The notes under the pieces were generated by a model that had not been told where the DNA came from, searched no databases, and saw only the letters and a program-made list of their open reading frames with translations. This document shows, in pieces, positions 1 through 64,000 of a stretch of DNA of 64,000 nucleotides. Source of the DNA: Actinomycetota bacterium. GTDB lineage: Bacteria; Actinomycetota; Acidimicrobiia; Acidimicrobiales; AC-14. The stretch is from positions 1 to 64,000 of the forward strand of contig JBFMCT010000010.1 of the NCBI GenBank assembly GCA_040754375.1. Reading direction: 5' to 3'. Numbering within the stretch: position 1 is the stretch's first letter; each line of letters opens with the position of its first letter. Both the position numbers and the translations under genes were made by a program.

Positions 1-184
1 CGGGGTGGGCGGGGCCGGGGTGGGCGGAACCGGGGTGGGCGGGGCCCGGGTGGGCGGGGCCCGGGTGGGCGGAACCGGGGTGGGCGGGGCCGGGGTGGGC
101 GGGGCCCGGGTGGGCGGAACCGGGGTGGGCAGAACCGGGGTGGGCGGGGCCCGGGTGGGCGGGGCCCGGGTGGGCGGGGACGGG
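1..184. repeat. 15-bp in-frame tandem repeat (minisatellite), running off the left edge
   Basis: About twelve copies of a 15-bp unit of the type gtgggcggggccggg fill positions 5-184 and continue past the window start. Copies differ mainly at the last codons of the unit. The unit is a multiple of three, so it reads in frame with the downstream glycosyltransferase as VGG plus two variable residues (AR, TG or AG). It has no spacers and is not CRISPR-like. It is probably a slippage-prone low-complexity linker or leader. Confidence 0.85.
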
Positions 185-1138
185 GTGGCGGTGGTGGTGC
201 CGACGCACCGGCGGCCGGAGTTGGTCGTGGGGGCGGTGGAGGCGGCGCTGGGCCAGACGGTCGCAGTGGACGAGGTGGTGGTCGTGGTCGACGCCGACGG
301 GGGTGGGGCCGAGGAGACCGAAGCCGCCCTGTCGGCCATCGGCGACCAGCGCGTGCGGGTGGTGCGCAGGCCGGGACGGGGCGGCCCGTCGCAGGCCCGC
401 AACGCGGGAGTGGCCGTCACCTCGGCCCCGTGGGTGGCCTTCTGCGACGACGACGACCGCTGGCTGCCGTCCAAGCTGGCCCGCCAGCTCGACGTGCTGG
501 CCCGCGCCGGATGGCCGCCCGACGCGGTCGTGTCCACCGGCGTGGTGGCCCGTAGCCCGGGCTCGGAGTACCGGTGGCCCAAGAGGTTCGTCGACGGGAC
601 CAGGTCGGTGGGCGAGTACCTGTTCTGCACGCGGACACCGTTCCAGGGTGAGACGCTCCTGCACACTTCCACGCTGTTGGCCTCACGATCGCTGCTGGAG
701 GCCGAACCCTTCGACGAGACCCTGCGCAACCATGAGGACTGGGACTGGCTGGTCCGGGCCGCCGGGCGGGGAGCACGGTTCCTGGCCGTTCCCGAGCACC
801 TGGCCGTCTGGCACATCGAAGAGGACCGGCCCGGGCTCACGGCCGTCACCGGCGACTGGGAGCGTTCGCTGGCCTGGGCCGGGCGCCAGCGGGGACGGCT
901 CGGCGAGCGCGCCTACTCGGCCTTCTGCCTGACCGTCGTGGCCGGCCGGGCCCGGGCCTCGGGATCGGCCCGGGGTGTGGGGGCTGCGCTGGTGGCCGCC
1001 TTGGGAGGCTCACCCCCGGTGCGCAACCTCCTGTGGTTCCCGTTCTACGCCGTCCTCTCGCCGGGTGTGCGCCGCCGGCTCCGGGCCCGTCTCACCTCCG
1101 CCCGGCTACCTTCGGGACGATGGTCCGCACGATCGTAG
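5..1138 (+). CDS. Family 2 glycosyltransferase, 5' end uncertain (window edge)
   Basis: The catalytic domain starts at about position 185 with [14 protein letters not shown], the typical beta-strand start of a GT-A fold family 2 enzyme. It continues with a long acidic strand, an RNAG motif (SQARNAG) and a DDDDRW nucleotide-sugar/metal-binding cluster. Such enzymes transfer a sugar from a nucleotide sugar to cell-surface polymers or lipids; the substrate cannot be read here. The preceding 60 residues are pure pentapeptide repeat, so the true start may be the GTG at 185 or lie left of the window. The stop overlaps the next gene by 19 bp, suggesting co-transcription. No membrane segment is evident. 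Confidence 0.8.
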
Positions 1139-1599
1139 GTTTCCGGCCGGCCGACGGGGACGGTTGGGTGGCCGAGCTGTCGTGCCTGCACACCCAGCAC
1201 GTGAGGCACCGCCCGCCGTTCCAGCTTCGGGAGTGGGTGCTGACCGAAGAGGGGCGGGCGGACCGGGTGGGAAGCCCGATCGAGTGCCCGCTGTGCGACC
1301 GGGCCGAGCTGCCCGCCGACCTAGAGGTGGTGCGGGCCCTCGGGCCGTTCGACCAGACCACCCTGCCCGCCGGCCTGGGGCGTGCCCATCGGGTGGCCGA
1401 TGGCATGTGGGGCCGCCTGACAGTGACCGAGGGCGAGGTCACGCTCACCATCGAGACAGAACCCCCGCTCGTGACCGTCGTCGGGCCCGGGCAGTCCCAT
1501 CCCATCCCACCGGCTGTCGACCACGCCGTAGCCCTCGCCGGCCCAGCCCGCCTGGCCGTCGAGCTCCTCGCCCGCCCGGCCCCGGGGCCGCCGCACTAG
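1120..1599 (+). CDS. DUF3565 domain fused to a DUF1971-like (TehB N-terminal) domain
   Basis: The first ~65 residues carry the DUF3565 pattern: a cysteine in SCLHTQHVRHRPP, then WVLTEEGR and a closing CPLCD, which look like a small metal-binding site. The second half (about residues 68-150) resembles the DUF1971/TehB N-terminal cupin-like fold, with the LPAGL and WGRLTVTEGEV stretches known from tellurite-response proteins. I chose the ATG at 1120 because the DUF3565 domain begins right there (MVRTIVGF); an upstream start would only add residues overlapping the glycosyltransferase. Its function is not established. The gene converges with the SPFH gene, with a 4-bp tail overlap. Confidence 0.75.
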   Translation: MVRTIVGFRPADGDGWVAELSCLHTQHVRHRPPFQLREWVLTEEGRADRVGSPIECPLCDRAELPADLEVVRALGPFDQTTLPAGLGRAHRVADGMWGRLTVTEGEVTLTIETEPPLVTVVGPGQSHPIPPAVDHAVALAGPARLAVELLARPAPGPPH

Positions 1600-2339
1600 A
1601 GCGGGGCGCCGGGGCCGAAGGGCGGGGCGGTGATCACCACCGTTGGAGCGGCCCCGCCCGCCAGTTGCTGGACGAGGCGGAGCTGCAGCAGGGCGGGGTT
1701 GTCGGCGCACAGGCGGGCGGCGTTGGCCAACGAACGCAGAGCAGCCGTCTCGCCGCGCGCCCGCTCCAATGCAGCCTGGCCCTCGGCCCGGCCGATGAGG
1801 ACCTCGGACTGCGCCCGCTTGAGGTCGGGGGGCAGGACGACGTCCTTGAGCTCCAGGGCGTCGAGGGCCACGCCCACCTCGTCCAGGCCGCGCACCGACG
1901 CGGCCAGGGTGGCCGCCACCTCGGGCCGCGACGCCAGCAGGTCGGCGACGGTGGTGACGGTCACCAGCTCCCGTAGCGCCACCTGCACGGCCAGGTAGAG
2001 GACGGCCGACGGGTCCTGGGCGGCCGTCACCCACGCCTCGGGGTCGACCACCCGGACGCGCCCGGCGGCCGTGATCTTGACCGTCACCCCGTCGGCCGTG
2101 GGCACCTCCTGGGTGGGCACCTGCAGCACCCAGGGCCTGACGTCGACCCGCCGTACGCGCTCGCGCCGCGACCACGACCGGTACGCCCCCGGCCCGAGGG
2201 TGCGGGCCAGCGCGCCGTCTCGGAACACCAGGGCGCGCTCCCACTGCTCGACCACCAGCCGGCCGCCGGGGCGCGCCGGCTCGGCCACCGCCACGTACCC
2301 GTGCACGCCTGCCAGCCAGGCCCGGTTGGTCCGTCTCAT
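1596..2339 (-). CDS. SPFH/band 7 domain protein (slipin-like)
   Basis: The 247-residue product contains an SPFH/band-7 core from about residue 30 (VVEQWERALVFRDGAL, then LGPGAY, DVRPW and QEVPTADGVTVKI), followed by the alpha-helical region with ALRELV and an EARAQ-like stretch near residues 180-205. SPFH proteins assemble on membranes and often control membrane proteases. Unlike typical slipins there is no clear N-terminal transmembrane segment, so it may be peripheral or the start may be misplaced. It converges on the DUF3565 gene. The 366-bp stretch upstream separates it from the HDAC-like gene. Confidence 0.8.
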   Translation of the reverse strand: MRRTNRAWLAGVHGYVAVAEPARPGGRLVVEQWERALVFRDGALARTLGPGAYRSWSRRERVRRVDVRPWVLQVPTQEVPTADGVTVKITAAGRVRVVDPEAWVTAAQDPSAVLYLAVQVALRELVTVTTVADLLASRPEVAATLAASVRGLDEVGVALDALELKDVVLPPDLKRAQSEVLIGRAEGQAALERARGETAALRSLANAARLCADNPALLQLRLVQQLAGGAAPTVVITAPPFGPGAPL

Positions 2340-2604
2340 CTGTGTTCCTTCGTGCTCGTGTGGCGTCCCGCTCCGGCCGGCCCACCGCCCCCGGCGGGGC
2401 CTTGGGGACCACAGGGCCGGTGCCGTGGTGCAGTTGCCTGCCGCCGGCCGGAGCCAGAACGCATCGGACGGGGAGTCGAACCCCTCTAAATGCCCCAGAC
2501 AGCGGGCAACACGTCGGAACCGGCCCCAGAACTCCGGGGCCCGCCGCTCACGCCGCTGTCACCGACCAGGGTACGGACAGTTGACGACCTCCCGCCTCGC
2601 ATTT
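2340..2604. other. Intergenic stretch upstream of the SPFH gene
   Basis: No convincing coding frame is visible here. A sequence near 2470-2500 resembles a tRNA T-arm on the minus strand (ggggttcgactcccc), but no matching acceptor or anticodon arm was found. The rest presumably holds the SPFH promoter, which I could not place. Confidence 0.4.
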
Positions 2605-2663
2605 CCCGAAACCTGCGCGGGTTTCGTGGGTGTTTTGCCCACGAAACCCGCGCAGGTTTCGGG
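2605..2663. repeat. Perfect 26-bp inverted repeat with 7-nt loop
   Basis: Two arms of 26 bases (2605-2630 and 2638-2663) are exact reverse complements around the loop tgttttg. Each arm also contains an internal partial dyad (cgaaacc / gggtttcg). Immediately to the right, to about 2708, lie tandem gggttcgg/ggtttcgg units that echo the arm sequence. The hairpin sits just beyond the stop of the minus-strand HDAC-like gene, so it could terminate that transcript. Its length and perfection also fit a REP- or MITE-like element. Confidence 0.8.
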
Positions 2664-2705
2664 GGTTCGCGGGGTTCGGGGTTTCGGGGTTCGGGGTTTC
2701 GGGGT

Positions 2706-3704
2706 TCAGGCGAGGGGGGCGAGGCGGGTGGTGGTGGCCACGGCGTCGAGGCCGGGGCCGCCGGAGGTGGCGGGTTCGGCGGGCTGGAAGTCGTGGCGGC
2801 CGGCGAGGGCGGCCACGACTGCGGCCGACGAGTTGGCCAGCGCGTCGAGGTCGTAGCCGCCCTCCAGCACGACCACGCACCGGCCCGGGGGGACGAGTTC
2901 GGCCACCCGGCGGGTGAGGGCCGCGTAGTCGCCCGAGGTCAGGCCCAGAGCGGTGTCCTCCAAGATGTCGTCGCGGTGGGAGTCGAAGCCCGACGACACC
3001 AGGGCCCACGTCGGCTCGAACCGGGCCGACACCCGCCCGACCACGTCCATGGCCGCCTGGTACACGTCGCCGGTGGCCCCGGGGGGCAGCGGGAAGTTGA
3101 CCGTGTGACCCGCGCCCGGGCCGGTCCCCGTCTCGTCGGCCCCGCCCGTGAACGGGTAGAGGGGCCACTGGTGCATCGACACGTAGAGGACGCGGTCGTC
3201 GGCGTAGAAGAGGTCCTGGGTGCCGTTGCCGTGGTGGGCGTCCCAGTCGACGACCAGTACGCGTTCGCCCCGGGCGGCCAGGGCGGCCGCCCCCACGGCC
3301 ACGTTGTTGAACAGGCAGAAGCCCTGGGCCTGGCCGGCGGTGGCGTGGTGGCCCGGCGGCCGCACCGCGCAGAATGCGGCCCGCTGGCGTTCGCCGGCAT
3401 CCAAGACGGCCCCGGCCGCGGCCAGCGCCGCGTCCCACGATCTGGGACCGGCTCCCGTGTCGAGGGTGAGCATCCCCCCGCCCCGTTCGCTGAAGCGGCG
3501 CACGGCCTCGATGTGCCCGGGGTCGTGGACCAGGGCCACCTCCTCGACGGTGGCCGCTCGGGGCGTGACCCACTCCACGTCCGCCCCGAGGCCGGCCGCT
3601 TCGATCCCAGCCACCACCGCCCGCAGCCGGGCCGGCCTCTCGGGATGGCCGGGGCCGGCGTCGTGGCCCAGCCCCGCGGGCGGGTACTCCACCACGGCGG
3701 ACAT
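2706..3704 (-). CDS. Histone-deacetylase-family (class II type) zinc amidohydrolase
   Basis: The 332-residue product has the complete arginase/deacetylase signature: GHPERPARL near residue 20, RPPGHHA (two catalytic His) near 115, DWDAHHGNGTQ (Asp and His zinc ligands) near 150, a GFDSHRDD motif (second Asp ligand region) near 243, and EGGYD with the transition-state Tyr near 280. These enzymes hydrolyse acetyl-lysine, acetylpolyamine or acetoin-type substrates. The length matches bacterial class II-like members. The start at 3704 places GHPERP at the usual distance from the N terminus. It is divergent from the GNAT gene, an acetyl-adding and acetyl-removing neighbour pair, although a link is only inference. 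Confidence 0.92.
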   Translation of the reverse strand: MSAVVEYPPAGLGHDAGPGHPERPARLRAVVAGIEAAGLGADVEWVTPRAATVEEVALVHDPGHIEAVRRFSERGGGMLTLDTGAGPRSWDAALAAAGAVLDAGERQRAAFCAVRPPGHHATAGQAQGFCLFNNVAVGAAALAARGERVLVVDWDAHHGNGTQDLFYADDRVLYVSMHQWPLYPFTGGADETGTGPGAGHTVNFPLPPGATGDVYQAAMDVVGRVSARFEPTWALVSSGFDSHRDDILEDTALGLTSGDYAALTRRVAELVPPGRCVVVLEGGYDLDALANSSAAVVAALAGRHDFQPAEPATSGGPGLDAVATTTRLAPLA

Positions 3705-3749
3705 GGGGCGGAAGCTACCCGGCGGGGCCGGGGCCTATCCTCTCGGCAG

Positions 3750-4460
3750 GTGTCTACACGGTCGGCTGTCCTGGAGTGGGGCCGCGAGCGCTTGCGTGTC
3801 GGCCGCTGGCGGAGCGACAGCCGGACCGCCATCCTCTCGCCGGCCGGGGAGAGCGCGCTGCTCTCGCGGTCGTTCATCGAGCGCTGCCTGAAGACCCTGG
3901 CCGACGAGGGCTACACGTCGGCTGTGACCGCCGCGTTGTCCCGCACCGAGCAGGCACCGTTCCTGGCCGCAGGCTTTTACGAGCACGAGCGGCTGCGGTT
4001 GCTGAGCCACGACCTGCGCCGGGCCCCGGTCGTGCGTGACGCCCCCCTGCGGCGCGCCCTCGACCATGACCACCCGGCCGTACTGGCCGTGGACGCGGCC
4101 TCCTTCAGCCCCTTCTGGCAGCTCGACGAATGGTCCCTGCGGGAGGCCATCGAGGCCACTCCGTCGACCCTGTTCAAGGTGGCGGTGGACGGGGCCGACC
4201 AGGTCGTCGGCTACGCCATCGCCGGCCGGACCCAGCGCCGGGGCTACCTCCAGCGCCTGGCCGTCCACCCCGACTGCCAGCGCCTCGGGCTGGGCGCCGC
4301 CCTGGTGGCTGACAGCCTGCGCTGGATGCGCAGGCGGGGCGTCGAGCGGGTCGTGGTCAACACCCAGATGGGCAACGAGGCGGCCCGGCGCCTGTACGTG
4401 CGCCTGGGGTTCAGGGAGGAGCGCGACAGCCTGGCCGTGCTGCGCTACGACCTGCCATGA
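3750..4460 (+). CDS. GNAT-family N-acetyltransferase
   Basis: The C-terminal half carries the GNAT acetyl-CoA site: VVGYAIAGRTQRRGYLQRLAVHP followed by QRLGLGAALVADSL (motif A, Q/RxxGxG/A) and the motif B region NEAARRLYVRLGFRE. The N-terminal ~100 residues are a less obvious second domain that may be a degenerate GNAT fold. I chose the GTG at 3750, which leaves a short gap to the divergent HDAC-like gene. The stop overlaps the next start (ATGA, 4457-4460), so it is translationally coupled to the DUF6049 gene. This pair stands at the head of the actinobacterial origin-proximal block. Confidence 0.85.
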   Translation: MSTRSAVLEWGRERLRVGRWRSDSRTAILSPAGESALLSRSFIERCLKTLADEGYTSAVTAALSRTEQAPFLAAGFYEHERLRLLSHDLRRAPVVRDAPLRRALDHDHPAVLAVDAASFSPFWQLDEWSLREAIEATPSTLFKVAVDGADQVVGYAIAGRTQRRGYLQRLAVHPDCQRLGLGAALVADSLRWMRRRGVERVVVNTQMGNEAARRLYVRLGFREERDSLAVLRYDLP

Positions 4461-6421
4461 GGGCCCAGCCCACGAGCGCACGCGCCCTGCTGGCGGTGGC
4501 GTGCGCCGCCTTGGTGGCCGTCCTGGCCCCCCCCGTGACAGGGGGCGGAGCTACGGCCCACGCCCAGGCCCAGGTGCCCCGGCGCATGACGCTGGTGAGC
4601 CAGAGCCCCTACGTGGGACCGGGCGCCGACCTCGTCTTCCGCCTTCGCGTCGAGCGCAGCGGCCTTCCCGCGGGCAGCGAGGTGGTGGTCACGGTCTACC
4701 GGCCCGTGCAGACCCGCTCGGAGTTCGCCCAGACCCTGGAGGACCGCATCGGGCGCCCGGCCGCCCTCGAACCGCACCGGGTGGCTTTGGCCGCGGTCAC
4801 GCCCGAGGCCAACGGGGATGTCACCGTGCGGGTGCCGGTGGGCGAGCTGGGCGAGACCAACGGCGTGTTCCCCACCCGGGTCGACCTCCGCGACCCGGCG
4901 GGCACGCTGGAGCGGATCACCACCCACCTCGTCTACCTGACCAGCGCTCACGCCGGGCCCAAGCTCGGGCTGGCCATGGTCCTGCCCGTGCACGCCCCGG
5001 TGTCGCTGCCCCCCGACGGCCAGCGCCGCCTGGCCGGCTTCGACGACCTCGTCACCTCGGTGGCCGCGCTGGAGGCCAACCGGTCCCTGCCCTACGTCGT
5101 CCAGGCCACGCCCGAGACGGTGGCCGCCCTCGCCGCCAGTACCGACGACCGCGCCGACCGGGTGCTGGAATCGCTGCGCCGCCTGGGCATCGACCACCCC
5201 GTCGTGACCCGGCCGTTCGTGGGGGTGAACGTGCCCGACCTGGTGGCCGCCGGTCTGTCGAACGAGCTGGGCCACCAGCTCATCCACGGGGCCGAGGTGC
5301 TGACCGACGCCTTCGTCCAGCGGCCCGACACCCGCACGTGGGTGGAGACCGGGCCCCTCGACCCCGAGTCGGTGGACGAGCTCATCAGGCGGGGGGTGGC
5401 CCACTTCGTGGTGGCCGACTCGATGCTGGAGCCGGTGCCCGAGCTCAACGTCACGCTGAGCCGGCCCTTCGTGCTGGGCGGGCGGGAGGAGGACGCACCC
5501 GCGGTGGCGGCCGACACCGACCTGTCGGCCCGGTTCAACGCCGAGCGGGACCAGGTGCTCGAGGCCCACCACCTGCTGGCCGACCTGGCCGTGCTGTGGC
5601 TGGACGCGCCCGCCGACCGCCGGGCGGTGGTGGCCGTGGCCCCCCCGGGGTGGAAGGCCACGCGTGCCTTCCTCGACGTGCTGACCGCCGGCCTCACCCA
5701 GAACCCGGTGATGGAGGCGGTGGCCGTCGAGACGGTGTTCACGGCCGTCACCCCGGCGCTCGCGGGCCGCGGCCTGGGGCTCGTGCGCCACCCGGCGCCC
5801 GCCAGCCCCGGTGCCCTCGACGAGGTCGCACCCGCCATCCGCCAGGCCCGAGGCCGCCTGGCCTCGTTGGCCACCGTCCTATCGCCCGCACCACCCAGCA
5901 TGGCCCTTCTCCAGGAGCGTCTGCTGGCCGCCCAGTCAGCCGAACTGGGCGACAGCCGGGCCCGGCAGGCCTACGTCGACGCCGTCGAGACGGGCATCGC
6001 CGACCAGTTGGGCGCCATCGAGATGCCCACCGGCCGCTCCATAACACTCACCGCCCGCCAGGCCCAGATCCCCGTCACCTTCCAGAACCGCACGGGCTCG
6101 CCCGTCAAGGTGCTGGTGACCGTGCAGAGCGACAAGCTGGAGTTCCCCGACGGGTCGACCCGCTCGCTCGACCTGGAGCGGCGCAACACCACCGAACGCT
6201 TCGAGGTCCTGGCCCGTACGTCGGGTGCCTTCCCGCTGCGGATCACGCTCCAGTCCCCTGACGGCAACCTGCTCATCGGCCAGGCCCGCCTCACCGTGCG
6301 CTCGACGGCTGCCTCCAGCGTGAGCCTTGTCGTGTCGGCCGGGGCGCTGTTCTTCCTGGCTGTCTGGTGGGCACGCCACGTCGTCAGGGGCCGGCGGGCG
6401 GCCCGTCTCGTCCCCGCGTGA
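4457..6421 (+). CDS. DUF6049 family secreted, membrane-anchored protein
   Basis: This 654-residue protein begins with a signal peptide (ARALLAVACAALVAVLAPP, cleaved near AHAQA) and ends with a single transmembrane segment (VSLVVSAGALFFLAVWWA) and a basic tail, so the body is extracellular. The size, topology and place between a GNAT gene and the kinase/sigM/trxB block match the DUF6049 protein that sits just before murJ/mviN in actinobacteria (Rv3909-like). It is thought to act with cell-envelope assembly, but no activity is known. Here murJ is missing downstream. A strong hairpin follows the stop. Confidence 0.8.
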   Translation: MRAQPTSARALLAVACAALVAVLAPPVTGGGATAHAQAQVPRRMTLVSQSPYVGPGADLVFRLRVERSGLPAGSEVVVTVYRPVQTRSEFAQTLEDRIGRPAALEPHRVALAAVTPEANGDVTVRVPVGELGETNGVFPTRVDLRDPAGTLERITTHLVYLTSAHAGPKLGLAMVLPVHAPVSLPPDGQRRLAGFDDLVTSVAALEANRSLPYVVQATPETVAALAASTDDRADRVLESLRRLGIDHPVVTRPFVGVNVPDLVAAGLSNELGHQLIHGAEVLTDAFVQRPDTRTWVETGPLDPESVDELIRRGVAHFVVADSMLEPVPELNVTLSRPFVLGGREEDAPAVAADTDLSARFNAERDQVLEAHHLLADLAVLWLDAPADRRAVVAVAPPGWKATRAFLDVLTAGLTQNPVMEAVAVETVFTAVTPALAGRGLGLVRHPAPASPGALDEVAPAIRQARGRLASLATVLSPAPPSMALLQERLLAAQSAELGDSRARQAYVDAVETGIADQLGAIEMPTGRSITLTARQAQIPVTFQNRTGSPVKVLVTVQSDKLEFPDGSTRSLDLERRNTTERFEVLARTSGAFPLRITLQSPDGNLLIGQARLTVRSTAASSVSLVVSAGALFFLAVWWARHVVRGRRAARLVPA

Positions 6422-6429
6422 CCGGCCCG

Positions 6430-6450
6430 CCGTCCGGGCCGCCCGGACGG
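6430..6450 (+). terminator. Hairpin terminator after the DUF6049 gene
   Basis: Nine-base perfect arms (ccgtccggg / cccggacgg) with a 3-nt loop start 8 bases after the DUF6049 stop. There is no T-tract, as is common for terminators in high-GC actinobacteria. Confidence 0.6.
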
Positions 6451-6490
6451 TCCAGGGCGCGGGAGGCGGCCGCCTCCTAGACTGCGTTCA

Positions 6491-7330
6491 ATGAGCGTGC
6501 ATATCGTCACCGACAGCGGCTGCGACCTCCCTTGGGAACTGGTCGATTCCCACTCGATCTCGGTCGTGCCCCTGACGGTGAGGTTCGGGGCCGAGGAGCT
6601 GGTGGCGGGCCGCGACCTGTCGCCGTCGGACTTCTGGTCGCGCTGCGAGGCGTCACCCACCTTGCCCGAGACGGCCGCACCGTCACCGGGTGCCTTCGAC
6701 CAAGTGTTCCGGGCGGCGGCTGAGGCGGGGGCCGACGGGGTGGTCTGCATCAACCTGTCGTCGCGCCTGTCGGCCACCATCCAGGCCGCCCAGGCGGCGG
6801 CCAAGGGAGTGGCCGACGTCGTGCCCGTGCGGGTGGTCGACTCGCTGTCGGCCACTCTGGGGGAGGGCCTCATCGTGCTGGCTGCGGCCCGGGCCGTGGC
6901 CGCCGGGGCCTCGCTGGCCGACGTGGTGGAGACGACCGAGGCGGCCGTGGCCAAGACCAACGTGGTGGGCACCATCGACACCCTCGACTTTCTCAAGAAG
7001 GGGGGGCGCATAGGCGGTGCCCAGGCCCTGCTGGGCTCTCTCCTGTCGGTCAAGCCGGTGATCGTGGTGGTCGACGGCAAGGTCGAGCCCGGGCCCAAGG
7101 TGCGCACCCGCACCAAGGCCCTGCGCCACGTAGCCGACCAGGTGGCCAACGCCCCCGGCAAGGTCGAGCACCTGGCCGTGCTCAACGGGGCGGCCGCCGA
7201 CCTCGACCAGTTCCTCGACATGCTGGGCGAGAACTTCCCCCGCGACCAGATCGTGGTGGGTGACATCGGGCCGGTGATCGGGGCCCACACCGGCCCCGGC
7301 ACCATCGGCGTCGCCTTCCAGGTGGCCTGA
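6491..7330 (+). CDS. DegV family fatty-acid-binding protein
   Basis: The 279-residue product begins with the DegV opening VHIVTDSGCDLP and contains the hallmark lipid-contact and dimer motifs: INLSSRLSATIQAAQAA near residue 90, VVDSLSATLGEG near 118, and LDFLKKGGRIGGAQALLGSLLSVKPV near 160-185. DegV/FakB proteins present a fatty acid to a fatty-acid kinase (FakA). No fakA is visible in this window. The length equals the family norm. It stands alone behind a terminator, upstream of the thioredoxin-like lipoprotein. Confidence 0.93.
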   Translation: MSVHIVTDSGCDLPWELVDSHSISVVPLTVRFGAEELVAGRDLSPSDFWSRCEASPTLPETAAPSPGAFDQVFRAAAEAGADGVVCINLSSRLSATIQAAQAAAKGVADVVPVRVVDSLSATLGEGLIVLAAARAVAAGASLADVVETTEAAVAKTNVVGTIDTLDFLKKGGRIGGAQALLGSLLSVKPVIVVVDGKVEPGPKVRTRTKALRHVADQVANAPGKVEHLAVLNGAAADLDQFLDMLGENFPRDQIVVGDIGPVIGAHTGPGTIGVAFQVA

Positions 7331-7377
7331 GGCCCGACACCAACAGCGCTCCAACCTGTGCTGGACTCCGGTCCGAC

Positions 7378-8067
7378 ATGGTGCTGACCCGAGCTGGGGC
7401 TCTACAGGCGGGGCGGGGCGCACCGGCGCACCGGCGCCCGCGCCGGGCCCGGCCCGCCCGTAGGCTGGCGGCACTGGCCGCAGCCGGCGGCCTCGTCCTG
7501 TCCGCGTGCGGGGGCGGTGGGGGCGGTGGGGGCGAAGGCACCTCGGCGGCCCCCAGCCCGACGCTGCCCAGCCTCGAGGCGGCCCCGCCCACGACCGGGG
7601 GAGGCGGCGGTGACGCAGCCGTCCCGACCACCGGGACCACCGCTCCGAGCACGGCCCGCAGCGTGCTTCCCGATCTCGTGGTCGACGACGTGGGGGCCGG
7701 GACGAAGGTCAACCTGGCATCGTTGGTGCCCTCGGCCCAGCCCGTGCTGTTGTGGTTCTGGGCCCCCCACTGACCGACGTGCCGCCGGGAGGCCCCCGGC
7801 GTCGAGCAGTTCGCTCGGCAGCACCAGGACACGGTGAGGGTGGTCGGCCTCGGCACCCAGGACAGCCTGGGCGAGGCGCGCGACTTCGTGGCCCGTTACG
7901 GCACCACGTTCACCATGCTGTGGGACTCGTCTTTGCGGTCGTGGCGCGAGCTGCGCATCCCCGGCCAGCCCGCGGCCGTGCTGCTGTCCCCGGGTGGCGA
8001 GGAGGTCGAGCGCTGGCTGGGCCCCTTCCCCGAGCAGGAAGTGCTGCGCCTGGCCGCTCGTTACTGA
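7378..8067 (+). CDS. TlpA/ResA-like thioredoxin lipoprotein, candidate selenoprotein with in-frame TGA at the first active-site Cys
   Basis: Read through one TGA (7771-7773), the frame encodes 229 residues. It begins with a basic leader and a lipobox (LVLSAC near residue 44), then a Gly/Ser/Thr linker, then a TlpA-like thioredoxin domain: NLASLVPSAQPVLLWFWAPH, TGA, PTCRREAPGVEQFA and on to a typical C-terminal half (GQPAAVLLSPGGEE). The TGA is residue 132, exactly the first Cys of the CxxC motif, with Cys135 retained. The frame stays open, with no shift, for 98 codons beyond it and keeps the local codon bias. That argues for selenocysteine (H-U-P-T-C) over decay, but a nonsense mutation of TGC cannot be excluded. 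The neighbour is CcdA, the membrane electron donor for such proteins. Confidence 0.65.
7771..7804 (+). promoter_or_regulatory. TGA plus SECIS-like stem-loop
   Basis: Directly after the TGA, bases 7775-7804 can fold with stems CGAC/GTCG (7775-7778 with 7801-7804), GCCG/CGGC (7781-7784 with 7797-7800) and GGG/CCC (7787-7789 with 7793-7795) around an apical AGG. The apical loop lies about 16 nt from the TGA and has a G among its first two bases, as expected of bacterial SECIS elements. High GC makes chance stems likely, so this is support, not proof. Confidence 0.45.
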
Positions 8068-8077
8068 AGCCGGGCCG

Positions 8078-9007
8078 TTGATAGACGCTCCCTTGGCCCT
8101 CGGCTTCGCGGCTGGGATGGTGGCCGCTTTCAACCCCTGCGGGTTCGCGCTCGTGCCTGCCTACCTGGCCTTCTTCCTGGGCGGGGAGGACGGCGGGGAG
8201 GACGGCGGGGACGGCCAGGGGGGTAGGCCATCTCCCCGTTTGGCCCCGGTGGCTCGCGCCCTGGCCGTGGGCGGCTCGGTCACGATCGGCTTCGTAGCCG
8301 TCTTCGGGCTGGCCGGCCTGGCCACGACCGGGTTCTCGCTGGCCGTGCAGAGGGTGGCCCCTTGGGTCTCGGTGCCCATCGGGCTGGCCCTCACCGCCCT
8401 GGGGGTGGCCACCGTGGTGGGCTGGAAGCCGGCCTTGGCACTCCCCCGCCTGGCTGCCGGAGGCCGGCGGCGAGGCCTGGCGTCGATGACGCTCTACGGC
8501 GCCTCCTACGCCACCGTGTCGCTGTCGTGCACCCTGCCCATCTTCTTGGCCGCGGTGGCCACCACGTTCCGAGACGCCAGCCTGCTGTCGGGGTTGGCCG
8601 TGTTCGTCGCCTACGCGCTGGGAATGGGGACCGTCCTCACCGCGCTGGCGGTGGTCATGGCCCTGGCCCAGCAGCCCCTGGCCGCTGCCTTCCGCCGGGC
8701 CGTGCCCTTCGTGACGCGCGCTGGGGGCGGGTTGCTCGTGCTGGCCGGGGCCTACGTGACCTGGTACGCCGTCTACGAGATCCGCCTCCAGAACGACGAC
8801 GGCACCGGCGAGGGCATCGCCGCCGGCCCGGTCGTGTGGGTCACCCGCTGGTCAGGACAGGTCTCCAACTGGATCGACACCGTAGGCAGCGGACGGATCG
8901 CTCTGGCTGCCCTCGTCCTGGTGGCCCTGGCCGCCGCGCTCCAACGGCTGCGGGCCCGTGCCCGGTCCCGGCCGGCCGCCGTCGGTCCCGGCGAGCCCGC
9001 CCCCTGA
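8078..9007 (+). CDS. CcdA/DsbD-type thiol:disulfide electron carrier, membrane
   Basis: This polytopic membrane protein has the CcdA signature: a first helix with AAFNPCGFALVPAYLAFFLG and a fourth with YATVSLSCTLPIFLA, which supply the two redox cysteines (NPCG and SCTLP). CcdA takes electrons from cytoplasmic thioredoxin and passes them to extracytoplasmic thioredoxin-like proteins. I chose the TTG at 8078, 10 bp after the lipoprotein stop, because the first conserved helix begins almost at once; a longer frame would overlap the lipoprotein gene. The loop after helix 1 has a GGED/GGDG repeat. The lipoprotein next door is its probable partner. Confidence 0.88.
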   Translation: MIDAPLALGFAAGMVAAFNPCGFALVPAYLAFFLGGEDGGEDGGDGQGGRPSPRLAPVARALAVGGSVTIGFVAVFGLAGLATTGFSLAVQRVAPWVSVPIGLALTALGVATVVGWKPALALPRLAAGGRRRGLASMTLYGASYATVSLSCTLPIFLAAVATTFRDASLLSGLAVFVAYALGMGTVLTALAVVMALAQQPLAAAFRRAVPFVTRAGGGLLVLAGAYVTWYAVYEIRLQNDDGTGEGIAAGPVVWVTRWSGQVSNWIDTVGSGRIALAALVLVALAAALQRLRARARSRPAAVGPGEPAP

Positions 9008-9012
9008 TACAG

Positions 9013-10890
9013 CTACGTGGCCGGGCGGTCGAGTTGGGAGCGGAAGTGGTCGCGCTGGGAGAGCAGGAACCGGCGGTAGGAGCCGACGAGCAGGTCGACG
9101 GTGCCCAGGTCGCCCTCGTAGCCCTGAGGGAGCCCGGCCGCCCGTAGGAGCGTGCCTGCCCGCTGAGAGGGCGCGCTGGTGAGCCCGAACCAGCCCGCCA
9201 GGTCGCGGGCCATCATCTTGTGAGGTCCGAGCGTGAACAGGTTGTTGGCCCGGGCCACGGCCCAGCAGATGGCGGCCGCGGCGGTGTCGGCCCGGGCCTT
9301 GCGGCGGAAGACGGCGGGGTCGCCGGACGCCGCCCGGGCCAGGATGCGCCGGCAGGCGGTGCGGTACTCGGTGGTCAGGCGTTCGTCACAGAAGCGGTCG
9401 CACAGCGACAGCACCTCGTCGACCTTCGGGCGGATGTCGTCGGGCGTCCCGGTCCAGTCCATGGGTTCGTCGGGCAACGGCCGGTCGTCGAGGGCGTCGA
9501 GGACCGCCTCGCCCCCGACCTCGCGGGCCAGGTACGCGAGCCGGCCCCGAGCGTTGTCCTGGGCCCATCGACCCTCTCTCCAGTAGGCCTCGTCGTCGAA
9601 GTCGGCGTCGAAGTCGTCGTCGAAGTCGTCGTCGAACTCGTCGTCGAACAGGCCGGGCTCGCCCCTCATGGCGGCCATGGCAGCCAGGATGGCCTCCGCT
9701 CCCTGAGGCCGGGGCGACCGGATGGTGCGTTGGTAGGCCGGCTCGAAGCGGTCGACGGCTGCCAGGGTCTCGGCTGTGAGGGCCGGTGTGATGGCCCGCT
9801 CGGCGTGGCAGAAACGGATGAAGGCGCGCAGCACGTCCGGGGCCTTGGCCAGGTAGGCGGCATCGGCCATGATCTTGCGGGGCACCCAGTCCTCCAGCAC
9901 GATCTCGACGGCCACCGGGCTCCAGCGCAAGGGGTCGCCCGGCCCGTAGCCGGTGCCGAACCACAACAGGTGCTGGACGAAGTCCTGCTGGTCGGGGTCG
10001 AGGGCGGCGGCCATGGGCGAGGCCAGGAACCGGTCCCGCAGGTCGTCCTGGTCCTGCTCGCTCCACTCGGGCCGCACGTAACCGGTCCCCCCGGTCGGCA
10101 GCAGGCCGGCCATCCACTCGACCAGGGCCATGGCCGCCGGCCAGGTCTCGGTCTCGATGCGGGGAACGGTCATGGCGCCCCGGGTGATGGCCTCGGTGAT
10201 GCGGGCCCGGGCGTCGGCCGGGTCGAGGTCAGCCCACCGGGTGTCGGCGTCGGCCCCCGCCGCCTGACGGAAGAACGCCACGACCCCCGTGGTGCCCTCC
10301 GGTAGGACGAAGGCGTCCTTCACCAGGGAGCCGAGGTTGTGGTCGATGTAGACCACGGCCGTCATCTCGTGCCCGGTGGGGAACCGGGCCCCGATCAGCA
10401 CGTTGTCCCCGTCCCCGAGGACGTGGGTCATCTCCATGGTCTGGTAGGCCTCGGCCTCGCCCATGCGGACCAGCCAGGCCGGCAGGTCGTCGGCCCGGGC
10501 GGCCAGCTCCCGGCGCACCCGGGCAGCCAAGAGCTCGTCGCCCAAGAGGTGGGAGACAGCAGCCAGTAGGGCGCTCGTCTCCCGCCGGCGGACCTCCAGC
10601 ATGGCCGCCAGCAGGCCGTCTCGACCCAGGGTCTCGTCGCCGTCACGGTCGAAGGGGTCGTCGGTGCGGGGGTCGACCACGGCCAGCAGTGTGCTCGCAT
10701 GGGCCAGCAGCCCCAGGGGGTGGTCGTCAGCCAGGGCCTCGGCCACCTGGTCCATGAGCCCCGGGCCGTCGGCGGGATGGTCGGCGGGGCCGTCGTCGTA
10801 GGGGCTCTCGCCCGAGCGGTGGGTGCCGGGCGGGCGTGTCCCCTTGGGGGTGGTGCGTCCGCCCCGGCGGTGGCGTCCCTTCCTGCCCAT
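9013..10890 (-). CDS. Large hypothetical protein with a DUF6398-like C-terminal domain
   Basis: The 625-residue soluble product is acidic in the middle and has no signal peptide. Its last ~110 residues (VDEVLSLCDRFCDERLTTEYR through AICWAVARANNLF to LAGWFGL) resemble the DUF6398 domain. Near residue 430 there is a striking run of DDEFDDDFDDDFDADFDDE, a tandem acidic repeat. The basic N-terminal leader (GRKGRHRRGGRTTPKGTR) is probably disordered. It converges on ccdA with almost no gap. The function is unknown; an RNA- or protein-binding role suggested by the acid/base segments is only a guess. Confidence 0.7.
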   Translation of the reverse strand: MGRKGRHRRGGRTTPKGTRPPGTHRSGESPYDDGPADHPADGPGLMDQVAEALADDHPLGLLAHASTLLAVVDPRTDDPFDRDGDETLGRDGLLAAMLEVRRRETSALLAAVSHLLGDELLAARVRRELAARADDLPAWLVRMGEAEAYQTMEMTHVLGDGDNVLIGARFPTGHEMTAVVYIDHNLGSLVKDAFVLPEGTTGVVAFFRQAAGADADTRWADLDPADARARITEAITRGAMTVPRIETETWPAAMALVEWMAGLLPTGGTGYVRPEWSEQDQDDLRDRFLASPMAAALDPDQQDFVQHLLWFGTGYGPGDPLRWSPVAVEIVLEDWVPRKIMADAAYLAKAPDVLRAFIRFCHAERAITPALTAETLAAVDRFEPAYQRTIRSPRPQGAEAILAAMAAMRGEPGLFDDEFDDDFDDDFDADFDDEAYWREGRWAQDNARGRLAYLAREVGGEAVLDALDDRPLPDEPMDWTGTPDDIRPKVDEVLSLCDRFCDERLTTEYRTACRRILARAASGDPAVFRRKARADTAAAAICWAVARANNLFTLGPHKMMARDLAGWFGLTSAPSQRAGTLLRAAGLPQGYEGDLGTVDLLVGSYRRFLLSQRDHFRSQLDRPAT

Positions 10891-10952
10891 CCGGCGTAAC
10901 TCTATGCGGCCCGAGGTGTGCGGGCGGGCGAGGTTCGGTACCGTGAAGACCG

Positions 10953-12473
10953 GTGCCCGACTCGCCTCGCATTGACGCCGAGCGCGTCCTTGCCGGGCGG
11001 TACCGGCTCGGCCGCCCCATCGCCCGCGGGGGGATGGCCGAAGTCTGGGAGGCGTCCGACGAGGTGCTCGGGCGTCCGGTGGCCGTGAAGGTCCTGCTGC
11101 CCCACCTGGCCTCGGACGGTTCGTTCCTCGAGCGGTTCCGGCGCGAAGCGGTGGCCGCCGCCCGGCTGGCCCACCCCAACGTGGTGGCCACCTTCGACAC
11201 GGGCGTGGACGACGGAGTGGCCTTCATCGTCATGGAACTGGTCCACGGCCGGACCCTCTACGAGGTGCTGGCAGCCAACGGCCCCCTGCCCCCGGCGCGG
11301 GCTACGGGCATCGCCGTGCAGGTGGCCGACGCCCTCGACTACGCCCACCGCCACGGCGTCGTCCACCGCGACGTCAAGCCCGGCAACATCCTCCTGGGCG
11401 ACGACGACACCGTGAAGGTGGCCGACTTCGGGATCGCCAAGGCGGCCGCCGAGCCGCGTTCACCGGCCGGTGGGGACGGTGACCTCACCCAGGCGGGGGC
11501 GGTCGTGGGCACGGCCAAGTACCTGTCCCCCGAGCAGGTCGACGGGGCCGAGGTCGACGGCCGGGCCGACATCTACGCCTTGGGGGTCGTGCTCTACGAG
11601 ATGCTGTGCGGCCAGCCTCCGTTCGTGGCCGACAGTGACATAGCCGTGGCCCTCAAGCACAAGACGGCCCGCCCCCTCAGCCCCCGCCAGTTGAGGGCCG
11701 GCATCCCCCGCTCGCTCGAAGCCGTGGTGATGCGGGCGCTGGCCAAGTCGCCCGACGACCGCTATCCCCACGCCGCCGAGATGCAGACCGCCCTGCTGTC
11801 GATCGACCTGGGCCCCGACGACGCCGTGCCTCTGGTGGTGAGGGAGCCCACACCGCCCGAAGGCGTGCGGGTGCCGACCTTCGGCCAGAGCGAGCGGTCG
11901 TGGCTGTGGCCGGTGGGCCTGATCATGGTGATGGCGGTCGCCCTCGGGGTGATCGGTGTCCTGTTCGCCACCACCGACACCGGCCAGCGGTTGTTCAACC
12001 CGGGTTCGGAGGAGCAGGCGCGCCCCGTCCCCGTTTCGATCGTCGAGGCCCTGTCGTTCGACCCCCCTCCGGGGTCGGGCGGCGAGCACGACGACCGGCT
12101 CCCCCTGCTGCTCGACGGCAACCCGGCGACGGTGTGGACCACCGAGACCTACGCCAACCGCCGGCTCGGAGGGCTCAAGGACGGGGTCGGTGTCGTCCTG
12201 GTGCTCGACCGCCCAGCCGTCGTGCGGGAACTGTTGCTGAGCACTCCCAGCCGAGGCTGGAACCTGCGGGTGTACGTGGCCGACGGCCCCAAGGCCTCTC
12301 TGGCCGAGTGGGGCGACCCGGTGGCCAGCCGCAACAACGTGAACAGGCCCGAGATCGAGCTCGACCTCCACGGCCGGCAGGGCCAGGCCGTGCTCGTGTG
12401 GATCACCGACCTCGGCCCCGACCTACGGGTGGCCATCGGCGGCGCCCGGGTCACGGCCGCGTCAGATGGCTGA
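10953..12473 (+). CDS. PknB-type Ser/Thr kinase fused to an MviN-type extracellular tail
   Basis: Residues 10-275 form a complete Hanks-type kinase: glycine loop (GRPIARGGMAEVWEA), VAVKVLL lysine, HRDVKPGNILL near residue 138, DFGIAKA near 158 and an APE-like PEQ region (GTAKYLSPEQ). A single transmembrane helix (WLWPVGLIMVMAVALGVIGV) is near residue 317. The outside portion (FDPPPGSGGEHDD..., LDGNPATVWTTETY, GLKDGVGVVLVL, VWITDL) matches the discoidin-like tail at the C terminus of actinobacterial MviN (Rv3910), where it follows a MurJ flippase and a pseudokinase. Here the kinase keeps its catalytic residues and no flippase is encoded. GTG start; the stop overlaps the sigma gene by 8 bp. Confidence 0.88.
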   Translation: MPDSPRIDAERVLAGRYRLGRPIARGGMAEVWEASDEVLGRPVAVKVLLPHLASDGSFLERFRREAVAAARLAHPNVVATFDTGVDDGVAFIVMELVHGRTLYEVLAANGPLPPARATGIAVQVADALDYAHRHGVVHRDVKPGNILLGDDDTVKVADFGIAKAAAEPRSPAGGDGDLTQAGAVVGTAKYLSPEQVDGAEVDGRADIYALGVVLYEMLCGQPPFVADSDIAVALKHKTARPLSPRQLRAGIPRSLEAVVMRALAKSPDDRYPHAAEMQTALLSIDLGPDDAVPLVVREPTPPEGVRVPTFGQSERSWLWPVGLIMVMAVALGVIGVLFATTDTGQRLFNPGSEEQARPVPVSIVEALSFDPPPGSGGEHDDRLPLLLDGNPATVWTTETYANRRLGGLKDGVGVVLVLDRPAVVRELLLSTPSRGWNLRVYVADGPKASLAEWGDPVASRNNVNRPEIELDLHGRQGQAVLVWITDLGPDLRVAIGGARVTAASDG

Positions 12474-13113
12474 CACCCGGCCCGGGCGGTACACGTCCCG
12501 TACCGACGGCGACCTGGTGGCCGCCGCCCAGGGGGGCGACCGGGGGGCGCTGGAGGCCCTGCTCGAACGCCACCATGACCGGCTCCACGCCCTCTGCCGG
12601 CGGCTGACGGGCAACGACGCCGACGCGGCCGACGCCACCCAGGAGGCCCTGATAGCCGTCGTGAGGGGGTTGGCCCGGTTCGACAACCGCTCGTCGTTCA
12701 CGACCTGGGCCTACCGGGTCGCGACCAACGCCGCCCTCGACGAGCTCCGGCGTCGGCGCCGGCGCCCCGAGCCCGGCCTGCCCGACGGTCCCGGGGCCCG
12801 GCCGGCCGGGGGGGCCTGGGGGGTGGCCTCGCCCGGGGGGGAGGGCACCGTCGAGCAGGCCCTCGAACGCATGGACATCGACGCCGCCCTGGCCCGCCTG
12901 CCGGCCGACTTCCGGGCCCCTGTGGTCCTGCGCGACCTGTGCGCGCTGACCTACGAGGAGATCGCCGACGTTCTCGACCTACCTCCGGGCACGGTGCGGT
13001 CCCGCATCTCACGGGGCCGGGCCGCCCTGGCCGAGCTGATCGCCCCCGAAGGGAACCGGGAGCCTCCCGCCCGGCGTCCAAACACCAGACCGTCGACAGA
13101 GAGACATCCGTGA
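12466..13113 (+). CDS. sigM: ECF RNA polymerase sigma factor in the sigM position
   Basis: The 215-residue protein has sigma region 2 (DLVAAAQGGDRGALEALLERHHDRL to DATQEALIAVVRGLARFDNRSSFTTWAYRVATNAALDELRRR) and region 4 (ALARLPADFRAPVVLRDLCALTYEEIADVLDLPPGTVRSRISRGRAAL), joined by a Gly/Pro-rich linker. ECF factors redirect RNA polymerase to stress promoters. Overlaps with the kinase before it (8 bp) and the anti-sigma gene after it (4 bp, GTGA) show one coupled operon. Position and partners match sigM-rsmA of actinobacteria; the symbol is by context. Confidence 0.9.
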   Translation: MADTRPGRYTSRTDGDLVAAAQGGDRGALEALLERHHDRLHALCRRLTGNDADAADATQEALIAVVRGLARFDNRSSFTTWAYRVATNAALDELRRRRRRPEPGLPDGPGARPAGGAWGVASPGGEGTVEQALERMDIDAALARLPADFRAPVVLRDLCALTYEEIADVLDLPPGTVRSRISRGRAALAELIAPEGNREPPARRPNTRPSTERHP

Positions 13114-14213
13114 CCGACCACCCCGACCTCGACGCCCTGAGCGCGGCCCTCGACGGCCTCGACGACGGGGCACGAGCCCACGCCGGGTCCTGCCCGGCGT
13201 GCGGGCGGGCGTTCGCCTCGCTGGCTTCGGCCCGTGACGCCGTGGCCGGCGCGGTGCCCGCACCCTCCCCCACCACCCGGCGGGCAGCCATCGCCGCCGC
13301 CCTGGCCGCGTGGGACGAGGCCACGGCCGCCGGCCTGTCTCCCGGCCAGGCTGGGGGGGTGGGGCCGCCGGTGGGCCTGTCCGGGCCCGGGGCCGAGGCG
13401 GGCGGGACGCGGCGGCCGGCTGGCCGGACCGGCGACAACCAGCCCCACCCGGCTGAAGGCTGGCCCGGGCCGGTGTCCGCCGGTCCCGGCGGTGGGGGCG
13501 ACAGCCCGTCCGGGGTGGGCCGCCGGGGGCCTCAGCCAGAGGGACCTGACGGTTGGCCAGGGCGGGTGGCCGCCGGTCCCGGCCATGGAGATGACCGGGG
13601 ACCTGGGGCGGGGGTGGTCGTCCCTCTGCGGTCGCGGAGGTGGCAGTGGGCCGCCGGTTCGGCGGTGGCGGCCGTGCTGGCGCTGGTCCTGGCCATGTCC
13701 ACCCTGGTCGGGAACCCGGGCAACGACGAGTCCACGGGCACGGCCGCCCTCGGGCCCGTGGCCGGCTCGGCCACCGAGGGTGGGCGGTTCGCGGGGCCGG
13801 TCGTCGACGGGGGCGACCTCGGCCCGGTGGCCGACGTGGACGCCCTGCGGGCCCGGATCGCGGCCGCCTTGTCGCCCGCCTTGTCGCCCGCCTTGTCGCC
13901 GCCCGCCCTGGCCGGGGGTGGGGCTACCCCGGGCTCGGGGTCGGTGGATGCGCCCGCCGCCGGCCAGGGCGAGGCTACGGCCGACCGCGCTGTGCCCCAG
14001 CCTTCTCAGGTGGGCACTTACGTGTGCGAGATCGAGGCCCGTACGGCCCGGCCCCAACTCGAGACTGTCGTCTACCGGGCGTCGGCCACCTTCGGGGGCA
14101 CGCCAGCCACCATCTTGGGGTTCGGGCCTAACCCCGGCCTGGCTCCGCAGGTGGTGCTGGTGTTCGCTCATGGCGACGGCTGTCGGCTCCTGGCCGAGAC
14201 CAACCTGTCCTGA
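13110..14213 (+). CDS. Membrane anti-sigma factor with zinc (ZAS-type) motif
   Basis: The 367-residue protein starts at the GTG overlapping the sigma stop. Its N-terminal ~70 residues have the anti-sigma H-x3-C-x2-C zinc motif (HAGSCPACG). A long Gly/Pro-rich linker follows, then one transmembrane helix near residue 180 (WAAGSAVAAVLALVLAMSTL), and an extracellular domain ending in a conserved-looking CEIEARTARPQLETVVYRASATFGG stretch. It should hold the sigma factor at the membrane and release it on an envelope signal. The outer part contains a 12-bp tandem repeat (LSPA) near 13870. The 3' end overlaps a convergent small membrane protein. Confidence 0.82.
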   Translation: MTDHPDLDALSAALDGLDDGARAHAGSCPACGRAFASLASARDAVAGAVPAPSPTTRRAAIAAALAAWDEATAAGLSPGQAGGVGPPVGLSGPGAEAGGTRRPAGRTGDNQPHPAEGWPGPVSAGPGGGGDSPSGVGRRGPQPEGPDGWPGRVAAGPGHGDDRGPGAGVVVPLRSRRWQWAAGSAVAAVLALVLAMSTLVGNPGNDESTGTAALGPVAGSATEGGRFAGPVVDGGDLGPVADVDALRARIAAALSPALSPALSPPALAGGGATPGSGSVDAPAAGQGEATADRAVPQPSQVGTYVCEIEARTARPQLETVVYRASATFGGTPATILGFGPNPGLAPQVVLVFAHGDGCRLLAETNLS

Positions 14214-14514
14214 CCCCGGCCGTGACCCCGGTGACGACCACGGCCGTCCAACCGACGGGGCCGAGGAAAGAGAGGTCGTGGCTGGTCGTGATCCAACCGG
14301 CCCACACCATGGCCGCGAGCCCGACGGCCCCACACGCCACCCCGAGGGCGAGGCTGGGGCCGCGGGCCACGGCTAGGGCCGCCTCGCCGATGAACAGCCC
14401 GAGAACCACGGCCGAGGCGACGACCAGGGGGCCGGTGAAGGGGTACTCCCCCAACACCAGGGCCCCGGCCGCTCCCACGGCCGCGGCGGCGAGCACAGCG
14501 AGGGTCAGGCGCAC
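14128..14514 (-). CDS. Small four-helix membrane protein (DUF6113-like)
   Basis: The 128-residue product is almost entirely hydrophobic, with four predicted helices (LAVLAAAAVGAAGALVLG, LVVASAVVLGLFIGEA, LALGVACGAVGLAAMVWAGW, GWTAVVVTGVTAGV). Size and topology resemble the small DUF6113 membrane proteins found near trxA in actinobacteria. I chose the GTG at 14514; the longer frame adds a non-hydrophobic stretch that overlaps the next gene. The last 86 bp overlap the anti-sigma gene on the opposite strand. Confidence 0.6.
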   Translation of the reverse strand: MRLTLAVLAAAAVGAAGALVLGEYPFTGPLVVASAVVLGLFIGEAALAVARGPSLALGVACGAVGLAAMVWAGWITTSHDLSFLGPVGWTAVVVTGVTAGVRTGWSRPGADSRRHERTPAPPAEPGRG

Positions 14515-14587
14515 CGGCCAAGGGTAGGCTCCGGGCCGGGGCCCACCCGGGCGGTAATGACGAGTAGGCGAGCCGAGGGAGGCACAG

Positions 14588-14905
14588 TTGTCCGACAGCA
14601 ACGGCGCCGGCCAGGAGCCCGACTGGGCCGCTGAGACGGTCGGTCGTCTCGAGGAGTTGATCGACAAGGTCCGGACGCAGACGACCGACCGGGTCGTGAT
14701 GGTCGCCCGGGCCGTCGTCTACGGCCTGCTGGTGGCTGTCTTGGGGCTCATGGCCGGCATCCTGCTGCTCATCGCCTCGGTCCGCGCCCTCGACGCGCTC
14801 ATCCCCCAGGAGGTGTGGCTCACCTACCTGATCGTCGGGGCAATATTCACGGCGGCTGGACTGTTCGTCTGGTCCAAGAGGCAACCCCGCACGGAGGGTG
14901 CGTGA
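14588..14905 (+). CDS. Small membrane protein, phage-holin (DUF1469)-like
   Basis: The 105-residue protein has a charged N-terminal amphipathic stretch (ETVGRLEELIDKVRTQTTD) followed by two transmembrane helices (VVYGLLVAVLGLMAGILLLIA and TYLIVGAIFTAAGLFVW) and a short basic tail, the typical holin-X/DUF1469 layout. TTG start. It overlaps trxB by 4 bp (GTGA), so it is translationally coupled to the thioredoxin reductase. Such proteins are frequent in front of actinobacterial trxB but their role is unknown. Confidence 0.75.
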   Translation: MSDSNGAGQEPDWAAETVGRLEELIDKVRTQTTDRVVMVARAVVYGLLVAVLGLMAGILLLIASVRALDALIPQEVWLTYLIVGAIFTAAGLFVWSKRQPRTEGA

Positions 14906-15849
14906 ACGACGATATCGAAGAGGTCATCATCATCGGCTCGGGACCGGCGGGCCTGACGGCCGCCATCTACACGGCCCGAGCCAACCTGCGCCCCCTGATG
15001 CTGGAGGGCGAGCTCACGTCGTCCTCCGACCAGCCCGGCGGCCAGCTCATGCTCACCACCGAAGTCGAGAACTACCCGGGCTTCGTCGACGGCATCCAGG
15101 GCCCCGACCTCATGGCTAACTTCCGGGCCCAGGCCGCTCGCTTCGGCACCCGCATCGTCACCGAGCGGGCCGAGCGGGTCGACTTCTCGTCCCGGCCCTT
15201 CGGCGTGTGGACGCGCGACAACGAGTACCGCGCCCATTCGGTGATCATCTCGACCGGAGCCCAGGCCCGCATGCTGGGCCTCGAAGCCGAGAAGCGGCTG
15301 CTGGGCCATGGCTTGTCCACGTGCGCCACCTGTGACGGCTTCTTCTTCCAGGGCCTGCCCATCGCCGTCGTGGGCGGCGGGGACTCCGCCCTCGAAGAGG
15401 CGCTGTTCCTGACCAAGTTCGGCCAGAAGGTGTCGGTCGTGCACCGGCGTGACTCGCTCCGGGCCTCGAAGATCATGCAGGAGCGGGCCTTCAAGAACGA
15501 AAAGATCGAGTTCGTCTGGGACACGGTCGTCACCGACCTGGTGGGCGACAAGCGCCTCGAAGGCGCCCAACTGCGCAACGTCAAGACGGGCGAGCAGTCG
15601 GTCCTGGCGGTGAGCGGCCTGTTCGTGGCCATCGGCCACGTCCCCAATACCGGCTTGTTCGCCGGCCAGCTGGCCCTCGACGCCAACGGCTACATCCTCA
15701 CCCACGACGGGACCCGTACCAGCGTGGAGGGCGTCTTCGCGGCCGGGGACGTACAGGACCACGTCTACCGCCAGGCCATCACGGCCGCCGGCTCCGGCTG
15801 CATGGCGGCCATCGACGCCGAACGGTGGCTGGAGGACCAGAAGGACTAA
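14902..15849 (+). CDS. trxB: Thioredoxin-disulfide reductase
   Basis: The 315-residue flavoprotein reduces thioredoxin with NADPH in the cytoplasm. Visible motifs are the FAD-binding GSGPAGLTAAIYTARA near residue 11, the redox pair CATC at residues 141-144 inside STCATCDGFFF, the NADPH site VVGGGDSALEEALFL near 155, and the closing FAD motif GVFAAGDVQD near 275. Length is normal for the low-molecular-weight class. The GTG start overlaps the previous gene. trxA follows after 130 bp with its own ribosome site. Confidence 0.97.
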   Translation: MNDDIEEVIIIGSGPAGLTAAIYTARANLRPLMLEGELTSSSDQPGGQLMLTTEVENYPGFVDGIQGPDLMANFRAQAARFGTRIVTERAERVDFSSRPFGVWTRDNEYRAHSVIISTGAQARMLGLEAEKRLLGHGLSTCATCDGFFFQGLPIAVVGGGDSALEEALFLTKFGQKVSVVHRRDSLRASKIMQERAFKNEKIEFVWDTVVTDLVGDKRLEGAQLRNVKTGEQSVLAVSGLFVAIGHVPNTGLFAGQLALDANGYILTHDGTRTSVEGVFAAGDVQDHVYRQAITAAGSGCMAAIDAERWLEDQKD

Positions 15850-15979
15850 GGGGGCCCCGGCGGGGGCGGCGAGGCCGGAGGCCGGCGACCAGGCCAGCAG
15901 GAGTAAACCGGCCCGCCGCCGTGTTCAGACAGTCGGACGGGCCTCCAGGGGCCCAGGACGAGAGAGGAAGCGCAGCACC

Positions 15980-16312
15980 ATGGCAACCGGGATCACCGAC
16001 CTCAGCGACACGACGTTCGACGAGGAGATCGGCGCGGCCGAAGTCCCGTTGCTGGTCGACTTCTGGGCCGAGTGGTGCCACCCGTGCCGGATGGTCGCGC
16101 CCGTCCTGGAGCAGATCGCCGGTGAGCAGGAGGGCAAGCTGCTGATCCGCAAGCTCAACGTCGACCACTCCCCCGACATCGCCCGGCGCTACGAGATCTT
16201 CAGCATCCCCACCCTGCTGCTGTTCAAGGACGGGGTGCTCAAGAAGCGCATCGTGGGCGCCAAGGGCAAGGGACAGCTCATGAGCGAGCTGGCCGAGTTC
16301 ATCGACGCCTGA
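15980..16312 (+). CDS. trxA: Thioredoxin, with a WCHPC active site
   Basis: The 110-residue protein is a single thioredoxin fold with the redox motif FWAEWCHPCRMVAPVL at residues 33-36, cis-proline SIPTLLLF near residue 75 and the end motif GAKGKGQLMSEL. The residue pair between the cysteines is His-Pro instead of the usual Gly-Pro, a change known to raise redox potential in DsbA-like proteins. It is preceded by a GAGAGAGG-type ribosome site and pairs with the trxB gene upstream. It would feed CcdA, ribonucleotide reductase and repair enzymes. Confidence 0.95.
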   Translation: MATGITDLSDTTFDEEIGAAEVPLLVDFWAEWCHPCRMVAPVLEQIAGEQEGKLLIRKLNVDHSPDIARRYEIFSIPTLLLFKDGVLKKRIVGAKGKGQLMSELAEFIDA

Positions 16313-16373
16313 GCGAGCCAGCGCCCTGCGCCCCGAGCGCGGCTCGGCTGCAGACGTTCTCCACAGACAGGGG

Positions 16374-17159
16374 TCAAGCTGTGGACACCGGCGCGGGCCG
16401 GCAGCTCAGGCACGGCCGGTAACCAGCGTCGGCGGCCAGTTGCGCGCTCGGGAACATCACGCGGTGGGCGGGTGTGCTGCGGCGGACATGGTGGCACGTC
16501 GGCAGGCAGAACACCCCGGTCGTGGTCACCCCCGTGAAGCGGGCCCCGGAGGCCGCCAGGCGGGCCAGTTCGTCGAGGTCGACACCCTCAGCGGCCAGTA
16601 GGCGGCGCTTGGCGTCGGGGCCGAGGGCGTAGTTGCCGATGTGGCCGTCGGTCCTGACCACCCGGTGGCAGGGGACAAGCACCGGGACCGGGTTGCGGCC
16701 CAAGGCCGTGCCCACCGCCCGGGTGGCTCCGTGGTGGCCGACCTCGCGGGCCACCCACCCGTAGCTGCGGACCTGGCCCCGGGGGATCTGCGCCGCCTTC
16801 TCGAGCACGGCCCGCTGGAACGGCGTGCAGCTCGACAGGTCACACCTAGGCGTCTTGCCGCCACTGAGCGCGCTCAGGAGCGCCCGCGGTAGGGGTGTGC
16901 CTGGGGGCGCTCGGTGGAGACGGCGCTGGGGGTAGCGGGCCGCGAAAGCCTCGGCGAACTGGTGTTCGTCGTCGGGGGACGCAGTCACGGCTGGAGCGAC
17001 CAGGCTGGCCCCCGCCTGGCCGAAGGCCACCCGCAGCGGCCCCGTCGGGCCGTCGACCACCAGTTGCAGGTCGGCCAGGCCGGTGGCCGCGTCCACTCTG
17101 GCCGCCAGGCTGGGTGGGGCGGGACTGGCCAGGAGGGCCAAGGCGGCTTCGAGGTTCAT
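16374..17159 (-). CDS. O6-methylguanine-DNA methyltransferase fused to a C-terminal Ada zinc domain
   Basis: Residues ~20-190 form the alkyltransferase: an N-terminal 1N-type domain, then FQRAVLEKAAQIPRGQVRSYGWVAREVG, ALGRNPVPVLVPCHRVVR with the acceptor Cys in PCHRV, and GNYALG. Residues ~205-258 are an Ada-type methylphosphotriester domain with four Cys zinc ligands (GVFCLPTCHH and PCLSCRP). In the classical Ada protein the zinc domain is N-terminal and the alkyltransferase C-terminal; here the order is reversed and the AraC HTH is absent. The start overlaps the sigma gene stop by 4 bp (ATGA), so both are co-translated. Confidence 0.9.
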   Translation of the reverse strand: MNLEAALALLASPAPPSLAARVDAATGLADLQLVVDGPTGPLRVAFGQAGASLVAPAVTASPDDEHQFAEAFAARYPQRRLHRAPPGTPLPRALLSALSGGKTPRCDLSSCTPFQRAVLEKAAQIPRGQVRSYGWVAREVGHHGATRAVGTALGRNPVPVLVPCHRVVRTDGHIGNYALGPDAKRRLLAAEGVDLDELARLAASGARFTGVTTTGVFCLPTCHHVRRSTPAHRVMFPSAQLAADAGYRPCLSCRPAPVSTA

Positions 17160-17731
17160 GGTCGGTCCTCCAGTCGGTCACGCATGGCGGCCAGGGCACG
17201 GGAAACCTGGGCTTTGACCGTACCCTCGGGCCTGCCCAGCACCGCCGCCGTCTCAGCAGTCGAGCAGCCGATCACATGGCGGAGGACCACCGCCTGGCGG
17301 GCGGCCAGCGGCAGGGAGGCCAGCGCGCCAGCCAGGTCGAGGCGGTCCGAGGCGGTCACCGCCGGGTCGGGATGAGAGCGCAAGGGCGATGGTCGCCGTC
17401 CGTCGTCCATCGGTACGGTCGTGCGGCAAGAAGCGGTTCGCAGGTGGTTTCGCGCCACGTTGAGCGCGATCGTCAACACCCATGGTCGTAGTTCGAGGGA
17501 CGCGGTCCGCGACGGCGAGTAACTGCGAAGAGCCTTGTGGGCGCGTACGAAGGCGTCCTGGGCAATGTCCTCGGCCGCCGACGCGTCGCTCACCCGCCGG
17601 GCGAGTGTGAACACGTCCCCCCCGAACCGGTCCACGAACGCCGGGAAGGCCCCGTCGACATCGGCGGCCAGGTCCGCGGCCAGGTCGGCGGCCAGGTCGG
17701 CGGCGAGGTCGGGGCCTGGCCTCTGGTCCAT
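17156..17731 (-). CDS. ECF sigma factor coupled to the alkyl-repair gene
   Basis: The 191-residue product has sigma region 2 (FVDRFGGDVFTLARRVSDASAAEDIAQDAFVRAHKAL, WVLTIALNVARNHLR) and region 4 (LASLPLAARQAVVLRHVIGCSTAETAAVLGRPEGTVKAQVSRAL). The N terminus carries a DLAA tetrapeptide repeated four times (12-bp repeat near 17660-17710). No anti-sigma gene adjoins; the partner is the MGMT-Ada protein, which could sense alkylation. No promoter for it could be assigned. Confidence 0.88.
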   Translation of the reverse strand: MDQRPGPDLAADLAADLAADLAADVDGAFPAFVDRFGGDVFTLARRVSDASAAEDIAQDAFVRAHKALRSYSPSRTASLELRPWVLTIALNVARNHLRTASCRTTVPMDDGRRPSPLRSHPDPAVTASDRLDLAGALASLPLAARQAVVLRHVIGCSTAETAAVLGRPEGTVKAQVSRALAAMRDRLEDRP

Positions 17732-17788
17732 GCCTTCAGAACACCGGCGGGTGCCGTTCGGTTGCGTCGGACCGCCTGGTTGCGCCGG

Positions 17789-18691
17789 CTACTTGCCGGT
17801 CATCGCCCGGTAGATGCGCTCCAGGTCCTCCAGGTCGGCGAACTCCACGACCACCCGTCCTTTGGAGGCCCCCAGCTCGACTTTGACCCGGGTGTCGAGG
17901 TGGGAGGCCAGCATGTCCTCGAGCTCCAGCAGCCCCGCGGGCCGCAATCCCCCGCCGGGGGCCTGCTTCGGAGCAGGGCCCGGTTCGGGGGCGGCGGCGC
18001 GGTCCTCGCCCCGGTTGCCGTCGTTGTGATGGCGGGCCAGGTCCTCCACCGTCCGCACCGACAACCCGTCGCGTACGGCCCGCTGGGCTAGCCCTTCCTG
18101 GAAGGTCCGGTCCGGGGTGGTCAGGAGGGCACGAGCGTGGCCAGCCGTGAGCTGGCCGTCGTGCAGCATGCGCTGGACCGCGGGGGGGAGCTGGAAGAGC
18201 CGCAGGGTGTTGGAGATGGCCGCCCGGCTCTTGCCCACCCGGGTGGCCAGCTCGTCGTGGGTGAGGTGGAAGTCCTCGATCAGCTGCTGGTAGGCGGCGG
18301 CCTCGTCCATGGGGTTGAGGTCTTCGCGCTGGACGTTCTCGACGATGGCCTGTTCAAGCGAGGCGGTGTCGTCGACTGTGCGGACGATGGCCGGGATGGT
18401 GGCCAGGCCCGCCCGCCGAGCCGCCCGCCAGCGCCGTTCCCCGGCGATGAGCTCGTAGGGGCCTCCCGGGCCGGGCCCGCTGGAACGTACGAGCACGGGC
18501 TGGAGCACGCCCAGCTCACGCACAGACGCCGTGAGGGCGGCCATGGCCTCCTCGTCGAAACGGGTGCGGGGTTGGCGCCGGTTGGCGGTGATGGAGGACA
18601 CCGGGATGTCGCGGAAGACGGCGCCTTCGTCGTCCGCCCCCGGAGGGATCAGGGAGTCGAGCCCCCTACCCAGCCCGCCGCGCCGCGCCAC
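17789..18691 (-). CDS. parB: Chromosome partition protein ParB
   Basis: The 300-residue product binds parS, loads as a CTP-dependent clamp and directs origin segregation. It shows the N-terminal ParA-interacting leader (RRGGLGRGLDSLIP), box I (PRTRFDEEAMAALTASVRELGVLQPVLVR), the CTP-binding GERRWRAARRAGL, the NVQREDLNPMDEAAAYQQLIEDF helices, and the HTH (THDELATRVGKSRAAISNTLRLFQLP). A C-terminal dimerisation domain follows a Pro-rich linker. Its start lies within the last 26 bp of parA. Confidence 0.97.
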   Translation of the reverse strand: MARRGGLGRGLDSLIPPGADDEGAVFRDIPVSSITANRRQPRTRFDEEAMAALTASVRELGVLQPVLVRSSGPGPGGPYELIAGERRWRAARRAGLATIPAIVRTVDDTASLEQAIVENVQREDLNPMDEAAAYQQLIEDFHLTHDELATRVGKSRAAISNTLRLFQLPPAVQRMLHDGQLTAGHARALLTTPDRTFQEGLAQRAVRDGLSVRTVEDLARHHNDGNRGEDRAAAPEPGPAPKQAPGGGLRPAGLLELEDMLASHLDTRVKVELGASKGRVVVEFADLEDLERIYRAMTGK

Positions 18692-19841
18692 CGCTCACCT
18701 CCTTCGCCAGCTCCCGGTAGGCGATGGCACCCCGGGACGACGGGTCGAACACGCTGATCGGCTGGCCGAAGGACGGCGCCTCGGACAGCCTCACCGTGCG
18801 AGGCACGATGTTGCGGCACACCTTGGCGCCGAAATGGCTCTTGACTTCCTTGACCACCTGGTCGGACAGCTTCGTCCGGGCGTCGTACATGGTGAGGACG
18901 ATGGTGCTCAGCTCCAGCTGGGGGTTCAGGTTGCTCTGGACGAGGTTGATGTTACGCATGAGCTGGCCCAGGCCTTCGAGGGCGTAGTACTCGCACTGGA
19001 TAGGCACGAGCACCTCGGAGACGGCGGCCAGACCGTTGACGGTCAGCAGGCCCAGCGACGGGGGACAGTCGATGAGGATGAAGTCGTAGTGGTCGCCTGC
19101 TCGCTCGATGGCCCTCCGCAGGCGCAGCTCGCGGGAAAAGGCAGGGACCAGCTCGATCTCGGCCCCGGCCAAGTCGATGGTGGCCGGGGCCACGAAGAGG
19201 TTGCGGACCGCCGTCGGCTCGATGCAGTCCTCGAGGGGGGACTCCGACATCAGGACGTCGTAGATCGACAGGTTGAGGTTGCGGGAGTTGATCCCCAGGC
19301 CCGTAGTGGCGTTGCCTTGGGGGTCGAGGTCGATCACCAGGACACGGAACCCCAGGTCAGCCAGCCCCGCACCCAGGTTCACGGCCGTGGTCGTCTTACC
19401 CACGCCACCTTTCTGGTTGGCCACAGCGATGGTCCGGGGCAGTGATCGGGCAGGAGCCCGCTCTCCCCCGGGGCCGGCCAGGGGCCGGGTGGGGGGCAGG
19501 TCATCGAGGGGGCCTCGGTCCCCGCTCCGGGCATCACCGCCCGGTTCCTCGCCATCGGTCGGGCCGTGGCCGGCGCTCGCCGGTCGCTCCGGTACGGCAA
19601 TGACGAGCCCCTGAGCAGGGTCGCCGGCTTGTTCGTCGACTTCTTCGCCGGCTTCGCCTTGGTGGCCCGCTGCCCCCTCGCTTGGCGAGTCGCCGGGTGC
19701 CAGCCCGTCGGTAGTGGCCGGTACGTCGCCGGAGGGGTAGTCGCGGAGGGACGCGCCTTGAGCCTCTTCCCCGTGGTCTCCCGGGTCTACGAGGTGAGCG
19801 TCGACCGGGGACGAAGGGAAGGGGGCCGCCGTCATGGACAT
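18666..19841 (-). CDS. parA: Chromosome partition ATPase ParA, with a long acidic N-terminal extension
   Basis: The ATPase core starts near residue 130 with IAVANQKGGVGKTTTAVNLG (deviant Walker A) and continues with IDLDPQGNATTGLG, the LIDCPPSLGLLT Walker B region and a CEYYALEGLGQL motif. The first ~125 residues are Asp/Glu/Gly/Pro-rich and disordered-looking. The ATG at 19841 (MSMTAAPF) is the chosen start; the frame remains open further upstream, but that part covers parS and rsmG. The gene follows rsmG and overlaps parB. Confidence 0.93.
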   Translation of the reverse strand: MSMTAAPFPSSPVDAHLVDPGDHGEEAQGASLRDYPSGDVPATTDGLAPGDSPSEGAAGHQGEAGEEVDEQAGDPAQGLVIAVPERPASAGHGPTDGEEPGGDARSGDRGPLDDLPPTRPLAGPGGERAPARSLPRTIAVANQKGGVGKTTTAVNLGAGLADLGFRVLVIDLDPQGNATTGLGINSRNLNLSIYDVLMSESPLEDCIEPTAVRNLFVAPATIDLAGAEIELVPAFSRELRLRRAIERAGDHYDFILIDCPPSLGLLTVNGLAAVSEVLVPIQCEYYALEGLGQLMRNINLVQSNLNPQLELSTIVLTMYDARTKLSDQVVKEVKSHFGAKVCRNIVPRTVRLSEAPSFGQPISVFDPSSRGAIAYRELAKEVSGGAARRAG

Positions 19842-20058
19842 CCCTGAGTCGCCCTCGGAGCCTCGATTGATGCTCTCATCCGGCTCGCGTTCGGGCGCCC
19901 CTCGTCGTCGGTCACGGCGAGACCAGGGGTTCGACCGACCAGCGGGCCTCGCTGGCGTCGGAGGCGGGATGACGACCGGGCTCCAGATCCCTGGAGGCTT
20001 TCCGGCCCACCGTGAGATGGGGCACTGCTGGGTATCTTGACTGGTCTCGACCTGACTA

Positions 20059-20805
20059 TCAAGTATTGGTTTCACGTGAAACACTGAAGAGCGGGCGCTT
20101 TGTTGGAACTCCGGTCCGTCGCGGGAACCGGTCGGGGGCCGGCTCGACCTGCGTGAACACAACCAACGACACCTCCCCATCCGCCACCAAGCGGTCGAGC
20201 TCCAACCCCAGGCCCCTCATGGCGACTGCTGGCCACCGACGCTCGTCGCCCCCGGGCGGCTCGCTCACCACTAGCTTGCCTCCGGTACGCAGGAACGGCG
20301 CCCCACACTCGGCGGTAGCTGCCGGCGGCCCGAAGCCCCGGGCCACCACCAGGTCGTACTGATGCCGGTGCGTAGGGTCATGGCCCATGAGCTCGGCTCG
20401 GCCGGCTAGGACCGTGCACCGCCCGCCAAGACCCAGCTCCTCGACGGCCTCCCCCACGAACCGGGTACTGCGCTCTCGGCCGTCCAGCAGGTACCACCGT
20501 GTGGAGGGCCAGCAGGCGGCCAACACCAGACCAGGAAGGCCACCGCCCGTCCCCAGGTCGAGGGCAGGTCCGGTTGGTGGCGCGATGTGCTCGGCCATGG
20601 CCAGCGCGTGCCTGACCTGGACCGATACTGGGCCAGGTCCGAGTAGGCCCTGCTTCTGTCCCTCGCCCAGGACCGCCTCCAGCCGGGCCACGTCGGAACC
20701 ATCCAAGCTGGCCACGTCCCGATCATGCACCACCGGCGCGCGCGCCTCAGCCGTTGGACCGAGGTGGAACGAGGCGGCCGAGCAGTCACCCGACGTTGAT
20801 GGCAA
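20059..20805 (-). CDS. rsmG: 16S rRNA (guanine527-N7)-methyltransferase RsmG
   Basis: Up to 248 residues form a Rossmann-like SAM methyltransferase with LDLGTGGGLPGLVLA (motif I) near residue 82, LLDGRERSTRFV, and VVARGFGPPAATAE (the RsmG catalytic-region motif). The enzyme methylates G527 of 16S rRNA. The first ~40 residues look poorly conserved, so the real start may be downstream. The last codons (VSRET) encode the parS palindrome. The gene lies between jag and parA, the normal actinobacterial place. Confidence 0.9.
   Translation of the reverse strand: MPSTSGDCSAASFHLGPTAEARAPVVHDRDVASLDGSDVARLEAVLGEGQKQGLLGPGPVSVQVRHALAMAEHIAPPTGPALDLGTGGGLPGLVLAACWPSTRWYLLDGRERSTRFVGEAVEELGLGGRCTVLAGRAELMGHDPTHRHQYDLVVARGFGPPAATAECGAPFLRTGGKLVVSEPPGGDERRWPAVAMRGLGLELDRLVADGEVSLVVFTQVEPAPDRFPRRTGVPTKRPLFSVSRETNT
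20069..20082. promoter_or_regulatory. parS centromere site
   Basis: The 14-bp palindrome gtttcacgtgaaac matches the core of the ParB-binding consensus exactly; the outer bases (g on the left, a on the right) deviate only at one flank. It sits in the 3' end of rsmG immediately upstream of parA. No second copy was noticed in the window. Confidence 0.93.
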
Positions 20806-20864
20806 CTACCAGGGCAGGCCGGGTGCCCCGGGCCGGGCCCCCGGGAGAGGGCCCTGACGGGGGG

Positions 20865-21902
20865 TCAGGCCGGCTTGATGACCACCCGGCGGTGGGGTTC
20901 CTCGCCCTCGGAGGTCGTCGTCACGCCCTCGATCGCGTTGATGGCGTCGTGGACGACCTTGCGGTCGGCCGGGATCATCGGTTCGAGCACCTTGGCCACC
21001 CCCGAGGCGATGACCTGTTCGGCGACCTGGTTGGCGAACCTCTCCAGTGCCGCCCTGCGGGCCTGGCGGTACCCGGAGATGTCGAGGATGATCCGGCTCG
21101 AACGCCCACGCGACCGGCGCTGGACGGCCGTCCTGGTCAGTTCCTGGATGGCGGCCAGGGTCTGGCCTCGCGGGCCGATCAGCAAGCCGAGGTCGTCGCC
21201 CTTGACGCTCAGCTCGACGAGGTCGTCCTCCAGCTCACGACGCTCGATCGTGAACGACGCGCCGTACGTTTCCAGCAGCCCTGCCAGGAACGTCTCGGCC
21301 ACCTCGACCTCGTCGGCCCCCTCTTCGGCGCCATCAGAATCGTTCACACTGCCCTCCAGATCGTCTTGTAGGTGACTCACACCGGCTCTCCCCGGCCCCC
21401 CGGACTGGGCTCTGACACCGGCTCGACCACTGTCCGCGCCACCGCCACCGGCGACGGTGCGGGCCGCTCCCGAAGCGCCGGCCCGGTCGCCGGCCCCAGC
21501 CTCGCCGCCTGTCCGGCCACCCCTGCGTCTGCGGCCGCCCCGGCCGCGGCCCGACGGGCCAGCCGGGCCAGTCGGCGACGTGGCCTCACCACCACCCGAA
21601 CGACGTGGTCGATCGCCGCCGCGGGCCGTAGCCTCGCTGCCGCCTCCTGGGCTCTCCCCCCCGGCCGGTCGGCGATCGAAGTCACGTTCTCGCCGGCGAT
21701 CGCGCCGGTCCAGCTTGGGGCGAGGGGAGCTGGGCGCCACCCTGGCCCGCACCCGGGCTTCGGAGCGCAGGCGCCCGAACAGCCCGGCGCGAGGCTCCTC
21801 CACCACCTCGAACTCGGCCTCGGCCTCGTCAACCCCGAGTACCTCGAGAGCCGACTCCTTAGCTTCTTCGACCGTTCTTCCGGTTACCTCGACCCACTCC
21901 AC
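20865..21902 (-). CDS. jag: Jag/KhpB RNA-binding protein (Jag-N, KH and R3H domains)
   Basis: The N-terminal ~60 residues are the Jag-N domain (VEVTGRTVEEAKESALEVLGV ... VEEPRAGLFGRLRSEARVR). A ~130-residue disordered Arg/Gly-rich linker follows, then a KH domain (DLGLLIGPRGQTLAAIQELTRTAVQRR) and a terminal R3H domain (LERFANQVAEQVIASGVAKVLEPMIPADRKVVHDAI). The protein binds RNA and is linked to cell-wall regulation. It starts 2 bp after yidC stops, and this pairing is near universal. Confidence 0.95.
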   Translation of the reverse strand: MEWVEVTGRTVEEAKESALEVLGVDEAEAEFEVVEEPRAGLFGRLRSEARVRARVAPSSPRPKLDRRDRRRERDFDRRPAGGESPGGGSEATARGGDRPRRSGGGEATSPTGPAGPSGRGRGGRRRRGGRTGGEAGAGDRAGASGAARTVAGGGGADSGRAGVRAQSGGPGRAGVSHLQDDLEGSVNDSDGAEEGADEVEVAETFLAGLLETYGASFTIERRELEDDLVELSVKGDDLGLLIGPRGQTLAAIQELTRTAVQRRSRGRSSRIILDISGYRQARRAALERFANQVAEQVIASGVAKVLEPMIPADRKVVHDAINAIEGVTTTSEGEEPHRRVVIKPA

Positions 21903-21904
21903 AA

Positions 21905-23293
21905 CTACTTCCCTCGTCGCGTGTTCCGGGGTTTGGAGCGGCTCGAAGAGCCTCCCTTACCCTGGGCGCGCCCGCTGCTCCCGCGGGGCGTCACCCGTCC
22001 GTTGCTTCCCGACCGGCCCGCCGGCCGGTTCCCTCCGGATGACTTCCCGCCTGCCCCAGAACCGCCCTTACCAGCGGTTTTGCCGTTACCGGACGACTCG
22101 GTCCGGGCACGCGGGGCTTTCTGCCGGGGTGGACGGGCCACTCCCGCGGTGCCCCCGCCCAGTCCCTTGTTGGGGTTAGGTGTGCCCAGGGCCTTGGCCA
22201 GCCTGGCCATGAAACCGCCTGGGGCAGGGGCGCCCGCCGTCGCCGCCTCGTCCGCACCGGCATTGACCCGGGGCGCGGGCCGGGTGTCCCCGCCGTCGTC
22301 GACAGGCCCGTCGTCGTCGACATCCTCGTCCCCGGCCCCGGGGTCGACATCCGGGGCAACGTCGGCCCGGTCCTTGGTCCCGCCCGCTCCGGCGCCGGCC
22401 CCAGTTGCACTCGAACGTCCTTTCCCGCCGCGAGTACTGGTCCCGTTGCTCGAAGCCCCGCCGGACGCCGGCGCCTTGGGCTTAGGGGTGCTGACCGCCG
22501 TACCGCCGCCCTTGCCCTTAGGGGGCTCGGCTGCTTCCCGTAGCTGCTGGCGCCGGAAGAGGTAACCCTGCTGGCCGATCTGCCACAGGTTGGAGATGAA
22601 GAAGTAGACCACGACCCCCGCGGGGATCGTCCAGGAGACGACCGCCAGGAAGATGGGGATGACCTTGGTCATCATCAGGATCTGGGCGTTGGCACCGTCT
22701 TTGGGCATGCGGGCCGTCATCTGCTTCTGCTGGTAGAAGCCGGTAGCCAGCACCAGGGCGATGAGGACCAGGTAGGGGAGGAGGTTGGTGAAGCCGCTGA
22801 TGTCGGCCGCCCGCCGGGAGAGGTCCATGCCGAACGACTGCATGCTGCCGCCCGCGGCCACCAGGGCGTCGAACAGCTCGCTGCCCCGGGGCACGTGCTT
22901 GGGCTCGGGCTGGGTGTTGAGCTGCAGGATCAGCCGGTAGAGCACGATGAACAGCGGCATCTGCAGCAGCAACGGCAGGCACCCGGCGAACGGGTTGACG
23001 TTGTGCTCCTTGTAGAGGCGCATCATCTCTTCGTTGCGCTTCTGGGGGTCGGCTTTGTACTTGGCCTGGACCCTCTTGAGCTCGGGCCCGATCTTCTGCA
23101 TCTCCTGCTGGGACTTGACCTGCTTGGCCACCAGGGGCATACGCAGGACCGACACGGCCATCGTCAGCAGGGCGATGGCCACCCCGTAGGACGGGACCAG
23201 CGCGTAGAACCAGGCCAGGAGCTGGCCGAGGAGGGCGTAGAGGGGGTCGAGGATCCAGAACTTCTCGGCAGCGAGGAGCGGGACGGCGTTCAC
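21905..23293 (-). CDS. yidC: Membrane protein insertase YidC
   Basis: The 462-residue product carries the Oxa1/YidC fold: FYALVPSYGVAIALLTMAVSVLRMPLVAKQVKSQQ, a coiled loop (MQKIGPELKRVQAKYKADPQKRNEEMMRLYKEHNVNPFAGCLP) and four further membrane helices, one ending PIFLAVVSWTIPAGVVVYFFISNLWQ. It inserts proteins into the inner membrane. The C-terminal ~170 residues are a long low-complexity basic/Gly/Ser tail, longer than in most homologs, probably contacting the ribosome. It belongs to the rpmH-rnpA-yidD-yidC-jag operon. Confidence 0.96.
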   Translation of the reverse strand: MNAVPLLAAEKFWILDPLYALLGQLLAWFYALVPSYGVAIALLTMAVSVLRMPLVAKQVKSQQEMQKIGPELKRVQAKYKADPQKRNEEMMRLYKEHNVNPFAGCLPLLLQMPLFIVLYRLILQLNTQPEPKHVPRGSELFDALVAAGGSMQSFGMDLSRRAADISGFTNLLPYLVLIALVLATGFYQQKQMTARMPKDGANAQILMMTKVIPIFLAVVSWTIPAGVVVYFFISNLWQIGQQGYLFRRQQLREAAEPPKGKGGGTAVSTPKPKAPASGGASSNGTSTRGGKGRSSATGAGAGAGGTKDRADVAPDVDPGAGDEDVDDDGPVDDGGDTRPAPRVNAGADEAATAGAPAPGGFMARLAKALGTPNPNKGLGGGTAGVARPPRQKAPRARTESSGNGKTAGKGGSGAGGKSSGGNRPAGRSGSNGRVTPRGSSGRAQGKGGSSSRSKPRNTRRGK

Positions 23294-23318
23294 AGGGATC
23301 GGTGGCTCTGCTTTCTCA

Positions 23319-23537
23319 TCAGGTACTCCGCTCCGGTACGAGGTCGATGCCCTGGCCGCCCCAGGGATGGCACCGGGCCAGGCGGCGGGCCGCTAGCCAC
23401 GACCCACGGCCCGCACCGTGGAGGGTGACCGCCTCGAGGGCGTAGTTGGAACAGGTGGGCCAGTAGCGGCACGGAGAGGGTCGCCCGGCGCGCACAGCCT
23501 GGTAGGCCTTGACCACCACGACCAGCGCCCGAGACAT
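23319..23537 (-). CDS. yidD: Membrane insertion efficiency factor YidD
   Basis: This short protein (72 residues from ATG 23537) has the YidD signature: VKAYQAVRAGRPSPCRYWPTCSNYALEAVTLHGAGRGSWLAARRLARCHPWGGQGID, with its cysteines and the CHPWGGQG motif. It helps YidC-dependent membrane insertion. A TTG start at 23597 (overlapping the rnpA stop, TTGA) is possible and would add 20 residues; the ATG places the conserved region at the normal distance. It lies between rnpA and yidC. Confidence 0.9.
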   Translation of the reverse strand: MSRALVVVVKAYQAVRAGRPSPCRYWPTCSNYALEAVTLHGAGRGSWLAARRLARCHPWGGQGIDLVPERST

Positions 23538-23593
23538 CACCGATAGTGGTGGAGAGGTCACAGGGCTCGACTGTGGATCGGCCGGGGCGCGCT

Positions 23594-24049
23594 TCAATGT
23601 CGGCGGTCCGTTGCCGCACGCAGCGCTTCGGTCACTGTCGCTCTCAGCTCTCCGTAAGAAATGGCCGCCGCCGCAGGCCCCGCACCCACGAGGTAGTCCC
23701 CGGGGGATAGGTCGGCACTGGCCTGGCGGATGATCTCCCGTAGCCGGCGTCGTAGCCGGTTACGGACCACTGCACCTCCGACCTGGCGGCCGACGGCGTA
23801 CGCGACCCGCGGCGAACTGCCTGGGTCACCAGCCACCCAGGTTACCGTCACCGGCCCCCTGCGCACCCGTCGACCTTTGCGACGTAGCACCGCGAAGGCG
23901 GCGGGGCCGCTCAGGCGGACAGGCGGTGGCGCCCCTTGCGCCGCCGAGCGGCCAGGATGGCCCGACCGGCGCGGGTCTCCATGCGGTGCCGGAAGCCGTG
24001 GCGTTTGGCCCGCTTGCGGTTGTTGGGTTGGTAAGGACGCTTCACTCAT
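23594..24049 (-). CDS. rnpA: RNase P protein component, with an N-terminal extension encoded across rpmH
   Basis: The C-terminal ~110 residues match Rnp[19 protein letters not shown], then [27 protein letters not shown] with the RNR motif. It binds and assists the RNase P RNA in 5' tRNA maturation. The only ATG, GTG or TTG in frame before the conserved core is the ATG at 24049, 4 nt before the rpmH start, so rpmH would lie wholly inside rnpA in another frame. A start at a CTG (23914) cannot be excluded. The extension is Pro/Gln/Arg-rich. This layout is known from Thermus. Confidence 0.88.
23911..24045 (-). CDS. rpmH: 50S ribosomal protein L34
   Basis: This 44-residue protein is the classic L34: [16 protein letters not shown], then [18 protein letters not shown] and [10 protein letters not shown]. 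The GTG start at 24045 is 6 nt from a GGGGAGG ribosome site, which is optimal spacing. The same site also serves the rnpA ATG only 2 nt away. It opens the minus-strand operon that diverges from dnaA. Confidence 0.96.
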
Positions 24050-24373
24050 GGCCTCCCCGAAAGGGAACGGTGAGCCTGCCGGCCGGGCGCGGCCCGGCGG
24101 GGGGAGCTCTGAGACCCAGATAGCTTACGCCCCCACACCCCTCCCGCCGCCAAAGGCAAAAAACCCAACAAAATCGGCCTTGATCGCGGCCCCTTAGGGG
24201 ATGGTACGGTTCGGTGCAGTGTCCGGGGAAGCGGCCCCCGGGCGAACGGGTCCCCCACTTTCCCGGCCCTGTGCTGTACCGGTGGCGTTCACCGGATGAC
24301 CGCCGCACGGAAAGGGAGCCCGAGTTATCCACCGATTGTGGATAACTCGTGGACTGTCGTGGGAGGTGAGTGG
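24050..24373. promoter_or_regulatory. rpmH-dnaA divergent control region with paired DnaA boxes
   Basis: This region separates the divergent rpmH and dnaA genes. At 24322-24348 two DnaA-type boxes (gagttatccac and its reverse gtggataactc, 5-nt spacer) form a perfect 11-bp inverted repeat, fitting DnaA autoregulation. Around 24150-24180 lies a locally A-rich patch (caaaaaacccaacaaaa), unusual in this high-GC DNA and a candidate promoter zone. A GC hairpin (gccgggccgcgcccggc) lies in the rpmH leader. The ribosome site GGAGGTGAG at 24362-24370 belongs to dnaA. Confidence 0.7.
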
Positions 24374-25990
24374 TTGGCAGGCGCGGACCACCTCTGGGCC
24401 GCTTGCGTCGGGAGGTTGCGCGACGAGTTCCCCGACGGCACCTGGAACACATGGCTGGCGGGAGCGAGGGCGCGTGACCTCGACGGGCACCGGCTCCTGG
24501 TGAGTGTGCCCAGCGCGCTGGCCAAAGAACGCATCGAAGCCCGACACCTGGAGCGCATCCAACAGGTCCTCGCCGAGGTCACGGGCCACCCCCACCAAGT
24601 GGTGCTCGAGGTCTACACCGACGCTGCCCCCGACGACGGGCCACCGCCCAGCCCCCCGGCGAGCTCGGGGCCGAGCCCCTTGGCCACCAGCCCGCTGGCC
24701 GCTCCGGCCGCGGCTGCTCCGGCCGCCGGCCCTTCGGCGACCAGCCCTTCGGCAACCGGCCCCTCGGCAACCAGCCCGCTGGCCGCGTCCACGGCCACAG
24801 TGCTCCCGGGAACAGTGCTCCCAGGAACAGTGCTCCCGGGAACAGTGCTCCCAGGAACAGTGCTCCCGGGAACAGTGCTCCCGGGCACGGGGGCCGTTAT
24901 CCCGGCCGAGCCGCCGGGCGGCGTCTCCCCCCCCGCGGCCGTCCCCGCGGCCCCGACCGGCGACAGCCCGTTGAACCCCAAGTTCACCTTCGACGACTTC
25001 GTGATCGGCGACTCCAACCGGTTCGCCCACGCGGCCGCCTTGGCCGTGGCCGAGCAGCCGGCCCGGTCGTGGAACCCCCTGTTCATCTACGGGCGTACCG
25101 GGTTGGGCAAGACCCACCTGCTGCACGCCATCGCCCACTACGTGCACCGCCACTACCCGGGCATGAACGTGCGCTACGTCTCGACCGAGACCTTCCTCAA
25201 CGAGTTCGTCGACGCCATCCGCACCAACGCCATGGCTGCCTTCAAGCGCCGCTTCCGCGACTGCCACGTCCTGCTGATCGACGACGTGCAGTTCATCGAG
25301 AACAAGGAGCGGTTCCAGGAGGAGTTCTTCCACACCTTCGACCACCTCCACTCGGCCGGGCGCCAGATCGTGATCTCCTCGGACCGGGCACCCCGCAACA
25401 TCGCCACCCTCGAGGAACGGCTGCGCAGCCGCTTCCAGGGGGGCCTCATCACCGACGTCCAGCCTCCCGACCTGGAGACCCGGCTGGCCATCCTGCGCAA
25501 GATGTCCGCCGCCGAGCCCGTGCCCATCCCCGACGGGGTCCTCGAGTACATCGCCACCCACATCACCGACAACATCCGCGAGCTCGAAGGCGCCTTGCTG
25601 CGGGCCTCGGCCTACGCCAGCCTGAACGGGGTCACCCTGTCGCCGGCCCTGGCCGAAGAGGTGCTCGGCCAGCTCATCGGGGGCACAGCCGGCCGGCGCA
25701 TCACGGCCACCATGATCCTCGACGCCACCGCCGAGATGTTCGGCCACCCCGTGGAGGAGCTGTGTGGCAAGAGCCGCAGCCGGCCGCTCGTCCAGGCCCG
25801 CCAGGTCGGCATGTACGTCTTCCGGGAGCTGACCGACTTCAGCTACCCGGCTATCGGCCGGGTCTTCGGCGACCGTGACCACACCACGGTCATGCACGCC
25901 GTCGAGAAGATCTCCCAGCTCATGAAAGAACGACGGCCCATCTACGACCAGGTGACGGCCCTCATCCACCGCATCCGTAGTGGTGGGTGA
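24374..25990 (+). CDS. dnaA: Chromosomal replication initiator DnaA
   Basis: DnaA unwinds oriC. I chose the TTG at 24374 because a strong ribosome site, GGAGGTGAG (24362-24370), lies 7 nt upstream and this leaves the paired DnaA boxes in the leader. Earlier ATG (24296) and GTG (24359) starts are possible but poorly supported. Domain I is DHLWAACVGRLRDEFPDGTW; domain II is a disordered Pro/Ser linker with a VLPGT repeat; domain III has GRTGLGKTHLLHA (Walker A), LLIDDVQF (Walker B) and DRAPRNIATLEERLRSRF; domain IV ends with FGDRDHTTVMHAVEKI, the DNA-binding signature. Confidence 0.97.
   Translation: MAGADHLWAACVGRLRDEFPDGTWNTWLAGARARDLDGHRLLVSVPSALAKERIEARHLERIQQVLAEVTGHPHQVVLEVYTDAAPDDGPPPSPPASSGPSPLATSPLAAPAAAAPAAGPSATSPSATGPSATSPLAASTATVLPGTVLPGTVLPGTVLPGTVLPGTVLPGTGAVIPAEPPGGVSPPAAVPAAPTGDSPLNPKFTFDDFVIGDSNRFAHAAALAVAEQPARSWNPLFIYGRTGLGKTHLLHAIAHYVHRHYPGMNVRYVSTETFLNEFVDAIRTNAMAAFKRRFRDCHVLLIDDVQFIENKERFQEEFFHTFDHLHSAGRQIVISSDRAPRNIATLEERLRSRFQGGLITDVQPPDLETRLAILRKMSAAEPVPIPDGVLEYIATHITDNIRELEGALLRASAYASLNGVTLSPALAEEVLGQLIGGTAGRRITATMILDATAEMFGHPVEELCGKSRSRPLVQARQVGMYVFRELTDFSYPAIGRVFGDRDHTTVMHAVEKISQLMKERRPIYDQVTALIHRIRSGG
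24800..24889. repeat. Six 15-bp tandem repeats in the DnaA linker
   Basis: Six copies of gtgctcccRggaaca (24800-24889) encode six VLPGT pentapeptides in domain II. The R position alternates g, a, g, a, g, g, which suggests expansion of 30-bp pairs. The last copy is degenerate. The unit is in frame, so copy-number changes would only alter the length of this flexible linker. Confidence 0.9.
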
Positions 25991-26258
25991 TCCAGCCGTG
26001 CTGATCGGGCCGTGGACAACCCTGGGGAAAAGCTCGCCCAGCATGGGGGCCCTCGGCGCCGGGCCCACAGCCTTGGCCTGGGCCCCCACCCAGGATCTCG
26101 TGCCTGGGGAAGCACATCGATGTCATTTCACCCCGCTGAGCGGCTAGGATCCCGGTTATCCACAATCCACAGGCCCTACTGCTCTTCCTAAAGAGAGATC
26201 TCCATCTAGAGAGCAGTGCTAGTCGCACCCCTCCGGGGGCACTAAACAGGATGGCGAC
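25991..26258. promoter_or_regulatory. dnaA-dnaN intergenic region, candidate oriC
   Basis: In actinobacteria oriC lies here. I see one perfect DnaA box (ttatccaca, 26156-26164), a variant on the other strand (cgtggacaa, 26011-26019) and a weaker atccacag next to the perfect box. The 26100-26220 part is less GC-rich, a possible unwinding zone, and contains a dyad (actgctct ... agagcagt) near 26178-26217. The box count is low for an actinobacterial origin, so part of the origin may be in the rpmH-dnaA gap. Confidence 0.55.
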
Positions 26259-27353
26259 ATGAGGTTCCGAGCCGAACGAGACGCACTGGTCGAAGCTATG
26301 GCCACCGCCGGACGTGCGGCCGCCACCCGGGGGGGCGCCCTGCCGGCGCTGTCGGGGATCCGGATGGAGCTGGCCGACAGCACCCTGCACCTCGCGGGCA
26401 GCGACCTCGACCTCACTGTCCAGGTCGAGGTGGCCGTCACCGGCCATGAGCCCGGGGTCTGTGTCGTCCCGGCCCGCCTGGCCACCGACATCGTGCGTGC
26501 CCTGGAACCGGGGGCGGTCACGTTCTCGGTCGACGGGGGCGAAGCCGTCATCGCGGCCGCCCGTTCGCAGTTCGCCGTGCGGGTGCTGCCGGCCGAGGAG
26601 TTCCTGCGCCTTCCCCAAGTGAGCGGTGACCCGGTGAGCCTCGACGCCCTGCAGTTGGCCGGCGCCCTTCACCAGGTCGTGCCCGCCGCCAGCCGCGACG
26701 ACTCCCGGCCGATCCTCACCGGGGTGCTGTTCGAGGCCGAGCCCCGGGGCCTGCGCCTGGTGTCCACCGACTCCTACCGCCTGGCCTTGCGCGACCTGCC
26801 GGGCACGACGCTTCTGGCCGAGGGCCAGCACGTGCTCGTCCCCTCTCGGGCCCTGGGCGAGCTGACCCGCCTGCTGGGCGGGGCCACCCAGGTCGAGCTC
26901 CGCCTCGGCCCCGACGAGGCCAGCTTCTCGGTGGGCAACGTCCGGCTCACGACCCGCCTGCTCGAGGGTGAGTTCCCCAACTACGGCCAGCTGATCCCCC
27001 CGCACTACCCCAACCGCCTGACCATCGCCAAGAGCCCGTTCCTCGATGCCGTGCGCCGGGTGAAGCTGATGGCGCGCGATGCGGCCCCGGTGCGGCTGTC
27101 GCTCGGTCCCGAGACCGTGGAGCTGAGCGCCATCACCCAAGACGTCGGCCAGGCCCGGGAGGATGTCGAGGCCAAGTACGAGGGTGGCGAGATGGTCGTG
27201 GCCTTCAACCCCGAGTTCCTCATCGACGGGATCGAGGCATGCCCGGGCGACGAGGTGACCCTCGAGACCCTCGACTCGCTCAAGCCGGCTACCGTCCGGC
27301 CCACCGAGGGCACCGACTACCTCTACCTGCTGATGCCCGTACGGGTTTCGTAA
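26259..27353 (+). CDS. dnaN: DNA polymerase III beta sliding clamp
   Basis: The 364-residue product has three clamp repeats, starting MRFRAERDALVEAMATAGRAA and containing SRDDSRPILTGVLFEAEPRGLRLVSTDSYRLAL (second domain) and the terminal TEGTDYLYLLMPVRV with the M-P-V/R-V/L end. It forms the ring that tethers the replicase to DNA. The order dnaA-dnaN-recF-DUF721-gyrB is conserved. The start is the ATG preceded by an aacaggatggcgac leader without a strong ribosome site. Confidence 0.97.
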   Translation: MRFRAERDALVEAMATAGRAAATRGGALPALSGIRMELADSTLHLAGSDLDLTVQVEVAVTGHEPGVCVVPARLATDIVRALEPGAVTFSVDGGEAVIAAARSQFAVRVLPAEEFLRLPQVSGDPVSLDALQLAGALHQVVPAASRDDSRPILTGVLFEAEPRGLRLVSTDSYRLALRDLPGTTLLAEGQHVLVPSRALGELTRLLGGATQVELRLGPDEASFSVGNVRLTTRLLEGEFPNYGQLIPPHYPNRLTIAKSPFLDAVRRVKLMARDAAPVRLSLGPETVELSAITQDVGQAREDVEAKYEGGEMVVAFNPEFLIDGIEACPGDEVTLETLDSLKPATVRPTEGTDYLYLLMPVRVS

Positions 27354-27368
27354 GTCCGTCGAGGAGCG

Positions 27369-28481
27369 GTGCGCCTCGACCGGTTGTGGCTGTCCGACTT
27401 CCGCAACTACCAGTCCGCCGAGCTGTCTCTTCCCGCCGGCCTGCTGGCTGTCGTGGGTGACAACGGGGCGGGCAAGACCAACCTACTGGAGGCCGTTGGT
27501 TACCTGGCCACCCTGTCGTCGTTCCGGGGGGCGGCCAACGAGGTGCTGGTGAGGACGGGCACCCCCCAGGCGGTGGTCCGGGGCCAGGGGACCAGGGCGG
27601 GCCGGGAGCTGCTCATCGAGTGCGAGGTGCGGGCCGGGGGCCGGGGCCGCACGACTGTGAACCGTCAACCCCTGCGCAAGGGCAGTGAGCTGGCCGGCGC
27701 CCTGCGGGTGACCGTCTTCTCGCCCGACGACCTCGAACTGGTCAAGGGCGGGCCCACTGGCCGGCGCCGCTACCTCGACGATCTGCTGGCCGCGCTACAC
27801 CCCCGCCACGACGCCGCCCGCCGTGACTTCGAGCGGGTCCTGCGCCAGCGCAACGCCCTGCTGGCCCAGATAGGCGGGCGCCTCAATGACGACACCGCGC
27901 CCACGCTGGCCGTGTGGGACACCCGCCTGGCCCAGACAGGCGAGGCCCTGGGCTCGGCCCGGGCCGCGCTGGTCATCCGGCTGGGGCCCATGGTCGCGTC
28001 GGCCTACGAGAAGCTGGCCGCGGGCGGCGAGGTGACCATGGCCTACGAGTCCTCGTGGATGGCGACCGGCATGGCGACCGCCATGGCCGCCGCTCAGCGC
28101 GACGAGCTGCGCCGAGGGGTGAGCCTCGTGGGCCCGCACCGCGACGAACTGGCGCTCACGATCACGTCCATGCCGGCCCGCACCCACGCCAGCCAAGGCG
28201 AGCAGCGCTCCCTGGCGCTGGCCTTGCGGGTGGCGGCCCACCAAGCCGTCACCGAGCAGGTGGGCGAGCCACCGCTGCTGCTGCTCGACGACGTGTTCTC
28301 CGAGCTCGACCACCTGCGCAGCCAGGCCCTGCTGGACAGCCTCCCGGCCATCGTGGGTGGTCCGGGCTCGACCAACGGGCAAGCCGTGCTCACAACGGCT
28401 GGCCCCCTTCCCGAGGGCATCGTGGCCGACCGGGTCTTGCGCGTCGCGGGCGGCCAGCTGTCCCAAGGCCAGCAGGCATGA
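27369..28481 (+). CDS. recF: DNA replication and repair protein RecF
   Basis: The 370-residue SMC-like ATPase has the opening RLDRLWLSDFRNYQSAEL, Walker A GDNGAGKTNLLEAVGYLA, the signature HASQGEQRSLALALRVA and Walker B PPLLLLDDVFSELD. It helps load RecA at gaps. GTG start. The stop overlaps the next gene by 4 bp (ATGA), as is usual for the recF/DUF721 pair. Confidence 0.96.
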   Translation: MRLDRLWLSDFRNYQSAELSLPAGLLAVVGDNGAGKTNLLEAVGYLATLSSFRGAANEVLVRTGTPQAVVRGQGTRAGRELLIECEVRAGGRGRTTVNRQPLRKGSELAGALRVTVFSPDDLELVKGGPTGRRRYLDDLLAALHPRHDAARRDFERVLRQRNALLAQIGGRLNDDTAPTLAVWDTRLAQTGEALGSARAALVIRLGPMVASAYEKLAAGGEVTMAYESSWMATGMATAMAAAQRDELRRGVSLVGPHRDELALTITSMPARTHASQGEQRSLALALRVAAHQAVTEQVGEPPLLLLDDVFSELDHLRSQALLDSLPAIVGGPGSTNGQAVLTTAGPLPEGIVADRVLRVAGGQLSQGQQA

Positions 28482-28796
28482 CCTGGAAGCCGTTCTCCCC
28501 GCCCCCCGAACCCCGCCGCCTGGGCCGCTCGCTCGACCGCATCACCCGCTCGTTGGGCGCCCCCTCGGCCGGCGCCCTGGCCACGATCTTCGAACGCTGG
28601 CCGGCCATCGTGGGCGAGGCCGTGGCCGCTCACTCGCGACCCCTGTCGCTGCAGCGGGGCACCCTGACCGTCGGTGCCGACCAGCCGGCCTGGGCGGCCC
28701 AGCTTTCCTACTTGGAAGACGACATGAAGCGCCGGGTGAACGAGGTCGTGGGAACCGCGGCGGTGACCCGCGTACGAGTCGTGGTCCGACAGAAAT

Positions 28797-28798
<2 letters not shown>
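28478..28798 (+). CDS. dciA: DUF721/DciA replicative helicase accessory protein
   Basis: The 106-residue product matches DciA: a KH-like domain with ATIFERWPAIVGEAVAAHSRPLSLQRGTLTVGADQPAWAAQLSYLED and a basic C terminus. DciA loads or assists the replicative DnaB helicase in bacteria without DnaC. It is coupled to recF by ATGA and precedes gyrB, the normal actinobacterial position (Rv0004-like). Confidence 0.88.
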
Positions 28799-33496
<4,698 letters not shown>

Positions 33497-33571
33497 GCCG
33501 TACCGGCGCTAACATGACGGGCACGGCGGTCCCTTCCCCCTGAGTTCTTCTCACGGAGGAAAGGCGCGCCC

Positions 33572-33904
33572 GTGCACTTATCACGACGCAACCAGAGGGG
33601 CTCGGTGCTGCCCCTGGTGGCCCTGGCCATGGTGATGGCCGGGGGAGGTGCCCTGCTGCTCGGCCGGGTGGGCGAGGCAGCAGTGGCCCGGGCCACGGCC
33701 CGCACGGCGGCCGACGCCGCCGCCCTAGCTGGTGCGGCCGAGGGGGAAGCGGCCGCCCATGAGGTGGCCCAGGCCAACGGAGCGTCGGTGGTCCGCTACG
33801 AGACCGTCGGTCCAGACACCCGGGTCACGGTCCGGGTCGGGCCGGCCGAGGCCGTGGGCCGCGCCCGCCGCGGCGAGGCCGGCGCGGCCGGCGGCCCACC
33901 CTGA
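33572..33904 (+). CDS. TadG/TadE-like pilus-assembly-type small protein
   Basis: The 110-residue product starts with a basic stretch and RGSVLPLVALAMVMAGGGALLLGRVGEAAVARATARTAADAAALAGAAEGE, the typical N-terminal helix of TadE/TadG-like proteins (type IV prepilin-like, AxxAADAAALAGA). The remainder is short and unlike larger TadG. GTG start with a strong ribosome site (acggaggaaagg). No other tad genes adjoin, so any secretion system must be elsewhere. Confidence 0.75.
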   Translation: MHLSRRNQRGSVLPLVALAMVMAGGGALLLGRVGEAAVARATARTAADAAALAGAAEGEAAAHEVAQANGASVVRYETVGPDTRVTVRVGPAEAVGRARRGEAGAAGGPP

Positions 33905-33953
33905 TCCAACCGCGGTTGGTTCGATCCGTCGGTGATCGGGTATCGACGGGGCC

Positions 33954-34628
33954 GTGGCCCTGATCGAGCCCGAGCAAGGCGCGGCACCTCGAAGCCCGGC
34001 CCTCCCAGCCGGGCCCAGCCCTCCCGCCACGGGTGGGCCGCCGAGCGACGGTAGTCTGCGCCCGAACGACGAACAGGACCGGCGCGGCACCCGGGTGGTC
34101 TCCGGGGGGCCCGCGCGAAGGAGTCCCATGCCCCAGGGACGGCGAAGCCGGCTCACCATCCGAAGAGTCGACCCGTGGACGATCCTGAAGTTCTCCGTGC
34201 TGCTGTACGCCAGCATGTACTTCGTGATCATCGTGGCCGGCCTCGTACTGTGGGCCGCGGCCACCGGTAGCGGGGTGCGGGGCAACATCGAGAGCTTCAT
34301 CGGCGAGCTGATCGCTTCTGAGGACTTCTCGTTCAACCCTGACCAGATCCTACGGTCGTCGGTGATCGGCGGGGCCATCCTGGTCGTACTCGGCAGCCTG
34401 GCCAACGTCCTCATGGCCGTCCTCTACAACCTCATCAGTGACGTGGTCGGGGGCATCGGCATCAGCGTCGAAGAGCGCCCCCCCCGGCGACGCAGCCTGA
34501 GCCGCCGGCCGCGACCACGACCGGTGGCCGGCAACCACCAGGGCGACGGCGCCCCCAGGGCGCGCCCCCCCCAGCGCCCGGCCCCCACCTCCCGACCACC
34601 CGGAGGCCAAGCTGACCTGGGTGGTTGA
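33954..34628 (+). CDS. DUF3566 transmembrane protein
   Basis: The 224-residue protein has a ~70-residue disordered leader and then the DUF3566 domain: SRLTIRRVDPWTILKFSVLLYASMYFVIIVAGLVLW (helix 1), an extracellular loop, and GGAILVVLGSLANVLMAVLYNLISDVVGGIGI (helix 2). The C-terminal ~45 residues are Arg/Pro-rich. It follows gyrA as in most actinobacteria (Rv0007-like); its role is unknown. The stop overlaps the next gene by 8 bp. Confidence 0.87.
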   Translation: MALIEPEQGAAPRSPALPAGPSPPATGGPPSDGSLRPNDEQDRRGTRVVSGGPARRSPMPQGRRSRLTIRRVDPWTILKFSVLLYASMYFVIIVAGLVLWAAATGSGVRGNIESFIGELIASEDFSFNPDQILRSSVIGGAILVVLGSLANVLMAVLYNLISDVVGGIGISVEERPPRRRSLSRRPRPRPVAGNHQGDGAPRARPPQRPAPTSRPPGGQADLGG

Positions 34629-35802
34629 GCCCAACGCCGTCGGCGGGTGGGATGTCCACCCCGAGGCCCAGTCCACACGCCACAGCCGCCATCCCAGCCG
34701 CGACGAAGCCGTCGAGGCGGCGCGCGCCCTGGGGGGAGACGTCGTCGTCCGGGGCCTACGGGGCGAGGTGCTGGCCCGCCACCGGTCGCCCGCCGAAGGC
34801 CCCGGTCCCGAGGCCGTGGCCGCCGGTCGGCCCGGGCCGGCGGGCCCACCGCCGGGCGGGAGCCCCCGGCCCGGTATGCGCATCGGCCAACTGCTGGCCC
34901 TGAGCGACCAGACCGACGAGACGGGCCGGCTGCTGCTCGAGGACTCGGCCCCCGAACCAGCGGTCCGCAAGGCCAAGCGGGCGGGCATCGCCATGGAGAC
35001 CGTCCCCGCGCCTTACCAGGACACCCCGTCACGCCTGGGCGGGCCCATGAACGTGTCGGCCTACGAGGCCTTGCGCCACGACGTCGGCGCCATCCTCGAC
35101 GGGTTCGCCTGGCTGGCCGAACAGCACCGCGCCAAGGAGCCCCAGGCGGCGGGCGCCCCCCGCCGCCTGTTCGTGACCAGCTATCTGGGTGTCAGCTTGG
35201 CCCACGTGCTCTTCCACCGAGCGCACAACCCCGTGCCTGCCCACGGGGCCCTGCCCGCTTTCGTGGCTTCGATCTTCAAGGCCAGCCGGGGCGTCTTCTC
35301 GTTCTCGGTCCAGCTCGAGAACGACCTGGGGCCCGACAAGGAGATGACGGCCGCCGACGTCATGGCCTACGCCGAGGAGCGCCGCCAGCTCGTGCGTCCC
35401 GAGACGGGCCGGGTGTGCGCCGCCCCCACCAGGCTGATCGAACGTACCATCGAGGCCGTGCTGACCGGGGTAGGCGCCGACCCGGCCCGCTCGACCCTGC
35501 CCGACCTGGTCGACTTCGAGATGCTCTGGGAGTTCTACCGGCTCCAGGACTCGGTGGGGGAGGTCTTGAGCACCTACCGGGTCGTGCTCAACCAGGTGGC
35601 AACCCCCGAGCTGATGTCCGACCCCAACCGCCTGTTGCGCACGGTCGTGCCTGCCGGTCCGGCCCAAGGTCGCAAGTTCGGCGACTTCACCCAGTCGGTC
35701 CTGGCCCACGTGAACGACGCCCAAGCTGGCCTCAACCGGGCCCTGGGCCGGGCCGGCAACGCCCGCCCCATCAACCTGGCCGACCTCATGGGGATGCTCT
35801 GA
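34621..35802 (+). CDS. Hypothetical protein with N-terminal DUF2188-like domain
   Basis: The 393-residue product begins with a DUF2188-like fold (WDVHPEAQSTRHSRHPSRDEAVEAARALGGDVVVRGLRGEVLAR), the small repeat that resembles phage/endonuclease-associated domains. After a Pro/Gly-rich linker, residues ~105-393 form an alpha-helical domain I do not recognise (LLALSDQTDETGRLL..., FEMLWEFYRLQDSVGEVLSTYRVVLNQ). A second start at ATG 35047 (MNVSAYEALRHD) could make it separate. GTG start overlaps the DUF3566 gene. The function is unknown. Confidence 0.6.
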   Translation: MVEPNAVGGWDVHPEAQSTRHSRHPSRDEAVEAARALGGDVVVRGLRGEVLARHRSPAEGPGPEAVAAGRPGPAGPPPGGSPRPGMRIGQLLALSDQTDETGRLLLEDSAPEPAVRKAKRAGIAMETVPAPYQDTPSRLGGPMNVSAYEALRHDVGAILDGFAWLAEQHRAKEPQAAGAPRRLFVTSYLGVSLAHVLFHRAHNPVPAHGALPAFVASIFKASRGVFSFSVQLENDLGPDKEMTAADVMAYAEERRQLVRPETGRVCAAPTRLIERTIEAVLTGVGADPARSTLPDLVDFEMLWEFYRLQDSVGEVLSTYRVVLNQVATPELMSDPNRLLRTVVPAGPAQGRKFGDFTQSVLAHVNDAQAGLNRALGRAGNARPINLADLMGML

Positions 35803-35809
35803 CCGGCCG

Positions 35810-36337
35810 GTGAAGGGGCGGGCACCTATCGGCTTCTGGGCCCACCAACTGGTGGAATACCTGCTGGGCTTCATGCTCCTGTCGCTGGCCATCCGCCTGA
35901 CCGGCCCGGCCGTGGTTCCCACCATCGTGGGTGGGCTGCTCCTGGTCAGCCTGGCGGCCTCGACCGACGGCCCCCTGGGGGCCCTGCGCCTGGTGGGACG
36001 AAAGCTGCACCGGCGCCTCGACGTGGCCGTGGCCGTGGCCTTGGCCGCCAGCCCCCTCGTGTTCGGCTTCGGCAACGTCATGCTGGTGGCCGTGGCCGAG
36101 GGTATGGCCCTGGCCATGGTCGTGCTCGTGCGGCGGACGACCTACTTCGCCCCGTCCCGTAGGCAGCGCCGGGCCGAGGCCCGGGCCGTGGGCGGGGCCG
36201 ACCTGGCCGACCGGGCCATCGACGCGGCCACCAGGGCAGCCACCGCTCGGGCGCGGGCCGCGGGCGAGGTCCTGGGCCGGGTGGCGCGCGACGGTCCCAC
36301 CCGCTTGGGCCGGTTCGTGGGGCGCCACCGCCGCTGA
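35810..36337 (+). CDS. Membrane protein of unknown function
   Basis: The 175-residue protein has three or four hydrophobic helices in the first ~100 residues (LVEYLLGFMLLSLAIRLTG, AVVPTIVGGLLLVSLAAS, DVAVAVALAASPLVFGFGNVMLVAVAEGMALAMVVLVRR), then a basic, Ala/Arg-rich cytoplasmic tail that may form a coiled coil. GTG start, 7 bp after the previous stop. I do not recognise a family. Confidence 0.6.
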   Translation: MKGRAPIGFWAHQLVEYLLGFMLLSLAIRLTGPAVVPTIVGGLLLVSLAASTDGPLGALRLVGRKLHRRLDVAVAVALAASPLVFGFGNVMLVAVAEGMALAMVVLVRRTTYFAPSRRQRRAEARAVGGADLADRAIDAATRAATARARAAGEVLGRVARDGPTRLGRFVGRHRR

Positions 36338-36420
36338 CCACCCCCGCCCCCGCCCCCTGACCTTCGTCCGACGCCGGCACTCGGTGGTGTGCTATGACGG
36401 CGGTGCACTGGGAGGGCGGG

Positions 36421-36762
36421 ATGGGCAAGGTAGTCGTCGGGGACGGTGTGAGGACCGAGCGCCGGGGCGCTGCCGACTTGGCTGCGTCGTTCGCTCTGGC
36501 TTACGCGGTGGGCGCCGGCCTCATGCTGGCCCTGCTGCACAACGCCGGGATGTGGTCGGTGGTGGCGTACACCCGGCTGCTCGACCTGGCCATCACGGCC
36601 GGCGTCGTCCAGTTGCACGACGCCCAACCCGGGATCATCGAAGGTGTCCCCGAGCTGGAGCTGTTCCAGAAGTCCCAAGAACCAATCGACACCGGCCTGG
36701 CCCTGGTGGGTGCGGTTTCCGCCCTGGGTCGGCGGTGCTCAACAACCACCCGATGGCACTGA
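36421..36762 (+). pseudogene. Truncated membrane protein remnant
   Basis: From ATG 36421 this reads 113 residues: a hydrophilic start, then LAASFALAYAVGAGLMLALLHN, MWSVVAYTRLLDLAITAGVVQL and a segment VPELELFQKSQEPIDTGLALVGAVSA that would enter another helix, and then abruptly RRCSTTTRWH. The break is where an ArsB-like tail begins in the next frame. It looks like the N terminus of a multi-helix protein that lost its body. I do not recognise the family. Confidence 0.4.
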
Positions 36763-37001
36763 TCAACCTGCTCAGCCTCGAGGCCGCGGGCGGGGAGGAC
36801 AGCTTGCTGCTGGCCGCCCTGGTGGGGGGCGACCTCGGCCCCCGGCTCCTGCCCATCGGGTCGTTGGCCGGTCTGCTGTGGGTCGAGCTCCTGCGCCGGG
36901 GCGGCGTGAGGGTGCCCCTGCGGCGGTTCGTTTCGGTCGGCGCGATGGTCACGGCCCCCGCCCTGGTGGCCTCGCTGGCGGTGTTGTCGGTCACCACCTG
37001 A
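36730..37001 (+). pseudogene. C-terminal fragment of an ArsB-type (SLC13 fold) pump
   Basis: This frame reads SAVLNNHPMALINLLSLEAAG, then AALVGGDLGPRLLPIGSLAGLLWVELLRRGGVRVPLRRFVSVGAMVTAPALVAS. NNHPM, GGDLGP and PIGSLAGLLW are the hallmark end of ArsB/Acr3-neighbouring anion pumps of the SLC13 superfamily. Only about 90 of >400 residues remain, without a plausible start. It overlaps the preceding membrane remnant in another frame, so the two are probably parts of a collapsed locus. No arsenic-regulator gene is nearby. Confidence 0.6.
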
Positions 37002-37019
37002 GGCGGGGGCGGTGGGCAG

Positions 37020-37739
37020 TCAGCCGAGCCTGGCCAGCTCGGCGACCACGAGCCTCTCGACGGTCGTAGGGTCGAGGCCGGCGGCGGCCAAGGGGCCGTC
37101 GGGGGGACCGGTCTCGAGCAGGGCCAGCAGGATGTGCTCGGTACCGACGTAGTTGTGGCCGAGGCGCAGGGCTTGGCGGATGGTGACCTCCAGGGCCTTG
37201 CGAGCGTCAGGGCCGTAGGGGACGAGGGCCGGCGGGTCGGCGGCCCGGGGGGCCAAGGCGGCGGTGGCCGCCTCCCGGAGGGCGTCGAGGCCCACCCCGG
37301 CGGCGACGATGGCCTTGGCCGCCACGGCTTGCGGCTCGCTGAGCAGGCCGAGCACGAGGTGGGCCGCGCCGACCAGGTCGTTGCCGGCCGCCTGGGCCTC
37401 GTTGTGGGCGGCCATGACCACGTTGCGGGCCCGGGGCGTGAACCTGCTGAAGTCGCCGTTGGACGCGAGGTCGTCGGCATCGCCCGGGCCCTTGGGGACG
37501 AACCGCTTACGGGCCGCCTGCTTGGTGACCCCCATGGCCCGGCCGATCTCGGTCCACGAGGCGCCCGACCGCCGGGCTTGGTCCACGAAATGGCCGATGA
37601 GGTGGTCGGCCAGCTCGCCCAAGTGGTCGGCGGCCACCACCGCACTGGTGAGCTGCTGGAGCTCGTCGTCGTGGACCTTGCGGATGGCATCTATCAGGTC
37701 GTCGAGGCGGACGTTGCCCGGGAGAGTGGGGTTGGCCAT
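37020..37739 (-). CDS. Clp N-terminal-domain protein with an HTH region
   Basis: The 239-residue product has an N-terminal helical HTH-type region (VDQARRSGASWTEIGRAMGVTKQAARKRF) and two Clp-N repeats: FTPRARNVVMAAHNEAQAAGNDLVGAAHLVLGLLSEPQAVAAKAIVAAG and DARKALEVTIRQALRLGHNYVGTEHILLALLETGPPDGP. Clp-N is the substrate/adaptor docking fold of ClpC, here without ATPase, fused to a DNA-binding domain, a regulator type known in actinobacteria. ATG at 37739; an upstream start would add residues over the operators. It is divergent from the TauE-like gene. Confidence 0.85.
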   Translation of the reverse strand: MANPTLPGNVRLDDLIDAIRKVHDDELQQLTSAVVAADHLGELADHLIGHFVDQARRSGASWTEIGRAMGVTKQAARKRFVPKGPGDADDLASNGDFSRFTPRARNVVMAAHNEAQAAGNDLVGAAHLVLGLLSEPQAVAAKAIVAAGVGLDALREAATAALAPRAADPPALVPYGPDARKALEVTIRQALRLGHNYVGTEHILLALLETGPPDGPLAAAGLDPTTVERLVVAELARLG

Positions 37740-37844
37740 GGCGACAACTCTAGGTTGTCGAACGGACCTAGACAACCAGAAGTTGTCGAAACCCCCTCTT
37801 GTCGACCGGATTAGTGGACAACAAGCTATATTCCAACTAACCTG
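37740..37844. promoter_or_regulatory. Divergent promoter with two identical GACAAC-N5-GTTGTC operators
   Basis: Two inverted repeats with the same geometry, gacaac-N5-gttgtc at 37743-37759 and 37771-37787, lie 28 bp apart just upstream of the regulator start. Half-sites recur at 37799 (ttgtc) and 37817 (gacaac). A -10-like tatatt (37827-37832) lies 12 bp before the TauE-like GTG, so that transcript may be nearly leaderless. This AT-richer tract is clearly regulatory; the likely binder is the HTH regulator itself. Confidence 0.7.
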
Positions 37845-38783
37845 GTGGATATTAACGAACTAGTCGTCGTGTTCATCGCCGGGTTCCTGGCCTCGCTGGT
37901 CGACGGCGCCCTGGGCATGGGCTTCGGGCCGACGTCGTCGAGCATCCTGCTGGGCGGCGGATTGTCGCCCGCGGCCGTGTCGACGACGGTCAACCTGGCC
38001 AAGGTGGCCACCGGCCTGAGCGGGGCCATCGCCCACTGGCGCTTCGAGAACATCGACCACCGGCTCGTCGGCCGCCTGGCCCTGCCCGGCTGTGCCGGAG
38101 CCCTGATCGGGGTCACGGTCCTGGCCAGCGTCGACGGCGACACCCTCAAGCCGGTGCTGTCCTGCTTGCTGCTGGTGATGGCCGCCCGCATCCTCCTGCG
38201 CTTCAGCCTGCCCCTGCCGGCCCGAGCCCCGCGCCAGCCCGGGCGGGGCGCCGACGGCGGTGGCGACGAGGGTGGTACCGACCAAGACGGTGCCGCCGAA
38301 GAGGCCGCGCTGCGGCACTACGACGACAGAGGCACCGCCGCGGTGGCCGCCGTCGGGGGCGTCACCAACGGCCTGGTGGGCGCGTGGGGACCGGTCGTGA
38401 CCCCGTTCCTGCTACACCGGGGCCTCACGCCCCGCTTCGCTATCGGCTCGGTGAACACCGCCGAGGTGGCCGTGGCCGTCGTGGCCTCGGGGTCCCTGCT
38501 GGCGTCCATCGGCGGTGGCGGGGTCGACTTCGGCATCGTCCTGGCCATGCTGGCCGGCGGGGTGCTGGCCGCGCCGCTGGCCGCCTGGGTGGTCCGCTTC
38601 CTGCCCGCCCGGGCCCTGGGGGTGGCTGTCGGCGGCCTCCTGCTGTTCACCAACCTCCGCCAACTGGCATCGACCGCCGGAATCGGCCCCGCCCGCTGGG
38701 GGGCCTACGCCTTGGTCGTGGGGGTCTGTGTGCTGGCCGCCCTCCGCCCCCGCCTACGGGCCCGCTCCCCCCTGGCAACCTGA
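37845..38783 (+). CDS. TauE/SafE-family membrane exporter
   Basis: The 312-residue protein shows two repeats of the sulfite-exporter family: VDGALGMGFGPTSSSILLGGGLSPAAVSTTVNLAKVATG and the related TNGLVGAWGPVVTPFLLHRGLTPRFAIGSVNTAEV, each followed by membrane helices. A hydrophilic Asp/Gly-rich loop separates the halves. Family members export sulfite, sulfoacetate or related anions; the substrate here is not determinable. GTG start 12 bp from a -10-like box. It is divergent from the Clp-N regulator, which may control it. Confidence 0.88.
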   Translation: MDINELVVVFIAGFLASLVDGALGMGFGPTSSSILLGGGLSPAAVSTTVNLAKVATGLSGAIAHWRFENIDHRLVGRLALPGCAGALIGVTVLASVDGDTLKPVLSCLLLVMAARILLRFSLPLPARAPRQPGRGADGGGDEGGTDQDGAAEEAALRHYDDRGTAAVAAVGGVTNGLVGAWGPVVTPFLLHRGLTPRFAIGSVNTAEVAVAVVASGSLLASIGGGGVDFGIVLAMLAGGVLAAPLAAWVVRFLPARALGVAVGGLLLFTNLRQLASTAGIGPARWGAYALVVGVCVLAALRPRLRARSPLAT

Positions 38784-38790
38784 CGGCTCG

Positions 38791-38834
38791 GCCCGGTTGA
38801 AACAGCCCGTGGCTGCAACAGCCGTCAACCCGGC
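38791..38834 (+). terminator. Nested hairpin after the TauE-like gene
   Basis: Arms gcccggttga (38791-38800) and tcaacccggc (38825-38834) pair with one mismatch and enclose a smaller cagcc/ggctg stem. The structure starts 7 bp after the stop. Confidence 0.5.
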
Positions 38835-38904
38835 TCCAGGTAGGCAACCCCGCTGCTCGGCCGCGTCGGCCCGGTACGGCGGCTTGGCTGTCTAACCTGG
38901 CCCG

Positions 38905-39504
38905 GTGGACGACCCCCCGAGGCTGGACGCGTTCGAGGTCACCGCCCGCGCCCGCTCGGCCTACGGCCCCGACGGTCGGCTGGCATTGCCCAAGGTGGCG
39001 TTCTAGCCGATCTGTCCCTTCGAGACCGCCACCCTGCAGGTGCGCCACATCGAGGACCCGGTGCTGCCGGAGCCGCCCCGCCACGGTGAGGACGCCGACG
39101 ACTGCGGGCACTGCCGTACCCCGGACGAGGAGTTCGTCTGGACCGACGACCGGTGGCGGGTAGCAATGCCAGAACAGCCCATGGCGCTGCCGAACGTCTG
39201 GCTCCACTCCCGTGCACACCTCGACTTCGACGACCTGACCGACGAGCTGGCGGCCGAGCTGGGCGTGCTGATCGCACGTGCTCACCGGGCCCTGTCGGGG
39301 ATCGACGGTGTGGGGCGGGTCCATCTCAACCGCTGGGGCGACGGCGGGGCGCACCTGCACGTCCTTCTCGTCGCCCGGCCCGAAGGCATGGTGCAGTTGA
39401 GGGGGATCTACCTCATGACCTGGATATACGCCCTGCCGCCACTGCCGGCTGAACAGTGGCGATCGATGCGGGCACACGTAGCCGCCCGGCTGGGCTCCAC
39501 CTGA
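38905..39504 (+). pseudogene. HIT-like hydrolase gene with an in-frame amber codon
   Basis: Starting at GTG 38905 the frame reads VDDPPRLDAFEVTARARSAYG ... LPKVAF, then TAG (39004-39006), then PICPFETATLQVRHIEDPVLPEPP and on to a HIT-like histidine motif (HLNRWGDGGAHLHVLLVARP) and the stop at 39504. The same frame carries on across the TAG, which sits where a Trp (tgg) would fit. A product could also restart inside (GTG 39040 gives 154 residues). The simplest reading is a nonsense mutation of a HIT-family phosphohydrolase; a sequencing error is possible. Confidence 0.65.
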
Positions 39505-39706
39505 ACGCTCAGCGCCGGGCTAGCCCGAGCGAGGACCGGCCATGGACCGCCGGGGTTCGGGGCTCGCCCCGCCTGCCGGGACGCGCCACCGTTCGGCACC
39601 GGTGCGGGCGTCCAACGCCACCGCCTCTCTCGCTGAGCGCGCTTACCTTGCGCCGCGTATGTGCCGTTGTCGGGCGCCGACGGCAGGACCGGACCCTCCC
39701 CTGAGG
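39505..39706. other. Intergenic stretch
   Basis: About 200 bp without a supported gene between two convergent genes. I see nothing further in it. Confidence 0.3.
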
Positions 39707-40102
39707 CTAGGACGTGAACCCGATCAGGCCGTCCACTGCGGCTTGGTCGACCGGCAGGTACCACATCTCGGAGATCTTGCCGTCGCGGAAGTGGAATACA
39801 AAGACCTCGTTGAACTCTCGCGTCTCCCCGTCGCGTACGGACTTTCCTCGTTGAAGGGTGATCCCATGCTCGTCGTCAGCGAGGTATGCGTGGTTCTGGA
39901 AGGTGTACTCGCCCATCGCCTCGAGGAAGCGTCCGAATAAGCCCTGTAGCTGATCGAGGCCCGCGTAGTCGCCAGCCAGCCGGCTGCTGCCAGTCACATG
40001 CACGACGACATCCTCGGTGTAGTGCGAGAAGAATCCCTCGATGTCGCCGCTCTCCATGGCCTCGTCTGCCCGCCGCAGAACCTCGGTGTTCGGATGTGCC
40101 AT
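39707..40102 (-). CDS. SnoaL-like nuclear-transport-factor-2-fold protein
   Basis: The 131-residue product has the NTF2-like layout: NTEVLRRADEAMESGDIEGFFSHYTEDVVVHVTG, then GRFLEAMGEYTFQNHAYLADDEHGITLQ and REFNEVFVFHFRDGKISEMWYLPVD. Such folds cyclise polyketides, isomerise steroids or bind small ligands. The ATG at 40102 has an excellent ribosome site (gggaggaggagcg). It is separated by 364 bp from a second, differently shaped SnoaL-like gene on the other strand. Confidence 0.85.
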   Translation of the reverse strand: MAHPNTEVLRRADEAMESGDIEGFFSHYTEDVVVHVTGSSRLAGDYAGLDQLQGLFGRFLEAMGEYTFQNHAYLADDEHGITLQRGKSVRDGETREFNEVFVFHFRDGKISEMWYLPVDQAAVDGLIGFTS

Positions 40103-40466
40103 CGCTCCTCCTCCCTTCGACCGGCGGGCCCCCGCACGCCGGCGTTGTAAGGCTACGCCGTTCCTCGCGCCAAGGGACCCTGAAGGGGCTGCTGTGCTAG
40201 TAGCCGCACAAGGCAACAGGAGCGATCGTCGACGGCCTTCTCACGTGCACCAATCGTGCCGCAATCGTGCGATTCGGAGAGCAACGGAAACCAGGATCGC
40301 TACTGCATCGCGAGATCCCCAAACGGAGGACGCCCTTGTCGACAGCCTCTCAATGCAGGGCGGAGGCCTCCGCAGGTTGCGAGTTGCGCTGCGGTCTGCT
40401 GGTAGCGTCTCTTACCGGGTCGGCTGCCTGAAGTGGGAAGCCGCGTGCAAGCGGGAGGTCTGGACA
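40103..40466. other. Divergent intergenic region between two SnoaL-like genes
   Basis: This 364-bp stretch must hold the promoters of both flanking genes. No frame in it looks like a gene, and no recognisable operator stands out beyond the two ribosome sites (gggaggaggagcg and gcgggaggtc). Confidence 0.4.
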
Positions 40467-40883
40467 ATGGGTGTCCGGGACAACCAAGAGCTCGTCCGAC
40501 AGATGTTCGAGAAGGCGATCAACGAACGGGACCCGTCAGTGTTCGAGTCCTTCATCGCCGCCCGTTATGTAAACCACGACATGCCTGCGCCGGAGCCGGG
40601 CCCCGAAGGGTTGAAGTCAGTGATGGGCGGCTTCTTCGCCGCATTCCCCGACATGAAGATCGTTGTGGAACAGACCATCGGCGAGGGAGACATCGTGTGT
40701 ACGCGAGGCCATTTCATCGGAACGCACGACGGGGAGTTCATGGGCATTCCCGCAACCGGCAAGAAGGTTCACGTGAAGTACATGGACATGTGGCGTATCG
40801 ACGAAGGCAAGGCCGTCGAGAACTGGGTGCGACTTGATATGTTGGGGTTGATGCAGCAGCTCGGTGCCGTTCCGGGCCCATAG
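40467..40883 (+). CDS. SnoaL-like polyketide-cyclase/ester-cyclase-type protein
   Basis: The 138-residue product matches the SnoaL ester-cyclase subgroup: NQELVRQMFEKAINERDPSVFESFIAARYVNHDMP, FFAAFPDMKIVVEQTIGEGDIVCTRGHFIGTHDGEFMGIPATGKKVHV and DMWRIDEGKAVENWVRLDMLGLMQQLG. The conserved pattern of RGHxxGTHxGEF is visible. ATG 40467 has the site gcgggaggtctggaca 5-6 nt upstream. The substrate is unknown. Its 3' end abuts the dead recombinase fragment. Confidence 0.88.
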   Translation: MGVRDNQELVRQMFEKAINERDPSVFESFIAARYVNHDMPAPEPGPEGLKSVMGGFFAAFPDMKIVVEQTIGEGDIVCTRGHFIGTHDGEFMGIPATGKKVHVKYMDMWRIDEGKAVENWVRLDMLGLMQQLGAVPGP

Positions 40884-41156
40884 ACCGGGGGGACTTCCTG
40901 CCGCGGCCCACGCCCGGGCCAGCGCTCTGCCATCAAGGCTGGCGTGACCGTCGAGAGAGCCACGTCCACGGTCGTAGCTCATCGTCGTGCGGGGATCGAC
41001 GTGTGAGGCGGCCTCCTGCACGTCGCGCCGCGGCACCCCGGTATCCGGAGCGGCTGTGATGAAGCCGTGGCGCAAGCAGTGGGGGCTGATCCTCTTGGCG
41101 ATGCCAGCCAGGTGGGTGAGGCGCTTGACCGTTCGATCCGCGGCGTAGCGGTCCAT
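40880..41156 (-). pseudogene. Tyrosine recombinase C-terminal fragment
   Basis: This frame reads DRYAADRTVKRLTHLAGIAKRISPHCLRHGFITAAPDTGVPRRDVQEAASHVDPRTTMSYDRGRGSLDGHA. It contains HCLRHGFIT (H-x-L-R-H), the helix DVQEAASHVDPRTTMSYDR with the His/active-site Tyr, all typical of the integrase C-terminal domain. The Arg box I, core and start are missing and the end past the Tyr is degraded. It lies 2.7 kb from an N-terminal-like fragment on the same strand. Confidence 0.7.
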
Positions 41157-41301
41157 CCGGCCTCCATTGTCCCCGATGAAGATCGGTCTGGTTGCTCGCT
41201 CGTCGATCTACCGGATGGCTCGCGAGGTTCGGGGGGCGAGAGGGATCGTGACGTGCTTGCCACCCTTTGGCAGGATCTTGACGGTGACTAGAATTAGGGT
41301 C

Positions 41302-41574
41302 ATGTCTGAGACGCTATCCCTGGCTCATATCAAGGCCCACCTCTCCGAGATCGTCGACCGAGTGGAAGGCACCCACGAGCGGGTGGTGCTCACGCGCAAC
41401 GGCCGCCCTGCTGCGATCATCATGAGCCCGGCAGACCTCGCGGCCCTGGAGGACACGCTGGACCTGCTCTCGGATCCCCATGCCGTGGCGGAGATCCAGG
41501 CCGCACGCGAAGATGTGGCCGCGGGCCGCGTCGTGGGGGCCGCCGACCTTCGTAACAGGTACCTGGGTGGGTGA
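41302..41574 (+). CDS. Phd/YefM-family antitoxin
   Basis: The 90-residue product starts MSETLSLAHIKAHLSEIVDRVEGTHERVVLTRNGRPAAIIMSPADLAALEDTLDLL, the Phd/YefM dimer and DNA-binding signature, and ends with an acidic helix (HAVAEIQAAREDVAAG) that would cover the toxin. ATG 41302 follows tagaattagggtc. It overlaps the toxin start by 8 bp, so the pair is coupled and should be self-repressed. Confidence 0.92.
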   Translation: MSETLSLAHIKAHLSEIVDRVEGTHERVVLTRNGRPAAIIMSPADLAALEDTLDLLSDPHAVAEIQAAREDVAAGRVVGAADLRNRYLGG

Positions 41575-41842
41575 GGGCACCTACGAGCTGGTCGTTGCCG
41601 CGACAGCGGAGCGATCCCTCGCCCGCCTGCCTGAAGCCGTCGCCGCGGCGGTCGTGGAGTTCATGCTCGGTCCGCTCACCGAGAACCCACGGAGAGTCGG
41701 CCATCCCCTGCAGCGCGAATTCGCCAGGTTGTGGGCAGGGCGGCGCGGCCCCTACGGGGTTGTGTACGAGGTCGACGACGACGCTATGACCGTGACCATC
41801 CTGCGGATCGACCACCGAGCCGACGTGTACCGGCCTACCTGA
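41567..41842 (+). CDS. RelE/ParE-superfamily toxin
   Basis: The 91-residue product reads YELVVAATAERSLARLPEAVAAAVVEFMLGPLTENPRRVGHPLQREFARLWAGRRGPYGVVYEVDDDAMTVTILRIDHRADVY. Conserved RelE features are the ARLPEAV helix, ENPRRVGHPL, GRRGPYGVVYEVDDD and IDHRADVY. Such toxins cut mRNA on the ribosome. GTG start overlapping the antitoxin. Confidence 0.92.
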   Translation: MGEGTYELVVAATAERSLARLPEAVAAAVVEFMLGPLTENPRRVGHPLQREFARLWAGRRGPYGVVYEVDDDAMTVTILRIDHRADVYRPT

Positions 41843-42199
41843 AGGTTTCGCGTTACCTGAGCGCGCCACCGGTGCCGAAGTCGGGCGGTGCTGACCGCCC
41901 CGCTGGTCACGCGGTCCTGAGTGTCCCACCTACCCGGCGGTCAGGGGACACCTGGTCCTGTATGCCGTGCTCGTTGTTCGGGGCGCCTCTCCGAAGCGCG
42001 AGTCGATGGGCGAGACCGTGGTTGAGGCCCTGTGGCGAGGTGACCACCGTCCGAGGCGCCAGCACATCCAGGGCTGCCTCGATTCGATTCCGGCGCTTTC
42101 GAAGTTAGCCTCGCAGGCGCTGGGGAGCTGGCCCGCATCTTCATCGTGTCTGGCAACGGGGCGGACCATTCAGTCGAGTAGGTCACGTGGCGTTCCACC

Positions 42200-42370
42200 G
42201 TTCGCCCGAAGGCGGTGATGCTGTAGCACCGCAAGTCCGGCACCTCCGTCATGATCTCGCCGCAGAGTTCCAGGCACTCGTTGCAGATGATCTCGCCCGT
42301 TTGGCTCGCCACCAGCTGTCGACGTGGTGCCCGAGGCCGACGAAACAGTTCGTGCCCGAACGACGCCGGC
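42200..42370 (-). pseudogene. Frameshifted ClpX-type zinc-finger remnant
   Basis: On the minus strand, one frame reads NCFVGLGHHVDS and, after a 1-base shift, LVASQTGEIICNECLELCGEIMTE. Together they resemble the ClpX N-terminal zinc domain (C-x2-C ... GHHVDSLVAS-GEIICNECLELC), though the first C-x-x-C pair is not intact. The rest of the frame downstream (RCYSITAFGRTVER...) is not ClpX. I take it as a decayed small zinc-finger gene; nothing else supported lies in 41843-42433. Confidence 0.45.
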
Positions 42371-42433
42371 GACCCCGGAGGGTAGGGCGGCGCCGAGTGC
42401 CGGCCCGTCGTTCGGGCTCAGCTGACGGACGCG

Positions 42434-42748
42434 CTACCGGTCGCCGCCGCGACGCGTCGGGGCGTCGCCGGTCACGGCCGCGGTTTCCGTCAGACTGAGA
42501 AGGATGTGTTCGAGTTCCACTTGACGGGCGCGGAGCTTGTCGGCTCGCTTGCCTTCTTGGATCGCCGCCAGGGCGTCCAGGATCGCGGCTTCGGCGAGCT
42601 CCCGCTCGTGCAGGGCCACCGCCGGGCCCAACTCGGCCAGCTTGGCCTTCACCCGGTCGATCATGGCCTCGAGAGACGCTCGAGCGTAGGCGTCCAGTGC
42701 CACGGCACCGACTTCCTTGGCCCGGTTCGGGTTTGCGCGGCTCACCAT
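42434..42748 (-). CDS. Small helical protein of unknown function
   Basis: The 104-residue product from ATG 42748 has an excellent ribosome site (ggaggtgcagcg). It is helical with heptad-like stretches (ASLEAMIDRVKAKLAELGPAVALHERELAEAAILDALAAIQEGKRADKLRARQVELEHILLSL). No domain is recognised. It is divergent from the HTH gene at 42991, separated by 242 bp, and the two may form a unit. Confidence 0.65.
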   Translation of the reverse strand: MVSRANPNRAKEVGAVALDAYARASLEAMIDRVKAKLAELGPAVALHERELAEAAILDALAAIQEGKRADKLRARQVELEHILLSLTETAAVTGDAPTRRGGDR

Positions 42749-42990
42749 CGCTGCACCTCCGCTGTATCGGATGGCCCCGAAGTGGGGCGCGGACGCTCGT
42801 CCTTGACGGCACCCTCGCGCTCGAGGCTCTGACCGGCATCCCGGGATCGCGTAGTGGATTAGGGGGGCGCCTCCCGCTGGCGACCGGCCCCGCGAGTACC
42901 GATCGGTTCGCCAGCCATCTCGCGTTCGCGGCACACGAAGGGGATCGGCACGTCCCGCTCGGGAGCCGCCGGTAGTGTCCCGCTTCAGCG

Positions 42991-43410
42991 ATGACGTCCA
43001 ATCCGATCGAGGAGACCGAGCCTACGTGGGTCGACGTCGATGACGCGGCCAGGTTCGCCGGCGTCAGCCGCTCGACGATACTGAGAGCCTGTTCAACCAG
43101 AGGCATTCCGGTTCGGGAGGACGGCCGTCGACGCTTAGTCCCTCTTGAGCGCGTGTTGATTGCAACCGCCGGCAAGGAGGTGGAGGCCCTGCGCAGACGA
43201 CTCGCCGCCGCGGCCAGCCTCCCTGACGCGCCAGCGGCGGTCAGAGAGTGGGGCGATGGCGTGCTCGCGTTCGTCGAACCCCTGATCGACCGCCTGCTGG
43301 CAGCCGAGGCCCGTGCTGCGGTAGCGGAAGCCAAGCTCGCCCTCCTTGAGCAGGAGAAGCGACCGCTGACCCCCACCAAGGGCAAGGCGAACGGGACAAC
43401 CGACCGATAA
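42991..43410 (+). CDS. Excisionase/MerR-type HTH DNA-binding protein
   Basis: The 139-residue product starts TWVDVDDAARFAGVSRSTILRACSTRGIPVREDGRRRLVPLERV, the winged HTH of helix_turn_helix_17/excisionase type, followed by a long charged helix (AAGKEVEALRRRLAAA ... AVAEAKLALLEQEKR) likely to form a coiled coil. It probably binds DNA as a dimer. It stands in the accessory stretch between the two recombinase fragments. Confidence 0.78.
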   Translation: MTSNPIEETEPTWVDVDDAARFAGVSRSTILRACSTRGIPVREDGRRRLVPLERVLIATAGKEVEALRRRLAAAASLPDAPAAVREWGDGVLAFVEPLIDRLLAAEARAAVAEAKLALLEQEKRPLTPTKGKANGTTDR

Positions 43411-43490
43411 CCCACTTCGTGTCGGAGATACCGCCGGACAACGCCGTGTGCCCGACCGAGATCTACCGGCACCTTCTGGTCGGACTCAGG

Positions 43491-43790
43491 TCAGTCCCGG
43501 TCGGTCACCAGGACGACACGACGGGCTCCGCTCTTCCAGAGCTCGGCGTGGAACGGGAGTTGTCCAGGCGCACCGGTAGCCGGTTTCCAGTTCGGCTCGT
43601 CGTGGAAGTTTGGGGCCAACTCCTCGCGCCAGACTTTCTGCCGCTCATCTGGAGCGAGCCAGCGAAGCGGTCGCGAAGCGTGCGAGACCGCATCCTGGAT
43701 GTCGGGGTCCACTACAAGGGGGACACCGCCCATACGGTTCCTGCGGCGGTGACGTCCGAAGAGTGGGTACGGGTTCAGTACGAATACCGC
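43491..43790 (-). CDS. Possible small hypothetical protein
   Basis: The minus-strand frame reads a balanced soluble sequence (GGVPLVVDPDIQDAVSHASRPLRWLAPDERQKVWREELAPNFHDEPNW ... HAELWKSGARRVVLVTDRD). The opposite frame (43419-43805, LVVEVWGQLLAPDFLPLIWSEPAKRSRSVRDRILDVG) is nearly as plausible. Neither start is clear and I recognise no family. Confidence 0.25.
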   Translation of the reverse strand, partial: AVFVLNPYPLFGRHRRRNRMGGVPLVVDPDIQDAVSHASRPLRWLAPDERQKVWREELAPNFHDEPNWKPATGAPGQLPFHAELWKSGARRVVLVTDRD

Positions 43791-43867
43791 CCGACCCCCC
43801 TGTAGGAGGAGGCGCCCGGGGCACGCCCACGCATAACGTCCCTCAGCGCTGATCCCGCTCGCGCACT

Positions 43868-43960
43868 CCGGCCGCACTTCGCCTCGTGGCACCAGACCGA
43901 GAAGAGGCGTAGGTGGGTGGCGTAGTTCCTTCGGGTGCGCCCGCAGTACCCGCCCGAGGA
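43868..43960 (-). pseudogene. Tyrosine recombinase N-terminal (SAM-like) fragment
   Basis: This frame reads GYCGRTRRNYATHLRLFSVWCHEAKCGRS, a good match to the SAM-like DNA-binding start of phage-type integrases (TRRNYATHLRLFxxWC). Only ~30 residues are recognisable; the surrounding frame is not integrase. With the C-terminal fragment at 40880-41156 on the same strand it looks like two ends of one broken recombinase, or remnants of two. Confidence 0.5.
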
Positions 43961-44156
43961 ACCCGGCGACGGCGATTGCTCCGTCCGCAAGGGATCTCCG
44001 ACGAGGACGACGGCTGTAGTCGTGGACAAGACTGCACTCCTTTCGATGAATCCGGTCCAGAGGAGGACCGGCATCGAGGAGCACACCACGGAGCCCGGCG
44101 GTTTCGTCCGGCGCCGATGCCCACGCCCGTCGCCTCCCGTCGGGCATGATGCGGCA

Positions 44157-44849
44157 GTGACGAAGCGCTCCACCTCAATCCTCGAACGCCCGGTCTACGG
44201 CGTTTCGGAGGCCGCTGGCCTCCTCGGCCTGCGCGCTGACCGGGCTCGGGCGTGGCTCGACGGCTACGAGCGCCAAGGATTTCGATACCCGCCTGTGATT
44301 CGCACGGAGCCGACAGGCGAGGACGTCGTGACCTGGGGAGAGTTCGTCGAGCTGGGCTACCTCCGCGAGTACCGGCGCAAGGGCGTGCCCCTCCAGAGGC
44401 TCCGCCCGGTGATTGACGAGCTGCGTCGCGAGTTCGCTACTCCCTATCCGCTGGCCACGGCGAAGCCCTACGTCCTCGGCAAGGAGCTCGTGCTCGAACT
44501 CCAAGAGAAGAACGGCATCCCACCGGCGATTGCCATCGTGATCCGCTCCGGTCAACAGATCCTGCTGGCACAGGACGCCCAGCGATTCTTCAAGAAGGTC
44601 GAGTTCGACCCGCCCGGCCGAGGCGACGTGCGTCGGCTGCACCCCGCCGGGCTGGCATCGCCCGTCGTCATCGATCCTCTCGTGCGGTTCGGCCGTCCGT
44701 CAGTGCAGGGCGTCGCCACTGAGCGACTCTGGGAGCTCTTCGACGCCGGAGAATCGATCGAGGAGATCGCCGACGGCTACGAGATGCCCACCGAGCAGAT
44801 AGCGGCAGCGGTCGCCTACGAGGAGCAGCTGCGTTCGCTGGCGGCATAG
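44157..44849 (+). CDS. DUF433-domain antitoxin
   Basis: The 230-residue product has an N-terminal HTH-like region (YGVSEAAGLLGLRADRARAWLDGYERQGFRYPPVI), a middle part, and a C-terminal DUF433 segment: TERLWELFDAGESIEEIADGYEMPTEQIAAAVAYEEQLRS. DUF433 proteins are antitoxins paired with PIN toxins. GTG start chosen where the product begins MTKRSTSILERPVY; earlier starts only add low-complexity residues. It is followed 6 bp later by the PIN-like gene. Confidence 0.85.
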   Translation: MTKRSTSILERPVYGVSEAAGLLGLRADRARAWLDGYERQGFRYPPVIRTEPTGEDVVTWGEFVELGYLREYRRKGVPLQRLRPVIDELRREFATPYPLATAKPYVLGKELVLELQEKNGIPPAIAIVIRSGQQILLAQDAQRFFKKVEFDPPGRGDVRRLHPAGLASPVVIDPLVRFGRPSVQGVATERLWELFDAGESIEEIADGYEMPTEQIAAAVAYEEQLRSLAA

Positions 44850-44855
44850 CCGGCG

Positions 44856-45254
44856 ATGCCCGCCAGGTTCTTCGTTGATGAGAACGACCTGGCGTTGGGC
44901 AAGGAACTCGCCGAGCTGCACGGCAACGTCGTCTTCCCCGGCCATCCCGACCTGCCCGAGGTGCCGAGGCAGAGCCTTGACGACGAGTGGCTGGGGGTGG
45001 TCGGCACCGAGGAGCTCGTCGTCATCACCCGTGACCAGCGAATCCGTTATCGGCCGGTCGAAAGGCGGATGTGGGTCGAACATCGGGTGCGGGGCTTCGT
45101 CCTGACGGGGACGGCAAGCCAGTCGACCGCCGACAGCCTCAGTCTGCTGGAGCAGTGCTGGGCGAAGATGGCCACAATCGTGGACGCGAAGCCTGTTGGC
45201 CCGTGGATGTACGCCGTCACGCGAGCCGGGCTGCGAGCCATCCTGCTCGCCTGA
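44856..45254 (+). CDS. PIN-like toxin (VapC45/DUF5615-type)
   Basis: The 132-residue product begins MPARFFVDENDLALGKELAEL and contains the Asp-rich core DEWLGVVGTEELVVITRDQRIRYRPVERRMWVEHRVRGFVLTG, typical of PIN-like nuclease toxins with early DEND and later TRDQ acidic residues. It would cut RNA and be held by the upstream DUF433 partner. ATG start 6 bp after the antitoxin stop. Confidence 0.85.
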   Translation: MPARFFVDENDLALGKELAELHGNVVFPGHPDLPEVPRQSLDDEWLGVVGTEELVVITRDQRIRYRPVERRMWVEHRVRGFVLTGTASQSTADSLSLLEQCWAKMATIVDAKPVGPWMYAVTRAGLRAILLA

Positions 45255-45578
45255 CCCCTCGGGACCTTCGCCGCGCGACTCGCCCAGACCGGATCGACCA
45301 CTCCGCTGCGAGCGCATTTCCTCGCGCCCCGGGCGTGTCGTAGTCGGGCGGTCGGGCTGGCGGCGAGCCGGTCACCGGGGTACGGCGAGTGGGCGACGTT
45401 ATGTGCGCCTTGTGGCCCGTGCGGCCGGCGTAGAGCCGTCGATCGGTCGCGCGCCTGCCGGTCGAAGGTCGACTCGCTGGGCCCGCCCGAGAATCCAAGT
45501 TCTGCGCTGTCAGTTCGGCGCCGAACGAGATCGACCAGTCCGCGGCGGGCCCCGCTCGATACCGGGCATACTGCGTGC
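45255..45578. other. Intergenic stretch
   Basis: 324 bp without a supported gene. I see no clear promoter, repeat or RNA in it. Confidence 0.3.
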
Positions 45579-45863
45579 GTGGCTGGCGACGGTAGCGGCC
45601 GACTCTCGGTCAGGCGCCTGGGGCTCGAGATCCTCGCGGTCTCGGCTGGCCTGGTCATCGCATGGGCCGTGACTAGCTCGCTCTGGGTCGCCTTCGGAAC
45701 GTTGCCGATGGTTGTGAGCGGCTCGAGTGTCGCCCTCATCGGCGTGATCATCTTCCGAAGGCGGCTCTATGGGTTAGGAACCGGCCTGGTCGCTGGCGCT
45801 CTCGTCTGCGGCGCCGTGTTCGTGATGCTTTCGTTCCTGATGCCGGCTGCCGGCGTCGACTGA
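45579..45863 (+). CDS. Small membrane protein
   Basis: The 94-residue product has three hydrophobic helices (LEILAVSAGLVIAWAVTSSLWVAF, LPMVVSGSSVALIGVIIF, LVAGALVCGAVFVMLSFLMP) with short loops. No family is recognised. GTG start; the codon use is less GC3-biased than the core genome, like its neighbours. Confidence 0.5.
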   Translation: MAGDGSGRLSVRRLGLEILAVSAGLVIAWAVTSSLWVAFGTLPMVVSGSSVALIGVIIFRRRLYGLGTGLVAGALVCGAVFVMLSFLMPAAGVD

Positions 45864-46235
45864 CTTTCCGACATTCTGCGCTTGATCGATGAACGCGAGC
45901 GGTCGCGAGAGCGGGCAGTCTGATCGCCCTGGAGGCGCTGGCCGGGGTTCGACGACCAGCGCGGGCCTTGCCCTACGAGCGCCTGAGGAACTCGCAACGT
46001 GTACTTGGTGATCATCGTGGACGAGAAGAACGAGACCGTCCACGGCCATCACCTACGCGATCTCAACAGGGCTTACGGCCTCACATGACCCCGGTCGCGG
46101 GGTGATCTGCACGCCTCCCGACGCTCGCTGACGGTACGAGCGGGCATCGGATCGCCTCCCGGGCATCGTCCTCGCTCCGACCGTCCGTCGATTTGGCACC
46201 CGCTTTTCTCGTCCCGAGGTCAACTCGTCCAGGTT
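45864..46235. other. Accessory intergenic stretch with a short orphan frame
   Basis: A short frame near 46000-46086 (VYLVIIVDEKNETVHGHHLRDLNRAYGLT) has natural-looking composition but is only 29 codons and may be a gene remnant. Nothing else is supported here. Confidence 0.3.
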
Positions 46236-46491
46236 TCAGCCGTGCGGGTAGTCGGGCAGCCCCGACGAGTCGAGCTCGGTGCGTAGCTGACGGATGAACC
46301 GCACGGCGAAGGAACGGCCGGCCTCCGCCCGGAGACGCGCCGAACCGGTCGCCTGCCCAGCGCGTAATCGGGACGACCTCGCCATCAGCGAGCGATTCGG
46401 GGAGCGGCGGAGGCCCGTGATCGAGCACCCACTCGCTCCAGTCGCTCATCCACTCCCACTCGAACGACGGAGGCTGCACGCCGACCATCAT
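46236..46491 (-). pseudogene. Frameshifted small hypothetical gene
   Basis: From ATG 46491 the frame reads MMVGVQPPSFEWEWMSDWSEWVLDHGPPPLPESLADGEVVPITRWAGDRF. After a 1-base shift near 46330 the next frame continues naturally: ARLRAEAGRSFAVRFIRQLRTELDSSGLPDYPHG and a stop at 46236. The joined ~83-residue product looks like one protein. I do not recognise it. Either decay or a sequence error explains the shift. Confidence 0.5.
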
Positions 46492-46515
46492 CCCCGGCCT
46501 GGCACCCTGGTAGCA

Positions 46516-47331
46516 GTGGGGGTGGAAGCGATCGCACTCAAGGCGCTCATCCGGGGCAGCGTCGACGCCGCGGTGAAGTCGTCATTCGCACCGAGCGAAG
46601 CGAAGGCGCTGGCCCTCGACGCCCACGACAGCGTTGCCGCCGTACTCGTCGTCCGCCGTCGTCGTGACGATGCTTGGATCGTTGATGTCGTGACGTTTGT
46701 TGAGGAGGACGGCACGTGGACCGACGTCGGATCCGGAGGAGGGACCTGGGGTGATCTGCCACTCGACCGCGATCCACGTGCTGCGCCGTCGTTGGGACCG
46801 GTTTCGATAGGCTGGTCCGTGGTCGGTGACGATGGGCTGGTCACCGTCGGCGGGTTGGTGATCGGCGCGGTCGACTCGGTGGAAGTCGCCGTCGGTGATC
46901 AGACTCGCCGTGTTGCTATCCGGCCCGACTCAGCAGGGTTCGTCGTCGCCATTGCCGCGCCCGACGATCAAGACATGGAAGCCATCGACGTCCGTGCGAT
47001 CGATCGCAACGGCGCCGTCGTCCACAGTTCGGCCGCTTGGCGGGTGGAACGAGAAGTAGCCCGGCCCGGCGTGAGCGTTGCGGACGCTCTTCGGCTCCCG
47101 AACGGAACCACAGCGACCGTCCGAGGTGTGCTGCTTGCCGTGCCCGGCCAGGGACCACTGTTGTGCGACGACGTAGATCCGGGTCCGCCGCCGCGATGTC
47201 GGGGGGCGGCCCTTCAGCTCGACACGACCGCTCCGCTGCCACCGACCACGATGGAAGGCGGCGCGATCTCAGCCTTCATGGTGGTGGTGTCGGGAGTCGT
47301 GCACGACGGAGTTCTGACGCCAGCCGAATAG
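46516..47331 (+). CDS. Hypothetical protein of the accessory region
   Basis: The 271-residue product has an N-terminal helical part (VEAIALKALIRGSVDAAVKSSFAPSEAKALALDAHDSVAAVLVVRRRRDDAWIVDVVTFVEEDGTW) and then a beta-rich region that looks like an immunoglobulin-like or carbohydrate-binding fold (VGGLVIGAVDSVEVAVGDQTRRVAIRPDSAGFVVAI). I do not recognise a family. I chose the GTG at 46516; the longer frame overlaps the divergent frameshifted gene. Confidence 0.55.
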   Translation: MGVEAIALKALIRGSVDAAVKSSFAPSEAKALALDAHDSVAAVLVVRRRRDDAWIVDVVTFVEEDGTWTDVGSGGGTWGDLPLDRDPRAAPSLGPVSIGWSVVGDDGLVTVGGLVIGAVDSVEVAVGDQTRRVAIRPDSAGFVVAIAAPDDQDMEAIDVRAIDRNGAVVHSSAAWRVEREVARPGVSVADALRLPNGTTATVRGVLLAVPGQGPLLCDDVDPGPPPRCRGAALQLDTTAPLPPTTMEGGAISAFMVVVSGVVHDGVLTPAE

Positions 47332-47363
47332 GGTCCGTGTGGCCCAGGAGAAGTTGACCAGGC

Positions 47364-47735
47364 CTACTTGTGCTGCACGGCTGGCTGCATGTCGACCAAC
47401 GGGTGGACATGGGCGATGGCACGCCCGTGCTGGGTGAGCCCGGCCCACTGGACCGCACCGGCAGTCCCGACGACGATGTGGGCCTCGTTGGTGCCGTTCT
47501 CGATGATGATCCCGTACTCGCGTCCTTGGGCGTAAGGGCCCGCGTTCACGGGGTTGCCGTGCTGGCCGACGAACGTCGTGACCGGGTCGGGTGCGTTACC
47601 GGGGACCGGGTCGAGGGCGTTGAGGGTGTTCAGCTGGCCAGCAGCCAGGTCCTCGAGAAAGCGGACGAGGTGGTCGAGGGATGAAGGACTGCGATTGCGT
47701 TCGCTGGGAGCGGTTGGCGGCCCGTAGACTCAGTT
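47364..47735 (-). pseudogene. 5'-truncated gene remnant beside tRNA-Ile
   Basis: After a TGA near 47736 the minus strand keeps one open frame without a start codon until GTG 47549: PTAPSERNRSPSSLDHLVRFLEDLAAGQLNTLNALDPVPGN ... PDPVTTFVGQHGNPVNAGPYAQGREYGIIIENGTNEAHIVVGTAGAVQWAGLTQHGRAIAHVHPLVDMQPAVQHK. The composition is convincing as the C-terminal part of a larger protein whose front is lost. I do not recognise the family. Confidence 0.5.
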
Positions 47736-47863
47736 CCGATGAGGCAACCAGCTCCCGCGCAGCCGAAGTCTACGGCTACAGTTATGGGCTGTACTAGCGC
47801 TGTGCTTGGGCTCCAGGGGCCTTTCCGGAGGCATCGAAAGTGCCTCTGACCAGCATGTTTGCT

Positions 47864-47940
47864 GGGGCTATAGCTCAGTCGGTTAGAGCGCATCCCTGAT
47901 AAGGATGAGGTCGCAAGTTCGATTCTTGCTAGCCCCACCA
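47864..47940 (+). tRNA. tRNA-Ile (GAT), CCA encoded
   Basis: A full cloverleaf is visible: acceptor ggggcta paired with tagcccc, D-arm gctcagtcggttagagc, anticodon stem catcc-ctgataa-ggatg (anticodon GAT), T-arm gcaag-ttcgatt-cttgc, and an encoded CCA end. Confidence 0.97.
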
Positions 47941-48077
47941 TGAGCACGATTCGTCGAGGCCTGCTGGCTGTTGGCCTGGCCAGCATCGTGGCCGCCGTCT
48001 TGAGGCTGCGCGGGCCCTCGGGGGTCCCGCCCCAGCGAGGCGGCTGGCGGGAGCTGTCCGGCACGGAGCTGAAGTAG
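47940..48077 (+). CDS. Small membrane-anchored protein starting in the tRNA CCA end
   Basis: This 45-residue frame begins at ATG 47940, whose A is the last base of the tRNA CCA. It encodes a basic start, a helix (LLAVGLASIVAAVLRL) and a tail GPSGVPPQRGGWRELSGTELK. The codon bias is that of the core genome and it ends 4 bp before the next gene. It has no separate ribosome site, because the tRNA occupies that position, so translation would be leaderless or depend on RNA processing. Confidence 0.55.
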   Translation: MSTIRRGLLAVGLASIVAAVLRLRGPSGVPPQRGGWRELSGTELK

Positions 48078-48081
48078 GCCA

Positions 48082-49104
48082 GTGCGCGCCGTAGTGGTGG
48101 GCTCCGGCACGGTCGGGGCCCGGGCCGGGCGCCAGCTGCTGTTCCTGGGCCACCTCGACGACGTGGTGGTGGTCGACGCCTACCCTGCGAGGGCGGCGGC
48201 CGTGGCCGAGTCGTTCGGACGTCCGGCCCGAGCGGTCGACGGCAACGGCCTGGCCTCGCTGGAACCGGGTGACGTGGCCCTGCTGGCAACCCCCAACAAC
48301 CACCGGGCCCTGGCCGAGGAGGCCCTCGAGCGGGGGGCGCACGTCGTGTCGGTGGGCGACGGCCCCGACGACGTACGCGCCCTGCTGGCTCTTGACGCGG
48401 CCGCCCGCGCCCAGGGCCTCAACGTGGTCGTCGGCGCCGGCTTCGCACCCGGGCTGACGTGCGTCCTGGCTGCCCTGGCCGCCCGGGCCTTCGAGCGCGT
48501 GGTCGAGATCAGGGTGGCCAAGGTGGGCACGGGCGGGCCGGCCTGCGGGCGCCAGCAGCAGGCCGCCCTCAAAGGCGAGGCCCTCGACTGGCGCGACGGC
48601 CAGTGGCACGGGCGCCGGGCCGGTTCGGGACGTGAGCAGTGCTGGTTCCCCGACCCGGTGCGGGGGATCGACTGCTACCGGGCCTCCCTGGCCGACGCCG
48701 TGCTGCTCCACCATGCGTTCCCCGAGGCCGAGAGGGTGTCGGCCCGCCTCGGGGCCAGCCGCCGCGACCGGCTGGCGGCCCACCTGCCGCTGCGGCCCAA
48801 GGTCGACCCCGAGGGCGAGCTCGGCGCCGTGCGCGTCGAGGTCAGGGGCGCCCAGGGCGTAGCCCTCGACGACCGGGTGCTGGGGGCGGTCGACCGCCCG
48901 GCTGTGGCCGCCGGAGCGGTGGCCGCCATGGCCGCCCGCTGGGCCCTCGACGGCCGCCTGTCCGGTCCCGGGGCGTCGGGCCTGGCCGGCCTCGTCGAGC
49001 CCGGCCCTTTCCTGGCCGCCCTGGCCGAACGGGGCGTCAAGGTGGCTGTGTTCGAGGGCAGCGAGCACGGCAACGGCAACCCCCTGCCCTCCCCGTCCGC
49101 CTGA
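48082..49104 (+). CDS. Saccharopine-dehydrogenase-like Rossmann-fold oxidoreductase
   Basis: The 340-residue product starts with VVVGSGTVGARAGRQLLFLGH and VVVDAYPARAAAVAESFGRPARAVDGNGLASLEPGDVALLATPNNH, a classical NAD(P)-binding fold of the saccharopine-dehydrogenase/homospermidine-synthase type, followed by a larger catalytic domain (VVVGAGFAPGLTCVLAALAARAFERVVEIRVAKVG). The substrate cannot be inferred. It follows tRNA-Ile and the small protein by 4 bp. Confidence 0.82.
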   Translation: MRAVVVGSGTVGARAGRQLLFLGHLDDVVVVDAYPARAAAVAESFGRPARAVDGNGLASLEPGDVALLATPNNHRALAEEALERGAHVVSVGDGPDDVRALLALDAAARAQGLNVVVGAGFAPGLTCVLAALAARAFERVVEIRVAKVGTGGPACGRQQQAALKGEALDWRDGQWHGRRAGSGREQCWFPDPVRGIDCYRASLADAVLLHHAFPEAERVSARLGASRRDRLAAHLPLRPKVDPEGELGAVRVEVRGAQGVALDDRVLGAVDRPAVAAGAVAAMAARWALDGRLSGPGASGLAGLVEPGPFLAALAERGVKVAVFEGSEHGNGNPLPSPSA

Positions 49105-49255
49105 CCGCTCCCCGTCGGCGGGCCCGTCGCCCGCGGCCCGCGCCCGGCCCCCTCCCGCCGCCCGTCGCCCGCCGCCCGCTCCCCGTCGCCCGTCGCCCGG
49201 CCCCCCTGCCCGTCGCCCGCTGCCCGTCGCCTGACCGGTCGGCTCCGGCCGCCGG
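49105..49255. repeat. C/G-rich low-complexity cccgtcgcc repeats
   Basis: Between the dehydrogenase and the glycosylase lie tandem variants of cccgtcgcc / cccgccgcc over about 120 bp. They code for nothing plausible and may be a slippage-prone spacer or a combined terminator region for the two convergent genes. Confidence 0.6.
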
Positions 49256-49261
49256 TCCAGA

Positions 49262-50095
49262 TCAGCGCACGAGGCGTGAGAGCCGGCGGTCGGCCAGCAC
49301 CTTGCCGCCGGTCTGGCAGGCCGGGCAGTAGGTGACCTCGTAGGACTCGTAGGACACCCGCCGCAGGCCCTCCCCGCAGCGGGGGCAGGGAGTGCCGTGG
49401 CGGCCGTGGACCACCCAGTGGTCGCCGACTTTGGTGGGCAGGCCGCCCGTGCGGCGCCGTTCGGCGGCCAGCCCATCGGCCAGCACGGCCCGCAGGGATT
49501 CAAGCAGGGCATCGCGCTGGCCGGGCGTCAGGCTGCGCAGGCTGTCGTAGGGGGAGAGGCCGGCCCGGTGGAGGGTGTCGTCGGTGTAGCCCCGCCCCAC
49601 CCCGGCGACAGTCCGCTGGTCCCGCAGGATGGTGTGCACCCGGCGGGAGTCCTCGCTGGCCCGAACGAAGTCGGCGAACTCGTCCGACAGTGGTTCGGGC
49701 CCGAGCCGGGCCAAGGGGCCTTCGTCCCCCTCGGCCAGCACCCACCACCCCGCCTTGCGTTCGGTGCCGAACTCCTTGAGCAGCACCGAGGCCCGTCCTG
49801 CGAACCGCCAGCGCACGACCGCCCCTTTGGGCCGGGTCGTCTTGGGCGGGTCCTCGATGTCGACCCGCCCGCCTTGGGACAGGTGGAAGGCGATGCGGGG
49901 CCCGCCCAGCTCGAACAGGGCGAACTTGCCTCGCCGCCCCACTCCCGTCACCCGCCGGCCGACGAGGGACTCGGGCGGGGGCACGGCCGTCTTCAGGGCC
50001 GAGAACTGCAACGGCGCCGCCCCCGAATAGACCGCCCCGCCTACGGCCTCCTCCAACCTCTCGGCCATGGCCTGTACCTCGGGCAATTCGGGCAC
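49262..50095 (-). CDS. Fpg/Nei-family DNA glycosylase (endonuclease VIII-like)
   Basis: From GTG 50095 the product begins PELPEVQAMAERLEEAVGG, so the catalytic Pro2 and Glu3 follow directly once the initiator is removed. It has the H2TH motif region (TVAGVGRGYTDDTLHRAGLSPYDSLRSL) and the C-terminal FPG zinc finger CPRCGEGLRRVSYESYEVTYCPACQ (C-x2-C-x16-C-x2-C). The family excises oxidised bases and nicks DNA. Starts upstream would move the catalytic proline inward. 277 residues fit the family. Confidence 0.93.
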   Translation of the reverse strand: MPELPEVQAMAERLEEAVGGAVYSGAAPLQFSALKTAVPPPESLVGRRVTGVGRRGKFALFELGGPRIAFHLSQGGRVDIEDPPKTTRPKGAVVRWRFAGRASVLLKEFGTERKAGWWVLAEGDEGPLARLGPEPLSDEFADFVRASEDSRRVHTILRDQRTVAGVGRGYTDDTLHRAGLSPYDSLRSLTPGQRDALLESLRAVLADGLAAERRRTGGLPTKVGDHWVVHGRHGTPCPRCGEGLRRVSYESYEVTYCPACQTGGKVLADRRLSRLVR

Positions 50096-50215
50096 CCCCC
50101 GAGGGTAAACCGCCCTCAAGGTGGCGGGTGGCCGTGCCGACACCGCGGGGTACCGGCGCGCGGCGACGGTGGGTCCCTCGACGGCGGCCCGAACGAACAA
50201 CGAGGAGACGACGCG

Positions 50216-50944
50216 ATGGACGACCACCTGTCGAAACGACCCGGGCGCGCAGCCTCCTTGACCGCCGGCGTACTGGCCGCCGCCGTGCTACTGGCCGCCT
50301 GCGGGGGTGGCGGGGAGGCGGCCGCGCCCACCACGACGTCCACCACCGTGCCCCAGGTCGAACTGGACAAGCGCAAGGCCGAGCAGGCCGTGCTGGCTGC
50401 CGCCGACCTGCCCGGCTATACCGACGATGCCGACGAGGACGAGGACGAGGGCGAGGACCTTGCGGGCGCCTCGGAGTGCGTCAGTGCCAGCGCCCTGCTG
50501 GTGGTCCTAGGCGAGACCGGCGACCCCCGGGGTGCGTCCTCGCCCACCCGCAGCAGCGGCGTGCACAGCGTGTCGTCGAGCGTGTCCTTCGCCGCGACCG
50601 AGGACGAGGCCGTGGCCGCGCTGGCCGTCGTCGAGGACGAGGTCACTGCCACCTGCCTGGGCAACGCCCTGGTGGCCGACATGGGGGCCACCCCAGGCTT
50701 CACCAACCCGAGGCTGACCACGTCCCGCCTGCCGGCGGTGCCGGCCGGCGACCAGCAAGCGGGCTTCCGCATGGTGCTGCGGGCCACTGCCGCCGGCCAG
50801 GTCCTGACGTTCAACTTCGACCAGACCTTCGTACGAGTGGGCCGGGGCGTAGCCGTCGTCTTCACGTTCTCCGAGGGGGCCACCTTCCCGAACACCGAAC
50901 GGTCCCGCCTCGTGACCGCCGTAGCCAGCCGCATGGCGGCCTGA
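50216..50944 (+). CDS. Secreted lipoprotein of unknown function
   Basis: The 242-residue product has a lipobox (AAVLLAACGGGGE near residue 29), a Thr/Ala linker, and a globular part with conserved-looking cysteines (ASECVSAS, TCLGNAL) and an acidic tandem run (DDADEDEDEGEDLAGA). It resembles other exported lipoproteins of actinobacteria without a named family. ATG start with a good site (cgaggagacgacgcg). It is divergent from the glycosylase. Confidence 0.7.
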   Translation: MDDHLSKRPGRAASLTAGVLAAAVLLAACGGGGEAAAPTTTSTTVPQVELDKRKAEQAVLAAADLPGYTDDADEDEDEGEDLAGASECVSASALLVVLGETGDPRGASSPTRSSGVHSVSSSVSFAATEDEAVAALAVVEDEVTATCLGNALVADMGATPGFTNPRLTTSRLPAVPAGDQQAGFRMVLRATAAGQVLTFNFDQTFVRVGRGVAVVFTFSEGATFPNTERSRLVTAVASRMAA

Positions 50945-50973
50945 GGATCGGCGCACCGGCCGGGGCCCGGCCG

Positions 50974-51975
50974 TCAGGCGAGCACGGAGCGGGGGACGAG
51001 GCCCTCGTCGGCCAACCAGGCGGCTGTGCGGGCCAGGGTCTCGGCTGCCGGACGGTAGCGCAGCCCCAGTTCGCGTTCGGCCCGCGACCCGTCGTAGCGG
51101 TGGCCGTGGAGCAGGGCGCGCAGCGACTCCCGGCAGACCAGCGGTGTGCGGTCCCGGGCCCGGGCCACTCCCTCGACCCCGGCCACCGCCACCTTGAGGG
51201 CGGCTGCCGGCACGAGGCGGGGAGGACGCACCCCGGGGGCCACCGCGGCCATGGCCGCCAGCAGTTCGTCACCGTCCAGCGAGCAGGCGTTGAGCAGGTA
51301 GCGCCTCCCCGCCACCCCGCGAGCCTCGGCCAGCAGGTGGCCCCGGGCGCAGTCGTCCACGTCGACCAGGCTGACGGTCGTCTCCACCCAGAACCGCAGC
51401 CGGCCCCGCAGGAAGGCCACCAGCACCTGGCCCGTACCCGTCGTCCGGCCCGGGCCCTGCACCGACGACGGGTTGACGTAGACGACGTCCACCCCCAGGG
51501 CCGCGGCCTCCCGGCGGACGGCCTGCTCGGCGTCCCACTTCGAGCGCTCGTACTCGGACAAGAACGTCCCCCGGTGCGCCGACTCCTCGTGGCCCAGGGC
51601 GCCGGTGGCCTCGCCGATGGTGACGGCCGACGACGTGTAGACCACTCGGCCCACCCCGGCGCGGGCCGCCGCAGCCACGCAGTTCACCGACCCGGCCATG
51701 TTCGTGTGGTGCATGGGCGACGGGTCGCGCAGGCAGAACTTGTTGACCCCGGCCACGTGGTAGACGGCGCCGCACCCCTGCATGGCCCGCTCCAGCGACG
51801 TCCCGTCGAGCACGTCACCCCGCACGGGCTCGGCCCCCGCGGCCACCAGTGCGGCCGCGGCCTGGTCCGAACGAGCCAGGCCTCTCACCTGCCGCCCGTC
51901 GGCCACCAGGTGACGGACCACGGCCGCTCCCACGATCCCGGTGCCTCCCGTGACCAGGACAGGGGGGCCGGGCAT
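50974..51975 (-). CDS. NAD(P)-dependent epimerase/dehydratase (extended SDR)
   Basis: The 333-residue product shows the extended SDR pattern: LVTGGTGIVGAAVVRHLV (nucleotide site), AVYHVAGVNKFCLRDPSPMHHTNMAGSVNCVAAAA, VVYTSSAVTIG (active-site Ser region), the catalytic YxxxK (EYERSKWDAE) and NPSSVQGPG. Such enzymes reduce or epimerise sugar nucleotides, flavonoids or sterols; the substrate is not clear. The start is the GGTGIVG-proximal ATG. It lies between the lipoprotein and the HAD gene. Confidence 0.9.
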   Translation of the reverse strand: MPGPPVLVTGGTGIVGAAVVRHLVADGRQVRGLARSDQAAAALVAAGAEPVRGDVLDGTSLERAMQGCGAVYHVAGVNKFCLRDPSPMHHTNMAGSVNCVAAAARAGVGRVVYTSSAVTIGEATGALGHEESAHRGTFLSEYERSKWDAEQAVRREAAALGVDVVYVNPSSVQGPGRTTGTGQVLVAFLRGRLRFWVETTVSLVDVDDCARGHLLAEARGVAGRRYLLNACSLDGDELLAAMAAVAPGVRPPRLVPAAALKVAVAGVEGVARARDRTPLVCRESLRALLHGHRYDGSRAERELGLRYRPAAETLARTAAWLADEGLVPRSVLA

Positions 51976-52046
51976 GGCCGAGCACGCTACCGCCGCACCC
52001 CGCCGCTACCGTGGCGGCCCACCTGGCCTGCGGCCCGGCCCGGCCG

Positions 52047-52835
52047 TCAGGTACGGGGCGATGAACCGCTGGCGGTGGCGCCGGGGTAGGGGCCGAGCAG
52101 GGGGGGAAGGTCGGCCAGTGCTCCGACGTGGGGGTGGTCGACGGCCCCGCAGAACCCGTGGGGGTCGACGTGTACCGGCTGCAGGCCGGCGTTGCGGGCC
52201 CCTTTGACGTCGAAGTGCACGGTGTCGCCCACGTAAAGGCACCGTTCGGCCGCGATCTCGAGGGCCTCGAGTGCGTACCCGAAGATGCGGGGGTCGGGTT
52301 TGGCCACCCCCACCCGGTGGGAGTCGACCACGATGGCCACCTGGGCGGACTGGCCGTCGACCGCGCAGATCTGGCGGGTCTCGAGCTGTTCCTCCATGTC
52401 GCCTCCGGCGTTGGAGACGACGGCCAGCGGGTAGCCGGCGGCCTGGAGGGCCAGAAGGGCCCCCACTGCCCCCGGCGCGGCCACCCAGGGCGTGGCCAGG
52501 TAGACGTCGCGCAGGCGGGGCCGCACGGCGTCGACGTGTTCGTCGCCCACCCCGAAGTAGGTCGCCATGGTGGCGTCCAGCCCGGTCCAGTCGGGCTCGT
52601 CGAACGTGTCGACGCCCTCCATGATGCGGTCGACCTCGCCCATCAGGCGGTAGTGGTTGCGGTTGCAGGTCGCGTCGTCGGGCACGTCAGCCACGTAGGG
52701 GCCGACGGCCGCCCGGATGGCCTCCTGGTCGGGCAGCAGCAGCACCCCCCCGGCGTCGAGCACCACAGCCTCGATGGGCCCGGTCCATTGCTGTCGTGCC
52801 TCGTCACCCACGAATGACCATTGTCGCCCAGCCAC
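52047..52835 (-). CDS. HAD-superfamily hydrolase
   Basis: The 262-residue product has the HAD motifs: AVVLDAGGVLLLP (motif I, nucleophilic Asp, with Gly in place of the second Asp), LAVVSNAGG (motif II), VGVAKPDPRIFGYALE (motif III) and CLYVGDTVHFDVKGARNAGLQPVHVDP (motif IV). The missing second Asp suggests a variant acid/base residue. It may be a phosphatase or dehalogenase. The GTG start directly follows the CopCD stop, so it belongs to that transcript. Confidence 0.85.
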   Translation of the reverse strand: MAGRQWSFVGDEARQQWTGPIEAVVLDAGGVLLLPDQEAIRAAVGPYVADVPDDATCNRNHYRLMGEVDRIMEGVDTFDEPDWTGLDATMATYFGVGDEHVDAVRPRLRDVYLATPWVAAPGAVGALLALQAAGYPLAVVSNAGGDMEEQLETRQICAVDGQSAQVAIVVDSHRVGVAKPDPRIFGYALEALEIAAERCLYVGDTVHFDVKGARNAGLQPVHVDPHGFCGAVDHPHVGALADLPPLLGPYPGATASGSSPRT

Positions 52836-54821
52836 CTACCGGACCTGGATACGGAGGGGGACGAGGGCCACCGGCCGGCCCGGTTCAGCGACCACGATCG
52901 CCGCGGACCACGTTCCCGCCATGATGAACTTCATGTCGACGTCGTAGCGCCCGCCGGAGGCCTCCCGAGCCATGGCACTCACCCCCGGGTGCTCCATCTC
53001 GGGCATGTCGGCCGCGAAGCAGACCTGGGCCCCGGTCACGGGCCGGCCGTCGCGGCGCACGGCCAGGCGGAAGGTCGTGCCCTCCAGGCGGGGCGGGTCG
53101 GGCTCGGAGTCGACGGTGGCCGAGTACGCCGGGTCGGTCTCGCCTTCGGGGCAGGGGGCCCCGCTGCCCGCTCCCGAACGGCGGGTGTTGACCTCCATGG
53201 GCACTTCGACGGCGTCCGAGCCCGACTCGACCACGACGGTGACGGTCCAGATGCCGGCGATCGACAGGTCCCGCCCCGATCCTCGCCACCGCTGGTCGGC
53301 TGAGGCCTCGAGGTCGACAGCCGTGGGCGTCAGGTCGGGGTTGTCCTTGAGCTGGAAGCGCAGCGAGACCCGGTCGGCGCCCGCCGCCCGGCCGGTGTCG
53401 TAGTCGTCCACCTTTGCCTCGTAGCGGTTGAGCCCAGGCTGGCCGGGGGTGACCACCAGTTGGACACGGACCGTCGTGGCGAAGTCGCTCCCGGTCACGC
53501 TGATGGGAGCGGCGGCCGCGGCGGCCTCCTTCGATGCCGCGGCCACCAGGACCGACGGGGGGAAGCCGGCCATGACCGCGGTGGCGGCCAGCAGGGTGGC
53601 CCCCAACCCCACCTCGAGCCTCACGACCCGCCGGAAGCCGCCGGCGCCCCCCCCGGCAGCCGCCGGGACGTGGCGGAACCGCGCCCGTGCCCCCAGGGCC
53701 ACGAGTACGGCGAAGAGGCCGAGCTTGACCAGCAGGGCCAAGCCGAAGTCGGTGTTGACCAGCCGGTCCCACGCCCCCACCTGGTTGAGGGCACGGGCCG
53801 TCCCCGAGACCACCACGAGGGCCAGGGCCCAGGCGGCCACCGTGGAGAAGCGGCGGGCCAGGCCCCGGCCCCGGCCCGGGTCGCCCCGGCGCATGGCGGC
53901 CAGGAGCCAGACGAGCCCGCCCACCCACACGCCCACCGACACCATGTGCGACCACTGGGCCCCGACCGTGAACCACCGGGCCGACGAGGCGTCGGCGTGG
54001 CCCGCCAGGGCACGGGCCAGCATCGCCGCGGCCGCCCCCACACCCACGGCCACCAGCGGTGCCCGGTCGCGGCGTACGGCGGACCACGCCACGGCCGCCC
54101 CCGCGGCCAGCACGGCTACCGCCTGCACAGTCAGCTTGTGGCCGGTGGCCGACGAGAGCAAGTTGCCCAGGCTGGTCTCGGCCGACGCCCGCTGGTCGGC
54201 GACGGACAGCCCCACGCCCACAACGGCCGCGAGCCACGAAGCGGCCAGGGAGCGCCGGGGCAGGGAAGCAACGTCGGCCGCGACAGCCACCCCCACCACC
54301 GCCGCCCCCAGCATCAGCACCACGCCCGCGTAGAAGAGCCACCGGCCGGCCACACCGACGGGGGTGGGCGCGGGGGTATCCATCAGGACCACTCCGGCTT
54401 CGCCCGGCAGGGGGGCGGGCACTCCCACGCCGAACCCGACCGAGCCCGCCGTCGTGTGCCCGTCGATGGACGAGGTCGTCCGCCACGTGACCGTGTAGGC
54501 GCCCTGGTCGAGGCCCTCGAGCGTCACTCGCAACTGGTAGGGCTGGTCGGGAACGGGCTCGGGCTTGCCGGCCCGCACCTCCTTGCCCGACGAGTCGAGC
54601 ACCCGCACGGTGGTCAGGGCGAAGTCGGGTCTCTCGGTGAAGGCCAGGACCACCGAGCCCGGCGCCTCGGCCAGGCTCTCGCCGTCGGCCGGGTTGGAGG
54701 CCGCCAGCAGGGCGTGCCCCGACGCCGGGGCGCTGGCCAGTGCCATCCACAGGGCGGTCAGCAGCACGGCTGCCAGCGCGGCCGGCCCCCGCCCTCGGGG
54801 CCACCCCGCCCGGGCGGTCAC
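52836..54821 (-). CDS. CopC-CopD fusion, copper-resistance-type exported and membrane protein
   Basis: The 661-residue product has a signal peptide (PAALAAVLLTALWMALASAP), then a CopC domain whose mature start GHALLAASNPADGES and DGHTTAGSVGFGVG supply the Cu ligands, then a CopD-type membrane part (GRWLFYAGVVLMLGAAVVG, SHMVSVGVWVGGLVWLLAAMRR, RALNQVGAWDRLVNTDFGLALLVKLGLFAVLVALGA) and a C-terminal YtkA/FixH-like beta domain (YEAKVDDYDTGRAAGADRVSLRF). CopC/D take up or store copper at the envelope. GTG 54821 overlaps the next gene by 4 bp. Confidence 0.88.
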   Translation of the reverse strand: MTARAGWPRGRGPAALAAVLLTALWMALASAPASGHALLAASNPADGESLAEAPGSVVLAFTERPDFALTTVRVLDSSGKEVRAGKPEPVPDQPYQLRVTLEGLDQGAYTVTWRTTSSIDGHTTAGSVGFGVGVPAPLPGEAGVVLMDTPAPTPVGVAGRWLFYAGVVLMLGAAVVGVAVAADVASLPRRSLAASWLAAVVGVGLSVADQRASAETSLGNLLSSATGHKLTVQAVAVLAAGAAVAWSAVRRDRAPLVAVGVGAAAAMLARALAGHADASSARWFTVGAQWSHMVSVGVWVGGLVWLLAAMRRGDPGRGRGLARRFSTVAAWALALVVVSGTARALNQVGAWDRLVNTDFGLALLVKLGLFAVLVALGARARFRHVPAAAGGGAGGFRRVVRLEVGLGATLLAATAVMAGFPPSVLVAAASKEAAAAAAPISVTGSDFATTVRVQLVVTPGQPGLNRYEAKVDDYDTGRAAGADRVSLRFQLKDNPDLTPTAVDLEASADQRWRGSGRDLSIAGIWTVTVVVESGSDAVEVPMEVNTRRSGAGSGAPCPEGETDPAYSATVDSEPDPPRLEGTTFRLAVRRDGRPVTGAQVCFAADMPEMEHPGVSAMAREASGGRYDVDMKFIMAGTWSAAIVVAEPGRPVALVPLRIQVR

Positions 54822-55591
54822 GGTGTACGAGATCGCGCCGCGCCCGTGGCCCCCGCCCCGCGGCTGGCATCGTTGCCGGCCGCCGGACGGCCAGGCGGGG
54901 CCGTGCGAGAACGGCGGGCGGAGACAAGGGCGGCGCCGGCCGCCAACGCCCCCAGGCCGCCCAGGGCCAGGCCCGCGACAGCCAGGGCACGGGCACTGCG
55001 TACGCGATCGTCGGCGGCCGCCAGGGCAGCCTCGACCTCGTCGGCCCGGGCTTCCAGCCGCGGGACCTCGCGGTCGATCCGTGTCGCGATCTGGCCCGTC
55101 GAGGGGTCCCGGGCCGGGAAGTGGGTCTCGGTGGCGTCCACCACGTCGTCGAAGGTCGTGCTCGAGGAGGTGAACGACTCGTCGACGCTCTGGCCCCGGA
55201 TGGTGCCGGTGAAGCGGAACGTGTAGCTCCCCGGCCGGGTGGGCGTCAGCCACGCCCGGTAGTCACCAGGCGTGCCCGAGGAGGTGCCGAAGTTGGGGAC
55301 CATCGGCATGGTCACGCGGTCCTCGCCCTTGACCACCTCGACGTTGAGCGTGCCCGCCACGTCGGTAACCGCGGCCCCGCTGCCGGCCTCGGTGATCCGC
55401 ACCTGCACGCTGTTGAGCAGGCCCGTGTAGGCCGGCTCCTGGCCCCAGCCCACCACCAACACGAAACCGCCCACCGCCTGCTGCTCGTGGGCGGCCACGG
55501 GGGCAGCCCCGACGGCGGCCCCCGCGGCCCCCAAACCCAGTGCCAGCGCAACCAGCGCGGCGCGACCCACCACTCGGTCAACCCTTCTCAT
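54818..55591 (-). CDS. Exported anchored protein coupled to copCD
   Basis: The 257-residue product has a signal peptide (ALVALALGLGAAGAAVGAAPVAAHEQQ), a beta-rich outside domain (VGGFVLVVGWGQEPAYTGLLNSVQVRITEAGSG ... GDYRAWLTPTRPGSYTFRFTGTIRGQ), a helical stretch likely to be coiled (IDREVPRLEARADEVEAALAAADDRVRSARAL) and a C-terminal membrane helix with a basic tail. The mature N terminus is His-rich-adjacent (AHEQQ). The ATG at 55591 is chosen; the stop overlaps copCD by 4 bp. No named family is recognised. Confidence 0.72.
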   Translation of the reverse strand: MRRVDRVVGRAALVALALGLGAAGAAVGAAPVAAHEQQAVGGFVLVVGWGQEPAYTGLLNSVQVRITEAGSGAAVTDVAGTLNVEVVKGEDRVTMPMVPNFGTSSGTPGDYRAWLTPTRPGSYTFRFTGTIRGQSVDESFTSSSTTFDDVVDATETHFPARDPSTGQIATRIDREVPRLEARADEVEAALAAADDRVRSARALAVAGLALGGLGALAAGAALVSARRSRTAPPGRPAAGNDASRGAGATGAARSRTP

Positions 55592-55642
55592 GACACCCGG
55601 ACGCCGACATCGTAGGCTGCTATCCACTTGCACATACTCGCG

Positions 55643-55671
55643 TTGCCGTAAGTTCATCTCATCGTTAGGAT
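55643..55671 (+). promoter_or_regulatory. Promoter for the exported-protein genes
   Basis: A -35 ttgccg (55643-55648) and a -10 taggat (55666-55671) are separated by exactly 17 bp, about 36 bp upstream of the TTG start at 55707. This is one of the clearest promoters in the window. The divergent gene must have its own promoter in the same 115-bp gap. Confidence 0.6.
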
Positions 55672-55706
55672 CGATCAACCTGTAAGGCTCGGGAAAGGGA
55701 ACTGAC

Positions 55707-56276
55707 TTGAAGCTGACACGTACGCGCGCGGTGGTGGGGATGCTCGCCGCAGTCGCGATTGCCGTACCCGCATCGTTTGCCTGGGCCTGCGTGGCCCCCG
55801 TCTCCATGACCATCGTCGGCAACCCGTCGGTGCAGCCAGGCGGCACTGTCACCGTGTTGCTGCGGGAGTACGCCCAGGGGGCACCGATCGAGGTGCGCCT
55901 CAACTCGCCCACGGGCCAGCTCCTGGCCACCCACCCGGCGCCCACCACCACCATGACCAGCTCGCACACCCTCGAGGTGCCCATCCCCGAGACCCTCCAG
56001 CTCGGCACCCACTTCCTGGTCTCGGTGCAGAACTACCACCACATGAACTCCGGCAACATCGGCCGGGCCACGATCTACGTGGGCACCCAGCCGCCTCTGC
56101 CCGCCGGCCCGGAGGCCCGCCCGTCGGCCCTCGAGGTCGGGTCCGGCCCCAGCGCGGCCACCCTCATCCTGGTCGGTCTCGGTGTGGCTGGCGCCATGCT
56201 GCTGCTGGCCGGTGTGTACACCGTCATCGCCGGTGGCAAGGGCCCCGAGCCCAAGCCCGAGCCGGTCAAGAAGTAG
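55707..56276 (+). CDS. Exported anchored protein
   Basis: The 189-residue product has a signal peptide (MLAAVAIAVPASFAWACVAP), a beta-rich outside domain that looks immunoglobulin-like (VQPGGTVTVLLREYAQGAPIEVRLNSPTGQLLATH ... LQLGTHFLVSVQNYHHMNSG), then a transmembrane helix (ATLILVGLGVAGAMLLLAGVYTVIAG) and a Lys/Pro-rich tail. TTG start behind a good promoter. It is followed after 30 bp by the Asp-box protein. No named family is recognised. Confidence 0.72.
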   Translation: MKLTRTRAVVGMLAAVAIAVPASFAWACVAPVSMTIVGNPSVQPGGTVTVLLREYAQGAPIEVRLNSPTGQLLATHPAPTTTMTSSHTLEVPIPETLQLGTHFLVSVQNYHHMNSGNIGRATIYVGTQPPLPAGPEARPSALEVGSGPSAATLILVGLGVAGAMLLLAGVYTVIAGGKGPEPKPEPVKK

Positions 56277-56306
56277 CCGACGGCCCCAAGCGACTCAGGA
56301 GACGAG

Positions 56307-58019
56307 ATGAGAACTCGCAAGCTTTTCCGAGGCGCGCTGGCCGTCGTGGCCGGAGCCATGGTGGCGTCGACCACCGGCCCGGCCACCGCCCAGACCGCCA
56401 TGACCTACCCCAAGGTCACGTTCGCCCAGCAGGACCAGCAGGTCGACCAGGTCCTGTCGGCCGTCAACATGACCCGCGACGCCGAGGCCCCGGCCCGGGG
56501 CTTCACCGGCCCCTCGGCCATGGCCGTCGACCCCAACAACCCCCGGGTCGTCGTGGCCGCCACTGCCGACCTGCGCAGCCGCATCTGCTACATGACGGTC
56601 TCGCGTGACGCCGGCCGCACGTGGAACTTCTCCAACGAGCTGCCCGGCTCGGAGGCCTACCCCTTCTGCACGAACCTCACTGCGGGCGTGCCCACGGTGC
56701 AGGTGAAGTTCGGGAGCAACGGGGTCATCTACTACGCCCGCCAGGCCTACGGTGACGGCGAAGGCCCGCGCGAGGGCAAGTCGAGCATCCTGCTGGCCCG
56801 CACTACCGACCTGGGTAACACGTGGCAGACGACCATGGTCGAGGACAACCGGGGCAAGACGGGCGAGACGGCCCCGTCGGCCAGCGGCGTGCATGGCCTG
56901 GCCGTCGACACCTCCGGGGCCCGCGACGTGGTCCACGTCGGCTACGTGCGTTCCCACCCGGACGCGCCCGCGGGGTCACCCCTACGCCGGCCCCATGTCA
57001 TGGTGGCCACCTCGACCGACGGCGGCGACACCTTCGCCGAAGGGGTCAACCTGAACGCCACCTCCCAGGTCAACTTCACGATCGCCGGGCAGTCCGTGCC
57101 CCTGATCATGCGCACCGGCTTCGGGGCGCCGTTCATGTTCGCCCGCAACGGCACCCTGCTGGTGGTGGCCGGCCCCGAGTTCGAGCCCGGTACCGCTCCG
57201 ACGGCCCCCGAGGACTCCGGTTCGGGAGGCGCCTCCGGTTCGTGGTTCCACTTCGCCCTGCCCCAGCTCATCGCCCGCTCCACCGACCAAGGCCAGACGT
57301 TCACGATCAACACCCTGAGCCCGCCCCGCTACGACGGCACGGGGGCCATGACCGGCCTGGGCTGGACGCCCCACGGCGGGCCCGAGGGCACGATCATCGC
57401 CGTGCACGCGGCCACGCCGCCCACCTCGCCGACCTCGGGAGTGGCCGATGTCGTTATGCAGCGGTCGACCGATGACGGGGTGACCTGGTCGGAGCCCCTG
57501 GCCGTGGGCGACGCCGCCCCCGACGAGTACACGACCAACTTCTACCCCAACCTGAGCGTGGCGCCCAACGGTCGGGTGGACGTCATCTGGCAGAGCAACC
57601 GGGGCCTGGCTGACAACAAGTTCTCGGTCGAGTACACGTACTCCACCGACGGGGGCGAGACGTGGGCGCCCAACATGACCGTCAGCGACCAGCCCCTCGA
57701 CTTCAACTACGGCATCAGCTTCAACTCCGACCTCCGTTACGCGCCGGGGGTGGCCTCGACCAACCAGTACGCGGTCTTCGGTTGGGCCGAGGCCCGCCAG
57801 CCCGACGAGCTGAACCAGACCCAGGACGTGTACGGCACCTCGGCGCAGTTCGCCCCCCTGCCGGCCACGTCGAACACCACGGCCCCCATCCTGGCCGCCG
57901 CCTTCGGCGGTCTGGTCGTGGCCGGCCTCGTCCTGCTGCTGGCCATGCGCCTCCGTGGCGGGGGCGGGGGGTCGCCCCAGCCGGCAGCCGCCCGCCAGCA
58001 GGCGACCGCCGCCGGCTAG
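56307..58019 (+). CDS. Exported Asp-box (BNR) repeat protein
   Basis: The 570-residue product has a signal peptide (GALAVVAGAMVASTTGPATAQ), a six-bladed propeller with Asp-box motifs (SRDAGRTWNF, STDGGDTFAEG, STDQGQTFTI, STDDGVTWSEP, STDGGETWAPN), and a C-terminal membrane helix (APILAAAFGGLVVAGLVLLLAMRL) with a basic tail. It resembles exo-alpha-sialidase-like proteins, but the catalytic Arg triad and Tyr/Glu cannot be confirmed. It is the last gene of the exported set and is followed by a strong terminator. Confidence 0.82.
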   Translation: MRTRKLFRGALAVVAGAMVASTTGPATAQTAMTYPKVTFAQQDQQVDQVLSAVNMTRDAEAPARGFTGPSAMAVDPNNPRVVVAATADLRSRICYMTVSRDAGRTWNFSNELPGSEAYPFCTNLTAGVPTVQVKFGSNGVIYYARQAYGDGEGPREGKSSILLARTTDLGNTWQTTMVEDNRGKTGETAPSASGVHGLAVDTSGARDVVHVGYVRSHPDAPAGSPLRRPHVMVATSTDGGDTFAEGVNLNATSQVNFTIAGQSVPLIMRTGFGAPFMFARNGTLLVVAGPEFEPGTAPTAPEDSGSGGASGSWFHFALPQLIARSTDQGQTFTINTLSPPRYDGTGAMTGLGWTPHGGPEGTIIAVHAATPPTSPTSGVADVVMQRSTDDGVTWSEPLAVGDAAPDEYTTNFYPNLSVAPNGRVDVIWQSNRGLADNKFSVEYTYSTDGGETWAPNMTVSDQPLDFNYGISFNSDLRYAPGVASTNQYAVFGWAEARQPDELNQTQDVYGTSAQFAPLPATSNTTAPILAAAFGGLVVAGLVLLLAMRLRGGGGGSPQPAAARQQATAAG

Positions 58020-58037
58020 CCAGCATGCATTAGCGGT

Positions 58038-58071
58038 CAAGGGCACGCGCCAGGCGGGGCGCGTGCCCTTG
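58038..58071 (+). terminator. 14-bp perfect-stem terminator
   Basis: Arms caagggcacgcgcc (58038-58051) and ggcgcgtgcccttg (58058-58071) pair perfectly around a 6-nt loop 18 bp after the Asp-box gene stop. No T-tract follows, as usual in such genomes. Confidence 0.8.
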
Positions 58072-58082
58072 GCGCGCCGGGA

Positions 58083-58230
58083 TCAGGTCTCCAGCGCCGA
58101 ACCCACGGCCACGAGCAGATGGTCGCGCCACGGCCGGGCCACCAGTCGCAGCCCGCCGGGCAGCCCGCCGACGTGGCCACAGGGCGCTGACACGGCCGGG
58201 AAGACGATCCGGCCTCAGGGGATGGCGTTG
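58083..58230 (-). pseudogene. Amidase C-terminal remnant
   Basis: On the minus strand the frame reads FPAVSAPCGHVGGLPGGLRLVARPWRDHLLVAVGSALET and stops at 58083. This is the conserved end of the amidase-signature family (PAVSVPCGxxxGLPxGLQL). Upstream the same frame has NAIP, a TGA, then GRIV, so the body is gone. Nothing else is supported in the 58072-58406 gap. Confidence 0.6.
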
Positions 58231-58406
58231 CGGGATCCTCGGCGTCCGGGCCGTCGAGAAGTACGTCACAGCCATCTTCGACATCGGTCCCACCTCTTGA
58301 CCGGAGGCTGACGGGCGGGCATCGTGGAGGGCGGTACCAGGGCGGGCCTTCGCCGTCGGGCTCACGACGGTCTTTCGTTCACACGACCGAAGGGCCGGAG
58401 CCTGAA

Positions 58407-59312
58407 ATGACCGCGAACCACCAACACCAACCCGACGACCGCAATGACGAGGGCTGGTCCGATGAGGCCGTCGCCCGCCTGCTGGGCACAACGGCTGACG
58501 CCCTGCTTGAGGCTGTGACCGATAGTGGCAGGGGCGTTCTCGTCCACCTGGCCGAGACCGGGGGCGACATCAACATCGGCACGCTCGATCTCGACGGCCG
58601 CCATCCCGCCGAGGTGCTGGTGGGCACGGTGGCCCCCGAGCACTGGCTGGCCATGGGCGTGGCAACCGGCGGTCGTGCCTACTCCCTCGACGACCCTGGT
58701 CGCGGGCGCGGGGGCACCAGCCGGCGGATCGTGAGCGTGGTCCTGGTCCATCGCCGCGGTTCGGTGGTGAGCCGGTTGCTGCTCGACGGTGAGGTCTCGA
58801 GCTCGGCGCCGGCTTACGGCGTCGTGCTCGACTGCCTACAACGGGCCCTCTGGCTCGACACCGCCGCCCCCGCCGTCCCCACCGGTGGGCTGTTCGCCAC
58901 CTACTGGCTGGAGTCGACGCTGCACCTCCTCGCCGAGCAGGGCGGCGAAGTGAGCTGGCCGGAGGTCTGCAGCCAGCACCCAGCGGCCCGCCTGCTCGAC
59001 GACGACTACCGCATCGCCAGCACCGGCGAGTTGGTGGCGGCGGCCGCCGCCCTCCAGCGGGTCTGTGACTGGGAACGGTTGCGCTGGCTCGTCATCGAGG
59101 GAAGCTGGGAAGAGCGCACCCTGACCCCTACCGAGGCCGCATGGTTCGACGCCGGCTCGTTCTCGCGCTGGGTCCTCACCGAGCATCCGCCGCCCGACGT
59201 GCTCGTCGGCGAGATCCGCCACTTGGCCCCACCCCGGATCGCCCGTCAGTGCTTCACCGCCCTGAGGCGGATGGGCATACCAACGCGTGGCGCCGGTACC
59301 CATGCGGCGTGA
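58407..59312 (+). CDS. Hypothetical soluble protein
   Basis: The 301-residue product has no signal peptide and no membrane helix. Stretches such as WSDEAVARLLGTTADALLEAVTDSGRGVLVHLAE, VVLDCLQRALWLDTAAPAVPTGGLFATYWLESTLHLLAEQGGEV and LVIEGSWEERTLTPTEAAWFDAGSFSRWVL look conserved, but I recognise no family. ATG start; the gene is followed by the GT1 gene after 36 bp. Confidence 0.6.
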   Translation: MTANHQHQPDDRNDEGWSDEAVARLLGTTADALLEAVTDSGRGVLVHLAETGGDINIGTLDLDGRHPAEVLVGTVAPEHWLAMGVATGGRAYSLDDPGRGRGGTSRRIVSVVLVHRRGSVVSRLLLDGEVSSSAPAYGVVLDCLQRALWLDTAAPAVPTGGLFATYWLESTLHLLAEQGGEVSWPEVCSQHPAARLLDDDYRIASTGELVAAAAALQRVCDWERLRWLVIEGSWEERTLTPTEAAWFDAGSFSRWVLTEHPPPDVLVGEIRHLAPPRIARQCFTALRRMGIPTRGAGTHAA

Positions 59313-59347
59313 GACCGGTAGCTTGGCCGGGGGAGGGCACGACGACG

Positions 59348-60514
59348 ATGCGGATGCTGTTCAGTACCACCGCCGGTTCTGGTCATTTCGGGCCGTTGGT
59401 CCCGGTGGCGCGAGCCTGCCAGCAGGCGGGGCACGAGGTGAGGGTGGCGGCGCCCGCCTCCTTCGCCGACGCCGTGGCCGGGGCGGGGTTCGCCCACGAA
59501 CCGTTCGCCGACGTCTCCCCCGAGGTGATGGGCGCGGTGTTCAGCCGCCTGCCCCACCTGCCGAGGGAGGAGGCCAACCAGGTCGTGCTCTCGGACGTGT
59601 TCGGCCGCCTCGACGCCCAGGCCGCCCTCCCGGGCGTGACCGAGGTGATCGCCCGATGGCGACCCCACGTGGTCGTGCGGGAGACGTGCGAGTTCGGCTC
59701 GTTGGCGGCCGCGGAGAAGGCCGGTGTCCCCCACGTCGAGGTGGCCATCGGGCTGTCGGGCGCGGTGGCCATGGCCCGTCCGGCTGTGGCCACTGCCCTG
59801 GACGAGCTCGACGCCCTCGCCGGTTTGACTACCGGGACGCTCTCGGCGAGCTGGGCCCGCTCGCCGGTGCTCACCAGCGTGCCCGTCGAGCTCGACGACC
59901 TCGCCTCGGCGACCGGCCCGGTCCACCGCTTTCGAGCCGAGGGCGCCCCCGGGGGGCAGCGCCGGGCGGCCGGCCTCCCGCCGTGGGGCGACCCGGACCA
60001 ACCGCTCGTGTACGTCACGTTCGGGTCGGTCACCGGTGGACTGCCCCCCTTCGCCGGGCTCTTCCCGGCGGTGCTCGGCGTGCTGGCGGGCGAGCCCGTC
60101 CGGGCCCTGCTGACCACGGGCCACGGCGTCGACCCCGCGACCTTGGCGCCCGTGCCCCCCAACGTCCACGTGGAGCGGTGGTGGCCCCAAGACGACGTGC
60201 TCCTGGTGGCGGACGCGGTGGTGGGCCACGGTGGCTTCGGCACCACGATGGCGGCGTTGGGTGCGGGCCTGCCTCAGGTCGTGATGCCGCTGTTCGCCAG
60301 CGACCAGTTCGTCAACGCCGAGCGGGTGGCGGCCACCGGTGCCGGCGTCTGTCTCGACGGCGGGCTGGCGGCCGTCCCGGTACTGGCCGGAGCCGTGCGG
60401 GAGGTGCTCGAGGAGCCTGGCTACCGCGAAGCCGCCCAGAGGGTCGCCGCGGCCATGGCCGCCCTCCCGGGCCCGCTCTCGGCCGTAGCGTTCATCGTCG
60501 ACCGGGTCACCTGA
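59348..60514 (+). CDS. Glycosyltransferase family 1 (UGT/EryCIII type)
   Basis: The 388-residue product starts RMLFSTTAGSGHFGPLVPVARACQQAGHEVRVAAP and ends with the GT1 nucleotide-sugar signature: VERWWPQDDVLLVADAVVGHGGFGTTMAALGAGLPQVVMPLFASDQFVNAERVA. The N domain (SFADAVAGAGFAHEPFADVSPEVM) binds the acceptor. Such enzymes glycosylate small molecules such as macrolides or sterols. ATG 59348 sits at the normal distance from the first motif. Confidence 0.88.
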   Translation: MRMLFSTTAGSGHFGPLVPVARACQQAGHEVRVAAPASFADAVAGAGFAHEPFADVSPEVMGAVFSRLPHLPREEANQVVLSDVFGRLDAQAALPGVTEVIARWRPHVVVRETCEFGSLAAAEKAGVPHVEVAIGLSGAVAMARPAVATALDELDALAGLTTGTLSASWARSPVLTSVPVELDDLASATGPVHRFRAEGAPGGQRRAAGLPPWGDPDQPLVYVTFGSVTGGLPPFAGLFPAVLGVLAGEPVRALLTTGHGVDPATLAPVPPNVHVERWWPQDDVLLVADAVVGHGGFGTTMAALGAGLPQVVMPLFASDQFVNAERVAATGAGVCLDGGLAAVPVLAGAVREVLEEPGYREAAQRVAAAMAALPGPLSAVAFIVDRVT

Positions 60515-60879
60515 CCACGTCGAGCGGCCGAACCGTCGCGGTCGAGGGGCGGGCGGCCACCCTCTGCCGCGCCTTGTCCGTGACCGGGGCGCCCGTCCCG
60601 GGCCGGCAGGCCGAGGGTCGCGCAGGGGCGGGCCAGGGGCGGGCCAGTGGCGGGCCAGTGGACCGCCGAAGCAGGCGGTCCCAACTGGACGGGGGTGCCA
60701 GGGAAGGTCACAAGTCCTGTTTTGGATCGTGATCGTCGGGGCGCCCGGCCGCGAGTGCGGGACCGGCGGCTTGCCTGGCGCCTCAGGCGCACCGGGTGGG
60801 GCGGTCAGTGCTGCCGTCGGGGCGCCCCGCCTGTTGGCCACGTGACCGATCGATGCGACAGACTCAGGTCGTGGCCACG
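60515..60879. other. Intergenic stretch with short direct repeats
   Basis: 365 bp without a supported gene. Short direct repeats of ggggcgggcca near 60625-60660 are the only pattern seen. Confidence 0.35.
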
Positions 60880-61527
60880 ATGGTTCGCTGCCCTGAGTGC
60901 CAGCGAAAGAACCAGGTCCCCGCGGGCGGCGGCAAGGCGCGTTGCGGCGCCTGTGGGGCTGCGCTGGGGCCCATCCGAGGTGGGGCGTTGGCGACCACCA
61001 ACCCAGCAGAGGCCAGCCCGTCGGGGGCGGGCAGCCCCTGGGGCGGCGGTGGTCCTGGGGGACCGGGGAGCCCGTGGGGAGCCGGGGGTCCCCCTGGCCC
61101 GGCGAGCCCGTTTGGTCCCGGTGGCCTCAGCGGAGCCGGGGGACCTTGGGGCGGCGGCGGCGATGCGAGCGGTGCTCGTATGCGCCAGGCACGGCGCACC
61201 GGTCGTACCGCGAGCACCAGCATGGGCAGGCCGGGCGCACCGCGTCCGAGTGATCCACGCGCCGCCGTGGTGCAGGGCTGGAACGAGGTCCTCCATCTGG
61301 CGCCCGCGGACATGGGGTTGACTGCGGCCCTGGGAGAAGGGGGTGACGACCCCATCGCGTGGCTGAGCGAGGCTGCCGGCATCCCGCGTGCGGAGCTGGA
61401 GCGGGTCCGGCTGCTCCGCAACCGTGTCGCGTCGAACCAGCCGGTCGCCGATCGTGACCTATCCGGAGCACTGGAGACGATCGACCGGGTCATCGCACTG
61501 GTGGGCCGCATGGGCCTCCTGGAGTAA
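60880..61527 (+). CDS. Zinc-ribbon protein with Gly/Pro-rich linker
   Basis: The 215-residue product starts [29 protein letters not shown], a C-x2-C ... C-x2-C ribbon like that at the start of thioredoxin-2 proteins. A long [14 protein letters not shown]-type linker follows, then a helical C-terminal domain ([67 protein letters not shown]). The start may be 60853 or 60871 instead. No known full-length family is recognised. Confidence 0.65.
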
Positions 61528-61674
61528 CCCACTGGGGGACCGCCGTGGCGCCTCGGGAGGGTGGGAGAGCTGCGTCGAGCCGTGACATGTAAGCGGGCCC
61601 GGAGACCCGTGCAACCTGGTGGCGAGGTCCCTAGAGTGAGTTGACCTTCCACCTGAGTGAAGGGAGCAGCCACG

Positions 61675-62940
61675 GTGCAGGGCTGGCGGGGGAGGGAGCG
61701 TCCGATGACACTCGGTTCCCTGCTCACGGATGTCCTGGGGCCCGAGCCGCCGGTTGGCGTCGTGGCCTTCGACGGGACGCGCGTCGGCCCGGCTGACCCG
61801 GCTGTCACGATCGTCATCCGTAAGCCCGATGCGCTCCGCCGGATCGTCCAGGCACCGGGGGAGCTGGGGTTCGTCCGGGCCTACGTGGCGGGCGACCTGG
61901 AGATCGAAGGCGACATCTTCTCGTTGTTCCAGCTACGAGACCTTCTGGGGCCAGTGAGGCTGACACCGGCCCAGACCCTGCAGGCGGCGAGGATGCTGGG
62001 CCTTCGTGCCCTCCGGCCGCTGGTACCACCGCCCGAAGAGGCCCGGCTGGTGGGGCGCCGGTACACGCCGGCTCGCTCCCGCGCCGCCCTCGCCCACCAT
62101 TACGACCTCCCCGACGAGTTCTTCGCCTTGTTCCTCGACCCCTCCATGGCCTACACGACCGCCATCTTCGAGAACGAGGAGGAGAGCCTCGAGCAGGCCC
62201 AGGCCAACAAGTTTGATCTCGTCTGTCGCAAGCTCGCCCTCGAGCCGGGCATGCGGCTCCTGGACATCGGCTGCGGCTGGGGGGCCATGCTGGTGCACGC
62301 GGCTAAGCACTATGGCGCCCACGCGGTGGGTGTCTCGCTGTCTCTCCGGCAGGTCGAGTGGGCCCGAAAGCGGGTGGCCGAGGAAGGGCTGAGCGGCCGC
62401 ATCGACGTCCGGCACCTCGACTACCGCAAGGTCGACGACGGTCCCTACCAAGCCGTCAGCGCGATCGGGTCGTTCGAGCACATCGGGCTCCATGACGGCC
62501 AGTTCTTCCAGAAGGTCCACACCCTGCTGGCACCTCGGGGGAGGTTCGTCAACCACGCCATCAGCCAGCCCGCGGGCCGCAACGCCCCAGCCGCCCGGCG
62601 GGGGTTCATGCAACGGTACGTGTTCCCCGACAGCGAGATCCATGAGGTCGGGCACGTCGTCTCGGCCATGCAGGCCGCGGGCCTCGAAGTCCGACACGTT
62701 GAGTCGCTCCGTGAGCACTACTCCCTCACGTTGCGGCGCTGGGTGCGCAAGCTGGAGGAGAACTGGGATGCGGCTGTCGCCTTGGTCGGCCCAGGCCGAG
62801 CCCGGGTGTGGAGGCTCTACATGGCCGGCTTCGCCGTGAACTTCGATCGGGACGACTCCTCCCACCACCAAGTCCTCGCCGTGCGCCCGGACCCCACTGG
62901 CCCCAGCGGGATGCCTCTCCGGCCCACGTGGACATCCTGA
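61675..62940 (+). CDS. Cyclopropane-fatty-acid-synthase-like SAM methyltransferase
   Basis: The 421-residue product has the CFA layout: an N-terminal lipid domain ([54 protein letters not shown]), then the family's [23 protein letters not shown] and the SAM-binding [28 protein letters not shown], with [17 protein letters not shown] near the active site. It methylates membrane unsaturated lipids. GTG 61675 has the site aagggag 8 nt upstream; GTG 61657 is an alternative. Confidence 0.9.
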
Positions 62941-63026
62941 CCTGGGCCCGGAGGTAACCTCGCACATCGGGCCGGTCCTCCCCACACAGGTCCCGTCGGG
63001 TACATCGGGGATCAAGTAGCAGGCCA

Positions 63027-63100
63027 GGGGACGTAGCTCAGTTGGCTAGAGCACCTGCTTTGCAAGCAGGGGGTCGCCGGTTCGAGTCCGGTCGTCTCCA
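63027..63100 (+). tRNA. tRNA-Ala (TGC)
   Basis: The cloverleaf is complete: acceptor ggggacg with cgtctcc (one G-T pair), D-arm gctcagttggctagagc, anticodon stem cctgc-tttgcaa-gcagg (anticodon TGC), T-arm gccgg-ttcgagt-ccggt. CCA is not encoded. Confidence 0.96.
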
Positions 63101-63248
63101 CGGGTAAAAGTGCTGTTCAGGGGCCTGCGGAGTCCGTCTTGCGGAACGGCAGCGGCGGCTCAGGCCGCGACGAGGCCGCGAGAGATCCGGCGACGAGGCG
63201 AACGACCTCGACAGGTTCTACGTCATGATCCTGGAGTAGAAAGGGCAC

Positions 63249-63732
63249 GTGTCGGACCCGGCGAGCCCCGCGGCCCAACCTGACCGGGCGTTGCTGTTCC
63301 AGCCCCTCGCTGACCACGGCCTCTTCATCCTGGTCGACCCCGACGCGCCGATGCCGTGGCCCCCTCCAGGACGCCACGGCGACCGACCTTGAGCTGCCCG
63401 TCGTCGTCAGCGATTCCGGCCTCGGGTTCGTTTCCGCGGGCCGGGATTTCTTCCCCTCGGTGGAGGTCCGGCTCCACATCCGCCGGCCAGCTCTGCCCAT
63501 CGAGGGTTGGGACGCCTCTGGGGAGGCGGTCGTGACCGTGAGGAGCGGTGTCCTGTCGGTCCGCTCGCTCGCCGGGGACGTATCCGGGACCTTCGACGCG
63601 GAACCGGGGCTGTGGCACGTCGCCTGGCGCGTTCGAGGCCGGGACGAGGCCGCGGCCAGGACCCGCGACTTGGAGATGTTCTTCCACGGGGTCGAGCAGT
63701 GGGCGCTCGACCTCTGGCCAGCCGAGGGCTGA
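63249..63732 (+). pseudogene. Frameshifted hypothetical gene
   Basis: From GTG 63249 the frame reads SDPASPAAQPDRALLFQPLADHGLFILVDPDAPMP and is then lost. In the next frame from about 63356 it continues naturally, GPLQDATATDLELPVVVSDSGLGFVSAGRDFFPSVEVRLHIRRPALPIEGWDASGEAVV ... FFHGVEQWALDLWPAEG, to the stop at 63732. The joined ~160-residue protein looks single. A 1-base error or mutation near 63356 is the likely cause. No family is recognised. Confidence 0.55.
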
Positions 63733-63795
63733 TCCGGAAATGACTGGTGCTCCGTGAGCGCGTGGGCGCGCCGGACTCGGGTGCGGGGCGGAGCC

Positions 63796-63818
63796 AGGCC
63801 GGGACGAAGTCCCGGCCT
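63796..63818 (-). terminator. Perfect hairpin before the transposase end
   Basis: Arms aggccgggac and gtcccggcct pair perfectly over 10 bp around a gaa loop, about 10 bp beyond the stop of the minus-strand transposase. It may be its terminator or part of the element's end. Confidence 0.6.
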
Positions 63819-63827
63819 GTCGCGTGT

Positions 63828-64000
63828 TCAGGCGGTGGGGGTCAGGGTGACGTGGGGCCCGAGGACCTCGACCTGGTGGACGAGGTTGCGGGTGCGGCGC
63901 TGGGTGTTGACGCTCGTCGAGTAGAAGTCCCCGCCGAGGTCGTGGAAGCCGGCTGTTGGGTCGGCATGGACGTGCGAGACGATCACCAGGATGGAGCGGG
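63828..64000 (-). mobile_element. Transposase C-terminal end, running off the right edge
   Basis: The minus-strand frame reads RSILVIVSHVHADPTAGFHDLGGDFYSTSVNTQRRTRNLVHQVEVLGPHVTLTPTA and stops at 63828. The pattern HADPTAxFHDLGxDFY ... LVxQxExLGxxVTLTP is that of the C-terminal end of actinobacterial insertion-sequence transposases, possibly IS110- or IS1380-like; the family cannot be fixed from this fragment. The element continues beyond the window. Confidence 0.6.

Follow-up and report, generated by a model that had tools for sequence, protein, structure and literature searches.

An in-frame TGA in a gene for a thioredoxin-like protein can mark a selenocysteine (Sec) codon, a broken gene or an error in the sequence. 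This question is raised by a gene, named tlpU here, in the window analyzed in this study (the whole 64-kb stretch of DNA), where TGA occupies the place of the first Cys of the active site.

The tlpU reading frame

7378..8067, forward strand: tlpU, putative Sec-containing TlpA/DsbE-like lipoprotein gene, with TGA 7771-7773 taken as Sec and TGA 8065-8067 as stop
7771..7773, forward strand: in-frame TGA at the first-Cys position of the active-site motif FWAPH-U-PTC

A first-pass annotation had described the frame at 7378-8067 as open but for a TGA at the first Cys, and our re-reading agreed. The frame begins with ATG at 7378, contains a single internal TGA (7771-7773) within ...FWAPH-TGA-PTCRREAP..., and ends with TGA at 8065-8067. 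The run after the internal TGA is clean and in frame as described, but it comprises 97 sense codons rather than 98. GC3 was 0.86 and 0.93 in the two halves around the TGA, a bias like that of real genes in this DNA. By itself the open run is weak evidence, since 97 or more open codons come after 221 of the 1166 TGAs of this GC-rich window, and the selenoprotein claim therefore has to rest on conservation. Elsewhere in the window, an ORF at 5-1138 starts with a long, degenerate G/V-rich repeat that is followed by a glycosyltransferase-like part; its start is possibly wrong, placed over repeat DNA.

Selenocysteine machinery of the source genome

The source genome (G000) comprises 3.5 Mb in 105 contigs and is 97% complete. 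The first-pass annotation had called for a search for selA, selB, selC and selD, and all four were present. The tRNA-Sec scored 64.8 bits (gathering score, 47) and was also called by ARAGORN as tRNA-SeC(tca). The selB gene, which adjoins selA, scored 293 bits against an NCBIfam cut-off of 242; the scores of selA and selD were 408 bits (cut-off, 268) and 347 bits (cut-off, 125), respectively. In addition, the formate dehydrogenase alpha subunit gene (FdhA; G000:C50:7226-10285, L153) matched TIGR01553 with 953 bits and carries its own in-frame TGA at the usual place. Thus, the organism possesses the full set of Sec genes, and its selenoproteins include at least one of the classical kind. A weaker, second formate-dehydrogenase-like match (80.9 bits) was found at G000:C17:7300-8466 (L155, L156), with one internal TGA and pieces in different frames; this may be a molybdopterin oxidoreductase gene that is broken or has suffered a frameshift.

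Conservation of the TGA and its co-distribution with tRNA-Sec

We searched whole genomes for tlpU homologs, covering 397 genomes of the same order and a phylum-wide sample of Actinomycetota. Matches were found in 184 of the 397 order genomes. Among the matches listed, homologs with an in-frame TGA occurred in 95 genomes, and the best homologs lacked TGA in 11. The position of the TGA was read from DNA only at fetched loci, the number of stops alone being known elsewhere; wherever DNA was read, the TGA lay at the same site, in FWAPHU-P/T/S-x-C and close variants. The alignment of homologs that the first-pass annotation had proposed thus yielded a column at which the large majority of close homologs have TGA, rather than one in which all have Cys. 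In 16 relatives, the domain around and after the TGA, about 130 amino acids, showed 51-63% identity to the query, and this conservation around and beyond the TGA is the decisive evidence for the tlpU site. The nearest Cys forms, too, have His before the active site, with FWAPHC at L092, L109, L116, L125 and L147.

Among the matches listed, tRNA-Sec was present in 87 of the 95 TGA genomes and in 2 of the 11 no-TGA genomes, compared with 235 of 397 overall. Fisher tests of tRNA-Sec against the TGA homolog gave 5e-15 (87/95 versus 235/397) and 3e-7, p-values that overstate independence since the genomes are related. The tRNA-Sec match was absent from 8 of the 95 listed TGA genomes, which draft assembly or a strict filter could explain. 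When seven named genomes were checked singly, tRNA-Sec was found in all three with the Sec type and in none of the four with the Cys type. In the named collection, nearly all matches were metagenome-assembled genomes of Acidimicrobiia; Ilumatobacter nonamiensis YM16-303 has two copies, and its genome contains tRNA-Sec. The phylum-wide sample contained one TGA-bearing homolog outside the order (G494), identical in sequence to locus L094.

A tree of 105 domains required three or more exchanges of Sec and Cys on branches with good support, and several Cys forms fell inside the Sec group, for example those of Microthrixaceae. The direction of these changes is uncertain, with many deep forks of the tree unresolved. 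Nearer home, no close ortholog was found in nine other genomes of the same family (G001-G009), all of which have tRNA-Sec, so that tlpU is patchy among its closest relatives; these genomes presumably use Sec for other proteins. Many genomes had two Sec-type copies close together (about 0.6 kb to 1.7 kb apart), indicating that Sec was kept through duplications.

Loci with two nearby Sec-type copies: L030, L031, L033, L035-L040, L042, L045, L046, L048, L051, L069, L072, L073, L112-L114

Both types occur together at L056 (3442 and 4184): a paralog of the Cys type (FWAPWC) lies about 0.7 kb downstream of the Sec-type TlpA gene, and the opposite strand carries a CcdA-like gene close by.

A covarying hairpin downstream of the TGA

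7801..7819, forward strand: candidate bacterial SECIS hairpin with a 7-bp stem and apical loop AGUUC, which begins 34 nt past the TGA
7784..7800, forward strand: upstream hairpin with loop AGGCC, 16 nt past the TGA; strong here, poorly conserved in the family

Across the family, the conserved stem pairs nucleotides 31-36 after the TGA with nucleotides 42-47 around a five-base loop; the hairpin at 7801-7819 counts one extra pair below it. RNAalifold, unprompted, recovered precisely this stem and no other structure. Over 41 distinct sequences, 97.2% of the cells of the stem could pair, versus 22-44% when the partner strand was slid by 1-3 bases. In the same sequences, 15 cells were changed on both sides of the stem, and the observed covariation was reached by none of 500 shuffles. 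All 93 distinct Sec genes formed five or six of the six pairs, with the loop AGUU in 93 of 93 and covariation from C-G to U-A within the stem; seven Cys homologs formed only one to three pairs.

The stem also leaves its mark on the protein. In pair 32-46, the third position of one codon bonds with the second position of another, so that a change in the RNA pairing is accompanied by a change of residue in the protein: GTC or CTC (Val/Leu) goes with Arg, and GTT or CTT with Gln, with few exceptions. The Ala codon within the stem was GCT in 87 of 93 Sec genes, versus 78 of 676 Ala codons further downstream.

Published rules for bacterial SECIS elements (bSECIS) specify a loop of 3-9 nt, a stem of 4-16 bp, G in one of the first two loop positions, a spacing of 16-37 nt and a minimum free energy (MFE) of at most -7.5 (PMC13188914). 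The 7801-7819 hairpin agrees with every one of these, with a 5-nt loop (AGUUC), 7 bp, 34 nt and -10.1 kcal/mol; G is at the second loop position and is followed by U, and the spacing of 34 nt comes close to the published upper limit. Stem, G and MFE together lay within the rules in 68 of 79 family members. A covariance model built on this region scored the tlpU site at 74.5 bits versus 17.7 bits for the next match in the genome (C35), which we rejected as a SECIS: it is not behind a TGA in a coding frame.

The first-pass annotation had noted a SECIS-like hairpin. One does exist, but the conserved hairpin is the second (7801-7819), not the nearer and stronger-looking one at 7784-7800. In tlpU itself the first hairpin, with loop AGGCC, a spacing of 16 nt and -13.9 kcal/mol, likewise conforms to the bSECIS rules, as would be expected if it were the working SECIS. 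Across Sec genes, however, a stem of at least five contiguous pairs was found in only 35 of 79, and 62.6% of its cells pair, versus 97.2% for the second hairpin. It is therefore improbable that the first hairpin is the working element; it is probably accessory or formed by chance.

Reading of the TGA

We consider it very probable that tlpU encodes a selenoprotein in which TGA 7771-7773 is read as Sec, and we infer Sec insertion from the comparative evidence: the candidate put forward by the first-pass annotation was supported by the conserved TGA, the sel genes, the covarying hairpin and the co-distribution with tRNA-Sec. In the proposed mechanism, SelB and tRNA-Sec would be recruited by the bacterial SECIS hairpin 31-47 nt downstream of the TGA, within the coding region, and would decode the TGA as Sec.

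Two other readings have to be weighed against this one. The single TGA in tlpU, together with the lack of a close ortholog in the other genomes of the same family that were searched, is what a nonsense mutation, a pseudogene or a sequencing error in one strain would produce. Such an accident is excluded by the TGA column common to about 95 genomes among the matches listed: dozens of independent genomes share this TGA, along with a frame that is conserved beyond it and a covarying RNA hairpin, and we give this reading next to no credence. The first-pass annotation had also argued against a lone error, on the ground that His precedes the TGA; its conclusion stands, but the His is the family norm (FWAPHU) and no anomaly. 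Read-through as such needs only some sense codon, and a code change by which TGA is read as Trp or Cys would supply one. However, tlpU itself and the neighboring degV and ccdA-like genes terminate at TGA, and the genome has all four sel genes. Moreover, the TGA form tracks tRNA-Sec across genomes, and the SECIS-like hairpin accompanies the TGA form and is missing from the Cys forms. A change of code is accordingly extremely unlikely, and reading as Sec remains our strongly preferred explanation.

Protein family, fold and active site

7465..7509, forward strand: putative signal peptide core and lipobox LVLSAC, with the presumed lipidation Cys at about residue 44 (translation read by eye)

The read-through tlpU product exceeded the gathering scores of the Pfam models AhpC-TSA, Redoxin and Thioredoxin_8, and the matched stretches span the TGA; AhpC-TSA and Redoxin scored best. 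The NCBIfam ResA, DsbE and TlpA equivalog models gave 38.6/170, 34.7/123 and 23.7/230 bits (score/curated cut-off), respectively, all far below the cut-offs. An AlphaFold model showed a thioredoxin-type fold with a pLDDT of 97.4, and the closest solved structures were M. tuberculosis 1lu4 and DsbF, followed by ResA. The second (resolving) Cys was invariant, and the Glu three residues later and the proline in what is presumably the cis-Pro loop were nearly so. These features suggest that the product is an exported TlpA/ResA/DsbE-DsbF-type protein with a predicted thioredoxin fold, a presumed lipid anchor and a UxxC site. Sec would stand in for the N-terminal, nucleophilic Cys, and the resolving Cys, the Glu of CxxCxxE and the expected cis-Pro would be retained.

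A CcdA-like neighbor and the possible electron route

8078..9007, forward strand: CcdA/DsbD-TM-like membrane protein with Cys residues in NPCGF and SLSCTLP; TTG start 10 bp past the tlpU stop
14890..15849, forward strand: thioredoxin reductase (TIGR01292, above cut-off), a possible cytoplasmic electron source
15980..16312, forward strand: thioredoxin, which may supply the CcdA-like protein with electrons from the cytoplasm

The first-pass annotation had named the adjacent gene CcdA. The protein is CcdA-like, as six of seven relatives match Pfam DsbD_TM (best E-value, 3.2e-10) and both Cys are invariant, but its own match (E = 0.05) is below the Pfam cut-off. A CcdA-like gene was linked to the tlpU family in 8 of 79 other loci, and is the next gene downstream at L094 (Sec) and at L109 and L125 (Cys); the TlpA-CcdA pair thus recurs in Sec and Cys forms and in distant lineages. 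ORF clustering of the named loci revealed no shared functional neighborhood: neighbors vary by lineage and CcdA is present in a minority only, so that context gives no function beyond CcdA in that minority. At L068, L098, L102, L104, L110, L118, L120 and L131, an oppositely oriented gene family recurs upstream, beside the Sec gene; its members may be molybdopterin oxidoreductases, as judged from their sequences.

The simplest account is that the tlpU product is a surface reductase recharged through CcdA, with a route, direction and substrate that we infer. It would reduce or exchange disulfides of exported proteins outside the membrane and be recharged via the neighboring CcdA-like membrane protein; the electrons would come from thioredoxin and thioredoxin reductase in the cytoplasm, whose genes lie 7-8 kb from tlpU. 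We lean toward this role and regard the electron route as tentative, because CcdA linkage is a minority arrangement. A selenoprotein that acts independently of the CcdA-like neighbor, as an oxidase/isomerase or a peroxide-reducing enzyme, is a real but lesser possibility. The rarity of CcdA linkage speaks for it, as do the best-scoring AhpC-TSA and Redoxin models and the solved structures closest to the model, the secreted 1lu4 protein and DsbF of M. tuberculosis; the closest relatives in mycobacteria are regarded as oxidases. However, the UxxC motif with the Glu of CxxCxxE is ResA/TlpA-like and not peroxidase-like, and the adjacent CcdA-like gene recurs beside Sec and Cys forms in distant lineages, which argues for the reductase role.

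Relation to known selenoproteins

The best sequence-profile and structural matches to the tlpU product were M. tuberculosis DsbF (3ios) and the MPT53/DsbE-like protein (1lu4), actinobacterial exported disulfide oxidoreductases with 30-31% identity to it in the structure comparison; both have Cys at the position of the tlpU Sec. ResA, CcmG and TlpA with CcdA resemble tlpU in fold, CxxCxxE pattern, membrane-side location and the logic of a CcdA partner but have Cys where tlpU has Sec. Two NCBIfam families of Sec-containing thioredoxin-fold proteins share the Trp-Ala or His-Sec context, NF041054 (WAxxUGC, ResA-like) and NF047660 (HUIPC, thioredoxin-like). NF041054 differs in its Sec motif (UGC) and gave 21.8 bits against a cut-off of 300; NF047660 did not match the tlpU product at E 0.01. 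None of the NCBIfam selenoprotein models reached its cut-off on the full tlpU protein, and the best was far short on the family members tested. Haft and Tolstoy reportedly described new selenoprotein neighborhoods in 2025, with the HUIPC motif and others.

A 2026 review listed 119 prokaryotic selenoprotein families and subfamilies (PMC13188914), among them a UGC TlpA protein and a number of UxxC proteins that belong to the Prx-like, redoxin and thiol-disulfide isomerase types (Table 1 therein), so that the kind of protein is known. Like the tlpU product, the UxxC families have a thioredoxin fold, Sec at the N-terminal Cys position and AhpC-TSA/Redoxin Pfam matches. Compared by description only, they differ in that the review text names no Actinobacteria or Actinomycetota hosts for them, and the tlpU family is set apart by FWAPHU, a putative lipobox, the AGUU SECIS at 34 nt and CcdA linkage in some loci. 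The suggestion in the first-pass annotation of a new extracytoplasmic redox arrangement must accordingly be toned down, given these known UxxC TlpA, redoxin and Prx-like proteins and the CcdA linkage in only 8 of 79 loci. Open-access literature on selenoproteins with Acidimicrobiia, Ilumatobacter or DsbE/CcdA yielded no description of the Acidimicrobiia lineage. The family seems to be widespread in the class Acidimicrobiia and apparently uncatalogued there before, and an earlier description under another name is possible.

Implications

Annotation pipelines that stop at TGA truncate tlpU at its active site and can thereby overlook a redox enzyme of the cell surface in a class of actinobacteria that is abundant but has received little study. 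We tentatively propose, as something quite possible, that in much of Acidimicrobiia one branch of the extracytoplasmic disulfide system depends on selenium. In this branch a Sec-containing DsbE/DsbF, in places charged by its own CcdA and often in tandem copies, would have a distinct type of SECIS, with an AGUU loop and far spacing, that dictates the protein stretch E-Q-F-A-R/Q. With its two copies and tRNA-Sec, Ilumatobacter nonamiensis YM16-303 makes the claim directly testable in a named strain. The repeated exchange of Sec and Cys, in step with the presence or absence of tRNA-Sec, offers a natural test of why an extracytoplasmic thiol enzyme keeps Sec.

Follow-up and report, generated by a model that had tools for sequence, protein, structure and literature searches.

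We analyzed a 64,000-nucleotide stretch of DNA (the window) from an Actinomycetota bacterium of the Acidimicrobiales, positions 1 to 64,000 of contig JBFMCT010000010.1, in which a gene for a transmembrane Ser/Thr kinase with an outer tail domain lies within a conserved gene block (Table 1). The genes run in the order DUF6049, DegV, a putative CcdA/DsbD-like membrane gene (DsbD_TM match below cut-off), a gene on the opposite strand, kinase-tail, SigM-like sigma factor, probable anti-sigma factor, and trxB; parB, parA, rsmG, and yidC follow beyond trxB on the opposite strand. DUF6049, the sigma factor, and trxB thus flank the kinase in the block's order, and murJ is absent from beside it. The ATG of the sigma gene (12466) overlaps the kinase stop by 8 bases, and the GTG start of the following gene in turn overlaps the sigma stop. 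We infer the anti-sigma identity of that following gene from the sequence, since the open reading frame (ORF) has no Pfam or NCBIfam match.

Three other genes of the window deserve mention. The opposite-strand gene that separates the kinase from the DegV/CcdA-like genes (9013 to 10890, minus strand) contains DUF6398. A second extracytoplasmic function (ECF) sigma factor gene (17156 to 17731, minus strand) adjoins parB less than 5 kb from the first. At the window's edge, a glycosyltransferase-like ORF (5 to 1138, plus strand) begins, as called, with a run of repeats, and its start is probably misplaced.

Table 1. Features of the gene block around the kinase-tail gene (window coordinates)
Feature	Position	Strand	Evidence
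DUF6049 protein, conserved block member	4457..6421	+	PF19516, E 9e-23; block map
DegV-family protein, in this taxonomic order often between murJ and kinase	6491..7330	+	PF02645, E 4e-78
Transmembrane Ser/Thr kinase with MviN-type, CBM32-like outer domain	10953..12473	+	506 aa, GTG start
Kinase domain, residues 17-280, catalytic motifs intact	11001..11792	+	Pfam PF00069, PDB, and NCBIfam matches
Single transmembrane helix, residues ~319-339	11907..11969	+	Hydropathy, predicted
Outer C-terminal domain, residues ~357-506, MviN-tail family, CBM32/F5-8-type-C fold	12021..12470	+	Predicted model, profile homology
SigM-like ECF sigma factor	12466..13113	+	PF04542/PF08281; NCBIfam best SigM NF007225, E 7e-41, below cut-off
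Probable anti-sigma factor, HxxxCxxC, one transmembrane helix	13110..14213	+	Read from sequence
Thioredoxin reductase trxB, conserved block end	14815..15849	+	TIGR01292, 401 bits, over cut-off

The kinase-tail ORF ends with a stop codon at 12471 to 12473, and its frame holds no start other than the GTG at 10953 ahead of the kinase domain. Pfam Pkinase (PF00069) matches residues 17 to 271 (E 1.3e-46), and the catalytic motifs are VAVK (43 to 46), HRDVKPGN (138 to 145), and DFG (158 to 160). An alignment of 32 sequences from the same order, including that of the window, shows K46, E65, H138-R139-D140, N145, and D158-F159-G160 to be invariant. The protein therefore has the residues of an active Ser/Thr kinase (K46, the C-helix E65, D140, N145, and D158), and we conclude that it is probably catalytically active. 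The initial annotation had remarked on the retained HRD, DFG, and VAVK lysine, which is true here and in most of the related genomes. With VAVK, HRDVKPGN, and DFG intact, the kinase falls outside ActPs3, a class defined by fully degraded catalytic motifs (PMC12599244). The nearest PDB sequences are PknB chains (E 1e-72). The NCBIfam PknB equivalog NF033483 scores 386 bits, below its cut-off of 450, and matches residues 10 to 285 only; a Pfam/NCBIfam search found no PASTA repeats in the outer region, which sets the protein apart from PASTA kinases.

In Mycobacterium tuberculosis, MviN (Rv3910) unites a MurJ flippase, the ActPs3 pseudokinase, and an outer carbohydrate-binding domain in one protein (PMC12599244; PMC10166564; see also Gee et al. 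2012, as cited in both). PknB phosphorylates Thr947 of the mycobacterial MviN pseudokinase, and FhaA binds it (PMC10166564, PMC12599244). The window ORF has no MurJ match and is thus not an MviN fusion protein, but it resembles MviN in its homologous kinase fold, its one membrane helix, an outer domain that is homologous and has a matching predicted fold, and the DUF6049/sigM/trxB block. It differs in having the catalytic lysine, HRD, and DFG in place of VALT and LSIDHPSR, and in that the FhaA-recruiting Thr947 region is unrecognizable.

No Pfam family matched the window tail above cut-off, and a PDB sequence search with the tail gave no match. Its AlphaFold model (pLDDT 95) is a CBM32/discoidin beta-sandwich whose best PDB match in a structure search was the AlyQ CBM32 (5xnr; Z 16.4, rmsd 2.3 over 127 residues); Foldseek also paired the model with 4a42 (E 7e-7). 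Based on this predicted model, the tail has the fold of the CBM32/F5-8 type C superfamily, but it differs from known members in its low identity (~13%), the missing Pfam match, and a signature of its own. When modeled separately, from an alignment mixing fused and unfused members, the tail of fused MviN (pLDDT 90.7) again had 5xnr as its best PDB match (Z 14.8).

Profile searches linked the two tails directly. An Acidimicrobiia-tail profile retrieved MurJ fusions of 1,198 to 1,523 aa (E 1e-16 to 1e-22). We consider these to be true MviN because their pseudokinase parts match PDB 3oun, 3uqc, and 3otv (E ~1e-109; annotated "probable conserved transmembrane protein") and because their VALT and LSIDHPSR motifs agree with the tabulated M. 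tuberculosis MviN motifs (PMC12599244). In the reverse direction, a profile of nine fused MviN tails had a single match in the window's genome, the kinase-tail gene itself (E 1e-17), and profile-profile comparison of the window-type and MviN tails with hhalign gave 99.8% and E 8.5e-28. Fused, unfused dead, and active members have in common the consensus D..T-x-W-x-T-[ED]-x-Y...K-x-G-V-G, represented in the window by D388..T393-W395-T397..Y400..K409-G411-G413. A scan of contigs with a narrower tail alignment found close relatives in Acidimicrobiia/Acidimicrobiales records. Together, these sequence comparisons argue strongly that the window tail is homologous to the mycobacterial MviN tail, as the initial annotation had proposed. 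That annotation had also named kinship to discoidin domains in general as the outcome that would undo its reading. A discoidin-type (CBM32) fold is indeed predicted for both tails, and the sequence kinship is specific to MviN.

The commonness of the CBM32/F5-8C fold and the closeness of the kinase domain to PknB would also suit an ordinary PknB-type kinase that acquired a generic discoidin/CBM32 module independently, with no special tie to MviN. We regard such an origin as very improbable given the single match of the MviN-tail profile in the genome, the strength of the profile-profile alignment, the presence of W-x-T-[ED]-x-Y...K-x-G-V-G in all three kinds of member, and a gene order that is the same as at the MviN locus.

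To place the gene in context, we retrieved neighborhoods of kinase-tail genes from relatives and from across the phylum, obtaining 131 usable loci that were hand-picked from search results and are thus a nonrandom sample. The usual slot is DUF6049-murJ-kinase-tail-sigma-trxB-parB-parA, with DegV between murJ and the kinase in the window's taxonomic order; 95 of the 131 kinase-tail genes occupy it, and 36 lie outside. Of the 95 slot loci, 45 have murJ as a separate gene, 9 have it fused, and 37 lack it, with the remaining 4 undecidable. The joining of MurJ, pseudokinase, and tail in one protein was seen, among the genomes sampled, only in the family containing mycobacteria; elsewhere in the Actinomycetota sampled, kinase-tail is a separate gene in the slot. 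The flanking genes of the actinobacterial block are therefore as the initial annotation described them, but the MurJ-pseudokinase-tail fusion that it took as the norm is confined to that one family.

These findings fit with published accounts in part. Extended MviN has been reported only from arabinogalactan-bearing bacteria, and a "protein kinase family protein" gene often lies downstream of unextended mviN in Actinobacteria (PMC10166564, the latter from the S6 Fig legend). The window gene, unfused and in the same slot, most likely belongs to the same family as that protein; unlike our analysis, the legend gives no MviN-type tail, catalytic status, or spread outside the slot. ActPs3 kinases other than MviN are stated to lack a carbohydrate-binding domain (PMC12599244). 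The unfused dead kinases in our sample carry the MviN-type domain and may or may not count as ActPs3 under that definition.

All five catalytic residues are present in 96 of the 131 tail kinases, where "active" means that these residues are there, even though the surrounding motifs have already decayed in a few (L173 and L143); the set is incomplete in the other 35, including all nine fusions. By context, active and dead kinases number 25 and 20 in slots with a separate murJ, 0 and 9 in fusions, 32 and 5 in slots without murJ, and 35 and 1 outside the slot. Raw counts suggested that adjacency to murJ might cause kinase decay, a relationship that independent pairs on the tree did not support.

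Phylogenetic analyses, mostly of quick trees, bear on how the fused form arose. In the kinase-tail tree, the nine fusions form one clade (SH-aLRT 100), all with dead kinases, and this clade groups with unfused dead kinases of families f75, f84, f87, f103, and f105 (SH-aLRT 91, under the star level). Five of these six families, f75, f80, f84, f87, and f103, likewise have slot MurJ proteins that make up one clade (support 99 in one tree and 100/100 in another), as expected if murJ and the kinase descended together there. With the fusions a single dead clade that groups with unfused dead kinases and a matching slot MurJ clade, the dead state probably preceded fusion. Well-supported branches of the kinase-tail tree force at least six changes between intact and degraded kinases, which suggests that catalysis was lost several times. 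Families f90/f93 display stages of decay from HRD through HGD to HGN. Within f93 (L142, L143, L158, and L193), the motif pairs HRDIK/DFG, HGDIR/DFA, and HGNIR/DFA occur with the tail and position kept. Two slot kinases from the window's order (L053 and L055) have also lost catalytic residues, apparently separately from mycobacteria, and their joint placement may be a long-branch artifact. A kinase-only tree with a PASTA outgroup contained several very long pseudokinase branches, and the PASTA kinases did not form a clean outgroup; we used this tree as a caution only.

Separate, active kinases occur throughout the phylum, and all the fusions fall in a single derived clade. The ancestral form was thus most likely a kinase both separate and active, from which the MviN pseudokinase was derived, with the direction from active to dead resting on the plausibility of loss rather than on a root. 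An "ancestral split" was accordingly the better of the two guesses in the initial annotation, the other being a decoupled regulator of lipid II export. A split-off murJ is not peculiar to this genome, since many relatives, some in the same family, have a separate murJ shortly upstream of the kinase.

The repeated loss of catalysis, including the stepwise decay in f93 with tail and position kept, raises the possibility that the window protein, for all its catalytic residues, is mainly a scaffold phosphorylated by PknB and read by FhaA, as happens in mycobacteria, in which case losing catalysis in other lineages would have made little difference. The partners for such a role are at hand. In the window's genome, one cluster on another contig (C60, L221) contains fhaA (FhaA_N plus FHA), an FHA protein, and a PP2C phosphatase, and PASTA-domain frames occur on two contigs. 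Set against this are the complete catalytic residues of 96 of the 131 kinases and of 35 of the 36 copies outside the slot, and we consider a mainly scaffolding role quite unlikely. We could recognize no clear equivalent of the MviN phospho-acceptor region in the window protein, whose linker lacks T-x-x-[ILV]. We considered this linker motif as a forerunner of MviN Thr947 and rejected it; its enrichment in active families is weak (19 observed versus 13.7 expected, n = 43), and the linker parser misplaced several of the sequences counted.

The flippase reported missing from the locus is absent from both the block and the window contig, where we found no MurJ (PF03023). A genome-wide search recovered two murJ genes on other contigs, C13 (frame of 622 aa, protein of 578 aa) and C44 (frame of 757 aa, protein of 542 aa). 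Neither has a kinase or tail, so the complete murJ with its own tail that would have spoken against the initial reading did not appear. The C44 MurJ belongs to a second paralog clade present across the family. Its ORF (1351 to 2979 in L002) neighbors an ORF at 2976 to 4124 whose product by eye resembles an MctB/SteB-type membrane protein, and the divergent murJ on C13 adjoins an ORF (143 to 1249 in L001) for a probable L,D-transpeptidase, recognized by eye from an SHGCVRM motif.

The C13 MurJ groups with those of four genomes (G003, G004, G006, and G008) that also lack a slot murJ and are sisters of the window in the kinase tree. Three other family members, those with a resolved slot, retain a slot murJ, which is nested in the order's slot clade; the C13 type falls outside that clade (100/99), and its placement as sister to the clade is weakly supported (87/79). 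We rejected a simple relocation of the slot gene to C13, since a tree constrained to keep the C13-type and family slot MurJ together was rejected (p-AU 0.00018). Because the C13-type MurJ stands apart from slot MurJ and the sister genomes have no slot murJ, we conclude that the slot gene was lost once in the window's subclade, with a divergent murJ present instead. Judged from these sequences, the absence of murJ from the window's block is a later event within the subclade. The C13-type MurJ may be an old paralog or a transfer.

That 37 of the 95 slot loci have no murJ indicates that the kinase does not need a neighboring murJ. The sigma gene is a more constant companion of the kinase than murJ is, lying directly 3' of the kinase gene in 76 of the 95 slot loci and in 36 of the 43 without an adjacent murJ under a 5-kb rule. 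For this reason, the strongest rival interpretation is that the kinase chiefly regulates its co-transcribed SigM-like sigma factor and anti-sigma factor, sensing the envelope and tuning the regulon by phosphorylation, with the link to murJ being historical. The overlaps of a few bases between kinase, sigma, and probable anti-sigma genes in the window and the retention of the kinase where murJ is gone fit this interpretation. Three points weigh on the other side, namely, that no sigma gene accompanies the copies outside the slot, whose neighbors are pknB, ddl, pbpA, and fhaA, that the mycobacterial fusion joined MurJ rather than a sigma factor, and that the putative anti-sigma gene matches no anti-sigma family. 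On balance, we judge regulation chiefly of the sigma factor unlikely, if the most credible of the alternatives.

The copies outside the slot bear on function as well. A PASTA kinase gene lies near 18 of these 36, versus none of the 95 slot loci; ddl is nearby in 13 of the 36 and pbpA in 13, often also with fhaA and a PP2C gene. These neighbors place many members of the family with peptidoglycan synthesis or its kinase. Active-type kinase-tail genes beside pknB, pbpA, ddl, PP2C, and fhaA, as in L147, L148, L167, L175, and similar loci, constitute a second conserved home, with the order in L147 being fhaA, PP2C, an unmatched ORF, pbpA, pknB, ddl, and kinase-tail. The window protein itself resembles the PknB/PASTA kinases in having the closest kinase domain by sequence, one membrane helix, an outer sensor region, and related copies in the pknB cluster, but its outer region is of the CBM32 type.

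Based on these observations, we favor, with somewhat better than even confidence in the explanation as a whole, that the window gene is an unfused and probably active ortholog of the pseudokinase-plus-tail half of mycobacterial MviN and that its best functional reading is a sensor kinase controlling peptidoglycan-precursor supply, with activity, ligand, and substrate being those we infer below. The outer domain would bind a cell wall saccharide or a lipid-linked precursor, and binding would change the dimerization or activity of the kinase, which in its active form may phosphorylate itself or partners. Its targets would be proteins that set the precursor supply, with MurJ, FhaA-bound partners, and the co-transcribed sigma/anti-sigma pair as candidate substrates. 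Catalysis would have been lost in an ancestor that mycobacteria share with several related families; in the mycobacterial line, the dead-kinase gene would then have been fused to murJ, turning a kinase into a phospho-acceptor scaffold for FhaA. The window's lineage would have lost the neighboring murJ and kept the kinase in place, with a divergent murJ elsewhere serving the cell.

More tentatively, and at rather less than even confidence, we extend this sensor-kinase reading to the whole phylum. Active sensor kinases with CBM32 ectodomains would read wall saccharide or lipid II and set precursor flux throughout; they would have been killed repeatedly, with one remnant fused once to MurJ, and the window kinase would work with a MurJ that is not descended from its old neighbor.

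No discoidin-type kinase from actinobacteria came up in a literature search. What appears to be new is that the tail is shared, that most members of the sample have intact catalysis, that decay occurred repeatedly and was followed by fusion, that the family has a second home close to pknB, and that murJ changed in the window's lineage. The MviN pseudokinase is a well-studied bacterial pseudokinase and a control point of mycobacterial cell wall synthesis. Our data suggest that its tail is far older and more widespread and is usually carried on an intact kinase, with fusion to MurJ having come after the death of the kinase. The ancestral active form allows the signal read by the tail and the former substrates of the switch to be sought directly.
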